From Phycisphaeraceae bacterium (GTDB taxonomy: Bacteria > Planctomycetota > Phycisphaerae > Phycisphaerales > SM1A02): a DNA stretch of 64,000 nucleotides. The stretch covers positions 1,679,205 through 1,743,204 of the forward strand of contig CP054178.1 in NCBI GenBank assembly GCA_015709595.1, read 5' to 3'. The position numbers were made by a program, and so were the translations under genes. Shown in pieces: positions 1 to 64,000 of this stretch. Under the pieces are notes generated by a model. It ran no database searches. It was not told the origin of the DNA and saw nothing but the letters and a program-made list of their open reading frames with translations. Numbering within the stretch: the stretch's first letter is position 1; each line of letters opens with the position of its first letter.

Positions 1-703
1 CGCGGTACATCCATGCCAGGGCTAGGAAGTGCGGCAGCTGCCAGACGAACAGGATCGCCCCCAGCAGCCAGGCGCCGAGCGAGAGCGTGCCCGATGCGGC
101 TGCCCAGCCGATCATCGGCGGCACCGCGCCGCACACCGCGCCCACCAGCGTGTTGAGCGTGCTGCGCGGCTTCATGGGCGTGTAGACCAGGATGTAGAGC
201 GTGGCGGTGAAGAGCGTGAGGAACCCCGCCAGCGGGTTGACGGCGAAGAACAGCAGACCCGCCCCGACCAGCACCATCACGCTTCCGGAAAGGAACGCCT
301 CGGAACGCTTCATCGCGCCGGAAGGCAGCGGACGATCCGCGGTGCGCGGCATGGCGGCGTCACGCTCCACCTCCAGCCACTGGTTCAGCGCGCTGGTGCC
401 GCCCGCGGCCAGACCGGCGCCGATGAGCACCAGCGCGAAGGTCAGCCAGTTGATCGAGCCGAAGGAGACGCGCCCGAGGGCCTCCAGCGTGGACCAGTCA
501 CCGGCGAAGAGCGCGATGAACGCCTCGCGCGAAGCGTCCAGCCAGTTCACGCCGCTGGGAAGCCCCAGCAGGTAGCCCACGGCGGTGGTGACCAGCACCA
601 GGCCGCTCAGACGCGCCTTCGTCAGTTCCAGGTACATCGCCCGCCGGCCGGGAGACGCCGGCGACAGGGCCGTGGATGAGGGATGCTCCGCGGAAGGCGT
701 CAT
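1..703 (-). CDS. ctaB: Protoheme IX farnesyltransferase, 3' end cut by window edge
   Basis: Integral membrane UbiA-type prenyltransferase that converts heme B to heme O for cytochrome oxidase. The minus-strand reading from the ATG at 701-703 gives an N-terminal cytoplasmic tail, then TKARLSGLVLVTTAVGYLLG. It then shows the polyprenyl-binding signature ALNQWLEVERDAAMPRTADR followed by PLP, with the Asp-rich site and the RT.RPLP tail typical of CyoE/CtaB. Next come PMIGWAAASG and WQLPHFLALAWMYR, both characteristic of the family. About 234 codons are present, so roughly the last quarter is missing. It is divergent from the heme A synthase gene at 848, which acts on its product. An antisense reading of the same DNA on the plus strand is a shadow. 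Identification is firm; the start could be a few codons further in. Confidence 0.93.
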   Translation of the reverse strand, partial: MTPSAEHPSSTALSPASPGRRAMYLELTKARLSGLVLVTTAVGYLLGLPSGVNWLDASREAFIALFAGDWSTLEALGRVSFGSINWLTFALVLIGAGLAAGGTSALNQWLEVERDAAMPRTADRPLPSGAMKRSEAFLSGSVMVLVGAGLLFFAVNPLAGFLTLFTATLYILVYTPMKPRSTLNTLVGAVCGAVPPMIGWAAASGTLSLGAWLLGAILFVWQLPHFLALAWMYR

Positions 704-847
704 GGTTTGAAGACGGATCGGAAGTCGGATGAGGGCGGAAATGCGGCAGGAACGGGCGGGAATCTGGCCTTTGTGAAAAAAGGCACATATGGTAGGTCGC
801 GGCCGCGTGACGGGCGAGGGACCACGCCGGACCGGAAGCATTCGACC

Positions 848-2467
848 ATGCGCCCCCCCACCACGCCACACCCTTCCACCGAGGTCCGGCCCGTCCAGAG
901 GCGGCGTTCCTGCGACATCCCCGCCATCGCCTTCGGTACCGTGGTCATCATGTGGGCGGCGGGGTACCTCTGCCGCATGTCACCCGCGCTCGTTCCCGCC
1001 TGGGCGGTGCTGGCGCTGCTGGTGGTCATTCAAACCACGGGCGGCTGGGTGGTGGGCCGGTGGACGGCGCGCGGCATGGCCGGGGCGGCGATGACCGGGA
1101 TGCTCACCGGGGCGATCAACCTGCTGGTGCTCGGCGCGATCCTGGCGGAAGGGCACTCCCGCACCGAACAACTGATCGGCGTGGTCGGCTTCCTCGGCGT
1201 GACCGTCGCGCTCACGCTCGCCGGGTGGGTGCTGGGCGGACGCGGAGCCCGAGGGGGACCGCACGAGATGATCAACTGGCTCGGCTGGTTCGCCAAGATC
1301 GCGGTGCTGGCCACAGGCGTGCTCATCATCGCGGGCGGGCTTGTGACGGGCCACGAGGCGGGGCTGGCCGTGGTGGACTGGCCCAATACCGAGGGACAGC
1401 TCATGTTCCTCTACCCGCTCTCCAAGATGACGGGCGGCGTGTATTACGAACACGCCCACCGCTTATACGGCGCACTGGTCGGATTGACCACACTTGCATT
1501 GTTGATTGCGATCTGGCGGTGTGATGGGGCGGGGGGAGAGCCCTCAGCCGTCCGCCGTCAGCCGTCGGGCGGAGAAGAGCAGGAGAGCAGAAGAACAGGA
1601 GAGCAGGAGGGACTGAGGCGCGAGGCCGGAGATCGGGGGGCGGAGATCAGGGACCGTGGCGTCGAAGCAACAGAGCACCAGGATGCTAAACCCTCGGAAC
1701 CCGGAACTCGGAACCCGGAACTCGGAACCCCCCCCACAACTCGCCCCACAACTACCCCCCCTCTCGCTTCATCACTTCACTTCGCACGCCCCCGCCCCTG
1801 GCTCCGCGCCTTCGCCGTTGCGGCGTTCATCCTCGTCTGCATCCAGGGCGTGCTGGGCGGCCTGCGCGTGACGGGCAAAGTCACGCTTTCCACCGACCCC
1901 GCAGAGACGCAGCCGCAGGTGATTCTCGCCATCGTGCATGGCGTGACGGCGCAGGTCTTTCTGGCGATGATGGTTTCGATCGCCGCGTTCACCTCGCGGG
2001 CGTGGCGTGAGCGGTCGCCCCTGCTGACCCACCCCGGCGCCTCGACCGACCGCACCGTGAGCGCCGTGCTTGTCGGCACACTGCTCGCGCAGACGCTGCT
2101 GGGCGCGACCTTCCGACACCTGCACAACCACCCGGACTACCCGCAAGGCGCGGTCACCGGCGTGCTGCACCTGCACATCGTGGTGGCGGTGGTGGCGCTC
2201 ACGCTCATTCTCTTCCTCGGCGTGCGGGCGTGGGGCATGTATCGCCACCAGCCGCGCGTTCACAAGAATGGCCAGGGGCTGATGCACGCCGTGGGGATGC
2301 AGATTCTGCTGGGCATCGTCGCCATGGTCGCCGTGCTCTCGCGCGGCGCAGACGAGCCGATCCCGTGGTGGGAGGTGCTGATCACCACCATGCACCAGGC
2401 CCTCGGCGCGGCGATGCTGGCGCTGGCGACGCTCCACGCCATCTGGACGCGGCGGCTGCTGGCGTGA
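848..2467 (+). CDS. ctaA: Heme A synthase (COX15/CtaA family) with repeat-derived insert
   Basis: Membrane monooxygenase that oxidises heme O to heme A. The family block HEAGLAVVDWPN, then MFLYPLSKMTGGVYYEHAHR and LYGALVGLT, carries the conserved His residues of the first half (near residues 175-210). The second half carries GVLGGLRVTGK and HGVTAQVF. A third His pair follows in FRHLHNH and HLHIVV. At least eight hydrophobic segments are visible. The two halves are separated by about 85 polar, low-complexity residues encoded by repeats (near 1541-1785), which are not expected in this family. An N-terminal hydrophobic extension of four segments (residues about 20-130) precedes the synthase core. 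The ATG at 848 was chosen because the upstream reading is Arg-rich and lies in the divergent promoter region. It pairs functionally with ctaB. Confidence 0.88.
   Translation: MRPPTTPHPSTEVRPVQRRRSCDIPAIAFGTVVIMWAAGYLCRMSPALVPAWAVLALLVVIQTTGGWVVGRWTARGMAGAAMTGMLTGAINLLVLGAILAEGHSRTEQLIGVVGFLGVTVALTLAGWVLGGRGARGGPHEMINWLGWFAKIAVLATGVLIIAGGLVTGHEAGLAVVDWPNTEGQLMFLYPLSKMTGGVYYEHAHRLYGALVGLTTLALLIAIWRCDGAGGEPSAVRRQPSGGEEQESRRTGEQEGLRREAGDRGAEIRDRGVEATEHQDAKPSEPGTRNPELGTPPTTRPTTTPPLASSLHFARPRPWLRAFAVAAFILVCIQGVLGGLRVTGKVTLSTDPAETQPQVILAIVHGVTAQVFLAMMVSIAAFTSRAWRERSPLLTHPGASTDRTVSAVLVGTLLAQTLLGATFRHLHNHPDYPQGAVTGVLHLHIVVAVVALTLILFLGVRAWGMYRHQPRVHKNGQGLMHAVGMQILLGIVAMVAVLSRGADEPIPWWEVLITTMHQALGAAMLALATLHAIWTRRLLA
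1541..1733 (+). repeat. Composite heptad/octad repeat array inside ctaA
   Basis: The array begins with AGCCGTC-type heptads (1545-1566), passes through an octad tract based on GAGCAGGA (near 1576-1610), and ends with alternating GGAACCC and GGAACTC heptads (1694-1730). It stays in frame and encodes polar sequence ending NPELGTPP. The block order AGCCGTC then GGAACTC matches the arrays in lipB and the GT4 gene when read along the coding strand. Confidence 0.85.
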
Positions 2468-2668
2468 GCCGCCCCACGACTGATGCCGAAGGCGGCAGAC
2501 AAGAGCACGGGCCGCGGCCCGGGCCTGCAAAGCGCGGGGGGACTATTTTTTCTTCAGAAGTATGTCACACTCGGGGGTCGGCGAACGCCCATATCTGGAG
2601 AGGGGCGCGATGGGTTCGCGCGAACCAGCCGCGACCGGGAGGCGAACAGACCATACGGGAGACAAGCC

Positions 2669-2738
2669 GTGGAAAGCCATCAGCCGACAGCCATCAGTCG
2701 ACAGCCAACAGCCAACAGCCAACAGCCAACAGCCAATC
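2669..2738 (+). repeat. Heptad array upstream of the LuxR-type gene
   Basis: Tandem 7-nt units run from GCCATCA/GCCGACA forms into at least four near-perfect ACAGCCA units. The array ends 17 bases before the ATG at 2756, so it occupies the 5' untranslated region of that gene. The orientation is the stop-free one on the plus strand. Confidence 0.9.
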
Positions 2739-2755
2739 CTACGATATCTGGTGTC

Positions 2756-3019
2756 ATGACATCACTGACAACCCCACATCCAGTGGTTGCAGCACCGCGT
2801 GCGATGGAGGGACTTGGCCGCCTCGGCCTGTCGGCCCGGCAGGCGGAAGTGGCGTTGCTCTTGGCGGAGGGGATGACGGAGGAGGCGGCCGCGGATCGGC
2901 TGTGCCTTTCGCCGCATACGGTGCATGACCACGCCAAGGCGATCTACCGGCTTCTGGGCGTCCACAGCCGGGTGGAACTGGCGGGAAGGATCTTCAGGAT
3001 TCTGGCGGAAACCCCCTGA
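2756..3019 (+). CDS. Small LuxR-type (GerE) HTH protein
   Basis: An 87-residue protein that is almost entirely a LuxR/GerE C-terminal DNA-binding domain. The residues GLSARQAEVALLLAEGMTEE followed by AAADRLCLSPHTVHDHAKAI (about residues 22-62) match the four-helix domain, with the usual T.R(Q)..V and S..TV...... recognition helix. There is no receiver or ligand-binding domain, so it would be a single-domain regulator or the DNA-binding part of a two-protein system. The start was taken at the ATG at 2756; the reading frame stays open upstream through heptad repeats, which argues against the longer form. The next gene downstream is the less GC-rich secreted-protein group, which it might control (inference). 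Confidence 0.75.
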   Translation: MTSLTTPHPVVAAPRAMEGLGRLGLSARQAEVALLLAEGMTEEAAADRLCLSPHTVHDHAKAIYRLLGVHSRVELAGRIFRILAETP

Positions 3020-3155
3020 GGAGGGGATTGAAGACGGTCAACGACTGAATGATCATTTTATCGGTGGAAACAAACACACAACAGTGAAGTACGGTTACCT
3101 GCCCGTCGTACGAGCGGGTTCACTCCACCCGAAAACAAGAACAAGGGAGACATCA

Positions 3156-3530
3156 ATGCTGACCCGCCGCGTAGTCGAGTGTCTGATCGTCGTGATTGGC
3201 GGCCTCGGGATGAGCGTGATCACTTACGGCCAGGTGATTGGCAGTGGCACGGATTTGTGGGCCTACTGCACTTGGCCGACGACTTGTCCTTCTGATCAGG
3301 TCTGCACGAACCCTAACGAGATCTGCTGGTACTGCACAGATCCTCAGAGCGAAGGCAAGTGTGAATTCGCTTGGACGACGGACTGCAACTGGGCGGTCTG
3401 GGGTACGACGAACGGATGTGGCTCGAAGCGATACGGTGTCTGTCCTGGTCCTGGGTGGCTCTGCACACAGTCGCCACACAGCGACTACGGTCACACATGC
3501 ACTAGGTTCGCATGCTGGACAGTCGAGTAA
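3156..3530 (+). CDS. Small secreted Cys-rich protein
   Basis: A 124-residue protein with an N-terminal signal peptide (MLTRR followed by a hydrophobic core, cleavage likely after ITYGQ). The mature part is rich in Cys and Trp. Cysteines occur in short motifs such as TCPSDQVC, EICWYC, KCEF, DCNW, GCGS, VCPG, LCTQ and TCTRFACW, so about a dozen Cys lie in roughly 95 residues, which suggests a disulfide-bonded extracytoplasmic protein. A strong ribosome site (AAGGGAGA) lies 8 bases before the ATG. I do not recognise the family. Codon use is less GC-biased than in the surrounding chromosome. Confidence 0.65.
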   Translation: MLTRRVVECLIVVIGGLGMSVITYGQVIGSGTDLWAYCTWPTTCPSDQVCTNPNEICWYCTDPQSEGKCEFAWTTDCNWAVWGTTNGCGSKRYGVCPGPGWLCTQSPHSDYGHTCTRFACWTVE

Positions 3531-3590
3531 GCGAATGCAGTACTCATCCACTGGTGTTACATGACCGCAATCTTGCACTTGGAAGGCGCA

Positions 3591-4775
3591 ATGAATACAG
3601 TTGTGTGCCGCCTCGTAGCATCGATCTCTGTCACGCTGTACGCAGGAACTTCGGTACACAGCGCACCCCCATCGCCCGACGAGATCGCGGCTCGGCTGAA
3701 GGACTCGATGATACTGAATGTCGATTATCGCTCCGAGGTAGTCATGCGATCGGTGCGTCCACTCGTATGGGGGAATGGCGAACCGAAGCCGGAGGATTCA
3801 TCCCGTCGTCCCGGCGTGTGGACGACGCGTGAGGTCGCATCGGTCTATTCAGCAGACCGCCTCCGTCATGTCGTAGTGCTCACGGAAACGCCGCCCGGTG
3901 AGGGAGCCACGCCAATCCGTTCGGAGTGGATTGAAACATGGGACGGCACCGCATGTTACCGGGCCACGCCGGACTGGAAGCAGATCACAATCCGTGACCT
4001 GACATCCTCAGGTGTACTTGTGCATGAGGGCGGATTGTTTGATATGGTCGTCGGGCGTTATCCCGCCCACACTGATCTGTTTGATCAGATTCGACGCGGT
4101 CGCGTAATTGATACGACACTGAAAGATGGGTTACTTACGCACCGCTGCACATCGCCGGATTCGGAGACGACTATTCTTGAGGTCGTGGCAGACTGGTACC
4201 CAGAGTTCCGTCTCCGGGAATTCGCTCTGTCCGGCAGCGGAGAGCGTCATCCTTTCACAAACCGACTTATCATTGATGAGTGGGCCCGCTTCAATGGAAT
4301 CATGCTCCCCGTACGCGGGCGTGTCATTGGCGCCGCATTTGGCCTGCCTCCGCACGATGATAAGTGGATTGACAACGTGATATACTATGAGCGCAGATCG
4401 TGTGACATACTGCTCGATGCAGCATCGGCCACAGCGCATACGGACTGTGTTCCAAGGTATCTGGATGGGGCACGAGTAACGGACACCAGACTCAACCTGT
4501 CATTCCAGATCGGTTCCGACGTCTTGGCTGTCGATGGCGTCGTCTACAAAGTCAGCGCGCCCTTGAATGTCCATCCGGGTGTGCACTTAGGCGACGTCCT
4601 GCGTGACGCGGTCATCATCTCCCGTACAGCACTCCCACCGGGCGGAAGTACTCAACGAACGGACAGTATTCGTCCGTTGGCGTGGGTCGCGGGTGTGGGA
4701 GCCGGTTGCGTTACGGGCATCGTTCTGTTGTGGGCGCTACGCCTGCGCCGATCCCGCCGGGAGGTGAGCCGATGA
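3591..4775 (+). CDS. Secreted, C-terminally membrane-anchored protein of unknown function
   Basis: About 394 residues from the ATG at 3591, which is preceded by GGAAGG; a start 30 bases upstream is possible. There is a signal peptide (MNTVVCRLVASISVTLYAG), a long polar extracytoplasmic part containing a Trp/Tyr-rich beta-like stretch, and a C-terminal membrane helix (WVAGVGAGCVTGIVLLWAL) followed by an Arg-rich tail. The layout resembles outer-membrane-lipoprotein-carrier-like or sigma-regulator-like proteins, but no motif settles it. Its stop overlaps the next ATG (ATGA at 4772-4775), so the two genes are translationally coupled. It belongs to the lower-GC stretch. Confidence 0.6.
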   Translation: MNTVVCRLVASISVTLYAGTSVHSAPPSPDEIAARLKDSMILNVDYRSEVVMRSVRPLVWGNGEPKPEDSSRRPGVWTTREVASVYSADRLRHVVVLTETPPGEGATPIRSEWIETWDGTACYRATPDWKQITIRDLTSSGVLVHEGGLFDMVVGRYPAHTDLFDQIRRGRVIDTTLKDGLLTHRCTSPDSETTILEVVADWYPEFRLREFALSGSGERHPFTNRLIIDEWARFNGIMLPVRGRVIGAAFGLPPHDDKWIDNVIYYERRSCDILLDAASATAHTDCVPRYLDGARVTDTRLNLSFQIGSDVLAVDGVVYKVSAPLNVHPGVHLGDVLRDAVIISRTALPPGGSTQRTDSIRPLAWVAGVGAGCVTGIVLLWALRLRRSRREVSR

Positions 4776-5491
4776 AGCGTCGGATCGAGTTGCTCGCCAT
4801 GATCGCCGCCGCAGGCATGCTGATTGTCGGCATTGCAGCGGCAATCTTACTGCCACAAATGCGGCTCCCCTTGCTTGAGGGCAACTCGTTCCATGACTTC
4901 GGTGTTGTGGATCTCCCCGGAGAGTCCGCCGTCGAGGTCAAGCATCGATTCACACTTGTCAATCGGTCTGGTCGTCATCTGGAGATCCGTGCTGTACTTG
5001 CCACTTGCGGGTGTGTGACAGCCGGGGTCAGCGATAACTCGCTCGCGCCTGGCGAGGCGACACATCTTGATGTGGTACTGAAGGTCATGACCAGTGGCCG
5101 GACCTCCGACGGCATTCGTGTGATGCTCGCGGATGGAACATCGCATGACGTCTGGGTAGTGGCAAGTGGACGTCGGCTTCGATACATGAGTGTTGTGCCC
5201 GGAGTTGTCAATGTGCAGAACGAAGACGGTCATACGCTGGTAGTAACGGCGCTCAACTACCAGGATGACTGCGTCCCTCCATTGCCTCTTTTCGAGCTGC
5301 CGGATCGGTTCAGCGTGGAGTACGGAGAATGGAAGCTTGTACAGTCCAGGGACTTGATCGCCGGTGCGCCGGCGCGGTGGGAACAAGCTGTTGTGCTGCG
5401 ACCGCGAACATTCGACCGTGACGACATGACGGTACTGCTTGTCCGGGTAGCGGGGTATGGTGACGCCAAGGTCCGCGTATACTCGCCCTGA
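4772..5491 (+). CDS. DUF1573-type protein with N-terminal membrane anchor
   Basis: About 239 residues. The start at 4772 overlaps the previous stop by four bases. An N-terminal hydrophobic helix (MKRRIELLAMIAAAGMLIVG) is followed by HDFGVVDLPGESAVEVKHRF and then LVNRSGRHLEI and ATCGCVTAGVS. This is the characteristic DUF1573 layout: an Ig-like domain with an F.F..T..G opening and a CGC motif. Such proteins are common in Planctomycetota and Bacteroidetes; their function is unknown. Coupling to the membrane-anchored protein upstream suggests a shared extracytoplasmic role (inference). Confidence 0.75.
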   Translation: MKRRIELLAMIAAAGMLIVGIAAAILLPQMRLPLLEGNSFHDFGVVDLPGESAVEVKHRFTLVNRSGRHLEIRAVLATCGCVTAGVSDNSLAPGEATHLDVVLKVMTSGRTSDGIRVMLADGTSHDVWVVASGRRLRYMSVVPGVVNVQNEDGHTLVVTALNYQDDCVPPLPLFELPDRFSVEYGEWKLVQSRDLIAGAPARWEQAVVLRPRTFDRDDMTVLLVRVAGYGDAKVRVYSP

Positions 5492-5566
5492 CAGTGGGGT
5501 GTCTGACTCACGGATCGAGCATATCTCGGTGGCCCGAGTTGGGCGATGCGCGTTGAGTAGCACATC

Positions 5567-6976
5567 ATGCTGGAAGTGAAATCCATGTGGACATCAGTCA
5601 GCAGGACATTGTGCATTCAGGCCGTGATGTTCTTGTCCTGTGCGATCGGCGTGACCTCTGGCCCAGCTGTTTTGATTTCGGTGTCGTTTCCGACCACACA
5701 GGACCCCCAGCAGCGGTCCCGCGAGATGGTCGAGATCCGCATCCGCGAGCCGGAATGGACCGCTCTGCTCGATCGCCTGCGGCTGAACACGGCACAGGTC
5801 GAGACGGCGCGGCAGGCGTACGCCGCGTATCAGAAGGGGCTGGCCGAGCTGGATGGGCGCATCATGCAGCGCGCGTTGCGTGAGATCGGGGTGGAGGACC
5901 TGAGCCAGGCGCCACAGGTGCTGCGGTCGATGGACCCAGCCGATCAGGCGGCCTTCACCCAGCGGCTGCAGCGCCTGGTGCGCGGCAGCCGGGGCGAGTC
6001 GGATGCGCTGCGTCAGACGCTGCTCGGCATGGTGAAGGAGGCGCTGAACGACGAGCAGGCCGCGCGGTGGCCGGGCGCGGTGCTGGCGCTCAAGCGGGCC
6101 ATCATGCTCAACCCGCGGCTCGACCCGCGCAGCGCCAACGTGAGCATGAACCTGGGCGTCCACATCGACCTGATGACGCTGGTGGAAGAGGCCGCGACGC
6201 CGGAAGGCGAACTGGCGTCGCTGCTCGCCGCGCCCGACCCGGCGCCGGCGGCGGACGATCCGTGGCACGAGCGACACGCCGAGGCGGTGCGCGCCCTGGA
6301 TGACTACCAGGCGCGGCTGGATGCGCTGCTTGACGCCGAGGCCCTGACGACGATGGATGCGCTGCAGGATCTCCGCGCCGCCGCCATGGGGGGCGACATG
6401 GCTGCCGTCGCGCGCCTCCACAAGCGCATGTGGAGTTACCGGGAGCGGTTGTACCGTCTCAATGAGTCCGCCGCGGCGCAGTTGGCCCGCGGGCTGGAGC
6501 AACTGGGCGAGCCGCACAACGCCCGCCGGTGGCTGGAGCGGGTGTACGCGGCGCATTTCCCGGAGATTCACCGCGCCGAGTTCATCGATCACCTCGCGGA
6601 TCGCCTGCTGCGGGACGCGACGATGGATGAGGCCGCGAAGAGCCACGTGCGCGAGATCATGGCCCAGCACGAGCGCACGCGCGACGCTCTGCGCGCCCAG
6701 TTGCGCGCCGCGGTGCTGAAGGTGCATGAAACCGCGTCGCCCTACCTGCCGCCGGATGCGTCGTTGCTGCGGGAGTTCGATGGGCTGATCACGCGCTGGA
6801 GCGAGCAGCACGCCGGCACGATCGCACAGCTGCGCGGGGCCGCCACGCCCGAGGCCCGCGCGGCGATGGATCAGTTCATCGAATCGAACGAGTCGATGCG
6901 CCTCAACCAGCCGCCGTCGGACCGGATGATCGACTGGCTGCGGGCGCAGGCGGCTCAGCGGGGCGAGGTGGAGTGA
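5567..6976 (+). CDS. Secreted alpha-helical protein of unknown function
   Basis: Up to 469 residues, with an ATG also at 5585. A hydrophobic signal segment (residues about 10-40) is followed by a long Glu/Arg/Ala/Leu-rich, mostly helical protein with coiled-coil character throughout. No catalytic motif is seen. The first 130 bases use less GC-biased codons like the genes before it, and then the composition changes abruptly to the high-GC pattern near 5700. The gene therefore straddles a compositional boundary at the signal peptide. It resembles the protein at 10164 in length and in an N-terminal LRL....Q pattern, possibly a paralogous family (weak). Confidence 0.6.
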   Translation: MLEVKSMWTSVSRTLCIQAVMFLSCAIGVTSGPAVLISVSFPTTQDPQQRSREMVEIRIREPEWTALLDRLRLNTAQVETARQAYAAYQKGLAELDGRIMQRALREIGVEDLSQAPQVLRSMDPADQAAFTQRLQRLVRGSRGESDALRQTLLGMVKEALNDEQAARWPGAVLALKRAIMLNPRLDPRSANVSMNLGVHIDLMTLVEEAATPEGELASLLAAPDPAPAADDPWHERHAEAVRALDDYQARLDALLDAEALTTMDALQDLRAAAMGGDMAAVARLHKRMWSYRERLYRLNESAAAQLARGLEQLGEPHNARRWLERVYAAHFPEIHRAEFIDHLADRLLRDATMDEAAKSHVREIMAQHERTRDALRAQLRAAVLKVHETASPYLPPDASLLREFDGLITRWSEQHAGTIAQLRGAATPEARAAMDQFIESNESMRLNQPPSDRMIDWLRAQAAQRGEVE

Positions 6977-7279
6977 ACCGCGCCGCTGCGGCGCGTGGCG
7001 CCGAGTTCTGATTGCGCACGCCTCGATTCCGCAGATGGCGAGTTTGAAGGCCGGGATCAGATTCAACGGGCGATCTCATGGCTGCAACGTCGCCGAACAC
7101 GACTTCTCCAGGCCGCTGACGATCAGGCGTGCGGGGTTGCGGCGCGGCGACCTTCAGCGATTTCCGAGGCGGCGGGATCAGCGATCTGCTCGCAGTAGCC
7201 GCTGCTTCGCGCATGAAAAGCCCCGGCGGGAACCGGGGCTGCTGTTGATCGCTGACAAGAAGCGCATCCTGATCGAGTA
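6977..7279. other. Intergenic region between convergent genes
   Basis: A GC hairpin lies just after the upstream stop (6979-6995, six to eight base pairs, no T-run). A good terminator for the minus-strand EF-hand gene lies at 7215-7240. Nothing else is recognisable between them; open readings here are antisense or non-conserved. Confidence 0.5.
7215..7240 (-). terminator. Intrinsic terminator of the EF-hand gene
   Basis: A perfect 8-bp stem AGCCCCGG/CCGGGGCT (7219-7240) with loop CGGGAA. Read on the minus strand it is followed by TTTT. It lies about 40 bases beyond the stop of the minus-strand gene ending at 7280. Confidence 0.85.
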
Positions 7280-8323
7280 TCAGCGGTTGGCTCTGCCGCC
7301 CCCTCCGCCGCCGCCGCGACCGAAGCCGCCGCGCAGTTCGTTGGCGTCGAGCGCGCCGTCGCCGTTGGCGTCGAGGCGATCGAACATCTGCTGCATCTGC
7401 GTGGGGACTTCGTCCTTCTGGAGCTTGCCGTCGCCGTTCTTGTCGAACTGCTGGATGATCTGCGCCCCGCCCGCGCCGCCGCCCACGCCCGGTCCGCCGG
7501 AGGCGCGCTGGAACTGTCCGAACTGCTCCTCGTTGAGCAGTTCCTTGACTTCATCCATCATCTTCTGGCGTGCCTGCATGACGGCCTGGATGGTGGCCTG
7601 CCGGTCGCTGGCGTTCTCGCGGGCCTTGGCGGCGGAGACCACGTATTCCTCGACGGCCCAGAGCACGCCCAGATGCGTCTCGGGGGCGAGCTTCATCTTG
7701 TTGACCGCGTTGGCCATGTTGTCCCACTGGGGATCGAAGGAGCCGAACGCCGCCAGAGCACGCTCGTACACCTTGCCCTCAACGACGCCCTTGAGGTCGG
7801 CGGCGAGTTTCTCACGCTCGGCCTTGTTGAGGTTGTCGAGGGCCTGCTGGAACTCGCCCATGGGGCCGCCAGGGGCGCCTCCGCCGGGAGGCGCACCGGC
7901 GCCGCCTCCACCGCCACGCCCTTCACCGCCTCGTCCACCCCCGCCGCCCCCGGCTCCGCCTCCACCACCGCCCTGGCCGCCTCGTCCCCCGCCTTCGCCG
8001 CCGCGCTCTCGGATCTGCTCGCGAATGGTCTCGCGCATCTTGGCGTTGGCGTCGGCATGGCTCTGACGCGACTTCTGGTACACCTCGACCAGTTTCTTCG
8101 TGGTCGCGTCATCAAGGTTCTGGCCGGCCGCGAGCGCCTTGGCCTGCGACTCCCACGCGGCCTTGGCCTCCTCGGGCGTCAGCGGCTGCTGACGGGCGCC
8201 GGCGGGCTGACCGGCGGGGCGCTCGCCACCCTGCGGCGGACGAACGGGGCGATCCTGGGCCAGCACGGGCGAGGCGATCACGCCGATCAACGCAGCCGTG
8301 GCCACCAGTTTCATCGAACGCAT
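7280..8323 (-). CDS. Secreted EF-hand protein with Gly-rich linker
   Basis: A 347-residue protein with a signal peptide (MRSMKLVATAALIGVIASP, cleavage after VLA). A Pro/Gln-rich segment and a helical domain follow, then a Gly/Arg-rich linker of about 45 residues (residues about 108-155). A second helical domain leads into two EF-hand loops near the C-terminus, DKNGDGKLQKDE and DANGDGALDANE. Both have Asp/Asn at the calcium-coordinating positions and Glu at position 12, so calcium binding is expected. The ribosome site CAGGAG precedes the ATG. EF-hand proteins of this kind are abundant in planctomycetes. The biological role is unknown. Confidence 0.8.
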   Translation of the reverse strand: MRSMKLVATAALIGVIASPVLAQDRPVRPPQGGERPAGQPAGARQQPLTPEEAKAAWESQAKALAAGQNLDDATTKKLVEVYQKSRQSHADANAKMRETIREQIRERGGEGGGRGGQGGGGGGAGGGGGGRGGEGRGGGGGAGAPPGGGAPGGPMGEFQQALDNLNKAEREKLAADLKGVVEGKVYERALAAFGSFDPQWDNMANAVNKMKLAPETHLGVLWAVEEYVVSAAKARENASDRQATIQAVMQARQKMMDEVKELLNEEQFGQFQRASGGPGVGGGAGGAQIIQQFDKNGDGKLQKDEVPTQMQQMFDRLDANGDGALDANELRGGFGRGGGGGGGRANR

Positions 8324-8653
8324 GGCGTCAACTCCTGATTGTGGTTGGTCCGAACCTGCGGCATCGGGCGATCCACCCGCCTGCCGGAACTGCTCAACGC
8401 CTCACTCGCCCGGCCATTGCCGCACGAGATGGCGGTGAAGTATGTACGAGGGGCGATGGAAAGGCCATCCCCCGATGGCCGCCGGCTGGGATTTCGGACT
8501 CGGAAGCCGCCCGATCCTTGGTTTCAGGTTCTCAGCCCTCCTCAGCCCCCCGCGGCGTTCCTCCTTGTCCCCGGCGTGTTCCGCCAATAGGATCACGTCC
8601 GCCCAGCCCCGGCAGCGGGGAGGGGTGTTTGTGTCCCCACAGGGAGCCAGTCC
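8324..8653. other. Divergent intergenic region
   Basis: This region separates the minus-strand EF-hand gene from the plus-strand TPR/alpha-CTD gene and must hold both promoters. No convincing -35/-10 pair, operator or RNA structure could be picked out by eye. The ribosome site AGGGAG at 8641 serves the GTG start at 8654. Confidence 0.4.
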
Positions 8654-9583
8654 GTGACAGAAGATGTGCTCGACATGATGATCGGCTCGACCGTGAAGGC
8701 CGCCGACCCCAAGGCCGCCAGGGAAGCGTTTGAGAAGGCCCAGCAGCATGAGCGGGCCGGGGAGCGCTACCAGGCCATCGAGCACTATCGACGGGCGGTG
8801 GAGCTGGACGCCACGAAGAACGAATACAAGTTCCGGCTGGCGTTCCACCTCGACCTGGTCGGCGAGGAGCACGAGGCGCTGGCCCTGTACGAGGAAATCG
8901 CCAACAACCCCTCGCCTCCGCTCAACGCGCTGCTCAACCTGGCGGTGATGTACGAGGACCGGGGGGACATCAACCGGGCCGAGAAGTGCCTGCGGCAGAT
9001 TCTGGACACGCAGCCCACGCATCCGCGGGCCACGCTGTACATGAAGGACGTGCTGGCCTCGCGCAACATGGTCTACGACGAGGAGCACGTGCGCGACGTG
9101 GCCAAGCGCAACGCCCTGCTCGACACACCCGTGACTGACTTCGAGCTCTCCGTCCGCGCCCGCAACTGCCTCAAGAAGATGCAGATCCGCACGCTGGGCG
9201 ACCTCCTGAAGGTCACCGAGGCGGAACTGCTCTCCTACAAGAACTTCGGCGAGACCTCGCTGGTCGAGATCAAGGCCATGCTCGCCGCCAAGGGGCTGAA
9301 GTTGGGACAGGGGCTGGAGGGCACGGGCCGCATCCGCCGGGAGGTCTACGAGGAACTCAAGGGCAAGGCCCCCGAAGCGGTGCTCAACAAGCCGATCTCG
9401 GTGCTGGACCTCTCCGTCCGCGCCCGCAAGGCGCTGCAGCTGCTCAACATCCAGACGCTCGGCGACCTGGCCACCCGCACCGAGGCGGAACTGATGGGCG
9501 TGAAGAACTTCGGCGCCACTTCACTGATGGAAGTGAAGGAGAAGCTGGCCCATCACGGGCTGCAGTTGCGCACGCTGGATTGA
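8654..9583 (+). CDS. TPR protein with two RNA polymerase alpha-CTD-like domains
   Basis: A 309-residue cytoplasmic protein starting at GTG 8654 behind AGGGAG. Residues about 20-130 are TPR-like (ERYQAIEHYRRAVELDA, then LNLAVMYEDRGDINRAEKCL). Residues about 157-215 read ELSVRARNCLKKMQIRTLGD, then TEAELLSYKNFGETSLVEIK. Residues about 249-305 read DLSVRARKALQLLNIQTLGD, then TEAELMGVKNFGATSLMEVK. Both blocks carry the alpha-CTD hallmarks: L S.R....L....I.T..DL, then TEAEL...KNFG..SL.EIK. In RNA polymerase this domain binds UP elements and activators. Here it is doubled and fused to protein-interaction repeats without the alpha N-terminal domain. A role in transcription is likely but inferred. A terminator follows at 9669. 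Confidence 0.85.
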   Translation: MTEDVLDMMIGSTVKAADPKAAREAFEKAQQHERAGERYQAIEHYRRAVELDATKNEYKFRLAFHLDLVGEEHEALALYEEIANNPSPPLNALLNLAVMYEDRGDINRAEKCLRQILDTQPTHPRATLYMKDVLASRNMVYDEEHVRDVAKRNALLDTPVTDFELSVRARNCLKKMQIRTLGDLLKVTEAELLSYKNFGETSLVEIKAMLAAKGLKLGQGLEGTGRIRREVYEELKGKAPEAVLNKPISVLDLSVRARKALQLLNIQTLGDLATRTEAELMGVKNFGATSLMEVKEKLAHHGLQLRTLD

Positions 9584-9668
9584 GCGTTCCTCCTGCTGCC
9601 TGCTGCATTCGCGTGAATCGGCGCGGCGGCTTCGGACCCGGTTGTTTCCTCCCGCGCCGTTTCACGAT

Positions 9669-9710
9669 CACGCGTTGCACCGCCGCGTGGATTTTGTGTT
9701 TTTTTTTTGC
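9669..9710 (+). terminator. Probable intrinsic terminator after the TPR/alpha-CTD gene
   Basis: A 6-bp stem CACGCG/CGCGTG (9669-9689) is followed within a few bases by a T-rich run ending in ten consecutive T (9699-9708). Confidence 0.6.
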
Positions 9711-9722
9711 GTTTGGGTCTTG

Positions 9723-9746
9723 CTCTCTCTCTCTCTCTCTCTCTCT
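9723..9746 (+). repeat. (CT)12 dinucleotide microsatellite
   Basis: Twelve uninterrupted CT units lie just after the T-run of the preceding terminator and about 80 bases upstream of the next start codon. Such simple tracts are rare in high-GC bacterial DNA and are prone to slippage. Confidence 0.95.
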
Positions 9747-9828
9747 GATAGTAATGCGCCCTGTCCGGTATGCGGACGTCGCGTTGTACAGCGGGCAGCA
9801 CGCCGGGAGAGCCAGCAACAGGGAGACA

Positions 9829-10167
9829 ATGATGTCAGGGAAGTACGCGATCTGGGGCGTCTGCTTGGCGGTTGGAATCGCAACCAGCGGAAGCACATAC
9901 GCCGATGCGTTTCCGTATGGAATGAATGGTTTCTCGGAGCTGTTTCCTGATGGATACGAGGGTTATCCAGGGGGTCACGACGACAACGATGACAAGCCCG
10001 ATGGTGGCAAGGGCGGCGACGCGGGTGACGGCGCTCCGCCCGGAAACGCGCGCTCAGGCGGCGCTGGGGGGAGTGGATCGAATGGAGCGTCCGCCGGGCA
10101 GAGCGGTGCTTCGGGAGCGGCCGGCAACCACATGATCTGTCAGCCGAGCGGAGGGGGTGGCACGTGA
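9829..10167 (+). CDS. Small secreted Gly/Asp-rich protein
   Basis: A 112-residue protein from the ATG at 9829 (an ATG at 9832 is equally possible), behind a GGGAG ribosome site. The signal peptide (KYAIWGVCLAVGIATSG, cleavage near TYADA) is followed by an acidic DDNDDKPDGGK segment and a Gly/Ala/Ser-rich tail (GGAGGSGSNGASAGQSG). The low-complexity mature part gives no functional clue. Its stop overlaps the GTG of the next gene (GTGA at 10164-10167), so the two are coupled. Confidence 0.55.
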   Translation: MMSGKYAIWGVCLAVGIATSGSTYADAFPYGMNGFSELFPDGYEGYPGGHDDNDDKPDGGKGGDAGDGAPPGNARSGGAGGSGSNGASAGQSGASGAAGNHMICQPSGGGGT

Positions 10168-11573
10168 ATCCACAGAGCCGGGTTGGCATATTCGCTTTGA
10201 TGGCCGTCGTCCTTGTCACTCTGCTCATTCCTGCAACGCCCGCTGCTTCGCAGGTGAATGCGCCAATCATGGAGGACGAACTGAAGCGATACACTCGCTG
10301 GCTGCGTCTCACTGACGATCAAATACACCTGATGAAGCAGTTCCATCAGGAGTACGAGGCGCAAAGCCGAGCGGACGTCTTCGAGGACGCTCGCAACTAT
10401 TGGCAAGCACTCCAGCACCTTTCGCGCCGCGCCGATGGTCGGGTTCCCGGCGCCCCACGAGAGGATCCTGCGACGTTTCTGCATCGCGAGTACGCCATCC
10501 TCGAAGCGCAACGGCTCGACCTGACGCGCCGCAAGACGGAGCTGGATGCGCAGTTCTTCGATGACGTTCGGTCACTTCTGTCCAAGGAGGCGCTGCCTCG
10601 CATGCAGCGCGTTGAACTCGGACGCACACGACTGTTCTACAACCGCTATCGCGGCGGTCTGCCTGGAGGCAACGTCGATCTCATGGAGCTGATCGACTCC
10701 CTGCCGCTCTCTCAGGACGACTACGACCGCATCGAGCGCGGGTTCATCATGGAGTTCGAGCCGCTCTGGGTTGCCGCCGTCGAGCGCCGGATGGAGAACG
10801 ACCGTGCATGCGGCGTGCGATACTTCGAGGTTCGGGCGCTCAGATACCGCCTCGAGTACGGCGGCCTGTCGGAGCAGGAGCAGTCTCAACTGGGCGTGGA
10901 GATTCTGCGACTCAATCGTGAAATTGGAAAGGATAAGATCGGACCGGAACTCATGCTCGTGGATCTGAACGGCCGGTCGATTCCTCAGATTCTCGAACTC
11001 CTGCCCGAAGACATTCGCCCCCTGTTCATGCAGATGTGGCTTGAGACGTCGTATCCGATGGTCTACCCGGACCCGGCCGACGCCGAGGTTCTGTACGCCC
11101 ACGCCTATGAACTCGATGATCTGACGGATGACCAGCGCACAGCCGTCGAATCACTGCACCAACGATTCAGTTGGCATCACGACCTGCTCACCGAGCGCAT
11201 GGCCGAGGCGGTGTTCTTTCGTCGGCGAGCGGGTCTGGCGGGCGACCCGCCTGAGTACGGCACGAGCAGTCAGCACGAGGTGACCGTGCTCAACATCGGC
11301 GAGCAGCGCGAGGTGCTCAACCAGCAGCAGTTGTCGCTTCTGGCCATGGTGCTGACGCCTGAGCAGATGGCTGGCTTCCCCGAGTGGGACTTCAAGAAGA
11401 ACCCGCGCCCCCGCCCGTGGGACTTGACCTACGAGGACCGGCGGAAGGACGCAATCAAGCGCCGACTGCTGGAGTCGTTCCGCGAGCCGGGCGAGTTCGA
11501 ACGGTACGTGGAGAAGCGCCAGCAGGAACTCAAGCAGCAGGAAGAGGAGTGGCGCAAGAAGCACGAGAAGTAA
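10164..11573 (+). CDS. Secreted alpha-helical protein of unknown function
   Basis: A 469-residue protein starting at GTG, overlapping the previous stop by four bases. The N-terminus is a signal peptide (LMAVVLVTLLIPATPAASQ). The rest is highly charged and helical, ending in a Lys/Glu/Gln-rich coiled-coil tail (KRQQELKQQEEEWRKKHEK). No enzyme motif was recognised. The start of the mature region (WLRLTDDQIHLMKQFHQEY) is loosely like the LRLNTAQVETARQAYAAY stretch of the protein at 5567. Both follow small secreted proteins, so they may be distant members of one lineage-specific family. Confidence 0.6.
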   Translation: MNPQSRVGIFALMAVVLVTLLIPATPAASQVNAPIMEDELKRYTRWLRLTDDQIHLMKQFHQEYEAQSRADVFEDARNYWQALQHLSRRADGRVPGAPREDPATFLHREYAILEAQRLDLTRRKTELDAQFFDDVRSLLSKEALPRMQRVELGRTRLFYNRYRGGLPGGNVDLMELIDSLPLSQDDYDRIERGFIMEFEPLWVAAVERRMENDRACGVRYFEVRALRYRLEYGGLSEQEQSQLGVEILRLNREIGKDKIGPELMLVDLNGRSIPQILELLPEDIRPLFMQMWLETSYPMVYPDPADAEVLYAHAYELDDLTDDQRTAVESLHQRFSWHHDLLTERMAEAVFFRRRAGLAGDPPEYGTSSQHEVTVLNIGEQREVLNQQQLSLLAMVLTPEQMAGFPEWDFKKNPRPRPWDLTYEDRRKDAIKRRLLESFREPGEFERYVEKRQQELKQQEEEWRKKHEK

Positions 11574-11607
11574 CCGCGGCGCAGGGGAGCACACCCCGGC
11601 GGAGTCA

Positions 11608-12519
11608 TCAGCCCGTGCGCCCCGTCTCCGCCACTCGCGCCGAGAAACACGACGCCAGCGCCTCTTTCACTTCATCCATGCTCGGGCATTGCTCGCCCAG
11701 TTCACGGGCCATGCTGGTCACGCCGCGCCCCACGAGGCCGCAGGGGATGATGAGGTTGAAGTGGTCGAGGTTGGTCGTCACGTTGAGGGCCAGTCCGTGC
11801 ATGGTGACCCAGCGTGACACGCGCACGCCCATGGCGCAAATTTTGGCGTTGCGGGCGGCGCGATGCTCAGCCGTGGCCACCCACACGCCCGTGGCGGTAT
11901 CGTCTCGATGCCCCTCGATGCCGAAGCGGGCCAGCGTGTCGATGACCACCTGCTCCAAGAGGCGCATGTAGCCGTGCAGGCGCAGGCCGAGCGTGTTGAG
12001 GTCGAGGATGGGGTAGACCACGAGTTGCCCCGGGCCGTGATAGGTGATGTCGCCTCCCCGGTCGGTCTCGCACACCTCCACGCCCGCGCGGGCCAGCATG
12101 TCGGGCGTGGCGACCAGGTGCTGCCGCGCGGTCTTGCGGGCGGAGACGGTGATGACCGGCGGGTCGTGCTCGACGAGGAGCAGGTGCATGGCGCGGGGGG
12201 GCTGGGGAGTGCTGAGTGCTGCGTGCTGGGTGCTGAGTGCCGGGGGGGGTTGTCGGTTGTTGGTTGTCCGTTCTCGGTTCTCGGTATTCGGTTCCGACCT
12301 CTGACCGCTGATGTCTGACTTCTGACCGCTGACGGCTGACGGCTGAGGGCTGACAGCTCCCCACTGACGACTGCCCACCACCGCCTCGTGCAGGTCGCGC
12401 TGGATCGCCAGGGCCTCCATGTAGGGCATCCGCCCGAGGTCGCGGACGATGAGCGACCACGGCTCGCGTGAAGCCGCAGGGGCGGCCGCCGCGTCGGATT
12501 CGATGCCTTCCATCGCCAT
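11608..12519 (-). CDS. lipB: Octanoyl-[ACP]:protein N-octanoyltransferase with repeat-derived insert
   Basis: Transfers octanoate from ACP to lipoyl domains, the first step of lipoate synthesis. The family blocks are RDLGRMPYMEALAIQRDLHE at the N-terminus, RGGDITYHGPGQLVVYPILD near residue 155, ICAMGVRVSRWVTMHGLALN near residue 235, and IIPCGL with the catalytic Cys at about residue 260; Lys is replaced by Cys in the usual KI(A/C)AIG block. The N-terminal block is separated from the acyl-binding part by about 55 residues encoded by a heptad array (12207-12357), which makes the protein about 303 residues instead of the usual 210-250. The start was taken at the paired ATGs 12519/12513; a longer frame upstream is antisense to lpxA. 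It is divergent from lpxA. Confidence 0.88.
   Translation of the reverse strand: MAMEGIESDAAAAPAASREPWSLIVRDLGRMPYMEALAIQRDLHEAVVGSRQWGAVSPQPSAVSGQKSDISGQRSEPNTENRERTTNNRQPPPALSTQHAALSTPQPPRAMHLLLVEHDPPVITVSARKTARQHLVATPDMLARAGVEVCETDRGGDITYHGPGQLVVYPILDLNTLGLRLHGYMRLLEQVVIDTLARFGIEGHRDDTATGVWVATAEHRAARNAKICAMGVRVSRWVTMHGLALNVTTNLDHFNLIIPCGLVGRGVTSMARELGEQCPSMDEVKEALASCFSARVAETGRTG
12207..12357 (-). repeat. Three-block heptad array inside lipB
   Basis: Read along lipB, the array passes through AGCCGTC-type units (12302-12357), then GAACCGA-type units (about 12250-12300), then AGCACTC-type units (about 12207-12240). Every frame on the lipB strand is free of stops. On the opposite strand the TGA in the AGCCGTC and AGCACTC complements falls in every frame. 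It encodes SAVSGQKSDISGQRSE and ALSTQHAALSTPQ. Confidence 0.9.
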
Positions 12520-12601
12520 GCGGAAGGATAGGGATCGGCCGCGCGATTGGCGGAGCAAGCCCGGCTGCCGGATGGTGGGCCTCGACGCCATCGGCCACCG
12601 G

Positions 12602-12650
12602 CTCGGAACCCGGAACTCGGACCCCCCTCGGCACCCAGCACCCATACACT
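12602..12650 (+). repeat. Short heptad array upstream of lpxA
   Basis: GGAACTC-type heptads (12602-12625) run into AGCACCC-type heptads (about 12632-12645), ending eight bases before the lpxA ATG. The block order on this strand is GGAACTC then AGCACTC, as in the larger arrays. It takes up the normal ribosome-site position, and no purine-rich site is seen there. Confidence 0.75.
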
Positions 12651-12657
12651 CAACCCC

Positions 12658-13485
12658 ATGCCGACCATCCACCCCACGGCGATCCTCGAAGGCGACATCG
12701 ACCTCGCCGATGATGTCGTCATCGGTCCCAACTGCGTGCTCACGGGCGCCGCCGGGCCGGTCAAGGTCGGCGCGGGAACCACGCTCATCGGCAACGTCTA
12801 CCTGCACGGTCCGCTCACGATGGGTGCGGGCAACGTGGTCTATCCATTCGCCTGCCTGGGCTTCGCGCCGCAGCATGTGAAGTACGACCCGCGGAAACCG
12901 GGCATGGGGCTGTCGATCGGCGACGGCAACACGTTTCGCGAGGGCGTGACGATCCACCGCGCGTTCGTGGAGGATCGGCCCACCATCATCGGCAGCCGCA
13001 ACTACTTCATGGCCGGCAGTCACGCCGGGCACGACTGCCGAGTGGGCGACGACTGCACCTTCGTCAACAACGCGCTGCTGGGCGGGCACGTGGAGGTGGG
13101 CGACAAGGTCACGATCGGCGGGGTGACGGGAGTCCACCAGTTCGTTCGCATCGGGCGCGGGGCGATGCTGTCGGGCGGCGTGGGGACCACGCTGGATGTG
13201 CCGCCCTTCTTCATGCTCACCGAGATCAACCGCATCGGCGGGCTGAACATCGTGGGGCTGCGGCGGGGCGGGTTTTCGCACGACCAGATCGACGATGCGC
13301 GGTGGGTCTTCCGCATGCTGTACCGGCAGGGCATGACCGTCAGGAGCGCCCTGAATGTGCTGCGTGAACGGGCCGAACGACCGATGGTCGCGGAGTACAT
13401 CGCGTTCATCGAGGCATCGAAGCGCGGCATCTGCACCGCGCGCGGGCGGCGGCGGAGCGTGATGGCGCGGGAGGATGAGGTGTGA
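12658..13485 (+). CDS. lpxA: UDP-N-acetylglucosamine O-acyltransferase
   Basis: First enzyme of lipid A synthesis: moves a hydroxyacyl chain from ACP to the 3-OH of UDP-GlcNAc in the cytoplasm. The 275-residue length is close to the usual 262-270. The N-terminus MPTIHPTAILEGDIDLADD starts a left-handed beta-helix of hexapeptide repeats. The catalytic His is in AGSHAGHDCRVGDD (His at about residue 122, matching E. coli His125). GVTGVHQFVRIGRGAMLSGG and IGGLNIVGLRRGGF are typical of LpxA rather than LpxD. The helical C-terminal domain is present. The start at 12658 gives the canonical N-terminus. Its presence shows that the organism makes an LPS-type outer membrane. Confidence 0.93.
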   Translation: MPTIHPTAILEGDIDLADDVVIGPNCVLTGAAGPVKVGAGTTLIGNVYLHGPLTMGAGNVVYPFACLGFAPQHVKYDPRKPGMGLSIGDGNTFREGVTIHRAFVEDRPTIIGSRNYFMAGSHAGHDCRVGDDCTFVNNALLGGHVEVGDKVTIGGVTGVHQFVRIGRGAMLSGGVGTTLDVPPFFMLTEINRIGGLNIVGLRRGGFSHDQIDDARWVFRMLYRQGMTVRSALNVLRERAERPMVAEYIAFIEASKRGICTARGRRRSVMAREDEV

Positions 13486-13531
13486 TGATGGATGGTGTAT
13501 TGATGATCTGAGGAGGCGAAGTTCAACGAGT

Positions 13532-13598
13532 GAGCCGCGACCGTGAGGGAGCGGCCTTGGCGCGGGTGATCAGCCCCGCTCCCTGACGGTCGCGGCTC
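13532..13598. repeat. 67-bp palindromic element with 23-bp arms
   Basis: The left arm at 13532-13554 and right arm at 13576-13598 are inverted repeats differing at one of 23 positions, with a 21-base loop. The arm begins GAGCCGCGACCGT and ends AGGGAGCGG. It lies between lpxA and the MBL gene and ends 22 bases before the MBL ATG. A related element with the same asymmetric mismatch occurs inside carB (45137-45210), so it is a dispersed family and not only a local terminator. Confidence 0.9.
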
Positions 13599-13619
13599 GC
13601 TTCGGCGCAGGAGTCACGG

Positions 13620-14465
13620 ATGGCCCTTCGATTCTCAGTGCTGGGCAGCGGATCGGGCGGCAACTGCACGCTGCTGGTGATCGGCGAGGGAGACGCCGCG
13701 CGCCGCGTGCTGATTGACGCCGGTCTGTCGCCCCGGGAGACGGCCCGTCGCCTGGAGCGGTTCGGTGTTGCGATTCCCGACCTCGACGCGATTCTCATCA
13801 CACACCTGGATGGCGACCACCTGCGCGAGTCGTGGCCCCGCGTCTGCGCGCGAAACGGAATCCGCATGTGCCTGCATCGCCGCCATGCGAGGCACGCTCC
13901 GTTTCACGCTGAACTGCGCGACCTGCTGATGATCTTCGAAGGCGGGTTTGAACTCGACGGCGGCGCTCTGGTCCAACCCACGCTTCTGGCCCACGATGAT
14001 CTGGGCACGGTTGGTTACGTGATCGAGCACCAGGGCGAGCGGCTGGGTCTGGCGACTGACCTGGGTCGTGTGCATCCCGGGCTCTACGAGCACTTCGTCG
14101 ATCTGGACGTGCTGGCGATCGAGTCGAACTACGACCGTCGGATGCAGATCGAGAGCAATCGCCCGCCGGTGCTCAAGCGGCGCATCATGGGCGGGCAGGG
14201 GCACCTCTCCAACGAGCAGTCGCTGGAGGCGGTGCTGGGCATCGCCTCCCGCTCGCGCCTGCGTCACGTGGTGCTGCTGCACCTGAGCCGCCAGTGCAAT
14301 GACCCGGCGATCATCGAGCGACTCTACGCGGCCAAGGCCCCGGCGCTGGCGCCGCGGCTGGTCATCAGCAGCCAGTTCACGCCGACCCCGTTGCTGGGGG
14401 CGTGCGACCGTCCCTCGGTGCGGGTGGGCGGCGTGCTTCAATCCACCCTGTTTCAGTCATTCTGA
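13620..14465 (+). CDS. Metallo-beta-lactamase-fold hydrolase, YycJ/WalJ-like, altered metal motif
   Basis: A 281-residue MBL-fold protein. The N-terminal FSVLGSGSGGNCTLL, then LIDAGLSPRETARRL, matches the YycJ/WalJ-type hydrolases. LLAHDDLGTVGYVI, GLATDLGRV, IESNYD and GHLSNEQS correspond to that family's later metal-site and signature blocks. The central motif, normally THxHxDH, reads THLDGDH: the second His is Asp. One ligand of the first metal site therefore differs, and activity could be changed or lost. Exonuclease or nuclease activity is known for some relatives. The start ATG at 13620 follows the palindromic element directly. Confidence 0.8.
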   Translation: MALRFSVLGSGSGGNCTLLVIGEGDAARRVLIDAGLSPRETARRLERFGVAIPDLDAILITHLDGDHLRESWPRVCARNGIRMCLHRRHARHAPFHAELRDLLMIFEGGFELDGGALVQPTLLAHDDLGTVGYVIEHQGERLGLATDLGRVHPGLYEHFVDLDVLAIESNYDRRMQIESNRPPVLKRRIMGGQGHLSNEQSLEAVLGIASRSRLRHVVLLHLSRQCNDPAIIERLYAAKAPALAPRLVISSQFTPTPLLGACDRPSVRVGGVLQSTLFQSF

Positions 14466-14605
14466 GGCCCGCCGGCTTCAGCGGCCCTCGTGAACGTCCG
14501 ATGACTCCCGGCCGCCGCGCGGGTGGCGCGGATGTCACGTTCCGCCCCTGATGGGCGGGCGGTCCCGCCTCCTCGTCGGCAGGTTCTGCGAGAGGACCGC
14601 GGATC

Positions 14606-16216
14606 ATGCGCACACGGAATCACAGGGTGCTTTTCGGGCCGGCGGGACTGGCGATCTGGCTGGCCTTGGGCGTCGCGGCGTTCATCTGGTCGGGAGCAGC
14701 CGGCGCCCAGCGACCCCTGGACCGGAACCTGCAAGGGACGCTGCGCGACTGGAAGACGCTGCTGGAGAATCAGCGCGTCGCCCCCTATGTCGTCATCGGC
14801 GACTCGGTATCGTTCCGCAAGGACACCTGGACATGGCACCTGCGCCCGATGCTTGAGGCCCGCTACGGGGTGGCCGGCGACGGGTACGTCGCCTTCAACG
14901 GCTCCTTCGGGCACGAGGATGACGGCACCGTCAACCAGAGGCCCGGCGTGGCCCTTGAGCGATCCGGCAACTGGGCGGTGACCACCTCCGCCTCGGGAAG
15001 CCGCTCGGAGTACGGCGAGCGGTCCGTGGACGGCATCTACACCCGGATCGGAGCGCACGGCTGGGTCGAAGTACGGTTCTACGGACCGGCGGCGACGCTG
15101 CACTACATCCGCGAGCCGGGCGCGGGCGTCATTCGCATCGAGGTCAACGGCGCGTGGGAGGCGGACGTGGATGCTTCGTTGCCGGCCGGTCCGCCGCAGC
15201 TGGGCACGTACACCTTCATGACCGGGCAGGAAGATCCGAACGTGCTGAACGTGGCGCGATTCTCGCTGTTCGGCGCCAGCACGCAGAACCCGCAGTGGAC
15301 GCAGTTGAACGGTCTGTACATGTTCACGGGGAATCCCGGTCCGCTGTACTCGCGCCTGGCGCGGGGCGGCGTGGGGCCTGAGGACTTCCTGCGCTGCGAC
15401 CCGACCATCTTTCAGGACACCCTCGCCGCGCTCGACCCGGCGCTGGTCATCGTGATGCTCGATCGCGACAACCTGCCGGGCTATGGTGCGTTCCTGCAGG
15501 CGCTGGTGCAGCGAATCGAGGCGGCGGTTCCCGATGCCGAAATCCTGCTGATGACGCACCATCATTTCGCCTCCGGACGCGCCTCCGACGTGGACGTCAT
15601 GGAAACGCTGGCCATCTCGCGCGGACACGGCTTTCTCAATATCTTCCACCTGCATCGAGATCCCGCCCACGTTCAGTCGCTGGGCTTCCTCATCGACTCG
15701 GTCCACCTGTCCGGGATCGGCGGAAACTGGTACGCCTCGCGGGTATATGAAGCCATCCATGGGTGGGCCCAGCCCATATCGCTGACGATCGGGCAGGGCG
15801 TCGTCGTGCAGGAGGACATCTACGGTCTGCGCGTGACGGATGACATTCCGTTGCAGGTCAGGTCGGACACGCCGCGTTCCTTCGCCGGCCTGCATCGATC
15901 GATCGTGCGGGCCAGGTTCCGCACCGACGTGTATCAGCCGCAGCGCATCGACATTCGCTACAGGGCGCGTCTGGACCACCACGCGGGACTGTTCCGGGTT
16001 CTGCTCTGGAACTGGCGCACCTCGCGCTTCGAGTCGGTCTCTCACGGACGCCTCAACTCGTCGGACGAGACGTTCACGATTCGCGCCCGCAACCCCGCGG
16101 ATTACGTGAGCCCCAACGGTGAGATCGCCGTCGCGGTGCGGCAGGTGGTGGCCAACCCGCAGAGCGCATTCCGATTCGACACCCTGATTGACGAACTGCG
16201 CGTCCGGGTGCGCTAG
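14606..16216 (+). CDS. Secreted SGNH-hydrolase-like protein, copy 1
   Basis: A 536-residue protein with an N-terminal signal/anchor helix (LAIWLALGVAAFIWSGAAG). The block VVIGDSVSFRKDTW (about residue 65) carries the GDS nucleophile motif, and IDSVHLSGIGG (about residue 370) supplies a D..H pair as in SGNH/GDSL esterases. LVIVMLDRDN and EILLMTHHHF may form the intervening strands. A beta-rich C-terminal domain (residues about 400-536) follows. Substrates of secreted family members are usually acyl or acetyl esters of polysaccharides; none can be named here. It is followed by a clear paralogue at 16450 (same length, same motifs). Confidence 0.72.
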   Translation: MRTRNHRVLFGPAGLAIWLALGVAAFIWSGAAGAQRPLDRNLQGTLRDWKTLLENQRVAPYVVIGDSVSFRKDTWTWHLRPMLEARYGVAGDGYVAFNGSFGHEDDGTVNQRPGVALERSGNWAVTTSASGSRSEYGERSVDGIYTRIGAHGWVEVRFYGPAATLHYIREPGAGVIRIEVNGAWEADVDASLPAGPPQLGTYTFMTGQEDPNVLNVARFSLFGASTQNPQWTQLNGLYMFTGNPGPLYSRLARGGVGPEDFLRCDPTIFQDTLAALDPALVIVMLDRDNLPGYGAFLQALVQRIEAAVPDAEILLMTHHHFASGRASDVDVMETLAISRGHGFLNIFHLHRDPAHVQSLGFLIDSVHLSGIGGNWYASRVYEAIHGWAQPISLTIGQGVVVQEDIYGLRVTDDIPLQVRSDTPRSFAGLHRSIVRARFRTDVYQPQRIDIRYRARLDHHAGLFRVLLWNWRTSRFESVSHGRLNSSDETFTIRARNPADYVSPNGEIAVAVRQVVANPQSAFRFDTLIDELRVRVR

Positions 16217-16449
16217 GCGACCAGTCGCGCGCCGAATCGCCGACCATTCCGGGCTCACCGGCTCGGATTCGGGTGGTCTGGTGCGCGCGTACGCCCAATT
16301 GACGGGAAACTGGAGAAACTGCGGAATACCGGCTGTTCAGCCGGGACCGCGGCCCAGGTTTTCTCAATTTTTCTTGGACTTGGCGCGATCCGCCCGTACA
16401 TTTCGAGTCACCTCAAGAGACCGGCTTCCCGGGAGAGGTTGACCGTGCC

Positions 16450-18063
16450 ATGAACGAACGTTGCGGCAGACAACGGTGGATGCGGAGGCGATCGCACCTG
16501 CTCTCGTGGTCCATCCTCGTGACGGGCGTTGTCGGGTCAACTTTCGCCTACGCCGATCGTCCCATGGATCGTTCACTCAAGGCCACGGCGGCCGACTGGC
16601 TCGAGAAACTGGAGAACCATGACGTCGCGCATTACGTGGTGATCGGGGATTCGATCTCCTTCCGCGCCGATACGTGGACGTGGTTTCTGCGCAACATGCT
16701 GGAGCAACGGTTCGGCGTGGCGGGGGACGGCTACCTGGGGTTCAACGGCGCCTTCGCCTTCACGAACGACGGCTCGATCAATCGTCGTCCGGGGCTCAAG
16801 TACAGGCGGTCCAGCAACTGGGCGTATTCGACGACCGGCGCGGGCGCGCGCCTGCCGCTCGGAGAGCGCAGTGTCGATGGTCTGTTCACCTGCATCGGCG
16901 CCACCGGTTGGGTGGAAGTGGAGATGTTCGGTCCGAAGGCGACGCTGCACTTCGTGCGTGAACAGGGCGCCGGCACGCTCCGCATCCAGGTCAACGGCGC
17001 GTGGGTCGCCGACGTGGACGCCGCGTCGGCCGAATCGATCCCATCGCTGGGCGTCTACACCTTCTCAACGGGTCAGTCCAATCCCAACGTGATCAATCGG
17101 GTTCGAGTCTCGCTCGTGGGCGCGACCGAGGAAAACCCGCAGTGGACGCAGGTCAACGGATTGTTCATGTCCACCGGCGAACCCGGTCCGCTCTTCTCGC
17201 GGCTGGCGCGGGGGGGCGTGGGACCGGAGGACTTCCTGCGGTGCGATCCCGGCATCTTCCGCGACACGCTGGCGTCCCTCAACCCCGATCTCGTGATCAT
17301 CATGCTCGACCATGATGACATCTTCATCTACGCCGATTCGATGGCCATGCTGCTCGACCGGGTGGAGCAGGCCGTCCCGGACGCCGAGATTCTTCTGGTC
17401 ACGCATCACCACTTCGGCGAGTCGCGGGCCTACGACGCGGACGTGCTGAACGATCTGGCCGCCTCGCGCAGTCATGGATATCTGAACTTCTTCGACCTGC
17501 ACCGCGACTTCGCGCACCTTCACGCCCTGGGTTTTCTCATCGACTCCGTCCACTTTTCGGCTGTCGGCGGCGCGTGGTTCGCGCGGCAGTACGACCTGGC
17601 GCTGCAGGGTTGGACGCAGCCGGTGAGCTTCGGCGTTGATCGAGGTGACCTGCTGGGGGGCGAGCTGTACCAGATCCGCGGGTCCGACGACGATGCTCTG
17701 CGCATCCGCTCCGGATTCGGAAGCACGTTCACGGACCTCCACAGCATGCACGCCTGGGCGGAGTTCGTGACCGACACGCCCGACCCCCATGCCCTCGATC
17801 TGTTGATCGAGACGAGCGTCAACCAGCCGTCGGGGATGCTGCGCGTGCTGGTCTGGAACTGGCGCACGAATCAGTTCGAGTCTGTCGGACAGGCGCCGGT
17901 CAACCAGACGGACGAGGAAATCATGATCGACGGGCTCTCGGTCGCTGACCGCGTCTCGACGGACGGGCGGGTGCTGGTGCAGGTGCGTCACGTGGTGGTG
18001 GCGCCGGTCTTCGCCTTCCGGTTCGACAGTCTTCTCGACCACGTTCGCGCCCGGGTGCGCTGA
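16450..18063 (+). CDS. Secreted SGNH-hydrolase-like protein, copy 2
   Basis: A 537-residue tandem paralogue of the preceding gene. It has a signal peptide, VVIGDSISFRADTWTW with the GDS motif, VEVEMFGPKATLHFVREQGA (copy 1 has VRFYGPAATLHYIREPGA), LARGGVGPEDFLRCDP (identical in both), and IDSVHFSAVGG with the D..H pair. Similarity runs end to end, so this is a tandem gene duplication. The 233-base gap between the copies suggests separate promoters. Conservation of all catalytic motifs in both copies argues that both are active, perhaps on different substrates. Confidence 0.72.
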   Translation: MNERCGRQRWMRRRSHLLSWSILVTGVVGSTFAYADRPMDRSLKATAADWLEKLENHDVAHYVVIGDSISFRADTWTWFLRNMLEQRFGVAGDGYLGFNGAFAFTNDGSINRRPGLKYRRSSNWAYSTTGAGARLPLGERSVDGLFTCIGATGWVEVEMFGPKATLHFVREQGAGTLRIQVNGAWVADVDAASAESIPSLGVYTFSTGQSNPNVINRVRVSLVGATEENPQWTQVNGLFMSTGEPGPLFSRLARGGVGPEDFLRCDPGIFRDTLASLNPDLVIIMLDHDDIFIYADSMAMLLDRVEQAVPDAEILLVTHHHFGESRAYDADVLNDLAASRSHGYLNFFDLHRDFAHLHALGFLIDSVHFSAVGGAWFARQYDLALQGWTQPVSFGVDRGDLLGGELYQIRGSDDDALRIRSGFGSTFTDLHSMHAWAEFVTDTPDPHALDLLIETSVNQPSGMLRVLVWNWRTNQFESVGQAPVNQTDEEIMIDGLSVADRVSTDGRVLVQVRHVVVAPVFAFRFDSLLDHVRARVR

Positions 18064-18176
18064 TCGCCGTCTTCACCCGGCTGTCTCGCCGACCGTCCGC
18101 GGGCGACCGTGGCGAGCCGTTCCGGGTGATCGCGGCCTTTGCGGCGACTCGTGCCGCGCATACCCTTGCGCTCCCC

Positions 18177-20093
18177 ATGAGCGACCCCATCGGGCATTAC
18201 TGCGGCATCGCTTGTCTGCGGCTCCGCAAGCCCCTGTCCCACTACGCCGAGAAATACGGTGACATCCTCTGGGGCATGCGCCGGCTGTATCTGCTGCTGG
18301 AGAAGCAGCGGAATCGCGGTCAGGACGGGGCGGGCATCGCCGTCGTCAAGTTCGACATGCCCCCCGGCGATCCGTACCTCGTGCGGGCGCGGTCCGCCGA
18401 GCCCAACCCAACCGAGGCGGTCTTCCGCACCGTGATGCGCGGCTTCCGCCGCGCCGGCGAGATCGACCTGAACGCCCTGGATGAGCGGAAGGCGAAACAC
18501 TGCATCGAGTTTCTGGGCGAGGTCGCCATCGGGCATCTGCGTTACGGCACGCACTCCGGCTACGGGGTCAAGATGTGCCAGCCATACGTGCGTCGCAACA
18601 ACCAGCCCAGCCGCAACATCGCCCTGGCCGGCAATTTCAACATGACCAACTCGTCCCGGCTCTTCGCCAAGCTGGTCGAGTACGGCCTGCACCCGGTGGG
18701 CGACTCCGACACCCAGGTGGTGCTGGAGAAACTGGCCTATTCGCTGGACCTGGAGCACGACCACCTGCGCGCCACGATGGGCCCCGGCTCATTCCGCAAC
18801 CTGGAGGGGCAGGCGCTCGCCGCGGCGATTTCGGAGGACATCGACCTGGCCCGCGTCTTCCGACGCGCCAGCGCGGAATGGGATGGCGGCTATGCCTTCG
18901 TGGGGCTGGTGGGCAACGGCGACGCCTTCGTCTGCCGCGACCCCGCGGGCATTCGTCCGGCGTTCTACCTGATGACTGACGAGGTGGTGGCGGTGGCGTC
19001 GGAGCGGGCCGCCCTGGTCACGGTGTTCAATGTCGATCCCTCGGAAGTCCGCTCCGTTCAGCCCGCCCATGTGCTGGTGATGAAGCGTGACGGCCGCGTG
19101 ATGGAGCAGCCCTTCACCGATCCTCTGCCCACGCGACACTGCACCTTCGAGCGCATCTACTTCAGCCGCGGCAACGACCGCGACATCTACCGCGAGCGCA
19201 AGGCGCTGGGCGAACAGCTCGCGCCGCGCGTGCTCGACGCGATCAACCACGACCTCGATCGCACGGTCTTCAGCTTCATCCCCAACACGGCTGAAACCGC
19301 GTACCTGGGGCTGATCGAGGCGGTGGAGCATAGCCACCACGTCCGCAACGCCGAGACGCTCTGGCGACGCATCCAGCAGGGGGGAGTGACGCGCGACGAG
19401 GTGGATCGCCTGATGAACGGTCGCCTGCGCGTGGAGAAGGCCGCCCACAAGGATCAGAAGCTGCGCACCTTCATCACGCGCGACGTGGGCCGGGGCGACC
19501 TGGTCTCGCATGTCTACGACATCACCCCTGGCGTGGTGACGCCGCAGGACACGCTGGTGGTGCTGGACGATTCGATCGTGCGCGGGACGACGCTGCGCGA
19601 CTCAATCATCACCATGCTGGCCCGGCTCAGGCCGAAGTCGATCATCATCGCCAGCAGTTCGCCTCCCATCATGTACCCGGACTGCTACGGCATCGACATG
19701 AGCCAGCTGGGCCGGTTCATCGCCTTCGAGGCGGCGGTGTCGCTGCTCCACGACCGCAACGAGGCCGACCTGCTGGCCGAGGTCGAGCAGCGCTGCCGCG
19801 AACAGGCCCACCTGCCGGACTCGATGCTCAGGAACCACGTGCGGCTGATCTACGACCGCTTCTCACTCGATGAGATTTCCGCCAAGGTGGCGCAACTTGT
19901 GCGCTCCGATCGACTCACCTGGAAGGGCGACCTGCGGGTGATCTACCAATCCATCGAGGGGCTTCGGGCCGCCATGCCCGCCTGCACCGGCGACTGGTAC
20001 TTCACGGGCGACTACCCCACGCCGGGCGGGTATCGCGTGCTCAACACCGCGTACCTGAACTGGTACAACCGCGTCGAAGGTCGGGCCTACTGA
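18177..20093 (+). CDS. purF: Amidophosphoribosyltransferase, long form
   Basis: First step of de novo purine synthesis: PRPP plus glutamine to phosphoribosylamine. The N-terminus MSDPIGHYCGIACL places the class II glutaminase Cys at residue 9 after a short pro-segment. NRGQDGAGIAVVKFD, GHLRYGTHSGYG and GNFNMTNSS are glutaminase blocks. The PRPP loop is TLVVLDDSIVRGTTLRDSI (about residue 460). At 638 residues it is longer than the E. coli enzyme (about 505) and resembles the long form found in Bacteroidetes, with an extra C-terminal region (residues about 540-638). The start at 18177 gives the conserved N-terminus; the frame upstream is unsupported. Confidence 0.85.
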   Translation: MSDPIGHYCGIACLRLRKPLSHYAEKYGDILWGMRRLYLLLEKQRNRGQDGAGIAVVKFDMPPGDPYLVRARSAEPNPTEAVFRTVMRGFRRAGEIDLNALDERKAKHCIEFLGEVAIGHLRYGTHSGYGVKMCQPYVRRNNQPSRNIALAGNFNMTNSSRLFAKLVEYGLHPVGDSDTQVVLEKLAYSLDLEHDHLRATMGPGSFRNLEGQALAAAISEDIDLARVFRRASAEWDGGYAFVGLVGNGDAFVCRDPAGIRPAFYLMTDEVVAVASERAALVTVFNVDPSEVRSVQPAHVLVMKRDGRVMEQPFTDPLPTRHCTFERIYFSRGNDRDIYRERKALGEQLAPRVLDAINHDLDRTVFSFIPNTAETAYLGLIEAVEHSHHVRNAETLWRRIQQGGVTRDEVDRLMNGRLRVEKAAHKDQKLRTFITRDVGRGDLVSHVYDITPGVVTPQDTLVVLDDSIVRGTTLRDSIITMLARLRPKSIIIASSSPPIMYPDCYGIDMSQLGRFIAFEAAVSLLHDRNEADLLAEVEQRCREQAHLPDSMLRNHVRLIYDRFSLDEISAKVAQLVRSDRLTWKGDLRVIYQSIEGLRAAMPACTGDWYFTGDYPTPGGYRVLNTAYLNWYNRVEGRAY

Positions 20094-20224
20094 CGGCTGG
20101 CGCGGCTCGCGGCACGCCCCGGCGAGCCACGGGCTCGGGGAGTGACCCGCGCACCCGCAGCCCAGAGACGAATCCCGCTCCAGCCGGACCTCCGTCGGTC
20201 CGATAGGAGTGGTGGACGCACCCC

Positions 20225-21196
20225 ATGAGCGACCAGATGCGACAGACCGCCGCGGGGCTGGCCCGCGCCATCGACGCGGCGCTGTCACGGCGCGATCTGG
20301 TCGAGGCCCGGGTGCTCGCCGACGCCGGTCTGCGGCTGCCGCGTCGCACGCCCGCGCTCGCCGAGGCACTCGCCCGGTTTCACCTGGCGCATGGTCGGCC
20401 CGAGTCCGCGCTGCGCATGCTGTCCGATCTGCCGCGTCCTGGCGCGTCGACCCGTCATCTTCGCGCCGTGGCCCTTCTGGCGCTGGATCGCACGATTGAG
20501 GCCCGCATGGAGCTGCTGCACGCCGCTGGCCCGGAAGCGCCGGCCGAATCGCGTCTGCTGGCGGCGCTGCTGGCCTGGGAGGCGGGGGACCATGACGAGG
20601 CCGCGTCGCTGGCGCGGTCGGTCGAGCGTGGTCCATGGGCGCCGCTGGCGGAGGTCATCCTCACCGCGCTGCACGTGTCCGCGGGTGATCTCGAGGCCGC
20701 CGAGGCGCCCGCCGCCCGGCTGCATGCGCTGGCCGCGCTTCCGGGTCTGCGGCAGGTCATCCGCCTGTTTCTGGCGTCGCTCGGTCTGCGCCGTACGCAC
20801 GAGGTGCCCGATGCCGACCCGGTGCAGGTATCCGAGCTTTCAGACGAACTAGCCGCCGCGCCGGCCCTGCTTGCCCGGCTGGTGGATGAGTCGCGCCGGA
20901 CTCAGGATCGCTCCGCGGCGCGTCTGTTGCGCTGCGTCCTGATCGCGCGGATCGCCGCCGAACCCGAACGCAGCGACCTGATCGTCGCCCTGGCTGACCT
21001 GACCGACCTGCTGGACGGCCCCGTCATCGCCAGCGAGGTGACCAGGCGAGGCCTGGCCGATCATCCCCTGTCCGCCACGCTACGGCTGCTGGATGAGCAG
21101 TTCCGTCGGCGGGTCGAGAACGTGGAAACGGACGCGCCCGACGGCGCGACGATCGAAGCCGGGGCAGCGACTCATCTTCGGAAGATCGCCGCATGA
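20225..21196 (+). CDS. TPR-like repeat protein
   Basis: A 323-residue Ala/Leu/Arg-rich helical protein built of repeated antiparallel helices (ALAEALARFHLAHGRPESAL, then RLLAALLAWEAGDHDEAASL), matching degenerate tetratricopeptide repeats. No signal peptide, so cytoplasmic. Its stop overlaps the ATG of the next TPR gene (ATGA at 21193-21196), so the two are coupled and probably act together. No catalytic feature was seen. Confidence 0.6.
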   Translation: MSDQMRQTAAGLARAIDAALSRRDLVEARVLADAGLRLPRRTPALAEALARFHLAHGRPESALRMLSDLPRPGASTRHLRAVALLALDRTIEARMELLHAAGPEAPAESRLLAALLAWEAGDHDEAASLARSVERGPWAPLAEVILTALHVSAGDLEAAEAPAARLHALAALPGLRQVIRLFLASLGLRRTHEVPDADPVQVSELSDELAAAPALLARLVDESRRTQDRSAARLLRCVLIARIAAEPERSDLIVALADLTDLLDGPVIASEVTRRGLADHPLSATLRLLDEQFRRRVENVETDAPDGATIEAGAATHLRKIAA

Positions 21197-22311
21197 CCGA
21201 GGCGGATCGCATCATCGCCGCGCGTCATCTTCGCGAGGCCCGGCGATCAACCGGGCACGAGGCGCTGGAGGCGGTGGCGTGGGCTCGCTGCGCCGTGCCG
21301 CGGAGCGTCCGGGCCATCGTGTTCGAGGCCCGGCTGACGATCGAGCAGGGCGACGCCGCCGAGGCGGATGCGCTCATCGCCCAGGGGTTGCTGCTGGCTC
21401 CCGCCGACGCCTCGCTGCTCACGCTCCATGCCCGTCGTCTTCTCGACCGCGGGCTGGTGGAGCGAGCCGGGCGCGTCGCCGACCTGGCGCTCTCGAAGCG
21501 ACCATATCACGTCGGGTTGCGCCGTCTGGCTGCGCGGATCGCGCGGGCGCGGGGAGACGCGGCGCAGGCCGCGGACCATCTGCGAGCCGCGTTGCGGATC
21601 GGACCGGCGGGCCGGCGCGGCGTGCTGTCCGACCTCATCGTCGTGCTGCTCGAGCTGGATCGCACCGAGGAAGCACGAACGCTCGTGAACACGCTTGACC
21701 CGCCCTCGCTCTACCTCGAGTCGCTGATCGTTGAGCGACTGGAAGGACCGCTGGCGGCCCTCGACCGGCTGACGGACGCCAGTCCACCGGCGGAGCATGC
21801 TTCAGGCGCCGTCGCGCCCGCGGATGAGTCGGACTCTGATTCATCCGACCATCGGCTGGAGCGCCGGATCGATCTGGCCGATCGCGTCGGCGACGGGGGC
21901 CGTCTTGATGACGCCCTTCAGGCGGTTTCGCGCGCTACGCCGCGGGCGCTTCGCCGCGCGGTCCGAGTGTGGCTTCGCCGCGGCGAGTTCGAGACCGTGC
22001 TCGAGCGACTTGAGATCACGACGGACCGCCCGGACGCATCCCGCGAGCGACCGAGCGATCCGACGGCTGACCAGTCCATCCTGGCGGCCGTCGCGCATGT
22101 GGCTCTCGGGCGGTCCGATGAAGCGGAACTGCTGCTCTCGCGGCACCCGCGACGAGAGAGCGCCTGCTGCCGCCATCACGTGGCGGACGCCTGGCGTGAT
22201 GCACTCATCGGGATGCTCACGCGGGGCGTGACGCGACCGGATGGTCGCCTGCCGTTCGACGGGGCGCCGCTTCTCGGCGCGTTCCTGTCCGGCGACGAGG
22301 TTCCGGTCTGA
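21193..22311 (+). CDS. TPR-like repeat protein, coupled to the previous gene
   Basis: A 372-residue protein with TPR-like helical repeats (LTIEQGDAAEADALIAQGLL, then AARIARARGDAAQAADHLRA). An acidic linker (DESDSDSSDHRLERRID, about residue 210) precedes a second repeat domain. Its start overlaps the stop of the previous gene by four bases. The two proteins have the same composition and organisation and may be halves of one scaffold. No function can be assigned. Confidence 0.58.
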   Translation: MTEADRIIAARHLREARRSTGHEALEAVAWARCAVPRSVRAIVFEARLTIEQGDAAEADALIAQGLLLAPADASLLTLHARRLLDRGLVERAGRVADLALSKRPYHVGLRRLAARIARARGDAAQAADHLRAALRIGPAGRRGVLSDLIVVLLELDRTEEARTLVNTLDPPSLYLESLIVERLEGPLAALDRLTDASPPAEHASGAVAPADESDSDSSDHRLERRIDLADRVGDGGRLDDALQAVSRATPRALRRAVRVWLRRGEFETVLERLEITTDRPDASRERPSDPTADQSILAAVAHVALGRSDEAELLLSRHPRRESACCRHHVADAWRDALIGMLTRGVTRPDGRLPFDGAPLLGAFLSGDEVPV

Positions 22312-22446
22312 TCCGCCGCGGTCGGTGCGGCGCCGTGGAGCGCGTAGCCAAGGCCGGGCGGCCGCATCCAACCGGCATTGGCCGTCCGGTCGGCTACACT
22401 GGTGGCCGCATTGTTGACGGCGCTGGCGTTCGATCACACTGCCCGC

Positions 22447-23403
22447 ATGTCCACCCTCTTTCTCATCGTGTACTGCGTGCTCATCGTGGGCGCCTCGCTG
22501 GCGGGCGGACTGGTGCCGCTCTTCACGCGGGCCAATCACCGGGCGATGCAGTTCATCCTCAGCGGCGTGGCGGGGGTGATGCTGGGCGTGGCCCTGCTGC
22601 ACCTGATTCCGCACGGCTACTTCGAGTATCGCGAGGCGGGGCATGGCGCCGCCTCCATCGATCTTGTGATGCGCTGGGCGCTGGGCGGCCTGCTCCTCAT
22701 GTTCCTGCTGGAGCGGTTCTTCTGCTTCCATCACCATGAAGTGGAGGGGCTGGAGGACGGGTGCGGCCACGAGCATGCCGCGACCCCCGCCGAAGACCGT
22801 CACCGCCACGACGGCCCCTGCGATCACAACCACCGGCACGCACCGACCGACGCATCCGCTCATCATCACCGGCTCGGTTGGACCGGCGCCGCCGTGGGCA
22901 TGACCATCCATAGTCTGCTGGAGGGCGTCGCCCTGGCGGCGAGCGTGGAGGCGGGTCTGCATCACGGCGGGGCGACCACCCTGGCCGGCTTCGGCACGTT
23001 CCTGGTGATTTTCCTGCACAAGTCGTTTGATTCGCTCACCATCGGCACGCTCATGGCGAAGGGAGGGCATGCGCCCGCGGTTCGCCACCTGGTGAACGGG
23101 CTGTTCGCCCTGATCGTTCCGGTGGGCGTGCTGCTCTTCGCCTTTGGACTGAAATCGCTGCCCGCCAGCGCCCACGAAGTGCTGGGGGCGGCGCTGGCGC
23201 TCAGTGCGGGCACATTCATCTGCATTGCGCTGAGCGACGTGCTGCCCGAACTCCAGTTTCACCAGCACGACCGGGTGAAGCTCTCCGCCGCCCTGCTGGC
23301 CGGACTGGCCGTGGCCTTCGTGATCGGGCTGTTCGAGGGCGGCGCCCACGGTCACCTCGACGTGGATGTGCCCGGTCACGAGCATCACGATCACGACCAT
23401 TGA
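22447..23403 (+). CDS. ZIP-family metal (zinc) transporter
   Basis: A 318-residue inner-membrane protein. The first helices (LFLIVYCVLIVGASLAGGLV) end in VALLHLIPHGYFEY with a metal-site His. A His-rich cytoplasmic loop follows (HHHEVEGLEDGCGHEHAA and more, residues about 98-140). The central family signature is GMTIHSLLEGVALAAS, then FLVIFLHKSFDSLTIGTL, matching the HN..EG and H..P(E) helices of ZIP proteins. The C-terminal tail is His-rich (HGHLDVDVPGHEHHDHDH). Zinc or another divalent metal is the likely substrate. The start at 22447 was chosen because the upstream frame has no hydrophobic leader. Confidence 0.85.
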   Translation: MSTLFLIVYCVLIVGASLAGGLVPLFTRANHRAMQFILSGVAGVMLGVALLHLIPHGYFEYREAGHGAASIDLVMRWALGGLLLMFLLERFFCFHHHEVEGLEDGCGHEHAATPAEDRHRHDGPCDHNHRHAPTDASAHHHRLGWTGAAVGMTIHSLLEGVALAASVEAGLHHGGATTLAGFGTFLVIFLHKSFDSLTIGTLMAKGGHAPAVRHLVNGLFALIVPVGVLLFAFGLKSLPASAHEVLGAALALSAGTFICIALSDVLPELQFHQHDRVKLSAALLAGLAVAFVIGLFEGGAHGHLDVDVPGHEHHDHDH

Positions 23404-23975
23404 TTCGGCGGCGCCGGACGCCGCGTCCGCCCCCGTTCCTCCCGGGGCGCCGCCGCTCATGTCTTGACGATCGGGGGCCGATGACTATCCTGACCCGTCA
23501 TGTCACTCCGCACCGCCGACATCGCCATCATCGCCATTGAGAGCCCCCGTTAAGGGCGACGGCGATTGGTGCGGACCAGCATGATCCACCACTCGGCCTC
23601 GCCCACGCGGGGCCGGTTGTGTTTTGAGCCGAGGTTCAACACGAGAGAGACGCGAGAGGGACACCGAGAAGAGGTGTGAAACACGGAGGACCACCGAGGG
23701 CCACGGAGAGAAGAAGGTGGTGATTCGAGATCAGCAGGCAGAAAACAGGAGACAGGAGACAGAGTTTCGGAGGCGAGAACGAACGGGTGCTTGTGATCGT
23801 TGTTTCGGGAGAGTCTCTGTCAGTGTTCAGGGATGTGCATCCGTGCTTTGATCTCATCTGATCATCCTCCGTGGCTCTCCGTGTCTCAAACTCTGATTCG
23901 ATTCCGCATTCCTCTCGTGTGTCTCTCGTGTCCCTCTCGTATTGAATCACTCTTCGCCGCTCCAGAGATCGACCC
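23404..23975. other. Repeat-rich intergenic region upstream of ileS
   Basis: This region contains, in order, an inverted repeat after the ZIP gene (23406-23455), a 15-codon open reading from an ATG at 23500 with no recognisable role, and two purine-rich tracts in opposite orientation. The left tract (about 23640-23720) has the ACACGAGAGAGACGCGAGAG type and ACACGGAGGACCACCGAGGG. The right tract (about 23868-23940) has the complementary CTCCGTGGCTCTCCGTGTCT and CTCTCGTGTGTCTCTCG. A short AACAGGA/GACAGGA heptad run lies near 23744-23762. No gene longer than 70 codons is credible here. Confidence 0.6.
23406..23455 (+). terminator. Possible terminator hairpin after the ZIP gene
   Basis: A perfect 10-bp inverted repeat CGGCGGCGCC (23406-23415) and GGCGCCGCCG (23446-23455), starting three bases after the stop. 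No T-run follows, so termination would not be of the classical type. Confidence 0.4.
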
Positions 23976-26900
23976 ATGACCGACACCGCAACGACCAAGC
24001 CGAACTACAAGAACACGCTCAATCTGCCCAGGACCGACTTCCCCATGAAGGCGAACCTGTCGCAGAATGAGCCGCAGTCGGTCAAACGCTGGGCCGAGGC
24101 GCGGCTGTATGACGCGATCATGCGCGCCCGCGCCGAGTCCGCTTCGCCCCCCTTCGTGTTTCACGACGGCCCGCCCTACGCCAACGGCGACATTCACGTG
24201 GGGCACCTGCTCAACAAGGTGCTCAAGGACATCGTGGTGCGCACGCGCCTGATGGAGGGCTCTCACACCCCCTACGTGCCGGGGTGGGACTGCCACGGCC
24301 TGCCCATCGAACACAAGGTGATGACCGACCTGATCGAGAAGGGCAAGATGGACAAACTCGCCACGCTGCCGGACGACCAGCGGCGCATGGTCATCCGCCG
24401 CGAGTGCCAGAAGTACGCGGAGAAGTACGTCAAACTGCAGGCGGAGCAGATGAAGCGGCTGCTCACGCTGGCCGACTACGACCACCCGTACATGACCATG
24501 GCGAAGGAGTACGAGGCGGCGGTGCTGGAGGTGTTTGCCACGCTCGTCGAGCGCGGCTTGGTGTACCGCGCGCTCAAGGCGGTGCACTGGTCGATCGCCA
24601 ACGAAACCGCGCTGGCCGAGGCGGAACTGGAGTACTACGACCGCGAGGACCTGTCGATCTACGTGGACTTTGAGGCCGCAGACCGCGAGGCCGTGGGCGC
24701 GGCGTTCGGTGTGGAACTGGATGAGACGCCCAGTTTCATGATCTGGACCACCACGCCGTGGACGCTGCCGGCCAATCTGGCCATCGCGGTCAACCCGCGC
24801 TTCACCTACGCGCTGGTTCGGATCGATGGCGCGCTGACCATCGTGGCCCGCGAGGCGGTGGAGCGGATCACCAAGGCGGCCAGGAGCGTGGATGTGGAGG
24901 TGCTGGCCGAAACCGCCGGTGAGAAACTGGTGGGGCTGCGGTATCGGCATCCGTTTGTGTCGATCGTGGAGCGCGCGGAGGGTCCGAATCAAGAACTCAC
25001 GTTGCGCCTCGGTCGCCCTCCCGCTTCGACGGATGATCTTGGCGCAGTGTCTACGGTCGTCGCCGCCGACTACGTCACGCTCGAAGACGGCACCGGGCTG
25101 GTCCACACCGCGCCGGGCCACGGGCAGGAGGACTACCAGACCGGCCTGCGCGTGGGGCTGCCCATCTACTGTCCGGTGCGCAAGGACGGCACATACGACG
25201 ACACGGTTCCCGAGTGGCTGCGCGGCATGTCCATCTGGGACGCCAACGAGAAGATCAGGCAGCACCTGGAAACCAGCGGCCATTTGTTCTTCTGGCACAC
25301 ATTCACGCACTCCTACCCACACGACTGGCGCGGCAAGTCGCCCGTCATCTTCCGCGCCACCGAGCAGTGGTTCGTGAGCGTGGACAAGCCGTTCGAGTTG
25401 TCTCGGGGCGACACGCTCCCCTCTCCCTCCGGGAGAGGGGCCGGGGGTGAGGGCGAGCGTGAGGGCTCTTCCCTCCGCACCCGCGCCCTTGCGGCGGCGA
25501 GCAGCGAGGTTCAGTTCATCCCCGAATGGGGCCGCAACCGGATGCGCGGCATGCTGGAGTCGCGCCCCGACTGGTGCCTCTCGCGCCAGCGGGCGTGGGG
25601 CGTGCCGATCCCGGCGTTCGAGGGTCCGGACGGGCAGGTGTTCCTGACCGCCGCCAGCGTGCGCGCCGTGGCGAAGGTCGTGGCCGCGAAGGGCTCGGAT
25701 GCGTGGTTCACGGATTCGCCGGAGCAACTGCTGGCCCACTATGACGCGACCTCCGACCCCGATGCGCCGGATTGGGTGAGATCCATCAGCCGTCAGCCAT
25801 CAGCCGTCAGCCCGTTGCCGACAGCCGCCCCAGCACTCCGCAAGATGCATGACATCTTCGACGTCTGGTTCGAGTCCGGCTCATCCTGGGCCGCCGTGCT
25901 GCACCAGCGCGGGCTGGCGCGCACCGACGGCGGCCCCTCCGCCGACCTGTATCTCGAAGGGTCCGACCAGCATCGCGGCTGGTTCCAGGCGTCGCTGCTG
26001 CCCTCCATCGGCGTGCGCGGCGTGGCCCCCTACAAGGCCCTGCTCACCCACGGCTTCATCGTCGACAAAGACGGCCGCAAGATGAGCAAGTCGCTGGGCA
26101 ACACGCTGGAGGTGGAAGACCTGCTCAAGGACCACGGCGCGGACGTGTGCCGCTGGTGGGTCTCGTCGCTGGCGTTCGAGAACGACATCAAGATGGACGC
26201 GGAGTTCTTCCGCGTGGCGGGCGAGTCGTACCGCAAGGTCCGCAACACGCTGCGATTTCTGCTGAGCAACCTGTCGGACTTCGTGCCGGGAGCGGGAAAC
26301 AGCGGCGCAGGCGTCAGTGGCGCAGGCGTCCCACCTGCGATCCTCACCACCCGCGTCAATCTTCACGCGCTCGCGCCCGTTTCGCTCGACGCGTACGCGC
26401 TGGCCATGGCCGCCAAACTCCAGCACGAGGTGCGTCAGGCGTACCTGGAGTACCGCTTCCGCGACGCGCATCAGGCGCTCTACGACTTCTGCAACGACAC
26501 GCTGAGCGCGGTGTACTGCGCCGCGGTGAAGGATCGCCTGTACTGCGACAGGCCGGATTCGCCCCGCCGCCGCGCCACGCAGACCGTGATGTGGGAGATT
26601 CTCGAGGTTCTCACGCGGCTGCTGGCCCCGTTGATGCCTCACACGGCGGAGGAAGCAGCGAAGTCGATGGGACGAACCGAGTCCATCCACCTGACCACGC
26701 ACCACGATCTGGATGTCGCCTGCGACGCCGACTGGCCCCGCGTGCTCGAGGCCCGCGAGCAGGCGCTCAAGGCGCTGGAAGCGGCCAAGCAGCGCGGCAT
26801 CGAGAACCCGCTGGATGCGGGCGTCACACTGCCCGACCCGGACGGGGTGCTCAAGCGTTTCAGCGCCGACCTGGCCGACCTGCTGGGGGTGTCGCGCGTG

Positions 26901-27053
26901 GGATTCGACGCCGCGGCGAAGGAGGTCTTCATCCACGACCTGCGGAACGAGCCGCGCTGCGAACGATCGTGGCGCCGGGACGGCACCGTCAAGCTGCGCT
27001 CCGACGGCGGGCTGCTCTGCGACCGCTGCGCGGCGGCGGTGGGGGTGGCGTAG
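23976..27053 (+). CDS. ileS: Isoleucyl-tRNA synthetase carrying three repeat-derived inserts
   Basis: Class Ia synthetase that charges tRNA-Ile and edits valine. HVGHLLN (HIGH motif, His at about residue 74), GWDCHGLPIEHKV, the editing-domain block TTPWTLPANLAIAVNP, then DGRKMSKSLGN (KMSKS at about residue 702) are all present. A C-terminal Cys cluster (CDRCAAAVGVA, with an earlier CERSW) matches the zinc-binding tail. The length is 1025 residues against about 930-960 for bacterial enzymes. The surplus is explained by insertions at 25418-25470, 25783-25826 and 26295-26345, all in frame and all in loops outside the signature motifs. The ATG at 23976 is followed by a normal N-terminus. Confidence 0.92.
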   Translation: MTDTATTKPNYKNTLNLPRTDFPMKANLSQNEPQSVKRWAEARLYDAIMRARAESASPPFVFHDGPPYANGDIHVGHLLNKVLKDIVVRTRLMEGSHTPYVPGWDCHGLPIEHKVMTDLIEKGKMDKLATLPDDQRRMVIRRECQKYAEKYVKLQAEQMKRLLTLADYDHPYMTMAKEYEAAVLEVFATLVERGLVYRALKAVHWSIANETALAEAELEYYDREDLSIYVDFEAADREAVGAAFGVELDETPSFMIWTTTPWTLPANLAIAVNPRFTYALVRIDGALTIVAREAVERITKAARSVDVEVLAETAGEKLVGLRYRHPFVSIVERAEGPNQELTLRLGRPPASTDDLGAVSTVVAADYVTLEDGTGLVHTAPGHGQEDYQTGLRVGLPIYCPVRKDGTYDDTVPEWLRGMSIWDANEKIRQHLETSGHLFFWHTFTHSYPHDWRGKSPVIFRATEQWFVSVDKPFELSRGDTLPSPSGRGAGGEGEREGSSLRTRALAAASSEVQFIPEWGRNRMRGMLESRPDWCLSRQRAWGVPIPAFEGPDGQVFLTAASVRAVAKVVAAKGSDAWFTDSPEQLLAHYDATSDPDAPDWVRSISRQPSAVSPLPTAAPALRKMHDIFDVWFESGSSWAAVLHQRGLARTDGGPSADLYLEGSDQHRGWFQASLLPSIGVRGVAPYKALLTHGFIVDKDGRKMSKSLGNTLEVEDLLKDHGADVCRWWVSSLAFENDIKMDAEFFRVAGESYRKVRNTLRFLLSNLSDFVPGAGNSGAGVSGAGVPPAILTTRVNLHALAPVSLDAYALAMAAKLQHEVRQAYLEYRFRDAHQALYDFCNDTLSAVYCAAVKDRLYCDRPDSPRRRATQTVMWEILEVLTRLLAPLMPHTAEEAAKSMGRTESIHLTTHHDLDVACDADWPRVLEAREQALKALEAAKQRGIENPLDAGVTLPDPDGVLKRFSADLADLLGVSRVGFDAAAKEVFIHDLRNEPRCERSWRRDGTVKLRSDGGLLCDRCAAAVGVA
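25418..25440. repeat. Palindromic hairpin element inside ileS
   Basis: A perfect 10-bp stem CCCCTCTCCC/GGGAGAGGGG with loop TCC, followed by a GGGTGAGGGCGAG tail, encoding PSPSGRGAGGEGER. A second member with stem CCCTCTCCC/GGGAGAGGG and a CACCCTCACCCCGG flank lies at 33518-33538. Confidence 0.85.
25783..25826 (+). repeat. Heptad array inside ileS
   Basis: Degenerate AGCCGTC/AGCCATC units, about five to six copies, encoding SISRQPSAVS then PLPTAAP. The orientation is the stop-free one on the ileS strand. Confidence 0.88.
26295..26345 (+). repeat. CGCAGGCGT-type repeat inside ileS
   Basis: A direct repetition of GGCGCAGGCGTC followed by CCACCTGCG. The second copy forms a CGCAGG/CCTGCG hairpin (26321-26339). 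It encodes SGAGVSGAGVPPAI between the KMSKS domain and the anticodon-binding domain. Confidence 0.7.
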
Positions 27054-27099
27054 AGTCCTCCGTGGTGGCGTCACGCCGCGCCGGCACTACACTCCGTTC

Positions 27100-27510
27100 A
27101 TGCTTCCCTCGCTCCAGGTCGGCAACACCGCCGAGGTGATGGTCGTCGTCACCGAGGCCATGTGTCCGTCCTTCGACGGCGTCATCGTCCACCGCGTCTA
27201 CTCCACCTGGTCGATGGCGCATCACATGGAGCTCGCAGCCCGCATGGTGCTCGCCCCGCACCTGGAGGAGCACGAGGAGGGGATCGGCTCGCACCTGTCG
27301 ATCGACCACGTGGCGCCCACGCCGCTCGGCCACCACGTGCGCGTGGAGGCGAAAGCCGTTGAGCTCGGTCCGACGACCCTGGTCTGCGACGTGATCGCGT
27401 ACCATGTCCGACCCGACGGTCGTGAGACGATCGCGGGGCGGGGAAAGCAGGTCCAGCGCGTCCTGCCAAAGGACAAGCTGGCGGCGTTGATTCGTCGGGC
27501 GGGGGAGTAG
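27100..27510 (+). CDS. Hotdog-fold acyl-CoA thioesterase, FlK-like
   Basis: A 136-residue single hotdog domain like the fluoroacetyl-CoA thioesterase FlK. The block STWSMAHHMELAAR places Thr and Glu eight residues apart as in FlK (Thr42 and Glu50). LSIDHVAPTPLG places the active-site His (FlK His76) before the conserved P.G turn. Hydrolysis of a short acyl-CoA is likely; the true substrate is unknown. It heads a run of acyl-CoA genes (27100-30911), which supports a role in fatty or aromatic acid breakdown. The ATG at 27100 was taken as start. Confidence 0.78.
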   Translation: MLPSLQVGNTAEVMVVVTEAMCPSFDGVIVHRVYSTWSMAHHMELAARMVLAPHLEEHEEGIGSHLSIDHVAPTPLGHHVRVEAKAVELGPTTLVCDVIAYHVRPDGRETIAGRGKQVQRVLPKDKLAALIRRAGE

Positions 27511-27556
27511 CCGTCAGCCCTCAGCAGGCAGGTACCGGTCATCAGTTGCGAAGATT
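27510..27556 (+). repeat. Degenerate heptad remnant between thioesterase and hydratase genes
   Basis: CCGTCAGCCCTCAGCAGGC and a following GGTCATCAGTTG show AGCCGTC-type heptads that have decayed. The orientation is stop-free on the plus strand. Confidence 0.45.
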
Positions 27557-27607
27557 CCAAGATTGAAACCCCGTCACTCAATCCTCAGCATTCCCACGAG
27601 CCCGCCC

Positions 27608-28414
27608 ATGACCACCGCCATCGAATCCAAGCCCGCGACCGCCGAAGAGTCCCTCATCCTTGTCGAACAGGATGGTCCGGTCGCCATCATCCGCCTCAAC
27701 CGCCCCAAGGTGCTCAACGCCCTCAACCCGGCGCTCATGAAGGAGCTCGCCGAGACGATGGAGCGGCTGGACAAGGATCCGTCGGTCATCGTCTTCCTGC
27801 TGGCGGGCAGCGAGAAGGCGTGGGCCGCCGGAGCGGACATCGGCGACATGGCCGAGCAGTCCGCCATCAGCATGTACGAGCGCGATCAGTTCGCCACGTG
27901 GGAGCGCATCAAGCGGATCAAGAAGCCCATCGTGGCCGCGGTGTCCGGCTGGGCGCTGGGCGGCGGCTGCGAGCTGATGATGCTCTGCGACGTGGTGGTC
28001 TGCTCCGAGACGGCGCAGATCGGCCAGCCGGAGATCAACATCGGCGTGATGCCGGGCGCGGGGGGCACGCAGCGACTGACGCGCGCCGTGGGCAAGCATC
28101 TGGCCATGGACGTCATCCTGACTGGCCGCTTCCTCACCGCGAAGGAGGCGCTGGCGCATGGTCTGGTCAGCCGCGTGGTTCCGAAGGAGCACTGGTACAG
28201 CGAAGCACTCAGGATCGCCCACGAGATGGCGAAGAAGGGCCCGATCGCCCTTCGACTGGCCAAGGAAGGCGTGCTCAAGGCGTTCGAGATGCCGCTGAGC
28301 GAGGGGCTGGAGTACGAGCGCAAGCTCTTCTACACGCTCTTCGCCACCGAGGACCAGAAGGAAGGGATGCGGGCGTTTGTTGAGAAACGGAAACCAACTT
28401 TCAAGGGGAAGTGA
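27608..28414 (+). CDS. Enoyl-CoA hydratase/isomerase family protein, crotonase type
   Basis: A 268-residue crotonase-fold enzyme expected to hydrate trans-2-enoyl-CoA. AIIRLNRPKVLNALN opens the fold. The oxyanion-hole blocks are SEKAWAAGADIGDM and GWALGGGCELMMLCDVV. ETAQIGQPEINIGVMPGAGG carries the two catalytic Glu residues in the expected context, and GTQRLTRAVGK follows. The second crotonase gene starts two bases after this stop (28416) behind an AAGGGGAAGTGAG ribosome site, so the two are co-transcribed. The ATG at 27608 was chosen; the upstream frame crosses repeat remnants. Confidence 0.9.
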   Translation: MTTAIESKPATAEESLILVEQDGPVAIIRLNRPKVLNALNPALMKELAETMERLDKDPSVIVFLLAGSEKAWAAGADIGDMAEQSAISMYERDQFATWERIKRIKKPIVAAVSGWALGGGCELMMLCDVVVCSETAQIGQPEINIGVMPGAGGTQRLTRAVGKHLAMDVILTGRFLTAKEALAHGLVSRVVPKEHWYSEALRIAHEMAKKGPIALRLAKEGVLKAFEMPLSEGLEYERKLFYTLFATEDQKEGMRAFVEKRKPTFKGK

Positions 28415-28415
28415 G

Positions 28416-29234
28416 ATGACCGCGACGACCACCGTACCAGCGACCGAGAAGGCCATCAGGACCGAATCCGCCGACGGCGTCTGCACCATCACCTTCAACC
28501 GGCCCGACAAGTACAACGCCATCAACGACGCCTTCTCCACCGAACTGCTCGAGGCCCTCAAGCAGGCCGAGCGCGACCCGGCGGTGCGCGTCATCATCCT
28601 CACCGGCGAGGGCAAGGCCTTCTGCTCCGGGCAGGATCTCGGTGACCTGAAGGAGAAGTACAAGCCCGGCTACGTGCCCCACCTGGGGGATGACCTGCGG
28701 CGGCGCTACAACCCGATCATCCTGAAGATGGCGATGATGGACAAGCCCATCATCGCCGCGGTCAACGGCGTGGCGGCCGGCGCGGGCTGCTCGCTGGCGC
28801 TGGCGTGCGACATGCGGGTGGCTTCGCAGGAGGCGTCGTTCATCGAAGTGTTCATCAACGTGGGGCTGGTGCCCGATTCCGCCAGCACGTGGTTCCTGCC
28901 CCGGCTGGTCGGGCTGGGCAAGGCGATGGAGCTCTGCTGCACCGGCTCGAAGGTGCCCGCCGATGAGGCCCTGCAACTGGGGCTGGTCAACCGCGTGGTG
29001 GACCCGGGATCGCTGATGTCCGAGACGTTGACGCTGGCGAAGAAACTCGCCTCGTTGCCGGCACGCGGCATCGCCCTGACCAAGAAACTCCTGCGCGAGT
29101 CCTTCGAATCCACGCTCGAACAGCAGCTGGAGGCCGAGGCCTACGCCCAGGAAACCGCCGCGAAGACCGAGGATCACTTTGAAGGCGTGATGGCGTTCAT
29201 TGAGAAGAGGAAACCCGCCTTCAAAGGGAGGTGA
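28416..29234 (+). CDS. Enoyl-CoA hydratase/isomerase family protein, PaaG-like
   Basis: A 272-residue crotonase-fold enzyme most like PaaG, the epoxyphenylacetyl-CoA isomerase. KAFCSGQDLGDLKEKYKPG and NPIILKMAMMDKPIIAAVNG, then GVAAGAGCSLALACDMRVAS, are typical. VGLVPDSASTWFLPRLVG carries Asp in place of the second catalytic Glu, as in PaaG-type isomerases. The start at 28416 lies two bases after the previous stop. With the dehydrogenase at 29655 this forms a paa/beta-oxidation-like set, but no ring-epoxidase genes are in view, so an aromatic substrate is not shown. Confidence 0.85.
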   Translation: MTATTTVPATEKAIRTESADGVCTITFNRPDKYNAINDAFSTELLEALKQAERDPAVRVIILTGEGKAFCSGQDLGDLKEKYKPGYVPHLGDDLRRRYNPIILKMAMMDKPIIAAVNGVAAGAGCSLALACDMRVASQEASFIEVFINVGLVPDSASTWFLPRLVGLGKAMELCCTGSKVPADEALQLGLVNRVVDPGSLMSETLTLAKKLASLPARGIALTKKLLRESFESTLEQQLEAEAYAQETAAKTEDHFEGVMAFIEKRKPAFKGR

Positions 29235-29238
29235 ATCC

Positions 29239-29668
29239 AAGCCGTCGGCTATCAGCCGTCAGCCGTCCGCAGGAAGAGGCGGAGCAGGATGCAGGCATTC
29301 AGCGACATCAAGGTGTGGCAGAAGGCCCACGCGCTGACGCTTCAACTGTACCGCGATACGACTTCCTTTCCGACGGACGAGCGATTCGGACTGACGAGCC
29401 AGATTCGATGATCGGCCGCTTCGATCGGCGGAAACATCGCCGAGGGGTGCGTGAAGGGCAGTGATGTTGAGTTCGCAAGGTTTCTGCGAATCGCCCTCGG
29501 GTCAGCGAGTGAGCTGCCGTATCACCTGTTGCTCGCGCGGGATCTGGGCTTCCTTGATCCGGCACGGCATGAGTCGTTGAATGGCGGTGTGGAAGAGGTC
29601 AAACGCATGCTCACGGCGTTCATCCGAACGCTTCTGGCTGAGGGCTGACGGCTGATGGCTGATGGCTT
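29239..29668. mobile_element. Putative cassette bounded by inverted heptad arrays
   Basis: The left boundary (29239-29270) and right boundary (29637-29668) are 32-bp imperfect inverted repeats matching at 27 of 32 positions, both made of AGCCGTC-type heptads in opposite orientation. They enclose a four-helix-bundle gene and interrupt the acyl-CoA gene run five bases after one stop. The right arm contains both the stop codon of the enclosed gene and the ATG of the next gene. No transposase and no target duplication were seen, so mobility is an inference. Confidence 0.5.
29289..29648 (+). pseudogene. Four-helix-bundle (23S rRNA IVP-like) protein, in-frame TGA
   Basis: Reading from the ATG at 29289 gives FSDIKVWQKAHALTLQLYRD and then LTSQIR followed by TGA at 29409-29411. 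The same frame then continues SAASIGGNIAEGCVKGSDVE and LRIALGSASELPYHLLLARD to a TGA at 29646. This is the TIGR02436 four-helix-bundle family, in which the usual text is QIRRSA.SI..NIAEG, so the TGA replaces an Arg codon, probably by CGA to TGA. No frameshift is present. The full length is 119 residues as expected. Readthrough is conceivable but a nonsense mutation is simpler. The family is found in 23S rRNA intervening sequences and as free-standing genes. Confidence 0.85.
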
Positions 29669-30911
29669 TCTTCAAGTTGGAGTCCTCGGCGCCGGCGCCA
29701 TGGGAAGCGGCATCGCCCAGGTCGCCGCGGCGCACGGCTGGAGCGTCTGGCTGATGGATGTGGACGACGCCGTCGCGCGGCGTGGAGTTGATCGCATCCT
29801 CGAACAGTTCGACCGGCTGGTGGAGAAGGGCCGCATGACCGCCGCCGAGCGCAACGCCGCGTCGAGGCGGCTGGAAGTCGCCAACGCGCCGGGCGATTTC
29901 GACGAGTGCGAACTGGTCATTGAGGCCATTGTCGAGGACATGGCGGTCAAGACGCGCGTGCTGCGCGACCTGATCACGTCGCTGCGAGATGACTGCATCA
30001 TCGCCTCCAACACGTCATCGCTCTCCATCACCACGCTGGGCGAGCGCATCGGCCAGCCGGAGCGCACCGTGGGCATGCACTTCTTCAACCCCGCGCCGGT
30101 GATGAAACTGGTGGAAGTGATCGCGGGAAAGCAGACGGACTCTGCCGTGGCCGACCGCACCGCGGCCATCGCCAAGTCGTGGGGCAAGGTCGTCGCCCGT
30201 GCGGCGGACGTGCCGGGGTTCATCGTCAACCACGTGGCGAGGCCCTACTACCTCGAGGCGTTTCGCATCCTCACCGACGGCTTGGCCACCCCCGACGAGA
30301 TCGACCGGGCCATGAAGGAACTGGGCGGCTTCCGCATGGGCCCGCTGGAACTGACCGACCTGATCGGGCAGGACGTGAACGCCGCCACCACCCGCAGCGT
30401 GTGGGAGCAGCTGGGCAAGCCGCCTCTGCTGGCCCCCGCCGCGTTGCAGGAGCAACTGGTGCGGGAGGGTCACCTGGGGCGCAAGACGAAACGCGGCGTG
30501 TACAACTACGTCACCGATCCTCCCGCGCCCGCGATTACCATCGAGCGCCGGAAGATCGACCTCTCCGAGGCGCAAGCCGCGGCGCTGGACGCCTTCATCA
30601 ACGCGGCGGTGAGTCCGACCGCCGGCCACCAACCGCCTCCCGTCGATCGCGCCTCACCGGCACGCCTCTCCCGCTACGTCTTCACCCGCATCCTCGTCGC
30701 CATCATTGCGCAGGCCCACCTGGCCTTCGAGCGCGGCGTGGCGACGAAGGAGGACATCGACGCCGCCATGAAGTTCGGCGTCAACTATCCGCGCGGTCCC
30801 TTCGAGTGGACCGCCCAGATCGGCCCGGCGCGCATGCGCGACTGGCTGCGCGTCCTCAACGCCGCGGCGGCTGACGGGCGGTTCGCCCCCCCGAAGTCGC
30901 TGGGTGCGTGA
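29655..30911 (+). CDS. 3-hydroxyacyl-CoA dehydrogenase
   Basis: A 418-residue NAD-dependent enzyme that oxidises 3-hydroxyacyl-CoA. VGVLGAGAMGSGIAQVAAAH is the Rossmann GxGxxG motif. ASNTSSLSITTLGERIGQPE and GMHFFNPAPVMKLVEVI (the catalytic His block) are family signatures, followed by PGFIVNHVARPYY. A second C-terminal 3HCDH domain follows (NYPRGPFEWTAQIG), so it is the two-domain form. The ATG at 29655 lies inside a heptad array that is also the right arm of the upstream cassette, which gives it an unusual 5' region with no clear ribosome site. Together with the two crotonases it completes two steps of beta-oxidation. Confidence 0.9.
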   Translation: MADGFLQVGVLGAGAMGSGIAQVAAAHGWSVWLMDVDDAVARRGVDRILEQFDRLVEKGRMTAAERNAASRRLEVANAPGDFDECELVIEAIVEDMAVKTRVLRDLITSLRDDCIIASNTSSLSITTLGERIGQPERTVGMHFFNPAPVMKLVEVIAGKQTDSAVADRTAAIAKSWGKVVARAADVPGFIVNHVARPYYLEAFRILTDGLATPDEIDRAMKELGGFRMGPLELTDLIGQDVNAATTRSVWEQLGKPPLLAPAALQEQLVREGHLGRKTKRGVYNYVTDPPAPAITIERRKIDLSEAQAAALDAFINAAVSPTAGHQPPPVDRASPARLSRYVFTRILVAIIAQAHLAFERGVATKEDIDAAMKFGVNYPRGPFEWTAQIGPARMRDWLRVLNAAAADGRFAPPKSLGA

Positions 30912-30966
30912 AGTCGGATGACTCGCCGACCGCGGAGCGCAACGACTCTCTTGCGTACCGTTGCGC

Positions 30967-32199
30967 ATGGTCAAGTCGTCGACGCCATGCTCCGCCACCG
31001 GCGCCATCCTGATGGGCGGGCGCAGCACGCGCATGGGCACGCCCAAGCACGCGATCATGCTGCCCGACGGCCGCGCCATGATCGAGCACGTCGCAGATGT
31101 GCTGCGCCCGGTCTGTCCGCGCCAGGTCGTGCTGGGGCCTCAGTCGCCCCTGCCTGGCGTACACGCCATCCCGGACCTGCGGCAGGGGCTTGGCCCGCTG
31201 GCTGGCATCGAAGCCCTGCTCGTCTCGGGACTCGATGACACGTACCTCGTCGTTCCTTGCGACACGCCGCGGCTGACCGCTGACGTGCTTCGTGCCCTGC
31301 TGAGCGCGCCGCCCGCACCGGTGGCGGTTCTCCGGCTCGCAGGGGAAGTGCAGTCCCTGCCGCTGCGGGTCTCGACCGAAGCCCTGCCCACGATCCGCGC
31401 CATGCTCGACCGGGGCGAGCGGGCGGTGCATCGGCTCATCGCCTCGCTGCCCGTGGCCTTCGTGGAGGCGCCGCCCGCCTGGGCCGACCACCTCGTCAAC
31501 ATCAACACGCCCGATGAGTTGTCATGGGTGATCGGCACAAACGCCGCGCCGCGGGCATCGACTGACCGCACCATTCTGCTCGCCACCTCGAACCCGCACA
31601 AGATCGAGGAGGTACGCGCCATCCTCGCTCCGCATGGATACGAGGTGATCGGGCTGGACAATGTCGGCATCTCGATTCCTGAGCCGGAGGAGGACGGGCC
31701 GACCTTCGAGGCCAACGCCCGCATCAAGGCCATTGCCTATGCGAAGGCAACCGGCCGCGTCTGTCTTGCCGACGACTCCGGGCTGGAAGTGGATGCGCTG
31801 GGCGGCGCACCGGGCGTTCACTCCGCGCGCTACGCGGGGATCGGCGCTACCAGGGCCGAGCGCGACCGCGCCAACAACGAGAAGCTCCTGCGCGAACTGA
31901 CCCGGCTCAACCTGCTCCCGGAGCAGCGCACCGCCCGCTTCGTCTGCGTCATGTGTCTCGCCGCGCCGGATGGCCGCATCCTCGCCGAAACGCGCGGCAC
32001 GTTCGAGGGGCTTATCGCCGACACCCCGCGCGGCGACAACGGCTTCGGCTACGACCCGCTGCTCTTCCTTCCCGACCGCGGCTGCACCAGCGCCCAGTTG
32101 CCGCCCGAGGAGAAAAACGTCCGTTCCCACCGGGGCCAGGCCGCGCGGCGGATGGCGGCGGCGCTGGATCGACTCGGGCACTCGTACACTTCACCGTGA
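30967..32199 (+). CDS. MobA-like nucleotidyltransferase fused to XTP/dITP diphosphatase
   Basis: A two-domain protein of about 410 residues. Residues about 10-195 resemble molybdenum-cofactor guanylyltransferase MobA: AILMGGRSTRMGTPKHAIML, then DTYLVVPCDTPRLTADVL and HLVNINTPDEL. Residues about 198-410 are RdgB/HAM1: ILLATSNPHKIEEVRAILAP, ADDSGLEVDALGGAPGVHSA, then RGDNGFGYDPLLFLP. The latter hydrolyses XTP and dITP to keep bad purines out of DNA. The two activities are normally separate proteins. There is no gap or stop between them. A TTG at 30961 could be an alternative start. The next gene overlaps the stop (GTGA). Confidence 0.85.
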   Translation: MVKSSTPCSATGAILMGGRSTRMGTPKHAIMLPDGRAMIEHVADVLRPVCPRQVVLGPQSPLPGVHAIPDLRQGLGPLAGIEALLVSGLDDTYLVVPCDTPRLTADVLRALLSAPPAPVAVLRLAGEVQSLPLRVSTEALPTIRAMLDRGERAVHRLIASLPVAFVEAPPAWADHLVNINTPDELSWVIGTNAAPRASTDRTILLATSNPHKIEEVRAILAPHGYEVIGLDNVGISIPEPEEDGPTFEANARIKAIAYAKATGRVCLADDSGLEVDALGGAPGVHSARYAGIGATRAERDRANNEKLLRELTRLNLLPEQRTARFVCVMCLAAPDGRILAETRGTFEGLIADTPRGDNGFGYDPLLFLPDRGCTSAQLPPEEKNVRSHRGQAARRMAAALDRLGHSYTSP

Positions 32200-33497
32200 C
32201 CCTGCGGCTCACCATCCTCCAGCCCAACCTCGCGGGGCAGCGTTACTCCTGCCACGGCTGCGGCAACTGCTGCCGCGACTTCACCGTGCAGCTGCGCGAG
32301 GAGGACATCGACAAGATCCGCCAGCAGGGGTGGACGGAGAAACTCGGCTTCGACCCGGTCGTCGAGTTCCGCGGCGAACGCTACCTGCGCCAGCGCGATG
32401 ACGGGGCCTGCGTCTTCTGGCTGGACGACGGCCGCTGCCGCATTCACGCCGAGTTCGGCTTGTCCGCCAAGCCCATCGCGTGCCAGATGTTCCCCTTCTC
32501 GCTCACGCCCGTCACGGGCGGGGCGGTGATGGGCATCAACTTCGCCTGCCAGAGCGTGCTGGAGAACAAGGGCGCGGAGCTGCGCACGCACACGCGCGAC
32601 CTGGAGCGCATGGCCCGCTCGCTGCCGGAAGTTCACGCGCTGAACCGCCCGCCCATGCTCACCGACAAACTGCGGGCGAGCGTCGGCGAGATCAAGGCGC
32701 TCGTCAACCGCCTCGACGCCTGGTTCCGCCGCGATGACATCGACCTGTCCACGCGATTGGATGGGCTGGCGTGGGTGATCGCCTCGCTGGGCAAGGCCAA
32801 ACTGGCGGGTGTGCGCGATGATCGCTTCGCCGACCTCTTGGATGTGCTCTTCGGCGCACTGCCTGATGAACTGGGCTTCCACCCCGTTGATCCTCCCACG
32901 CGCGGCCAGCGGAAAATGCTGCGACAGGCGGTCTTCGCCCGCATCGAGGATCCCAAGATCGGTCGCGTTCACCGCACGGGCCGGATTCGCACGGTGCTCT
33001 CGCAACTGCGGCGCAGCCGCCGCTTCGCCTCGGGCAAGGGGGTCGCCCCGCGCGTGGGCGACGGCTGGCCGGAGGGCGTCCGGCTGGAAGCCGCCGAGCA
33101 GGTGGCGCCCGCGAATGATCCCAACGTCGTCACCGCCATTGATGATCTTCTCACCCGCTGGCTGCGGGCGACCATCCTCGGCGGGCGAGCGTGGGGCGCG
33201 GGGTACTACGGCTGGAGCGCCTTGGCCGGGCTGCGGGCGCTGGTGCTCAACGTCGCCGTGCTGGGCTGGCTGGCCCGGCTGCACGCGGCGGGGCGGGGTG
33301 GGGGTAGTGGGGGGGGTGGTGGGGCGGAGCGACTGGCCATCGAGGATGTGCGGGCCGCCCTGTCGCGCATCGACCGAACCGCGGGCCGGGCCCGCTGGCT
33401 GGGCGGCGTGTCGGAGGAATGGCGCAGCGCCTACTTCGACACCGATGACGGCCTGCGGCGACTGCTGGCGGCGTATCCGCTCATTGAGTCGGAGTGA
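32196..33497 (+). CDS. YkgJ-type cysteine-cluster protein
   Basis: Starts at GTG 32196, overlapping the previous stop by four bases, so it is coupled to the fusion gene. The N-terminal YSCHGCGNCCRDFTVQLREE is the CxxCxxCC cluster of the UPF0153/YkgJ family. Further cysteines at GACVFW, GRCRIH and IACQMFPFSL complete the set of eight expected for a metal or Fe-S site. The N-terminal family domain ends near residue 130; about 300 residues of helical C-terminal sequence follow and were not recognised. A Gly-rich tract (GRGGGSGGGGGAE) lies near residue 370. Function is unknown in the family. Confidence 0.75.
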   Translation: MTLRLTILQPNLAGQRYSCHGCGNCCRDFTVQLREEDIDKIRQQGWTEKLGFDPVVEFRGERYLRQRDDGACVFWLDDGRCRIHAEFGLSAKPIACQMFPFSLTPVTGGAVMGINFACQSVLENKGAELRTHTRDLERMARSLPEVHALNRPPMLTDKLRASVGEIKALVNRLDAWFRRDDIDLSTRLDGLAWVIASLGKAKLAGVRDDRFADLLDVLFGALPDELGFHPVDPPTRGQRKMLRQAVFARIEDPKIGRVHRTGRIRTVLSQLRRSRRFASGKGVAPRVGDGWPEGVRLEAAEQVAPANDPNVVTAIDDLLTRWLRATILGGRAWGAGYYGWSALAGLRALVLNVAVLGWLARLHAAGRGGGSGGGGGAERLAIEDVRAALSRIDRTAGRARWLGGVSEEWRSAYFDTDDGLRRLLAAYPLIESE

Positions 33498-33517
33498 GGA
33501 ATGCACCCTCACCCCGG

Positions 33518-33572
33518 CCCTCTCCCAGGGGGAGAGGGAGTGAGCGCCTCACTCACAGGCGGGACGCCTGTG
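33518..33572. repeat. Two hairpin elements between convergent genes
   Basis: A 9-bp stem CCCTCTCCC/GGGAGAGGG (33518-33538) is the second member of the hairpin family seen in ileS. It is followed by CACAGGC-GGGAC-GCCTGTG (33554-33572), ending exactly at the tolC stop. Neither has a T-run, but they sit where the convergent transcripts end. Confidence 0.8.
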
Positions 33573-35369
33573 CTACTGGCCGAATGTAATCCCGTTCATC
33601 GACATACCCACACCCATCGCGCGGTACAGCCGGGCCACCGCCTTGTTGAAGTTGGCCAGGGCCTCCAGTTCCTGCAGCTCCGCCGTCGCCAGCGTGTCCT
33701 GCCGCTGGAACTTGAGATTCAGAAACTCCGGCGTCAGCCCCGCCTTGAACTCCTCCTCCACCAGCAGCGTTCGCAGGTTCTCCGTCTGCGCCAGTCGGAA
33801 GGAGCGCGTGGCCTGAATGAGTTCATAGTTGGCGACCACATCGCGCAGGGCGTTCTTCACATCCTGCACGATGTTCTGCACCGTCTGGCGGTAGGCGATG
33901 GCCGCCGCCGACTGTCGCAGCCGCGACTGCCGGTACCCCGCCTCGGCGGCGCGGTTGCCGATGGGCTGTTCGAAGGCCAGCCCGACTACATAGTCAATGA
34001 ACGAGTTGTCGAAGGCGTTCTGGTACGATCCGCTCAACGCGTCATCAAGCCCGACGTACTCCATGCGGGCGGTGAAGTTGAGCAGCGGCAGCCGCAGGTT
34101 GTCGGCCACGCTCACGCCGATGGCGGCGTCATCCAGGGCCAGCAGCGCCTGCGACACCTCGGGCCGCTCGGTCACGGCGGTCACGATCGCCTGCCGCGCG
34201 TCATACTCCAGCGGGGCTTCGACCATGAAGTCCACGGGGCTGACGAGCAGTTCGGACCCGACGGTCACGCCCGGGTCGTTCATCAGCTGCTTGAGGATGT
34301 CCGATGCCGCCCGCACGGCGCGGTTGGCGCGGATCACCTCGGCCCTTCGGCGCTCCACGGTGGCCACGGCGTCGGCGAACTGGCTGGGGGTCACATCGCG
34401 CACCTGACGGCGCTCCATGCGGTCACGGACTTCGATGCCCTCTTCGAGCACGCGCTGGCGGATGAGCAGCGCCCGCCGGGCGACCGCCAGATCCCAGTAC
34501 GCGCTTTCCACGCGCTCGATCAGCGCCAGCAGTTCGCTCTTGAGCTGCTGGATGCTGCGCCGGTCGTCGTTGCGCGCCAGGCGGATCTGCGCCTCGTTCA
34601 CATCCGATCCGAAGCCGCGCAGCAGCGGCTGGTCCAGCCCCAGGGCGATGCGGGCGGTGTAGCCGGGATCGGGCGTGAGGGAGAAGTTGGGCGTCTTGCT
34701 CCGCGCCCGGCTCAGCGTGGTCGAGAGCGAGATCGTCCCGCCCGTCGTCAGTGGCTTGCGGATGCCCGTTTCGAACACCGTCTGCTCGCGCACGTTCACC
34801 GAACTGCCCAGCGGGATGCCGTTGAGCACCGGCACCGTGGTCGGCTCATCCAGCCGGGTGTGGTCGAGATTGGAGAAGAACACCGCGTCGAAGCGGGCCT
34901 CCGCCGCCGCCACATCCGCCTCGCGGATGGCCGGCTGCAGGCGGGCGATCTGCACCGACAGGTTGTTCTTCACCGCCGTGGCGATGGCCTGCTGAAGCGA
35001 CACCGCCACCTCCTGCTGAGGCGAGCCGGTCAGGTCGGGGGAGTAGGGGGGCGTCTCGTCGCGGTAGGCGCCCGGGCCGGCCATGCGCTCCAGTTCATCC
35101 CGCCGACTCGCCAGGGCCTTCTCCACCTCGCCCGCGGGCTGGGTGGTGCGCTGCGCGGTGGTTCCCGCGGCGCTCTCGGGAAGCGAGCGAAGTTCTCGCT
35201 CCACCGACTCAATGAGGGATCGATGCAGGGCTTCAGGGGTATCCCGGTGGAGCGGACGCTCGCATCCCCCCATGACCCCCGCCGCCGCCATCACCCCTGC
35301 CAGCAGCAGACCGCCTCCCGCAACAGACGACGCTACGTATCCGGACCTTCGCCGATCGAGTTGACGCAT
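33573..35369 (-). CDS. TolC-family outer-membrane efflux protein, lipoprotein-like start
   Basis: A 598-residue protein with an N-terminal hydrophobic segment ending MGGC, a possible lipidation site. After a Pro/Ser linker (to about residue 105), two TolC-type helical/beta halves follow. VSLQQAIATAVKNNLSVQIA and RLQPAIREADVAAAEARFDA open the first half, and TAVTERPEVSQALLALDDAA the second. These give the duplicated hairpin design of TolC, which forms trimeric channels with a periplasmic adaptor. No adaptor or pump gene is adjacent. The start at 35369 was chosen because it precedes the signal segment; a longer frame upstream overlaps the panC region. Confidence 0.85.
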   Translation of the reverse strand: MRQLDRRRSGYVASSVAGGGLLLAGVMAAAGVMGGCERPLHRDTPEALHRSLIESVERELRSLPESAAGTTAQRTTQPAGEVEKALASRRDELERMAGPGAYRDETPPYSPDLTGSPQQEVAVSLQQAIATAVKNNLSVQIARLQPAIREADVAAAEARFDAVFFSNLDHTRLDEPTTVPVLNGIPLGSSVNVREQTVFETGIRKPLTTGGTISLSTTLSRARSKTPNFSLTPDPGYTARIALGLDQPLLRGFGSDVNEAQIRLARNDDRRSIQQLKSELLALIERVESAYWDLAVARRALLIRQRVLEEGIEVRDRMERRQVRDVTPSQFADAVATVERRRAEVIRANRAVRAASDILKQLMNDPGVTVGSELLVSPVDFMVEAPLEYDARQAIVTAVTERPEVSQALLALDDAAIGVSVADNLRLPLLNFTARMEYVGLDDALSGSYQNAFDNSFIDYVVGLAFEQPIGNRAAEAGYRQSRLRQSAAAIAYRQTVQNIVQDVKNALRDVVANYELIQATRSFRLAQTENLRTLLVEEEFKAGLTPEFLNLKFQRQDTLATAELQELEALANFNKAVARLYRAMGVGMSMNGITFGQ

Positions 35370-35548
35370 GGGGTGAAAGCATAGGCGGGCGACCGGACGG
35401 GATTGGGCAGGAGGCATCAAGGCATCGAGCAGTTGAGATCGTGGGCTGAGATATTGAGATATCGGGCGCCTGCCGCCGCTCCGACCCGGAACTCGGTTCG
35501 CATCCTGCACTCATCACCCGGCACTTTCCTCTCCCTACCATCCCGCCC

Positions 35549-36451
35549 ATGCGTGTGCTGCGGACCATCGAGGAACTTGCGCCGTTCCAGGGCGGTGCGT
35601 TCGTACCCACCATGGGCGCCTTACACGCCGGACACGCGGCGCTGATCGAGCAGGCGCGGTCGATCGCGGGGGGTGTGATATCCGGGGGCGTGGTATCCGG
35701 GGGTGGGTCGCCCGTAGTTGTCTCGATCTTCGTGAATCCCACCCAGTTCGGCCCCAACGAGGACTTCTCCCGCTACCCGCGCACGTTCGAGGCCGACCGC
35801 GAGGTCGCGGCCGGAGCGGGGGCGGATGCGGTCTTCGCGCCGGATGTGGAAACGATGTATCCGTCGCCCCCTCATCCTCCCACCCCGGAGCCGCCCCTGC
35901 CGCCCGTGGCGACGATGCCGTTGCTGGAAGATACGTGTCGGCCGGGGCATCTGGCGGGCGTGTGCCAGGTGGTGGCCCGGCTGTTCGACCTCGTGCGGCC
36001 GCGCTGGGCGGTCTTCGGCGAGAAGGACTACCAGCAACTGCGGACGATCGAGGCGATGGTGGCGATGCAGAACGCCGCCTCAACCCCGCGCTGGCCCGGG
36101 CTGGAGATCGTGGCCCACCCCACGGTGCGCGAGCCGGACGGTCTGGCGATGTCCAGCCGTAATCGGTATCTGAACGAAACCGATCGCCCCCGCGCGCTGG
36201 GGCTGTTCCGCGCGCTGCAGGAGGCCCGGTCGCTAGCCGCCCCCGGCAGGCCCACGCGACGGATCGAGGAGGCCATGCGGGCGGTGCTGGTGCGTCATGG
36301 GCTGGACGTGCAGTACGCGGTGGTGCGCGACGCCCTGACGCTGATGCCGATCGACATGGTGCCACGGCCGGGCTCCGGCTCATCCGCCCGCGCCCTCATC
36401 GCCGCCCGCCTGGGCGACGTGCGGCTGATTGACAACGTAGCGATTGGCTGA
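35549..36451 (+). CDS. panC: Pantothenate synthetase
   Basis: Joins pantoate and beta-alanine with ATP to make pantothenate. The PTMGALHAGHAALI block carries the HIGH-like ATP motif. FVNPTQFGPNEDFSRYPR binds pantoate. GEKDYQQLRTI and SSRNRYLNETDR, with the KMSKS-like motif, complete the active site. The length of 300 residues is slightly above normal. The extra residues are a Gly/Ser/Val insert (GGVISGGVVSGGGSP, about residues 43-57) encoded by near-repeats of GGGGGTGTGATATCC type. The start at 35549 follows the divergent promoter region shared with the TolC-family gene. Confidence 0.92.
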   Translation: MRVLRTIEELAPFQGGAFVPTMGALHAGHAALIEQARSIAGGVISGGVVSGGGSPVVVSIFVNPTQFGPNEDFSRYPRTFEADREVAAGAGADAVFAPDVETMYPSPPHPPTPEPPLPPVATMPLLEDTCRPGHLAGVCQVVARLFDLVRPRWAVFGEKDYQQLRTIEAMVAMQNAASTPRWPGLEIVAHPTVREPDGLAMSSRNRYLNETDRPRALGLFRALQEARSLAAPGRPTRRIEEAMRAVLVRHGLDVQYAVVRDALTLMPIDMVPRPGSGSSARALIAARLGDVRLIDNVAIG

Positions 36452-36510
36452 GCCGTCGGCCGCCGTCCATCGCGCTGGCGGCGGGCCGGGCGTCCCTATA
36501 CTGGTCCGCC

Positions 36511-36765
36511 ATGGCACTCGAAACCGCATCGTTCCAGGTCGGCGACCGCGTGAAGGTGACGCAGCAGGTCGCCAAGCGTGATGAAACGTGGACCCAGACC
36601 GTCGAAGGCGTGGTGACGGGCTTCCGACGCGCCAAGACCGGGTCGTGGTACGCCCACGCCAAGGACGACCGGCTCTGGCTCGACCGGCTGGAAGTGCGGC
36701 GGGATGACGGCGAGATCGTGACGCTGAACCTCGATCAGTACAGCCGGATCGAGCGGGTGGGGTGA
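36511..36765 (+). CDS. Small conserved-looking cytoplasmic protein
   Basis: An 84-residue protein (MALETASFQVGDRVKVTQQV at the N-terminus) with a compact beta-rich pattern (GVVTGFRRAKTGSWYAHAKD and a KDDRLWLDRLEVRRDDGE stretch). It resembles a small SH3-like or KOW-like barrel but no family was recognised. It precedes the first aldehyde dehydrogenase by ten bases and is likely in the same transcript. Codon use is that of the host. Confidence 0.6.
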   Translation: MALETASFQVGDRVKVTQQVAKRDETWTQTVEGVVTGFRRAKTGSWYAHAKDDRLWLDRLEVRRDDGEIVTLNLDQYSRIERVG

Positions 36766-36775
36766 GGAACTCGAC

Positions 36776-38374
36776 ATGAGCAGGCGCTCCGGTTCCGATG
36801 CCGCGCCGTCACCGATGCAATGGGACTACGCCCCCGCGCCCGAAACGCTGAAGGTTGACATCAGGGACCGCTACCGGCTGTTCATCGGCGGGCGGTTTGT
36901 CGCGCCGAAATCGCGGCGTCACGTCGTCACCATCAACCCCGCCACCGAGCAGCCGCTGGCGGAGGTGGCCGAGGCGGGCCGAGCCGACGTGGACGCCGCG
37001 GTACGGGCGGCCCGCGCGGCCTTTCCCGCATGGGCCTCCCTCGACCCGCGCGAGCGCGGCAAGCACCTGTTCCGGCTGGCCCGCCGCATCCAGGAGCGGG
37101 CCCGCGAACTGGCTGTGCTTGAGACGATCAATGGCGGCAAGCCGATTCGCGAGTCGCGCGACGTGGATCTGCCGCTCGTCGCGCAGCACTTCTTCTATCA
37201 CGCGGGGTGGTGCGACAAGCTGGCGTGGGCGGCGGGTTGGCGGCGGGGCGCTCCGCGTCGCGCGAACCGTTCACGCACGACGCGCCGCGTTGCGCCGCCA
37301 GGCGCCGTGCCATGTCCGATCGGCGTCTGCGCGCAGATCATCCCGTGGAACTTTCCGCTGCTGATGGCGGCGTGGAAACTCGCCCCCGCGCTGGCGTGCG
37401 GCAACACGTGCGTGCTCAAGCCCGCCGAGACCACGCCGCTCACCGCGCTCATGCTGGCGGAGATCCTCGAGGAGATCGACTTCCCACCCGGCGTGGTGAA
37501 CATCCTCACCGGCGCTGGCGAAACCGGACGACTGCTGGTCGAGCATCCGGACGTGGACAAGATCGCCTTCACCGGCTCGACGGAGGTCGGCAAACAGATC
37601 GCTCGCGCCGTGGCGACGGAGGATCGGCCTGCCTCGCGCCGACCCAAGCGTCTCACGCTCGAACTGGGCGGCAAGAGCCCCAACATCATCTTCGAGGATG
37701 CCGCGCTCGATCAGGCGGTTGAAGGCATTGTGCAGGCGATCTTCTTCAACCAGGGCCACGTCTGCTGCGCCGGCAGCCGCCTGCTCGTGCAGGAATCAGT
37801 GCTGGACGACGTCATCGCCCGGCTCGACCATCGCATGGCGTCGCTGCGGGTGGGCGACCCGCTGGACAAGAACACCGACATCGGGGCCATCAACTCGAAG
37901 GCGCAGCTCGAGAAGATCGAGCGGCACCTCGCCATCGGCGAGACGGAAGGCGCGACATTGCACATCGGCGGCGTGCCGACCGGCTTCGCCGCGAACAACA
38001 TCCAGCGCTCTGCAATTCCTGCCGGACCCGGCTTCTGGTGTCGCCCCTGCTACTTCACCGGCGTGCAGCCGAGCCACGCGATCGCGCGCGAGGAGATCTT
38101 CGGCCCGGTGCTGGCGGTGATGAGCTTCCGCACGCCGCACGAGGCCATCCAGCGGGCCAACAACACGCCCTATGGCCTGAGCGCCGGCGTGTGGACCGAC
38201 AAGGGATCAAAGATTCTCGACATCGCGCGGCAGCTGAAGGCCGGCGTCGTCTGGTGCAACACCTTCAACCGTTTCGACCCCGCCAGCCCCTTCGGCGGGT
38301 ACAGGGAATCCGGCTTCGGGCGCGAAGGAGGCATTCACGGGTTGCGGGCGTATCTTGACGTGGATGACGCCTGA
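36776..38374 (+). CDS. NAD(P)-dependent aldehyde dehydrogenase with altered central segment
   Basis: A 532-residue enzyme of the aldehyde dehydrogenase superfamily. QIIPWNFPLLMAAWKLAPAL binds the cofactor, with KPAETTPLTAL and FTGSTEVGKQ (Rossmann). ELGGKSPNIIFEDA carries the Glu, NQGHVCCAGSRL the catalytic Cys (about residue 329), and EEIFGPVLAVM the EExFGP motif. The stretch before the Rossmann fold (residues about 150-182) is Arg/Ala/Pro-rich (WRRGAPRRANRSRTTRRV), unlike any ALDH I know, and looks like a repeat- or insertion-derived replacement. It is followed 39 bases later by a shorter ALDH-like gene. Confidence 0.85.
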   Translation: MSRRSGSDAAPSPMQWDYAPAPETLKVDIRDRYRLFIGGRFVAPKSRRHVVTINPATEQPLAEVAEAGRADVDAAVRAARAAFPAWASLDPRERGKHLFRLARRIQERARELAVLETINGGKPIRESRDVDLPLVAQHFFYHAGWCDKLAWAAGWRRGAPRRANRSRTTRRVAPPGAVPCPIGVCAQIIPWNFPLLMAAWKLAPALACGNTCVLKPAETTPLTALMLAEILEEIDFPPGVVNILTGAGETGRLLVEHPDVDKIAFTGSTEVGKQIARAVATEDRPASRRPKRLTLELGGKSPNIIFEDAALDQAVEGIVQAIFFNQGHVCCAGSRLLVQESVLDDVIARLDHRMASLRVGDPLDKNTDIGAINSKAQLEKIERHLAIGETEGATLHIGGVPTGFAANNIQRSAIPAGPGFWCRPCYFTGVQPSHAIAREEIFGPVLAVMSFRTPHEAIQRANNTPYGLSAGVWTDKGSKILDIARQLKAGVVWCNTFNRFDPASPFGGYRESGFGREGGIHGLRAYLDVDDA

Positions 38375-38413
38375 CCACCGCCATCCATTGAAGCGTGACG
38401 CGTGAAGATCATC

Positions 38414-39352
38414 ATGACGCGACTGCCAGTCATCAAGACGTACAAACTCTTCATCGGCGGGCAGTTTCCGCGCAGCGAGTCCGGTCGCTCGCAGCCGTTG
38501 AATGATTGCACGGGGCGAACCATCGCCCACCTGTGCCGGGCGTCACGGAAGGATCTGCGTGACGCGGTGGAGGCGGCGCGCCACGCCCAGCCGAAATGGG
38601 CGGCGCTGAGCGGATACAACCGCGGACAGATCCTCTACCGAATGGCGGAGATGCTCGAAGGACGCGCGGCGCAGTTCATCGAGGCGATCGAATCAGTGGA
38701 GGGAACGGGCGAGCACGGCTCGCGGAGCCGGGGCGCGCGGAATCATAACGCACAGCGCCTCGGCGCCCGACGCCGTTCGTCGCGCGCGGCGGCGGAGGCG
38801 GCCGCGTCGGTCGATCGGCTGGTCGGCTTCGCGGGGTGGTGCGACAAGTACGCGCAGGTGATGGGTTGTCAGAACCTGGCGGCGGGTCCGTACGACACCT
38901 TCACCACGCCCGAGCCGATGGGGGTCGTCGGCATCGTCGCGCCGGACAATCCTTCGCTGCTGGGGCTGGTGTCGCTGCTGGCCGCTGCGCTCTGTCCGGG
39001 CAACGCCTGCGTGGCGCTCGCGGGGGAAGCCAACCCCCTGCCGGCGGTGATTCTGGGCGAAGTGCTGGCGACCAGCGACCTGCCGCCCGGCGTGGTGAAC
39101 ATTCTCACGGGAACGCGCGCCGAACTGCTGGATCCGCTGGCGACGCACCGCGAGGTGAACGCGATCAGCGCCGCCGGGCTGAACCGGGACGAGGCACGGA
39201 CCGTGAGAACGGGCATGGCGGAGAACCTCAAGCGTGTGCGGGTCATCGAGCGCCCCGGCGCGATGTGGCATGACCACGACCTCTGTCACGCGCCCGCGGA
39301 GATCGAGCCGCTGGTCGAGTTCAAGACGATCTGGCATCCGGCGGCCTGCTGA
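38414..39352 (+). CDS. Truncated aldehyde dehydrogenase homologue lacking the catalytic Cys domain
   Basis: About 312 residues that match only the cofactor-binding half of ALDH. KLFIGGQFPRSESGRSQPLN opens it, EPMGVVGIVAPDNPSLLGLV is the Rossmann entry (ALDH have PWNFP here), and GEVLATSDLPPGVVNILTG continues. There is no ELGGK or GQ.C block, and the C-terminus ends WHPAAC. A GTG at 38402 is an alternative start. The region GTGEHGSRSRGARNHNAQRL and beyond (residues about 98-130) is again Arg-rich and atypical. Adjacent long plus short ALDH pairs of this kind suggest a catalytic subunit with a non-catalytic partner (inference). Confidence 0.72.
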   Translation: MTRLPVIKTYKLFIGGQFPRSESGRSQPLNDCTGRTIAHLCRASRKDLRDAVEAARHAQPKWAALSGYNRGQILYRMAEMLEGRAAQFIEAIESVEGTGEHGSRSRGARNHNAQRLGARRRSSRAAAEAAASVDRLVGFAGWCDKYAQVMGCQNLAAGPYDTFTTPEPMGVVGIVAPDNPSLLGLVSLLAAALCPGNACVALAGEANPLPAVILGEVLATSDLPPGVVNILTGTRAELLDPLATHREVNAISAAGLNRDEARTVRTGMAENLKRVRVIERPGAMWHDHDLCHAPAEIEPLVEFKTIWHPAAC

Positions 39353-39420
39353 TCGGTGGATGCGGCTCGACGGGCGGCGGATGACGGCGTCGAGGCCTGA
39401 AGTCCGCGCGGGACATCGCG

Positions 39421-39840
39421 TCAGTGTTCGCGGTATCCCATGACCACCAGGATGCACGGCCCGCCCGCGATCACTTCGATGCCCGCCCGCTCGGCGTCGC
39501 GGATGGCCCGTTCGCTCTCCGCGCCGGGCTGCATCCACAGCATGGGCACGCCGGTCTCAATCGCGTCCCGCACGACCGTCTCGGTGATCGCGGGAGGCGT
39601 GATGATCGAGACGCCATCCACGCGCTGCGGCAGCGACGTCAGGTTCGGATAGCAGCGCACGCCTTCGATCCGGGCGGCCCGCGGGTTCACCGGATAGACC
39701 GTTCGCCCATGTTGCAGGTAGCAGCGCAGCACCTTGTTGCCGTACTTGGCGCGGTTGGTCGAAGCGCCGACCACGGCGAAACTGTCGCCTTCGAGAAACC
39801 GGGCGATCCGCCGGGCGGTGATGTCGGTGTCGTCGGTCAT
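39421..39840 (-). CDS. CoA-binding domain protein (YccU-like)
   Basis: A 139-residue single-domain protein with a Rossmann-like CoA-binding fold. FAVVGASTNRAKYGNKVLRC is the nucleotide-binding loop. YPVNPRAARIEGVRCYPNL, then GVSIITPPAITETVVRDAIE and MLWMQPGAESERAI follow the YccU/CoA-binding family. It is like the N-terminal domain of succinyl-CoA synthetase alpha but free-standing. Substrate and role are unknown. It lies between the convergent ALDH group and the HTH-membrane gene on the same strand. Confidence 0.85.
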   Translation of the reverse strand: MTDDTDITARRIARFLEGDSFAVVGASTNRAKYGNKVLRCYLQHGRTVYPVNPRAARIEGVRCYPNLTSLPQRVDGVSIITPPAITETVVRDAIETGVPMLWMQPGAESERAIRDAERAGIEVIAGGPCILVVMGYREH

Positions 39841-39872
39841 GGGAGTTCCGAGTTCCGAGTTCTGAGTACCGA
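39841..39872 (-). repeat. Short GGAACTC-type heptad run upstream of the CoA-binding gene
   Basis: GAGTTCC/GAGTTCT units on the plus strand, about three copies, ending one base before the start codon (minus strand) of the CoA-binding protein gene. They occupy its ribosome-binding region. Confidence 0.7.
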
Positions 39873-39927
39873 CACCATGCCTCGCCGCCCTGATGCCTCG
39901 CCGCCTTGATGCCCTCCCCGAAACAAA

Positions 39928-39953
39928 CAGCCGCGAGCCATCGCCCGCGGCTG
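39928..39953 (-). terminator. Intrinsic terminator of the HTH-membrane gene
   Basis: An 8-bp stem CAGCCGCG/CGCGGCTG. On the minus strand it is followed by TTTGTTT. It lies about 25 bases past the stop at 39976. Confidence 0.8.
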
Positions 39954-39975
39954 CATGATCACTCGGGATGAGGGC

Positions 39976-40749
39976 TTACTCCGAGGCCTTGCCGATGAAG
40001 AACCCGATGCCTCCGAGCACGATGGTGACGACGGCCAGTCCGCCGGCCCACACCATCAGGTTGCCGGCCATCTGGGTGGCCAGCCCGGAAGAAGCGCCCG
40101 TCACGCCCACCGCCACCACGAGCGCGGCGCACACCAGTGCGACCAGCGCGCCAAGCATCAGCCCGACGCCCAGCCCCGAACCGGCGCCGTCATACGCCTC
40201 CATGATGACCGGGCCGACGGCCATGGGTGCGCCCACGACATTGCCGGGGCTTTCGGCGCCCGCGGCGTCGAACAGGCCCGAGGCGTGACCCGGCACTTCC
40301 ACCTTCTCGGGACCAGAGTAGACCTCCTCGATCAGCTCCGCGCCGAGCGACGTGTCATCGCTCTCGCGCGTCAGGTCGAGCAGGCCGGAGCCGGAGCCGA
40401 CCGACTCCAGCGACAGTTCATCTTCGATCGACTCCGTCACCTGCGTATCGCCGGCGTCCGCCGCGGGTCGATCGCCGGTGTCGAACACGGAAATGCCGGT
40501 GTCCTCGCGGCTGTCCACCAGTCCGATGGCCGAACCGGACCCGCCCGAGGCGTCCAGGCCGGTCAGGTCGTCGATGTGGACGGGCTCATCACCGCCGGCG
40601 AGCAGATCGATCTGCTCCACCTTGAACATGAGCTTGTCGCGGTCGCGGAACTCCTGCACCTGGCCGGAGCGTGCCATCTCCTTGACCTTGTCAGGCGTGA
40701 CGCCCAGCTTCTTGGCGGCTTCGTCGAGCGTGTAGAACATCTTGGCCAT
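39976..40749 (-). CDS. Excisionase/MerR-like HTH protein with C-terminal membrane helices
   Basis: A 257-residue protein. Residues 1-48 (MFYTLDEAAKKLGVTPDKVK, then GQVQEFRDRDKLMFKVEQID) match the excisionase-type winged HTH domain, which reads DNA or sometimes protein. A long acidic, Ser/Gly/Asp-rich linker (residues about 50-180) leads to two C-terminal membrane helices (LGALVALVCAALVVAVGVTG and AVVTIVLGGIGFFIGK). A membrane-bound regulator would fit. The start was taken at MAKMFYTLDEAA; a longer reading lacks sense. A terminator follows at 39928-39953. Confidence 0.65.
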   Translation of the reverse strand: MAKMFYTLDEAAKKLGVTPDKVKEMARSGQVQEFRDRDKLMFKVEQIDLLAGGDEPVHIDDLTGLDASGGSGSAIGLVDSREDTGISVFDTGDRPAADAGDTQVTESIEDELSLESVGSGSGLLDLTRESDDTSLGAELIEEVYSGPEKVEVPGHASGLFDAAGAESPGNVVGAPMAVGPVIMEAYDGAGSGLGVGLMLGALVALVCAALVVAVGVTGASSGLATQMAGNLMVWAGGLAVVTIVLGGIGFFIGKASE

Positions 40750-40959
40750 TGCGGAGATCCTCACAAGAGCGCGACAGCACCGCGCCCCGGTTGATCGAAC
40801 GGGCACCCCGCCCTATCGCGGTTGCACGAGCAACCGCCCACCGCGGGGAAGTTGGCACTGTACCGGAAAACCACCCATCAATGCAAGGGGATTGCCCGTC
40901 GTGCCTGGATTCGCTCCTCAGCCGACACAGGTAATGTTATCGGACTATTCGTCAGCCAG

Positions 40960-42336
40960 TCAATCGAATGGGTCATCAGGCAGACGGATGCCGAACGGAC
41001 GCTTCACCAGGAACGCCCGCCACTTCAGCAGCCAGAGGCCGATCCCCGATGCCCCCTGCATCAGCCCCGTCTGCGGGGCGCGGTTGTCTGGCTGCGCGCG
41101 ATGCTCGGCGTGCGTCCACTTACGAAGCCCCAGGTCCACGTCCACCTGCGAGCGGGCCATCAGGTCGGCGGTGAGTCGCTTGCACAGGTCGAGGTACGCC
41201 GGATCATCCGTCTCGCGGTACATCGCCAGGGCGAAGTCCGCCACGCCCGCGTTGCCGCAGCACACGCCGACGTTGCTCCAGAACCCTTCCGGTCGTTTCT
41301 CGGGAATGCCCGCGTCCAGCAGTGACTTGCCGCAGCGGTCGCGCCAGCCGCGCCACTGCCCATCGCCCGTGACTTTGTAGAGCAGGTGGAACAGACGCCC
41401 CGTGCCCGCCGGGCCGTGACACCACCCCAGGTAGTGGAGCGGCGACTCGCCCTCGCCGTACTCCGATGGGTCGAACCGGGGGATCAGGCAATGGTCGTTG
41501 GTCGTGTCGGCGATGGAGATGAGGTACTTCGCCCCTCGGATCGCCGCCTCGGTGTACTTCGCGTCCTTCGTCGCCGCGCCCAGCGAGGCAAGGAAATATG
41601 ACACGCCCGCCGTACCGTGGGAGAAGTTGGGATACGTGTTCTTCACGCCCGCCGCCATCGGCCACATGGTCCCCTCGCCCCGCTCGACGCCCATCGCCAC
41701 CAGCCGGTCGCCCAGTTGCCGTGCGAGCGGCAGGGCCCTCGAATCCTGCCACTGCGCGTGGGCGTACAGCAGAAACAGCCCCGTGCCCGCATACCCCGCG
41801 ATGACGTCCGTCACCTCGCCCGCGGCGTCGGGCTGGTCCTTCCGCGCGTTCCACTCGCGCTCGATGATGCTCACGCACCGCGCCGCCGCGTCGCGGTGAC
41901 GGGCCAGTTGCGTGGCCTTGTGCGTCTCGTTGAGGGTGTATCCCGCGCCGGCGACGCCGACGTACAGGCCCAGCCCGTCGGATACCGCGAGATCCTCGAG
42001 GTGCGCCACCAGGTCGTCCGCGCCCATCGACGCTTCTTCAAGGTACGTCTGGTCGCTGGTGGCCCGGGCCAGTTCGAGGAAGAACAGGATCACCCCCGGC
42101 GTGCCGTGGTACAGGTTGCGAACGATGCGGTCATCGCCCTCGGGCGAGGCGGGCCAGGCCAGTCCGCGGGCGGTCTCAACCTGGTGCGTACGGATCCATT
42201 TCGCCGCCTCAGATGCCGCCTGCACGTAGATGGCGGGATCGACGGGTTGCGGCGGCGCGGCCTGCGCCCCGACCGGCCATGACAAGGGAAGGACAGCGAC
42301 GCACGACGCAATGATGGTGGTGAAGGCGGGTCGCAT
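40960..42336 (-). CDS. Secreted LanC-like protein
   Basis: A 458-residue protein with a clear signal peptide (MRPAFTTIIASCVAVLPLSW, cleavage after GAQA) and a strong AGGAGGT ribosome site. The body is an alpha/alpha-barrel of the lanthionine-synthetase C family. YHGTPGVILFFLEL and FSHGTAGVSYFLASLG are the repeated HG..G motifs. LGWCHGPAGTGRLFHLLY carries the first zinc Cys in the WC.G context (about residue 307), and VGVCCGNAGVADFALA supplies a further Cys pair (about residue 357) where LanC usually has CHG. LanC enzymes are cytoplasmic and join Cys to dehydrated Ser/Thr. A secreted form without LanB or a precursor peptide nearby suggests a different substrate. Confidence 0.8.
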   Translation of the reverse strand: MRPAFTTIIASCVAVLPLSWPVGAQAAPPQPVDPAIYVQAASEAAKWIRTHQVETARGLAWPASPEGDDRIVRNLYHGTPGVILFFLELARATSDQTYLEEASMGADDLVAHLEDLAVSDGLGLYVGVAGAGYTLNETHKATQLARHRDAAARCVSIIEREWNARKDQPDAAGEVTDVIAGYAGTGLFLLYAHAQWQDSRALPLARQLGDRLVAMGVERGEGTMWPMAAGVKNTYPNFSHGTAGVSYFLASLGAATKDAKYTEAAIRGAKYLISIADTTNDHCLIPRFDPSEYGEGESPLHYLGWCHGPAGTGRLFHLLYKVTGDGQWRGWRDRCGKSLLDAGIPEKRPEGFWSNVGVCCGNAGVADFALAMYRETDDPAYLDLCKRLTADLMARSQVDVDLGLRKWTHAEHRAQPDNRAPQTGLMQGASGIGLWLLKWRAFLVKRPFGIRLPDDPFD

Positions 42337-42411
42337 GGTGACCTCCTGCCGAAGGCGACGCGCGGGAGGGACGATTCGCCCCACCATGCCCCGGCGCGTG
42401 CCTAGGGAATG

Positions 42412-43266
42412 TTACCACCGATTCATCTCGGCCTTCACCGCATCCCGGCGCAGCCACGTCAGCACGAAGATGGGCCAGATCAGCCCGCCGAGCATGAGGG
42501 TGATGTGGATGGCGAGCGCCGTTCGGCGAAGGGCGTCGTCCGTATTGGCGTAGATCTGCGACCCACTCGCGGCGGCGGCGATGGCGCCGCCGTTGCACAT
42601 GATCGTCAGCGGAATCTTGGCGATGGCCCATTCGCGAAGCCGCATGGCCAGCCGCTTGTTTCGTCGGAGCATGCCGATGCCGCCCACCACCGCGTAGCAG
42701 GCCACCAACCCCAGCAGGGTGGAGCGGACAAGCGCGCCCGCCGCCAGACCCGTGCGATAGCCGGAGCGGTAGGACGGATCGCCCGGACCTTTCATCGCCG
42801 ACATGAACGTGTCGTCCGACGCGACGACGAACCCGCCGAGCGCCTCCATCGCGGCGAACCCCAGGCCGCCCAGCCCGATGATGATGGAAATCGCGCCCAC
42901 GACCACGGGCCAGTTGGCCGATCCGCCGCGAGAGGGCGGCCCGGACATCACCTGTACGCCCATCGTGCCGCCGGTCTGCGCGTTGTAGCCGCAGTTGGTG
43001 CAGATCAACGCGCCGCCGGACATCGGCTGGCCGCAGCCGGGGCACGGCGCTGGAGCCGCCTCCGCCCCTGTCGCGCCGATCAACTCGTTGAGCATCGAGT
43101 ATTCGCCATCGGAGGTTCCGGACCCACGACCACCCGAAGAACTCGCCCGTTGCCGGCCCTCGTAGCACGCGGTGTGGTAGTAGCGCCCCGTCGGGTCCTT
43201 GCCGCGCGGCTGCCCGGCGCAGTCCTTGCCGCAGAAGACGCAGAGTTTTTCACCCACGCCCGCCAT
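42412..43266 (-). CDS. Zinc-ribbon membrane protein
   Basis: A 284-residue protein. The N-terminus has two zinc-binding motifs: CVFCGKDCAGQPRGKDPTGR, then HTAC, followed by PCPGCGQPMSGGALICTNCG, then YNAQTGG. The rest has four hydrophobic helices (VVVGAISIIIGLGGLGFAAM, LLGLVACYAVVGGIGML, TIMCNGGAIAAAASGS and ITLMLGGLIWPIFVLTWL). The arrangement of zinc ribbon plus membrane helices recurs in planctomycetes (see 50256). Its function is unknown. The start at 43266 was set behind AAAGGGG. Confidence 0.7.
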   Translation of the reverse strand: MAGVGEKLCVFCGKDCAGQPRGKDPTGRYYHTACYEGRQRASSSGGRGSGTSDGEYSMLNELIGATGAEAAPAPCPGCGQPMSGGALICTNCGYNAQTGGTMGVQVMSGPPSRGGSANWPVVVGAISIIIGLGGLGFAAMEALGGFVVASDDTFMSAMKGPGDPSYRSGYRTGLAAGALVRSTLLGLVACYAVVGGIGMLRRNKRLAMRLREWAIAKIPLTIMCNGGAIAAAASGSQIYANTDDALRRTALAIHITLMLGGLIWPIFVLTWLRRDAVKAEMNRW

Positions 43267-43415
43267 GCTGCCCCTTTCGACACCGATGCGAAGCAGCCCG
43301 CGCGCCAACCCACGACTCGGTCGAGCGAGGCGCCGTCTATCGGGCGGCAGCATACCCCCGCCGTCGTCCGCGACGCAAGCGGGAACACGCGAATGCGCCG
43401 AATCCTCGCGGGCGC

Positions 43416-47003
<3,588 letters not shown>

Positions 47004-47135
47004 GAGTGGTCCCGACGCGGCCGGCCGGCATGGTCCGCGCAAACTGGGCAAGCGTAGGCGGCGCATTCACACCCGACAAGGCACGGGATCGGCTTCCGTT
47101 TGACACGCGCCGAAAAACCCCGATCCTTTCCCGAC

Positions 47136-47903
47136 ATGTCCCTCACCGGGTGGATCATCACGCTGATCGCCGTCGTCGCCGGAGGTGTCGGTGCGGCGGC
47201 GTGGCTGCGACCGTGGCTGACCGTCGGTCCGCGCGGCAGCGTGACGCTCGGGGCGGCGTGGCGATTCGCGCGGTTCTTCTGCCGCGTTGTCCACCAGGTG
47301 CGCGTGACCGGGCTGGAGCACCTGCCGCCCGGCGGCAACCGTCCCGGGCCGCTCATCGTCGTCTCCAATCACACCTGCGGGCTGGACCCGCTGCTCATCG
47401 CCGCGGCGTGTCCGTTTCACATTCGCTGGATGATGGCCTCCAACTACATGACCCCCGAGGCCCGCTGGTTCTGGCGCTGGGTGGATGTCATCCCCGTCTC
47501 CCGCGACGGCAAGGACACGGGTCCGGCCCGCGAGGCCATCCGTCACGTGCGTGAGGACCGGGGCTGCGTCGGCATCTTCCCCGAGGGCGGCATCCCCGAC
47601 CCGCCGGGGCGGATTCGACCCTTCCAGCCGGGCGTTGGGCTGATCGTGTCGCGCAGCCGGGCGCCGGTGCTGCTGACGTGGGTGTCGGGCACGCCGCGCG
47701 GCACATCGCCCTTCGGTGCGGTGATCAAGCCCAGCCGCTCGCGGGTTCACTTTGTGGGGTTGTTCGACTTCACGGGCGAGCGCGACCCGCAGGCCATCGC
47801 CGACCGCCTGCGCGCGGAACTGGCCCGCGCCAGCGGGTGGCCGCTGGATGACCAGCCCGTCCCCACGGCCCGCAAGCGGGCTCGCGACCCGTTCGGCGTC
47901 TGA
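47136..47903 (+). CDS. Lysophospholipid acyltransferase (PlsC type)
   Basis: A 255-residue membrane-associated acyltransferase, probably for phospholipid synthesis. An N-terminal membrane helix (LTGWIITLIAVVAGGVGAAA) is followed by VSNHTCGLDPLLIAA, the NHx4D catalytic motif (about residue 78), and IFPEGGIPDPPGR (the FPEG motif, about residue 148). RFFCRVVHQVRVTGLEHLPP is the usual region before the catalytic site. It lies divergently from carB, with 132 bases between. The start at 47136 places the helix at the N-terminus. Substrate specificity is not determined. Confidence 0.88.
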   Translation: MSLTGWIITLIAVVAGGVGAAAWLRPWLTVGPRGSVTLGAAWRFARFFCRVVHQVRVTGLEHLPPGGNRPGPLIVVSNHTCGLDPLLIAAACPFHIRWMMASNYMTPEARWFWRWVDVIPVSRDGKDTGPAREAIRHVREDRGCVGIFPEGGIPDPPGRIRPFQPGVGLIVSRSRAPVLLTWVSGTPRGTSPFGAVIKPSRSRVHFVGLFDFTGERDPQAIADRLRAELARASGWPLDDQPVPTARKRARDPFGV

Positions 47904-48054
47904 TCCGCGCGGCCGGATGAATGTTGGCCTGGACGTTGGAGTTCAGCCGGGGCCCGTCTACCGTTTCCGATGCGATTCAGCAGGCCGGTCGGACGCTCAT
48001 GACCGTCGTCGGGCGGGGTGACAACGCGGAGGGGTGGGAGGCAAGGGCCGACGC

Positions 48055-49554
48055 ATGAAAGACGCAGGCGCAGCGTTCCCTACCATCCACAGGGGCGGTC
48101 CGACCACAACCACGTGGCTGGCGATTGGCGTCGTGCTCGTCATGGCCATCGCGGGTCTGGGCGTTCGCCCACTTTGGGAGCCGGATGAGGGTCGCTACGT
48201 GGCGGTGGCGCTGGAGATGCTGCGGAGCGGGGACTGGCTGCACCCGGCGCTGCATCATGAGCATCCGCACTACACGAAGCCCCCGCTGACGTACTGGGCC
48301 ATTGCGGCATCCATCGGAATCTTCGGCCCGCACGAATGGGCGGCCCGGCTTCCCAACGCGCTGGCGTTCATCGGCGCCGCGCTGTGCGTCGCCGGGCTGG
48401 CCCGCCGCATCGCGCCCGGGCGGGCCGCCGTGTGCGCCATGGTCTACGCCACCGCCGCCATGCCGTTCATCGCCCATCAGATCGTCACCACCGACACGCT
48501 GCTGACCCTGTTCACAACCGCCGGTGTGACATTCTTCGTGTACGGATGGCGTTCCGGACAGACGTACGGACGCCGGTGGATGGACGCGATGTGGCTGGCG
48601 TTCGGCCTTGGGTTTCTGACCAAGGGGCCGCCCTCGCTGCTGCCGCTGGCGGCGGTGCTCGGCGCGGTCCTGATCCACGACGGGCCGGGCGGCCTGCGGC
48701 GCCTGCTGTCGCCCGTCGGCGTGACGCTCTTTCTCGCGGTGGGCGGTGGGTGGTTCGCCCTCGTCATGCTGCAGAAGCCGGAACTCGCCGGGTACTTCCT
48801 TCACGACGAGTTCATCAATCGCGTCGCCAGCGACGCGCATCATCGGAACGCCGAGTGGTACAAGGCGATGATGTACCCCGGCCTGCTGGTCGCCGGCATG
48901 CTGCCCTGGGCGATCGGATGGTTTCGTCAGCCCCAATGGTGGCGGCCCGCGTGGCTGGTCAGGTGGCTGCGTGATCCGTTGCTGGCGCTGATGCTGCTCT
49001 GGATCGGTCTGTCGCTGATGGTGTTCATGCTCTCCAGTTCGCGACTGCCGCTCTACATTCTCCCGCTGTTTCCGGCGCTGGCGGTCTGCACCGGACGGAT
49101 CATGCCGCTGTCTTTTCCTCATGATCGCGGGGCGCGGGCCTCGCTGGCGGCGACGGTTGGAATCGCCCTTCTGATCACGGCCGCCGGCGCGGTCATCGAA
49201 AGCCCGAAGGACGCCCGCCGCATGACGGCGGAGCTTCACCTCACGCCGGGCCTCGCCGAGGTGGTCTACGTCGATCGCCATCCGGTGTACGGCGTGTCGT
49301 TCTATTCGGGGCTTTCCGTTGAAGAGGTCGCGCTCCTTGATGATGCAAGGCCCGGCGCTCATTCCTTTGCGCAGGAGCTGGCCGAACGGGAGGGCCGCCT
49401 GGCCTTCGTAATCGGCTCGGACAAGGCCGACGCCCTGCGGCGGGCGCTGCGGGATGGACAGTGGCGCATCATCGACGAGATCGCTTATCGCAACAAGGTT
49501 CGCATCGTCGCCGAACCGGAGTCATCGCCGGAATCACGTGACAGGACCAGTTGA
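48055..49554 (+). CDS. ArnT-like lipid-linked glycosyltransferase, GT83 type
   Basis: About 499 residues with about 10 or more membrane helices. PLWEPDEGRYVAVALEML (the DE.R motif) and LHHEHPHYTKPPLTYWAIA (the K.P..W motif) are hallmarks of ArnT-type transferases, which move a sugar from a polyprenyl phosphate to lipid A or other acceptors. A GT83 or related PMT assignment follows. Several further helices carry ALFLTKGPPSLLPL-like stretches. A 90-residue C-terminal soluble domain is short for ArnT. The donor and acceptor are not known. The start at 48055 behind GGGAGGCAAG was chosen over the GTG at 48034. ruvA follows 31 bases later. Confidence 0.82.
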   Translation: MKDAGAAFPTIHRGGPTTTTWLAIGVVLVMAIAGLGVRPLWEPDEGRYVAVALEMLRSGDWLHPALHHEHPHYTKPPLTYWAIAASIGIFGPHEWAARLPNALAFIGAALCVAGLARRIAPGRAAVCAMVYATAAMPFIAHQIVTTDTLLTLFTTAGVTFFVYGWRSGQTYGRRWMDAMWLAFGLGFLTKGPPSLLPLAAVLGAVLIHDGPGGLRRLLSPVGVTLFLAVGGGWFALVMLQKPELAGYFLHDEFINRVASDAHHRNAEWYKAMMYPGLLVAGMLPWAIGWFRQPQWWRPAWLVRWLRDPLLALMLLWIGLSLMVFMLSSSRLPLYILPLFPALAVCTGRIMPLSFPHDRGARASLAATVGIALLITAAGAVIESPKDARRMTAELHLTPGLAEVVYVDRHPVYGVSFYSGLSVEEVALLDDARPGAHSFAQELAEREGRLAFVIGSDKADALRRALRDGQWRIIDEIAYRNKVRIVAEPESSPESRDRTS

Positions 49555-49585
49555 CCCGTTCGGTCCGGCGCGGTTCCATACGCCC

Positions 49586-50221
49586 GTGATCAGTCGCCTT
49601 CAAGGAACCCTGCGCGTGGTGCGCGACGGTGCGGCGGATGTCCACTGCGGGCATCTCACGTACACGCTCCTCATCCCCGGCGTCGATCAGCAGCGGCTGG
49701 CGCGGCTGGTGGGCGAGACGGTCGAGTTCCATACGCTCCACTACCTCGAAGGTCAGGGGCAGGGGGCCAACTACCTGCCGCGGCTGATCGGCTTCGCCTC
49801 GCCCGAGGATCGCGCCTTCTTCGAAGTCTTCACCACCGTCAAGGGCATTGGCAACCGCAAGGCGCTGCGGGCGCTGCAACTGCCCTTCGCGCAGGTCGCC
49901 GAGGCCATCGCGGGCAAGGACGTGGACACGCTGACCTCGCTGCCGGAGATCGGCAAGCGCACGGCGGAGACGATCATCGCCGAGCTCTCGGGCAAGGTGG
50001 ATCGCTTCCTGAGTCTGCCGGAGTCCGCTCCGGGCCGCCCCGCCCGCGCTCCCGCGGTCCGCTCCATCGCGGACGACGCCATCGCCGTGCTGACCTCGCT
50101 GGGCGAGCCCAAACTGGCGGTCATGCAGCTGGTCGATCGCGCCCTGACCGCCGACCCGGCGATCGGCTCGTCCGAGGAGCTCATCGCTGCGGTGTATCGA
50201 CTCAAGGCCGCGCCGGTGTGA
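49586..50221 (+). CDS. ruvA: Holliday junction DNA helicase subunit RuvA
   Basis: Binds four-way junctions and loads the RuvB motor. It starts VISRLQGTLRVVRDGAADVH (GTG start; the family usually begins MI..L.G.L). FFEVFTTVKGIGNRKALRAL is the first helix-hairpin-helix motif, LPEIGKRTAETIIAELSGKV the second. The C-terminal domain (DDAIAVLTSLGEPKLAVMQL, residues about 160-211) binds RuvB. 211 residues is normal. ruvB and ruvC are not in view. The longer frame upstream covers the 3' end of the glycosyltransferase gene. Confidence 0.92.
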   Translation: MISRLQGTLRVVRDGAADVHCGHLTYTLLIPGVDQQRLARLVGETVEFHTLHYLEGQGQGANYLPRLIGFASPEDRAFFEVFTTVKGIGNRKALRALQLPFAQVAEAIAGKDVDTLTSLPEIGKRTAETIIAELSGKVDRFLSLPESAPGRPARAPAVRSIADDAIAVLTSLGEPKLAVMQLVDRALTADPAIGSSEELIAAVYRLKAAPV

Positions 50222-50255
50222 GGTCCACCGAGGCGGCTCGCTACCATGTGAGCCG

Positions 50256-51194
50256 ATGCCCGTCTCGCCTTCCGAGTTCGGCAAGGGCCTGCCGCCGCCC
50301 CGCTCCATGAGCGTGGACCGGCCCTGCGCCTCGTGCGGGTACAACCTGCGCGGACTGAAGGTGGGCGGCAGATGCCCGGAGTGCGGCGAGGAGATTCCCC
50401 CGCCCCCCACACTGGATGACGATTCGCTCAGCCGCATGCCCCAGCCCGTGATCCGCGCGTTCATCCGCGGGGCGGTCACGGCGGCGGGCTCGATCATCCT
50501 GCTTGTCGTCGCGGCCCTGGCGGTTCTCTTCGGCTGGATGTCCGTCCACCTGCTCGGGGGCGTCGTTGGCGTCGCCCTTCTGGGGTGGATGCTGGCGATG
50601 TGGTGGCTCACGCCGGCGCTGACGATCCGAGAGGGCGTGTCGCGCGGCTTCTCCCGGCGCGGCGTGACGCGGCACATCGCCCGCTGGGGGCAACTCGGTT
50701 GGCTGCTGGGGGCGGGCGTTCTGCTCGCCCGCGAAGTCGCCAGCCCGGCGCAGAAGGTCGCCGACGGCATGACGTGGGCCGCCTTCGGGCTGGGCGCCAT
50801 CGGCGTCATCGGCACCATCGCCATGGCGGTGATGATGGAGCGGCTGGCGGAGTGGACCCGCGACGCCACCGCCGAGACGATCTTCCAGTGGTTCCAGTGG
50901 CTGCTGCCCTTCGCGGCCATCGGCCTGCTGCTGCTGCCGACGGGCAGCATCTGGGGCCGCCTCGCCGGGTTGATCGGCGCGGTGGCGGTGCTGGCCTTCC
51001 CCATCGGCGTGCTCATGCTGGCGGGCTCGGTGTGGCTCTCGGGCATCCACCACCTGGAGCACACGGCCCGCGAGACGCGCCGCTATCGACGCCTGCGGGC
51101 GCATCTGAACGCAATCTCGGCCCGGTCGATGGCGGCGGATGGGGGGCAGCCGCCGCCTTCCGGAAAGCCCGTTCCCCCGCGTCGGCGCGGCTGA
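50256..51194 (+). CDS. Zinc-ribbon membrane protein
   Basis: A 312-residue protein. PCASCGYNLRGLKVGGRCPE followed by CGEEI is the C..CGYNLRGL...CPECG zinc ribbon common in planctomycetes. Six or so hydrophobic segments follow (AAGSIILLVVAALAVLFGWM, LLGGVVGVALLGWMLAMWW, LGWLLGAGVLLA, FGLGAIGVIGTIAMAVMM and others). The C-terminus is Pro/Arg-rich. No function is known for this family. It lies between ruvA and a convergent minus-strand gene. Confidence 0.7.
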   Translation: MPVSPSEFGKGLPPPRSMSVDRPCASCGYNLRGLKVGGRCPECGEEIPPPPTLDDDSLSRMPQPVIRAFIRGAVTAAGSIILLVVAALAVLFGWMSVHLLGGVVGVALLGWMLAMWWLTPALTIREGVSRGFSRRGVTRHIARWGQLGWLLGAGVLLAREVASPAQKVADGMTWAAFGLGAIGVIGTIAMAVMMERLAEWTRDATAETIFQWFQWLLPFAAIGLLLLPTGSIWGRLAGLIGAVAVLAFPIGVLMLAGSVWLSGIHHLEHTARETRRYRRLRAHLNAISARSMAADGGQPPPSGKPVPPRRRG

Positions 51195-51272
51195 GCATCG
51201 TGACGCCGCGTTCCGTTCGCCCTCAGTCCGAACCCGGGTGAAACGCGACGAGCGGGAATCGATGCCGCTCCG

Positions 51273-53492
51273 CTACCCTCTTCCCTCCGGGTCGGTGCCG
51301 TCGAAGCCGAGGAGCGTGGGGATGGGCGTGGTTCGCTCGCCGAGCGAGTCAAGCAGTTCCGCCGCCAGCCCGTTGAGGTAGGCGCTGCATTCCCGCGCCA
51401 CGGACTCGCGGTTGTTCGTCCGCGCGAAATGCTCCTCCAGGGCATAGCGGCACAGGTGCGCCAGCTCCACCCGCTTGGACAGCATGAAGGCGTCCTCGCG
51501 CGGTCGGGCGGCGCACTGGCCGATGATGCCGACGGACCCGCCGGGCAGCCCCTGCAGCGCGGGGCCGACCACCATCGCCAGCCGCCCGACGATCTTGGCC
51601 ATGGCGGCGTCCTGGTCGATGCGGGTCAGTTGCGAGGCGAGTTCGCGCTCGTTACCCTCCAGCGCGGCACGGGTGGCCAGTCGCAGCCGGTTAGGGACAT
51701 CGTGCACCGCCGGGGCGATGGCCCGCGGCGCGGCCTCCCACGCCGCCCACGCGTTGAGCGGGCCGGCGTCGCCGCCCAGCCGCGCCACCTCCGCGCTGTC
51801 CGCCATGGCCTGCGTGAGTCGGAAGAGCAGGAGCAGCCGCTTGGCGGCATCGCTGCCGGCGTTGCCGAGCGCCCAGCCGTCGGCCCAGCGCTGGCGCTGG
51901 GCGTCGATCTCGCGGGCCAGCCGGTCGTGCAGCCCGCCGGTGACGAGCGCGGCATCCTCGCCCCCGGCGCGCAGGTTGGACTCGAAGGGCATCGACAGGA
52001 AGAGCCCCGCCTGCTGCTCGTACTGCGTCATGGCGAGGATGGCCTCATCCCGACGCGCCGGCTCCAGCAGCCACTGGGCCATCTTGCGCGTCTGCGCCGT
52101 GAAGCGCTCGACGGCGCCGGGGCGCAGCGAGCGGATCTGATCGATCCATCGCGGAATCTTCTCCAGCCGGATCACATCCTCGAGGTACTGGGCCTGGTTG
52201 GCCATGACGCTGGTGAAGGCGGGATCGCTGATCGCTCGCGGGTCGGCGGTGATGCGCTCGATCTCCTTGAGCAGCGAGGCCTCGGCATCCCGGTACTCGC
52301 GCTCCAGCCGCGTCGCCAGCGTGCGATGCTCGCCCCGCACCTCGCCCCGGCGCAGCTCACGCCAGGCGATCATGCGGTCCAGCACCAGCCGCAGCTTGGC
52401 CATCTGTTCGCGCCCCGTGTCGGCGAGCGCGGGGTTGTCGAGCAGTTGCTCGCCCGCGATCAGCGCGGCGGCGAGAGGCCTGATGTTGGGTCGATCGCGG
52501 TTGATCTGGGACAGCAGCGTGATGCGCTCGATGATGAGACGCGAGGACTCGAAACGGCGCAGCAGGGCCTCGCCGCGGTCGCGGGCGGCGCGATCCTGAA
52601 ACAGCGCGAGCGCCTCGTGAATCCGGGCGTCATACGCCTGTCGCGACGTCTCCTCCATCCACGCCGCGTGGCTCAGCGCGTCGCACAGGTCGAACAGCCG
52701 CGTGAGCAGCGCCCGGTACGCCTCCACGCGCGGACGGAACTCGGCGAACTCCTGCCCCTGCTCCAGGATGTCCAGCACCGTGACCACGATGCCGCGCGTC
52801 TCTTCACGCAGGGCGGCGGCGACGGCCCGCCCGCGCAGCTCGTCGATGGTGTTGACGCCGCGCGCCGACGCGCTCGCGCCGCCCGCCATGTTGGCGGCCG
52901 GTCTGATGAGCGACGACGACACCCAGTGATTCGCCCCTTCCTGCCCGTGAAACGCCGACAACGCCGTCGCCAGAGGCGCCAGCAGGATCGGCAGATGCTC
53001 GTCAATCGACGACGCGGAGGGCGTGCGGAGCAGCTCCCTGAGCGAGCGGATGTCCTCGTTGAACGTGCGCAGGGATTCGATCGCCCGCCGGGCCTGCGGC
53101 GCATTGGCGGCGGTCGCGTCCCGCGCCGCGGCGAGCACGGCGCTGAGCGACTCGTCCACCTGCTCGCGCCCCTGCGCCAGCGTCAGCCCCGTGACGATGG
53201 CCACGCTGCCCTCATGCCCCGCCGCGTCGCCCAGCGTGAGCAGGTCGGCGGCGAGGATGCGCAGATTGGTTCCGGCGCGCAGCGCGATCCTCGCCATCTC
53301 GCCGGCGTCGGCTTCGGCGGCGACGCGCTGGGCCACCTCGCGCTCCAGAACGCCCGCCAGATCCTTGGCGTAGGTGAACGTGTCCAGCCGGGGCGGCGCG
53401 GGACGACCAAGGTTGAGCGTCTGGCACGAGGCGTCAGCGACGAGCGCCGCGCCCAGCAGAGCGGCCGCCGCGATGCTCCAGAACCGACGCAT
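51273..53492 (-). CDS. Large secreted alpha-helical protein of unknown function
   Basis: A 739-residue protein with a signal peptide (FWSIAAAALLGAALVADASC; the Cys might be a lipid anchor but no full lipobox is present). The mature protein is Arg/Ala/Leu/Glu-rich and almost wholly helical, with no catalytic motif. The start at 53492 lies behind GGAGCGGG. Its 5' end overlaps the 3' end of the glycosyltransferase gene by about 59 bases on the same strand, so the two are probably co-transcribed. It belongs with the other long helical secreted proteins of unknown role in this window. Confidence 0.6.
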   Translation of the reverse strand: MRRFWSIAAAALLGAALVADASCQTLNLGRPAPPRLDTFTYAKDLAGVLEREVAQRVAAEADAGEMARIALRAGTNLRILAADLLTLGDAAGHEGSVAIVTGLTLAQGREQVDESLSAVLAAARDATAANAPQARRAIESLRTFNEDIRSLRELLRTPSASSIDEHLPILLAPLATALSAFHGQEGANHWVSSSLIRPAANMAGGASASARGVNTIDELRGRAVAAALREETRGIVVTVLDILEQGQEFAEFRPRVEAYRALLTRLFDLCDALSHAAWMEETSRQAYDARIHEALALFQDRAARDRGEALLRRFESSRLIIERITLLSQINRDRPNIRPLAAALIAGEQLLDNPALADTGREQMAKLRLVLDRMIAWRELRRGEVRGEHRTLATRLEREYRDAEASLLKEIERITADPRAISDPAFTSVMANQAQYLEDVIRLEKIPRWIDQIRSLRPGAVERFTAQTRKMAQWLLEPARRDEAILAMTQYEQQAGLFLSMPFESNLRAGGEDAALVTGGLHDRLAREIDAQRQRWADGWALGNAGSDAAKRLLLLFRLTQAMADSAEVARLGGDAGPLNAWAAWEAAPRAIAPAVHDVPNRLRLATRAALEGNERELASQLTRIDQDAAMAKIVGRLAMVVGPALQGLPGGSVGIIGQCAARPREDAFMLSKRVELAHLCRYALEEHFARTNNRESVARECSAYLNGLAAELLDSLGERTTPIPTLLGFDGTDPEGRG

Positions 53493-54834
53493 AGACCCGC
53501 TCCAGTTCATCCACCATGGTCTCCGCGGAAAACCGCGTGCGACAGAGTTCGCGCCCGGCGACGCCCATCGCAGTCCGTTCCTTGGGGTGATCCATCATCC
53601 AGCGCACCGCTTCGCACAGACCGGGCAGGTCTCCGGGCTTCACGAGCCGCCCGGTTTCGCCGTCCCGACAGCATTCCTTCGTGCCGTCAACATCATACGC
53701 GATGACGGGGCGTGCGCTGAGCAGCGCCTGCGGCACCGTGCGGGGCAGACCCTCGCGGTAACTGGGGTGCGCCAGGCAATCCATCGCCTGCACGTATTTC
53801 GGCACCTCCTCGGGAGGCACCAGCCCCGTGGTGATGACGCGGCCTGCCAGACCGGCGTCCCTCAGCCGCGCGAACAGCCGGTCGCGCCACCACCCGTCGC
53901 CCACCCACAACAGGCGCAGCGAGGGTCGTTCGTGCATCAGCGGGCCAAGGGCGTCGATCAGGTCATCATGGCCCTTGAGCTCCGCCAGCCGCGCCACGGT
54001 GCCGAGGATGAACTCATGCTCGGCGACGCCCAGCTCGCGCCGGACCTGCTCGCGCGTCCAGCGCGGGTGGAGAAATGAGTCGATCTCCATGCCGGAGTAG
54101 ACGGTGACGTACTGCTCGGGTCGTCCAATGCCGGCGGCGAGCGCCTGGTCACGCATGGCGTCGGCCACGCAGACGATGCGGTGGCAGCGCCTCGCCGCGA
54201 TTCGCTCGGACAGAATGTACACCGCGTTGCGCCACTTCTTCTCGTAAGGATGAAACGGCAGGCCGTGGATGGTGTGGATGATGCAGGGAACGCGCTCCTT
54301 CCACGCGGCCAGGCGACCCAGGATGCCCGCCTTGCTGGAGTGCGTATGCACCACGTCGGGCTTCCAGTCGCGGATGATCCGCCGCAGGTCGCGCAGACAG
54401 CGACGATCCTTGAGCGGGGCCAGCTCGCGCACCAGGTTGGGCGTTTCGATGAGCTCGATGCGGCGGGAAGAGGTGGGGGAGTGCGGAGTGCCGAGTGCTG
54501 AGTGCTGCGTGCCGGGTGCGTTCCGAGTTCCGAGTTCCGGGTTCCGGGCGCCTGGGTTGGGTGGCTCTGCGGCTCTGTCGTGCGGTCCCTCCGCCGCTTC
54601 GCCGCGCTGCCCCCCGTCCTCCGTGGCGCCCAAGGGCTGACGGCTGACGACGTCCTCCCCCGCCCGGAATGCCGCCGCACGATCGTACAGCGACCCTTCC
54701 GGGCCGTAGATCGGGCCATAGACCAGTGCGACGGCATGTCCGCGACGAACCTGCCCCTCGCACGAGAGGACGGTGTTCTCCTGCGATCCGCCCAGGATCA
54801 GCCGCGTCGAAATGTGCATGATGCGCAGCGACAT
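53434..54834 (-). CDS. GT4-type glycosyltransferase with repeat-derived insert
   Basis: A 466-residue cytoplasmic glycosyltransferase of the GT-B fold. RIMHISTRLILGGSQENTVL (the N-terminal GG loop), PDVVHTHSSKAGILGRLAAW, then IHTIHGLPFHPYEKKWRN, VCVADAMRDQALAAGI, and SYREGLPRTVPQALLSARPV (the E(x7)E-like donor-binding block) mark it as GT4, most like the pglA/WcaC group. The insertion GARNPELGTRNAPGTQHSAL and neighbouring residues (about 80-140) is encoded by a heptad array. The start at 54834 (MSLRIMHIS) was preferred to an upstream one. Its 3' end overlaps the next gene. A capsule or LPS role is likely but not shown. Confidence 0.88.
   Translation of the reverse strand: MSLRIMHISTRLILGGSQENTVLSCEGQVRRGHAVALVYGPIYGPEGSLYDRAAAFRAGEDVVSRQPLGATEDGGQRGEAAEGPHDRAAEPPNPGARNPELGTRNAPGTQHSALGTPHSPTSSRRIELIETPNLVRELAPLKDRRCLRDLRRIIRDWKPDVVHTHSSKAGILGRLAAWKERVPCIIHTIHGLPFHPYEKKWRNAVYILSERIAARRCHRIVCVADAMRDQALAAGIGRPEQYVTVYSGMEIDSFLHPRWTREQVRRELGVAEHEFILGTVARLAELKGHDDLIDALGPLMHERPSLRLLWVGDGWWRDRLFARLRDAGLAGRVITTGLVPPEEVPKYVQAMDCLAHPSYREGLPRTVPQALLSARPVIAYDVDGTKECCRDGETGRLVKPGDLPGLCEAVRWMMDHPKERTAMGVAGRELCRTRFSAETMVDELERVYASVLEHRGGRSAGRGARR
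54481..54651 (-). repeat. Composite heptad array inside the GT4 gene
   Basis: Read along the gene: AGCCGTC-type units (about 54634-54651), a non-repeat stretch, GGAACTC-type units (about 54520-54548), then AGCACTC-type units (54481-54518). The three families follow the same order as in lipB. The orientation on the coding strand is stop-free. Confidence 0.88.
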
Positions 54835-55000
54835 GTGGGGAATCCACCGATGAGCACGGATGGGCACGGATGATAGGAAGAGGCAGACGCCGGCCGGGCA
54901 CATGGGGAGCGCTTCTGGTACGATGGTCCCGCTTCCGTGGGTCGATCCGAATGAGTGGTCGCGTCAGTCGTCCGCCGTCGTGTACATGAAAGGGGAACCC

Positions 55001-55471
55001 ATGCGTCAGTCTTCGTCACAGGTTCTGATCGTGGCGTTGCTGCTCGGCGCGGCGTTTCTGTCCGGCTGCCAGTCGCCGAACAGTGCGACCGTGGATGACG
55101 CCTTCCGGTCGGAACTGATCGCCATGGAGCATCGCATCTGGGACGTGCAGAAGCGGCAGGACGCCGCCGCGCTGGCCGCCCTGCTGCCGGACGACGCCTA
55201 TGTGATCGAGGACACGGACGGCGAGATCGCCTCGCGCGAGGACTTCCTCGCCGCGCTGCCCGATCTGGTCATCACTGAGTACGCCATGGATGACGTAACG
55301 GTGCGGCGCATCGGCCCGCGCGCCGGTGTGCTCACCTATCGCCTGCTGGTGCGCGGCTCGTACGCCGGGCGCCCCTTCGGCAACACCTGGACCACGGTGT
55401 CCTCCATCTGGGTTGATCGAGGGAAGGGGTGGCAGAACCTGGGGTACCAGGAGACGCCGGTGAAGGAGTGA
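55001..55471 (+). CDS. Lipoprotein with NTF2/DUF4440-like domain
   Basis: A 156-residue protein. The signal peptide ends in a lipobox LSGC (VALLLGAAFLSGCQS), so it should be lipidated. The mature part (SELIAMEHRIWDVQKRQDAA, then PDDAYVIEDTDGEIASREDF and TWTTVSSIWVDRGKGWQNL) matches the SnoaL/DUF4440-type NTF2 fold, where a small molecule or peptide is often bound. AAAGGGGA precedes the ATG at 55001. No partner is evident. Confidence 0.75.
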   Translation: MRQSSSQVLIVALLLGAAFLSGCQSPNSATVDDAFRSELIAMEHRIWDVQKRQDAAALAALLPDDAYVIEDTDGEIASREDFLAALPDLVITEYAMDDVTVRRIGPRAGVLTYRLLVRGSYAGRPFGNTWTTVSSIWVDRGKGWQNLGYQETPVKE

Positions 55472-55527
55472 CATCGCACTCGTCCGGATCGCTCCGATCG
55501 TCCTCCCCGCATCACGACTGGTGACTC

Positions 55528-56025
55528 ATGGCGTCCGATCCCCATCCCGGCAACCAGACGCCCGACGAGATTCTGGATCAGCTCCAGCTGGCGATCCTTG
55601 ACGGCCGCAAGATCGAGGCCGTCAGGATCATGCGCGAGGCCACCGGCGTCGGGCTGAAGGAGGCCAAGGACGCGGTCGAGGCGCTGGAGGCGGCGCTGCG
55701 GCAGAGTGGACCGGTGTCGATGACCGACGCCGCGGCGGCGGGACTGCGCGAGCCCTCGCCGGTGGACATGGAGCGCGTGCGCGAGGCGCTGCGGATCGGC
55801 AACTCGATCGAGGCGATCCGGATCTTCCGCGATGCCACGGGCATGTCTCTGAAGGACGCCCGAATCATGGTCCAGGAGGTGGAGAAGGAGCTGCGCGACC
55901 GCGTGCCGCAGCAGTTCGCCAGCCGGTCAGCGAAGCGCGGCTGCCTGGGCGTGCTGGTGGTCGCGGCCGGCGCCGGAGTGCTGCTCGGAGGGGTCGTGCG
56001 CCACGCGGTGCGCGTGATCGGTTGA
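55528..56025 (+). CDS. Protein with two bL12 C-terminal-like domains and a membrane tail
   Basis: A 165-residue protein. LDGRKIEAVRIMREATGVGL followed by KEAKDAVE (about residues 28-60) and IGNSIEAIRIFRDATGMSLK followed by DARIMVQEVE (about residues 90-125) each match the ribosomal protein bL12 C-terminal domain (IK.IRE.TGLGLKEAK..VE). In the ribosome this domain recruits GTPase factors. Here two copies precede a Lys/Arg linker and a C-terminal membrane helix (LGVLVVAAGAGVLLGGVV). It is not the ribosomal protein itself (wrong N-terminus, doubled domain). Recruitment of a factor to the membrane is a guess. Confidence 0.78.
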   Translation: MASDPHPGNQTPDEILDQLQLAILDGRKIEAVRIMREATGVGLKEAKDAVEALEAALRQSGPVSMTDAAAAGLREPSPVDMERVREALRIGNSIEAIRIFRDATGMSLKDARIMVQEVEKELRDRVPQQFASRSAKRGCLGVLVVAAGAGVLLGGVVRHAVRVIG

Positions 56026-56129
56026 AGTGAGTTCCAGCGGATGCGCCGTTCCGCCGCGTCGCCCGGCGCGGTACGATGATCCGACCGTCGCGCCGCGGAT
56101 CGGCGCGGGGTGACTGGGGAGACTCGCCC

Positions 56130-57311
56130 ATGGGCGTGGCACGAGCACGAGGCGCGTTCGGCGATCACCGGGTCGGGTGCGTGTTCTGGCCCGATACGCT
56201 GGGGGTCGAGCCGTGGCGCGATTATGACGGGCTGCATTACTACGGAATGCCCGGCGTGGTGGGAGCGCAGCCGGCCACGAGCGCCGGCGCGAATCCGGGC
56301 GCCGCAACCGGCGAGAACGCCTCCGTCGCCGACTCCGAACTCGACAAGAACGAACTCCAGCTGCTGCAGGAGATCTACGGCGTCCTCCGCAAGGACGGGT
56401 CGGCCTACAAGACCAAGGACGCCAAGACGCAGAAACTCGTGGACGACGTGGCCGCGTATGTCTCCGACCGCGACGCCTACTTCGGCTCGGCGGACGATTA
56501 CAAGACGTATCGCGCCACGGCGAAGGCGGAGCTGGACGCCGACGGCGCCAAGCTGCGGCGCTTCATCGAACCCCCGCTGAACAGCCGCAAGGGAGAGAAG
56601 TGGAAGGACGCGCAGGAGGTCTTCTACGCCTGGGTGCGCAAGGGGTACGAGAAGGAAGTGGGCGCCGGAACCGACATCCCCAAGCTCATCCGCAGCGGCA
56701 TGTCCGAGGCCATGAAAGAGGCCCTCAAGAAGGTTGAGACGAGTTACGGCAAGAAGTTCAAGGCGGGCGGGATGAACCCGCGACCGATGAAGCTTTCCGG
56801 CAAGTACCGTCTCGGCACGCTCAGCGATCACGCCACCGGCACGGCGGTGGACGTGGACGCCTCCAGCAACCCGCAGATTCCTTCGGCCACGTGGTCGGCG
56901 ATCCTCAAGTACACGGGCAAATCCCTCGATCACGCCACGCGCAAGAGCAAGTGGAAGAGCAAGCCCAAGGATCTCTACGACACGATCAAGGAGATCAGCG
57001 ATGAGTTCGTGAAGAAGGTGGGCGAGGCGGTGAAGAAGGAGGAGGAGGCCGCCAAGAAGGAGCAGCAGGCGGCGGAGGAAGCCGCCAAGAAGGCCGGCAA
57101 GCCCGCTCCCAAGCCCAAGAAAGTGGACGCCCTCGACGCCGCCATCGCCAAGGACGCCGACCTCAAGAAGGTGGGCAAGGCCTTCATCTCCAAGTATCAC
57201 AAGACCGGGTTCCTCGGTCTGGAGTGGTCGCTGGTGGAGGCGTTCCACAAGGCGGAACTGACGTGGGGCGCCACCTATCCGGACGTGGACCTGCATCATT
57301 TCAGTCTGTAA
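56130..57311 (+). CDS. Peptidase M15 (VanY-type) domain protein
   Basis: A 393-residue protein. The domain from about residue 195 holds GKYRLGTLSDHATGTAVDVD (the S.H..G.AVD metal-binding motif of D-Ala-D-Ala carboxypeptidases) and the C-terminal GLEWSLVEAFHKAELTWGAT and VDLHHFSL (the W...D.HHF motif with the third ligand). The Lys/Ala/Glu-rich stretch KKEEEAAKKEQQAAEEAAKK (about residue 310) is a coiled-coil insertion inside the catalytic domain. No signal peptide is visible; its substrate is likely a peptidoglycan peptide. The start at 56130 was taken; a longer frame upstream exists. Confidence 0.75.
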   Translation: MGVARARGAFGDHRVGCVFWPDTLGVEPWRDYDGLHYYGMPGVVGAQPATSAGANPGAATGENASVADSELDKNELQLLQEIYGVLRKDGSAYKTKDAKTQKLVDDVAAYVSDRDAYFGSADDYKTYRATAKAELDADGAKLRRFIEPPLNSRKGEKWKDAQEVFYAWVRKGYEKEVGAGTDIPKLIRSGMSEAMKEALKKVETSYGKKFKAGGMNPRPMKLSGKYRLGTLSDHATGTAVDVDASSNPQIPSATWSAILKYTGKSLDHATRKSKWKSKPKDLYDTIKEISDEFVKKVGEAVKKEEEAAKKEQQAAEEAAKKAGKPAPKPKKVDALDAAIAKDADLKKVGKAFISKYHKTGFLGLEWSLVEAFHKAELTWGATYPDVDLHHFSL

Positions 57312-57374
57312 GTCGGGCGAACTTCGCGGGCCGGCGACGAAGGCCGCGCGACACGATCGCCCAGGAGCAGTTGC

Positions 57375-57779
57375 ATGGACTTTGCACACTACGACGCGGC
57401 AGTGAAGGCGGCGGCGGCCCGCTTCGAGCAGGGCGACCACGCCGGGGCGGCGGAGGCGTTCATCGCCATCGTCGAGAGCGACATCAGCGATCTCGACAAG
57501 GCCATGATGTCGCTCAACGTCGCGGTGGCGATGGACAAGATGGGACGAGCCGACGAGGCGCTGTCGTGGTTCGACGTGGCGATCGGCTACGAGCAGCCCT
57601 ACTGCCGCGTGAACGCCGTGGAGCGCAAGGCGGCCTACCTGCACACCTCGGGCAACAACGCCGACTCGCTGGCCCTCTATGAGTGGCTGGCGGATCAGCC
57701 CTACGCGCTGGAGCACGAGAAGGAGCGATTCCGTTACAACGTCAGCGCGCTGCGCGGCCTGATGGCCGGGGCGCGGTGA
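57375..57779 (+). CDS. Small TPR-like protein
   Basis: A 134-residue helical protein. ARFEQGDHAGAAEAFIAIVE, then SLNVAVAMDKMGRADEALSW and YLHTSGNNADSLALYEWLAD, form about three TPR-like helix pairs. No signal peptide is seen, so it is probably cytoplasmic. It starts at 57375 behind CAGGAGCAG, 63 bases after the M15 gene. No partner is identified. Confidence 0.65.
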   Translation: MDFAHYDAAVKAAAARFEQGDHAGAAEAFIAIVESDISDLDKAMMSLNVAVAMDKMGRADEALSWFDVAIGYEQPYCRVNAVERKAAYLHTSGNNADSLALYEWLADQPYALEHEKERFRYNVSALRGLMAGAR

Positions 57780-57861
57780 TCCGCGGAACCAGCGCCGTCC
57801 GCCCGCGTGACGTGAGGCGGGAACGACCCATGACGCTGACGGCGCCAAAGCATGGAACTGC

Positions 57862-57899
57862 GATCGTCAGGGAGCGGTCGAAGTCACCACTCGCTCACG
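57862..57899. repeat. Partial copy of the palindromic element
   Basis: Contains CGTCAGGGAGCGG (57865-57877), identical to the core of the element at 13532-13598, followed by a decayed right arm near CACTCGCTCACGCGC. It lies between the TPR gene and the convergent gene ending at 57951. Confidence 0.5.
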
Positions 57900-57950
57900 C
57901 GCAACGTGGAGCGTCATGCCATGCATGCCGCGCCGCGTCACCCCCGCCGC

Positions 57951-58931
57951 CTATTCCGCTGGCGTCAGCTCCATCAGCACGTCGCGCAGGCGGGCGCGGA
58001 AGTCGGCTTCCTCGAGCCAGCCGCCGCTTTCCATGTCGGGAATGAAGCGGTGCTCCAGCGTGTTGCCGACCGCGGTCAGGCCGATCGACTCGGGCGACTC
58101 GGCCCGGATGAACCGGATCGACCGCAGCGACGCCCGCACGTGCCCGCCCGCCTGGGCGTCTTCCTGCACCAGGTCGCCGATGCCTGACCCGCAGGCGTAG
58201 ATGCCGTGCTGGCTGATGTGGTGCTCGATCATTCCCAGCCAGTTGACGAAGCGCTTCTGGTAGAAGCCGTCGTAATCGATGTCGAACTCCGCGTTCACGC
58301 CCAGCGATTTGAGCCAGTCCGACACCTGTCCGGCGTATTCCCGCCCGCTGCTGATCGCGTAGGCGGCCCAGTCGTCGGGAACCAGCGATTCGTCGACGGC
58401 GAAGGGGTCGTACTCGCCCGACGCGATCGCCTCCTCGTCGGACGGAATCTCATCCAGCATCTCGACGTCATCGGGCTGTTCGAACGCGCTTCCCATCGCC
58501 TCGCCCATGGCTTCGCCAAGGCCGCTCATGGCCTCGCCCATGGCCTCGCCGACCTGCTTCATGCCCTCGACCATGGCGTCCATCATGGCGTCGGGTGAGA
58601 AGCCGAACGTCTTCTCCATGGTCTTGTTCATGTCCACGCGCCAGCCGCCGTTCTCGCGCACCAGCACGTGCTGCAGCGCGCAGGGCGGGTTCTGCGAGGG
58701 GTCCTCCACCACGTTGAAGTGGACGGGCACGACGACTTCGCCGTCCTCCACGCGGGCCTCCTCGCGGCGAAACTCCAGCGTGCCGGGCGGCGCGGACATG
58801 GAGAAATCCGCCGCGCACTTGGCGGTCAGCAGCGACTTGAGCGCCGACTCGTCGCGCTTGACGAAGGCGGCGAGAAACTCGTCCATCACCTTGTTGGCGG
58901 CGGTCAGCTCGGCGGGCGACAGTTCGGACAT
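57951..58931 (-). CDS. Cytoplasmic protein of unknown function with Met/Gly/Glu repeats
   Basis: A 326-residue protein with an AGGGAGA ribosome site. The N-terminal third (LTAANKVMDEFLAAFVKRDE, then VHFNVVEDPSQNPPCALQHV) is weakly like an NTF2/SnoaL domain. A repetitive segment (MKQVGEAMGEAMSGLGEAMG, about residues 125-145) is followed by an acidic linker and a C-terminal domain (VNWLGMIEHHISQHGIYACG). No motif gives a function. Confidence 0.55.
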   Translation of the reverse strand: MSELSPAELTAANKVMDEFLAAFVKRDESALKSLLTAKCAADFSMSAPPGTLEFRREEARVEDGEVVVPVHFNVVEDPSQNPPCALQHVLVRENGGWRVDMNKTMEKTFGFSPDAMMDAMVEGMKQVGEAMGEAMSGLGEAMGEAMGSAFEQPDDVEMLDEIPSDEEAIASGEYDPFAVDESLVPDDWAAYAISSGREYAGQVSDWLKSLGVNAEFDIDYDGFYQKRFVNWLGMIEHHISQHGIYACGSGIGDLVQEDAQAGGHVRASLRSIRFIRAESPESIGLTAVGNTLEHRFIPDMESGGWLEEADFRARLRDVLMELTPAE

Positions 58932-59101
58932 CGTGGTTCTCCCTCAGTCAGCGCGAAACGGAGACCGTGCGTCCGTCGCGCACCGTGGATTGTCGCATGA
59001 ACCACGGGTCCGCCGCAAGCCCGCGTGAAGCGATTTGCCGCGGATTCCCGACGAGGCGATCGTCCTCGCCGCGTGCGGGTACGATCCGGCGGAGATTCCC
59101 A

Positions 59102-59506
59102 ATGGCATGGTTTCTGCTGATCGTTGCGGGGCTGCTGGAAGTCGGCTGGGCCGTCGGGCTCAAGCAGACGGACGGTTTCACCCGGCTGTGGCCCAGCGTG
59201 CTCACCATTCTCACGATGGCCGCCAGTTTCTGGGTGCTGTCGCTGGCGGTGCGCACGATTCCTCTCGGCACCGGCTACGCCGTGTGGACCGGCATCGGTG
59301 CGGTCGGCGTGGCGGTCGTCGGCATGGCGTGGTACCGTGAACCGGCCACCGCGGCGCGCCTGGCGTGCATCGTCCTGATCGTCGTGGGCATCGTGGGGCT
59401 GAAACTGGCGTCCCCCGGCGGGAAGTCGAGCGGCGGCGACGCGGCGTCGATTCGGCCCGATGGGGAACTTCCCGCGGCGCCGGGCGTTCAATCGGAGAGG
59501 AGTTGA
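59102..59506 (+). CDS. gdx: SMR-family transporter, Gdx/SugE type
   Basis: A 134-residue four-helix inner-membrane protein. MAWFLLIVAGLLEVGWAVGL carries the essential Glu13. GLKQTDGFTRLWPSVLTIL is the Gdx signature (Lys-x-Thr-x-Gly-Phe-x-Arg) that separates guanidinium exporters from EmrE-type multidrug pumps. IPLGTGYAVWTGIGAVGVA and CIVLIVVGIVGLKLAS are helices 3 and 4. A C-terminal extension of about 30 residues is unusual. The PQQ-propeller gene starts three bases after this stop, so the two are likely co-transcribed. A guanidine riboswitch was looked for upstream but could not be shown. Confidence 0.82.
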   Translation: MAWFLLIVAGLLEVGWAVGLKQTDGFTRLWPSVLTILTMAASFWVLSLAVRTIPLGTGYAVWTGIGAVGVAVVGMAWYREPATAARLACIVLIVVGIVGLKLASPGGKSSGGDAASIRPDGELPAAPGVQSERS

Positions 59507-59509
59507 CGC

Positions 59510-60919
59510 ATGAACCGAACCATTCCATCGATCCTGGCCGCCGTTCTGATCTGTTCGTTCCCCGGCGCCGCCCTGGCGGATGCGCCCGGCGACGCTCTGG
59601 ACACGGTGAACTGGCCGCAGTGGCGCGGACCGGGGTTGAACGGCGTCAGCCCCGCCACCAACCTGCCGGTCGAGTGGAGCGCGGAGAAGAACATCATCTG
59701 GAAGACCCCGCTGCCCCACTGGAGCGGCTCGACGCCCGTCATCTGGGGCGACCGCATCTTCGTGATGTCGCCTTCCGCTCCCGCTCCGCGCCCGGTGGAG
59801 GAGGCGGCCGACGACCCGCAGGATCCGCCCCCCGGCGGCCGCGGCGGACGGGGCGGACGAGGCGGGCGCGGGGGCGGACGCGATCCCGGCGGCAACGACA
59901 TCCTGCTCTTCTGCATCTCCAAGGCCGATGGCTCCATCCTCTGGCGGCACAAGATGGATGAGGGCAATCAACTGCACATGAAGGCCAATCACGCTTCGCC
60001 TTCGCCGGTGACGGACGGCACGCATGTGTGGGCCGTCACGGGCAACGGCACCGTCACCGCCCTCACCATGACGGGCGAGGTGGTCTGGTCGCGCAACCTG
60101 CAGCAGGACTACGGCCCCTTCGGGCTGAACTGGGGCTTCGCCGCCTCGCCGCTGCTGTACGAGGGCAGGATCATCATCCCCGTGCTGCACGGCATGCGGA
60201 CGGATGATCCCTCGTATGTCGTCTGCTTCGACGCCCTCACGGGTAAGGAACTCTGGCGGCAGGAACGTCCAACCGACGCCCCCGCCGAGTCACCCGACGC
60301 CTACACCACGCCGGCGGTGCTGCGGCACGGCGACGGCAGCCAGATCGTCGTCTCCGGCGGCGACTACGTCACCGGCCACGATCCCGACTCAGGCCGGGAG
60401 CTGTGGCGCGCCGCCGGGCTCAATCCCGGCAAGCAGCGCAACTACCGCATCGTGGCCTCGCCCGTCGTCGTGGGCGACCTGATCTACGCTCCCACCCGCG
60501 TGCGCCCGTTGCTGGCCTTGCGCTACGAAGGCGGCGAGAGCGAGCCCACCACGCTGGCGTGGAAGTGGGACGCTCAGGGCGCGCCCGACGTGCCCACCCC
60601 CGTCTGCGACGGCACGTACTTCTACATGGCCAGCGACAACGGCATGGTCACCTGTCTCGACGCCAGGACCGGCGAGGTGAAGTGGGGACCGGAGCGCACC
60701 GTGCAGGGCACCGTGAGCAGCTCGCCGATTCTCGCCGACGGTCGAATCTACCTGACCAACGAAGAAGGCGTGACCGTGGTGCTGGCCGCCGGGCCCCAGT
60801 TCAGGATGCTCGCCACCAATGAACTCGACGGGTCGTACACGCTCTCCTCGCCCGTCACGTCCGGCTCGCGCCTGTTCATCCGCACGGGAACGCACCTGTA
60901 CTGCATCGGAAGCGAGTGA
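59510..60919 (+). CDS. Secreted PQQ-type beta-propeller protein
   Basis: A 469-residue protein with a signal peptide (SILAAVLICSFPGAALAD). The body holds repeated blades of the quinoprotein type: NWPQWRGPGLNGVSPATNLP at the start, then ADGSILWRHKMDEGNQLHMK, ALTGKELWRQERPTDAP, DSGRELWRAAG and ARTGEVKWGPERTVQG. The Trp-containing motifs give about six to eight blades. A Gly/Arg repeat (GGRGGRGGRGGRGGGRDPGG, about residues 108-127) interrupts blade 2. Such secreted propellers are abundant in planctomycetes, often without PQQ; no dehydrogenase active-site residues were identified. It starts three bases after gdx. Confidence 0.82.
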   Translation: MNRTIPSILAAVLICSFPGAALADAPGDALDTVNWPQWRGPGLNGVSPATNLPVEWSAEKNIIWKTPLPHWSGSTPVIWGDRIFVMSPSAPAPRPVEEAADDPQDPPPGGRGGRGGRGGRGGGRDPGGNDILLFCISKADGSILWRHKMDEGNQLHMKANHASPSPVTDGTHVWAVTGNGTVTALTMTGEVVWSRNLQQDYGPFGLNWGFAASPLLYEGRIIIPVLHGMRTDDPSYVVCFDALTGKELWRQERPTDAPAESPDAYTTPAVLRHGDGSQIVVSGGDYVTGHDPDSGRELWRAAGLNPGKQRNYRIVASPVVVGDLIYAPTRVRPLLALRYEGGESEPTTLAWKWDAQGAPDVPTPVCDGTYFYMASDNGMVTCLDARTGEVKWGPERTVQGTVSSSPILADGRIYLTNEEGVTVVLAAGPQFRMLATNELDGSYTLSSPVTSGSRLFIRTGTHLYCIGSE

Positions 60920-60929
60920 CGGTCGATCT

Positions 60930-61751
60930 TCAGTACTCGATTGACCGCAGGCACAGCCCCTGCGGCGGCAGGGTCGGACCCGCGGCCCGGCGGTCGCGCG
61001 CGGCGAGAATGGTCGCCGCGTGTTCCGGCTCAATGCGCCCGCGTCCGACTTCCAACAGCGTGCCCGCGATGATGCGCACCATGTTGTAGAGAAACCCGCT
61101 GCCCGTCACGTCGATGTGGCAGCGATCCGGCGCGGTGGCCGTCACCGAGCAATCGAAGATGGTGCGGATCGTGGTGGCGCGGCCGTGATCGATCTGGGCG
61201 AAACTGGCGAAGTCGTGTTCGCCGACGATCAGGCGGGCCGCCAAATGCATGCGCACCGGGTCGAGCCGATGGTACGTGTAGTACAGGTACCTGCGGTCAA
61301 AGAGCGGCGGCGGCGAGGCCAGCGGCGCAAACGGGCTGTCGGCTGACGGCTGATGGCTGGCGGCTGTGGGCTCCACCCACGGCCCGCCGTGCGCGATCGA
61401 ATACCGATACGTCTTCCGCCTTGCGTGGCTGATGGGATCAAAGTCATCCGGCGCCACCTCGGCGCGCAGCACCTGCACATCATCCGGCAGTCGGGAGGAG
61501 ATGGCGCGGGCCAGACGCTCGATCGGGATGCGTGTCTCGGCGCTGAACGCCGCCACCTGCCCGATGGCGTGGACGCCCGCGTCGGTGCGCGAGGCGCCGA
61601 GCACCTCGACCGACGCACCGACCGTCTCTCGCACCGCCTGCTCGATCACGCCCTGCACCGTGCGCAGGGGCGGCGCACCGGGCGGTTCCTGCCGCTGCCA
61701 GCCGTGGAAGTCGGTGCCGTCGTAGGCGATGGTGAGCTTGTAGCGTGGCAT
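60930..61751 (-). CDS. truA: tRNA pseudouridine(38-40) synthase
   Basis: Makes pseudouridine in the tRNA anticodon arm. YKLTIAYDGTDFHGWQRQEP is the N-terminal motif. ASRTDAGVHAIGQVAAF contains the catalytic Asp. RYLYYTYHRLDPVRMHLAAR and DHGRATTIRTIFDC follow, and DVTGSGFLYNMVRIIAGTLL is the C-terminal motif. The length of 273 residues is normal to slightly long. An insertion TAASHQPSADSPFAPLA (about residues 130-146) is encoded by a heptad array (61334-61371). It lies 18 bases after mltA in the same operon. Confidence 0.93.
   Translation of the reverse strand: MPRYKLTIAYDGTDFHGWQRQEPPGAPPLRTVQGVIEQAVRETVGASVEVLGASRTDAGVHAIGQVAAFSAETRIPIERLARAISSRLPDDVQVLRAEVAPDDFDPISHARRKTYRYSIAHGGPWVEPTAASHQPSADSPFAPLASPPPLFDRRYLYYTYHRLDPVRMHLAARLIVGEHDFASFAQIDHGRATTIRTIFDCSVTATAPDRCHIDVTGSGFLYNMVRIIAGTLLEVGRGRIEPEHAATILAARDRRAAGPTLPPQGLCLRSIEY
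61334..61371 (-). repeat. Heptad array inside truA
   Basis: On the plus strand: GCTGTCG, GCTGACG, GCTGATG, GCTGGCG, GCTGTGG, five units of the AGCCGTC complement. On the truA strand the run is stop-free and encodes TAASHQPSADSP. Confidence 0.9.
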
Positions 61752-61769
61752 GGGGTGGCGTCGCCGGGG

Positions 61770-63029
61770 TCAACGTGGCGGCGTGGCCTCGATCATCGCC
61801 GTGCGTCGGATGAGGGGCGCGATGAAGCCGCCCGCGGTGAAACGGCCCGCGCGATCCCCGGCAACGTCGCCCGCGCCGGCGTACAGGTCGATGCGGTTCG
61901 GCCCGAGGATCGCCCCGCCCCGGTCATGATCCACCACGAACCGCGCCTGCATCTCGGGGTCATCGAGAAACGCGGACGGCCCAGCTGAACTTCCGTCGCC
62001 CGGCGGCGCGACGGCCACCCGCTGGAACCGCACCAGCATCGGTCCGCCGGGCGGGTAGACCCGCTTGTCGGTGGCGACCGATCGCCCTTCGACGAGCGTG
62101 ATGCCCAGCCCGCTCCGAGGCCACTCCGCTTCGGGAATCGCCTCGAAGAAGACGTACCGCTGATTCCGCCACGCGAAGGGGTGGAGCTGGTCGGGATGGG
62201 CGTCGAAAAACGCGCGAATCGCCTGAAGCGAGACGCCGTGCGACGGCAGCACGCCCGACTCGATCAACTGGCGTCCGATGCTCGTGTACGGGCGACCATT
62301 GGTGCCCGCGTGGGCCAGGTGAATGGTGGCGCCATCCGGGCCGCGCAGCCGCACCGAGCCGTTCACGTGCGCCACGTAGGCGTCGAAGGGATCGCGCAGC
62401 CAGCCCACCTCCATCCCGGCGTAGAGACCTTCGCGTTCGATCATCTCGCGCGTGGGCAGCGGCTCGATGCGGTCACCCACGCGGCGGCCGATGACTTCGC
62501 CGGTGCGTTCATCGCGCGCCAGATCGGGCGGCGGGGCGTAGAGCGGCCAGTCGTAGCCGGGCGTTCGCGTCGCCACGCCCTCGAAGGCCGCCGCGTAGTA
62601 GGCGGTGAAGAGCGCGTCGTCCCCCGACGAGCCGCCCGCCCGCGCCGCGACGGGCGGCAGGAAGTTTTCGCGGACGCGCCGCGCCAGCCACGCCGCGTCC
62701 GTCGCCGCCGCGATGAGGTTGCGAAAGCACCGGGTCGCCGCATGCGTGGCAATGCGCTCCGTTTCGCTGTCGAAAAAAGTCGCTGAGCGAGCGTCATCCG
62801 CCAGCCAGGCCAGCGAGCGGTCGAGCGCCAGCAGCAGGTCATCGCGGCTGGCGGGATTCCGCAAGAGCTCTTCGCACGCCGCCAGCAGATGGATCTCCCA
62901 CGTGGACCAGCCATCATCGGCGTAAGTCGCCTCATGATCGGCGCGCCACGGCTGACATCCGCCCGCCAGGGCGAGCAGCGTGGCCACGATCATGCAACGG
63001 GACGCCGTTGGACGATCCACGCCGATCAT
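61770..63029 (-). CDS. mltA: Membrane-bound lytic murein transglycosylase A
   Basis: A 419-residue lipoprotein. MIVATLLALAGGCQPW carries the lipobox (AGGC). FTAYYAAAFEGVATRTPGYD and EVGWLRDPFDAYVAHVNGSV, then RLRGPDGATIHLAHAGTNGR, are MltA family blocks. VVDHDRGGAILGPNRIDLYA with the catalytic Asp lies at about residue 370, giving the usual double-psi barrel. The enzyme cleaves the glycan strand and forms 1,6-anhydromuramyl ends. Its ATG overlaps the stop of the secreted protein upstream (63029-63026, ATGA). truA follows by 18 bases. Confidence 0.9.
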   Translation of the reverse strand: MIGVDRPTASRCMIVATLLALAGGCQPWRADHEATYADDGWSTWEIHLLAACEELLRNPASRDDLLLALDRSLAWLADDARSATFFDSETERIATHAATRCFRNLIAAATDAAWLARRVRENFLPPVAARAGGSSGDDALFTAYYAAAFEGVATRTPGYDWPLYAPPPDLARDERTGEVIGRRVGDRIEPLPTREMIEREGLYAGMEVGWLRDPFDAYVAHVNGSVRLRGPDGATIHLAHAGTNGRPYTSIGRQLIESGVLPSHGVSLQAIRAFFDAHPDQLHPFAWRNQRYVFFEAIPEAEWPRSGLGITLVEGRSVATDKRVYPPGGPMLVRFQRVAVAPPGDGSSAGPSAFLDDPEMQARFVVDHDRGGAILGPNRIDLYAGAGDVAGDRAGRFTAGGFIAPLIRRTAMIEATPPR

Positions 63030-63949
63030 CGCCCCAGGTTGCGGCTGGGCCGCTCCACCTGGTACATGGTGGGCAGCAGGAAGTTGCGCCCGCGATACGC
63101 CAGCACTTCGCCAGACATCAGAAGGATGGGCGGCTGGGGACGCTGCCGCAGCAGGTCGCGCAGCTGCTCCAAGAGCAGGCAGGGAAGGATGGTCATGGGG
63201 GGATCGGCCAGCCCGCTGGCGTCGGCGGCGAAGACGAAGCGCCAGCCGCCCTCGGGGGTGCGCGTCACCGTGCCTCGACGGGAGAAGATGAGCGTGCCGT
63301 CGCCACGAGGCGGGGCGGCGGGCTCAGCGCCCGGCTGGCTCGATGAGCCGGCGGGCTCGGTCGTCTCCGCCGCCAGACTGCGCACGATGGGCACATCGGT
63401 CTTCAGGTCGCGGATGAGCGTGGCGGCGTCGGTCGGGGGCGCGGCAGGGGGGGATGTCCCTTCGCCGGGCGGCGGGGCGGTGGGCGACGTCGTCGGTGCG
63501 CCCGGGGCGGTCCGATCCAGCAACGAAGCGGACAAGGGCAGCAGGTAGTTCCGTTGCTCGAAGACGAGCACCCGGCCCGTCACCTCAAAGAGCACCTCCT
63601 GCTGCCTGAGCGCCTCGACGCTTCGCTGCATCTGCTCGAGCTTGGCGCAGGGCAGCAGCACGAACTCCGCCAGCGGACGGGTGGAGTCGGCGGGGCGTTC
63701 AGGCGTGAACACCCACAGTCCATGCGAGTCATCCCTTCGGATGCGTCCGGCGACGCCCGCGAAGAACGCCCCTTCGCGCAGCAGCGCGGGGCGCGAGGGC
63801 GGCGTCACAGCGGGCTCCCCTGCGGCGGGGGGATTGGCGGAGCCGGACGGGGGGGGAGAGCCGGGATTGGACTGCTGGACGCCCATCGCGGCGCTCGCCC
63901 AGAGCACCAGCGAAACGCTCAGACCGACGGTCGTGCGTGCGTGGCTCAT
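63026..63949 (-). CDS. Secreted protein with two related domains
   Basis: A 307-residue protein. The signal peptide (TVGLSVSLVLWASAAMGVQQ) is followed by a Pro/Ala-rich linker. A first domain (AGRIRRDDSHGLWVFTPERP, then FVLLPCAKLEQMQRSVEAL) is echoed by a second (RRGTVTRTPEGGWRFVFAAD, then ILPCLLLEQLRDLLRQRPQP and GEVLAYRGRNFLLPTM). Both contain the LPC..LEQ(M/L) motif and a L..RNYLLP/RGRNFLLP ending, so this is an internal duplication. It is coupled to mltA by a 4-base overlap and may assist it in the envelope (inference). Confidence 0.68.
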   Translation of the reverse strand: MSHARTTVGLSVSLVLWASAAMGVQQSNPGSPPPSGSANPPAAGEPAVTPPSRPALLREGAFFAGVAGRIRRDDSHGLWVFTPERPADSTRPLAEFVLLPCAKLEQMQRSVEALRQQEVLFEVTGRVLVFEQRNYLLPLSASLLDRTAPGAPTTSPTAPPPGEGTSPPAAPPTDAATLIRDLKTDVPIVRSLAAETTEPAGSSSQPGAEPAAPPRGDGTLIFSRRGTVTRTPEGGWRFVFAADASGLADPPMTILPCLLLEQLRDLLRQRPQPPILLMSGEVLAYRGRNFLLPTMYQVERPSRNLGR

Positions 63950-64000
63950 CGGTTCTTCCTTCGGCTGAATGGTAGGTGGAACGGGAGAAGCGGGAGGTGC

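Follow-up and report, generated by a model that had tools for sequence, protein, structure and literature searches.

A protein joining TPR repeats to two RNA polymerase alphaCTD domains, found across the Planctomycetota

Introduction

In model bacteria, the C-terminal domain of the RNA polymerase (RNAP) alpha subunit (alphaCTD) is fixed to the polymerase. Excerpts of PMC11434276 describe the alphaCTD as a hub for many bacterial activators. A gene of a Phycisphaeraceae bacterium (Planctomycetota) raises the question of what such domains do when they are carried, two to a chain, behind TPR repeats on a protein of their own. We examined this gene within a 64,000-nucleotide stretch of the genome (hereafter, the window) and surveyed its relatives across the phylum. 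The reading that we consider probable is that the protein is an ancient, phylum-wide transcription factor that would bring alphaCTDs to promoters in trans, linked to a partner bound by its TPR arm.

Gene and domain architecture

The host genome is a single contig of 3.84 Mb, 99.11% complete. The gene and its parts lie in the window as follows.

8641..8646, + strand: AGGGAG, SD-like, 7 nt 5' of the GTG start (read from the sequence)
8654..9583, + strand: gene for the TPR-(alphaCTD)2 protein, 309 aa plus stop (Pfam, NCBIfam, phmmer, AlphaFold2 model)
8711..9073, + strand: TPR solenoid, residues 20-140 (Pfam TPR_1, TPR_2, TPR_8 and TPR_14 over cut-off; model helices 19-138)
9077..9121, + strand: helix 142-156, the joint from TPR to CTD1 (model), 3' of a conserved M-x-Y-D-E-E stretch
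9110..9310, + strand: alphaCTD 1 (CTD1), residues 153-219 (Pfam stretch 151-211)
9155..9157, + strand: R168, Arg265 equivalent of CTD1 (alignment)
9374..9568, + strand: alphaCTD 2 (CTD2), residues 241-305 (second PF03118 match in the ORF, genome positions 1688578-1688754; phmmer)
9419..9421, + strand: R256, Arg265 equivalent of CTD2 (alignment)

The GTG start is plausible because of the AGGGAG upstream and because three relatives (L043, L044, and L048) have a GTG at the corresponding position as their earliest usable in-frame start. A promoter/terminator scan found no terminator and one promoter-like match, which lies inside the coding start. A (CT)n run occupies 9723-9746, about 140 nt 3' of the gene. 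On the other side, a divergent gene (7280-8323, - strand) encodes a Gly-rich protein with EF hands and, by eye, a signal-like start. The region is flanked by two 469-aa proteins of equal length (5567-6976 and 10164-11573), one with weak Pfam matches to DUF4439/TPR and the other with a weak match to LTXXQ; BLASTP found no relatedness between them.

Profile searches bore out the first-pass annotation, which had read the ORF as two alphaCTDs joined to TPR repeats with no alpha N-terminal domain (NTD). Pfam RNA_pol_A_CTD (PF03118) matched two stretches of the 309-aa ORF at 141 bits (cut-off 23.8; E = 9.6e-42), and several TPR models exceeded their cut-offs. The top NCBIfam matches were RpoA models that reach the ORF with their C-terminal parts only, under the full-length cut-offs, and no alpha NTD was found. 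In phmmer searches, residues ~151-223 matched the RNAP alpha chains 1coo, 1lb2, and others, while residues ~240-307 matched other alpha chains (1z3e, 3gfk, and 3ihq). A generic helix-hairpin-helix (HhH) repair domain was rejected on Pfam scores, with HHH_5 reaching 16.8 bits against a cut-off of 27, in keeping with the earlier claim that these are true alphaCTDs. Judged by its profile matches, ORF 8654-9583 is assigned to the alphaCTD domain family and to the TPR proteins, not to RpoA. The NCBIfam models for the BREX kinase PglW and for RpoC (PRK14906) also match the CTD region weakly, the former at 37.7 bits (cut-off 990) and the latter at 23.3 bits (cut-off 1437); the protein is not a member of either family, and these model matches suggest that alphaCTD-like stretches may exist outside RpoA.

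At E ≤ 1, the host genome holds three alphaCTD matches, namely CTD1, CTD2, and the CTD of a separate, complete RpoA of 336 aa; the TPR-(alphaCTD)2 gene is single-copy there. The protein differs from RpoA in having no N-terminal assembly domain, two CTDs per chain, and a TPR arm in front of them.

An AlphaFold2 model of the 309-aa protein (66 sequences; mean pLDDT 91.9, pTM 0.56) places helices of a TPR solenoid at residues 19-138 and a joining helix at 142-156, followed by two compact small helical domains. VIA-align matches span residues 17-140 and thus bear on the TPR part, not the CTDs; the TPR part aligned with 4cgv_B at Z 17.2 and rmsd 1.9 over 126 residues. With the whole model as the Foldseek query, ranks 1-33 were TPR-containing structures, and E. 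coli RNAP alpha followed at rank 34 (8y5l; 37% identity across 89 columns, E = 9.9e-5). In this comparison, of the kind proposed in the first pass, backing for the CTD fold is weak because the 8y5l match has an rmsd of 23.0 and a TMq of 0.21. In a model of a longer relative (L033, 434 aa; mean pLDDT 90.5, pTM 0.64), a single unbroken helix (248-280) runs from the solenoid into CTD1. The mutual placement of TPR and CTDs is uncertain in both models, as their pTM values indicate; this and the weak Foldseek match count against the reading that we favor.

Occurrence across the Planctomycetota

The survey within Planctomycetota covered 294 genomes, 155 of them of best quality. Matches at E ≤ 1e-10 occurred in 290 of the 294 and in all 155 best-quality genomes, mostly two per genome, as expected for the TPR-(alphaCTD)2 gene plus rpoA, and in some genomes one or three. 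A clear orthologue, counted from the match table, was present in 277 of 294 genomes and 153 of 155 best-quality genomes; this count leaves out the 4 genomes without a match and 13 whose best E values (1e-11 to 3e-17) possibly reflect RpoA alone, and includes one genome (G091) that holds only a contig-edge piece and another piece on a second contig. When the 17 left-out genomes and G091 were searched again with a family profile, contig-edge or short fragments appeared in some, including the two good-quality misses (G143 and G031); since the profile brings in many unrelated TPR proteins as well, this re-search cannot prove presence. Among the matches listed from a contig collection (80 of 276 relatives), all bore planctomycete titles except one titled only "bacterium."

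A mobile or phage origin was rejected, since none of the 49 plasmid and 6 phage records with a match covers 80% of the query. Among the rows listed (20 of the 49 plasmid rows and all 6 phage rows, with 40 of 55 rows in a separate listing), the annotated matches were RpoA. Ten loci on viral contigs (L187-L196) have alphaCTD matches. Genes around position 4001 of L187/L188, L189, L190-L193, L194, and L195 encode alphaCTD-like proteins in which no alpha NTD is evident. Pfam scans of three of these (L187, L189, and L190) gave a PF03118 match and no alpha NTD match, as for the planctomycete protein, but, unlike it, one CTD and no TPR match. By eye, no TPR arm was seen in the ORFs of the ten viral loci, although the L190/L191 alignments are reported from query residue 67; PHROG gave no match for L187, L189, L190, or L195. 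The L187 and L189 proteins resemble planctomycete CTD2 by eye (VR[AS]RKC and NFG.TSLNEVR), on which ground phages may carry a CTD2-like alphaCTD module.

Sequence constraint and domain history

In genomes beyond the order of the window, those of other orders in its class among them, most open frames measure ~430-500 aa and carry a longer TPR solenoid; G084 (337 aa) and frames of up to 618 aa are among the exceptions. In the window's own family and order (14 genomes), open frames span 311-433 aa with usable starts near that of the window, and the TPR arm thus looks shortened there, as far as frame lengths and start positions indicate.

An alignment of 136 sequences (93 window-type and 43 others) showed the highest conservation in CTD1. 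The M-x-Y-D-E-E stretch before CTD1 and several TPR positions, including F60, N95, and D102, are nearly invariant. R168 is kept in 98% of the window-type and 100% of the other sequences, and R256 in 100% of both groups.

Residue and identity comparisons drew on the 29 genomes with both proteins, out of 31 (that of the window plus 30 chosen); G081 and G084 lacked a full RpoA match and were excluded. Mean pairwise identity was 0.673 for CTD1, 0.562 for the RpoA NTD, 0.532 for the RpoA CTD, 0.504 for CTD2, and 0.383 for the TPR part. CTD1 identity exceeded that of the RpoA CTD in 376 of 406 pairs, which are non-independent and whose domain borders were set by the analyst. Two of these values count against a trans-acting promoter factor: CTD2 is slightly less conserved than the RpoA CTD, and the lowest identity of all is that of the TPR part.

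An unrooted maximum-likelihood tree was built from 31 CTD1, 31 CTD2, and 32 RpoA CTD sequences (LG+G4, 1000 ultrafast bootstraps); four members of the last set are RpoA-like sequences taken from three further phyla. In this tree, CTD1, CTD2, and the RpoA CTD form three separate groups with supports of 98, 94, and 99. Both CTDs are thus distinct from that of RpoA. With an unrooted tree and domains of only ~65 residues, no root position is claimed. A recent local fusion, or a recent copy of the CTD of the host rpoA, is ruled out by the phylum-wide occurrence together with the tree.

Contact residues of the two CTDs

E. coli numbering was placed via Klebsiella aerogenes RpoA, to whose CTD CTD1 is identical at 34 of 66 aligned residues and CTD2 at 27 of 64. 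An Arg265 equivalent, which the first pass had named as a check, is present in all 29 CTD1, 29 CTD2, and 29 RpoA sequences. With R168 and R256 in place and nearly invariant, the contrary outcome envisaged there, repair-like HhH domains alone, did not arise. CTD1 also shares with RpoA the equivalents of Gly296, Ser299, and Glu302, which we take to be DNA-face residues of the alphaCTD: Gly296 is found in 29/29 CTD1, 27/29 CTD2, and 29/29 RpoA; Ser299 in 29/29, 27/29, and 16/29 (the rest Thr); and Glu302 in 29/29 of each. The equivalent of Asn268 is kept in 28/29 CTD1 and 27/29 RpoA but in 0/29 CTD2 (Lys in 18, Arg in 8), where Cys269 is retained in only 14/29. The loss of Asn268 and often of Cys269 from CTD2 counts against the favored reading, as does the place of Lys298, which is Thr in 26/29 CTD1 and 26/29 CTD2, although it is likewise Thr in 29/29 RpoA. 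According to excerpts of PMC11434276, R265 and N268 of the E. coli alphaCTD bind DNA at its backbone and in its minor groove.

The sigma-facing pair of RpoA likewise has its equivalents in CTD1. Asp259 occurs in 29/29 CTD1 sequences (RpoA, Glu 20 and Asp 4 of 29) and Glu261 in 28/29 (RpoA, Asp 17 and Glu 5 of 29), while CTD2 is mixed at both positions. Passages of PMC5511352 report that D259/E261 of the alphaCTD contact R603 of sigma70. The C-terminus of the host RpoD (...RKLQHPVRRKRLSSFL) contains HPVR, with an Arg kept, by eye, at the place of R603; at residue level, both sides of the sigma contact are therefore present.

These residues bear on two other explanations. The protein could be a competing alphaCTD mimic, a global brake that titrates activators or sigma away from RNAP or blocks UP elements. 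Lacking an NTD, it is unable to join core polymerase in the manner of alpha, and its DNA- and sigma-facing residues are largely retained in CTD1; both points favor a mimic. A mere decoy, however, needs neither two distinct, separately conserved CTD groups nor a TPR arm whose groove positions are nearly invariant, and we consider this explanation improbable. Alternatively, the alphaCTDs may have turned into protein-protein modules (e.g., for NusA or another elongation factor) with DNA binding lost. CTD1 departs consistently from RpoA at position 267 (Arg in 27 and Lys in 2 CTD1; Arg in 27 CTD2; Arg in 2/29 RpoA), at 273 (Met in 29/29 CTD1), and at 297 (Glu in 25/29 CTD1 versus Lys in 19/29 RpoA), and a different CTD1 surface may therefore be under selection; the change at 297 also counts against the favored reading. 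Since the equivalents of Arg265, Gly296, Ser299, and Glu302 are kept in every CTD1 and in nearly every CTD2, such a loss of DNA binding seems quite improbable.

Gene neighborhood

Neighbors were hand-counted at 40 chosen loci of the phylum, with ruvA, ruvB, ruvC, spoIID, and tgt sought by one to three query sequences each; RuvA identity was checked by Pfam for L120 only. At 16/40 loci, a same-strand ruvA starts ≤350 nt downstream, and at 21/40 the distance is ≤2.4 kb. The first sought neighbor is a SpoIID-type gene in 8/40 loci and tgt in 2/40; at 9/40, the downstream flank yielded no ruvA, spoIID, or tgt. The order gene-ruvA-ruvB-...-spoIID-tgt is seen at L120 and L152, and gene-ruvC-ruvA-ruvB-...-spoIID-tgt at L148; ruvA, ruvB, spoIID, and tgt line up in a single stretch at these three loci, suggesting an ancestral planctomycete cluster downstream of the gene.

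The window departs from this pattern. Neither ruvA nor spoIID follows the gene there, and the next gene of many other lineages lies ~40 kb off.

49454..50221, + strand: putative ruvA, ~40 kb from the gene (Pfam at E ≤ 1e-4: HHH_5 only)

Among 13 window-type loci (L129-L133 and eight contig-collection loci), ruvA is near the gene in none, and spoIID follows it in eight, five of these among the eight contig-collection loci.

The recurrent neighbors ruvA, spoIID, and tgt are not transcription genes, which counts against our reading. The frequent adjacency of ruvA in other lineages keeps in play a recombination- or repair-linked DNA-binding factor, whose alphaCTDs would serve as HhH-type DNA grips and whose TPR arm would bind a repair protein, for example the RuvAB machinery. 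That adjacency may instead be inherited operon order, and it is missing from the window-type loci, while 9 of the 40 chosen loci have none of the three genes; the domains, moreover, are RNAP alphaCTDs by Pfam, and CTD1 retains the sigma-contact pair. We regard a recombination role as unlikely.

Proposed role and implications

We return to the probable reading, a factor that carries alphaCTDs to promoters in trans. CTD1 would most likely grip the DNA minor groove through its Arg265/Asn268 face and would use its D259/E261 face to dock next to sigma region 4, like the promoter-proximal alphaCTD of RNAP. CTD2 would provide a second, more divergent DNA contact, and the TPR arm, which a helix connects to CTD1, would bind another protein and so couple that partner to promoters or polymerase. 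We infer that the protein binds DNA, touches sigma or RNAP, holds a partner on its TPR arm, and regulates promoters. The first-pass suggestion of a lineage-specific transcription regulator holds in part: the contact residues fit transcription, but the lineage is the whole phylum, which makes a general factor likelier than a specialist. A bolder version, possible but doubtful, is that this phylum-wide and perhaps essential alphaCTD pair is a detachable accessory subunit of RNAP, in which CTD1, under tighter constraint across the phylum than the CTD of RpoA, routes regulation via the TPR-bound partner.

A TPR-bearing bacterial transcription factor has been described in AfsR, which differs in having SARP and NOD domains; excerpts of PMC10936776 mention no alphaCTD. 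Among the literature matches listed, judged by title or abstract start and with preprints and most subscription journals outside the scope, no description of a TPR-alphaCTD-alphaCTD family was found. We assume that the family may bear automatic names in database annotations. The idea of trans supply is directly testable because a transposon essentiality map is available for Planctopirus limnophila (PMC10632474); the examined text of that map does not name the orthologue, and the examined portions of PMC8567305 and PMC12283558 hold nothing on its essentiality.

The interest of the family lies mainly in its phylum-wide spread and in a CTD1 more conserved than the CTD of RpoA itself. If our reading is true, a near-universal protein of the phylum would bear a pair of alphaCTDs on a protein-binding arm separate from the polymerase, and the alphaCTD hub could be supplied in trans.
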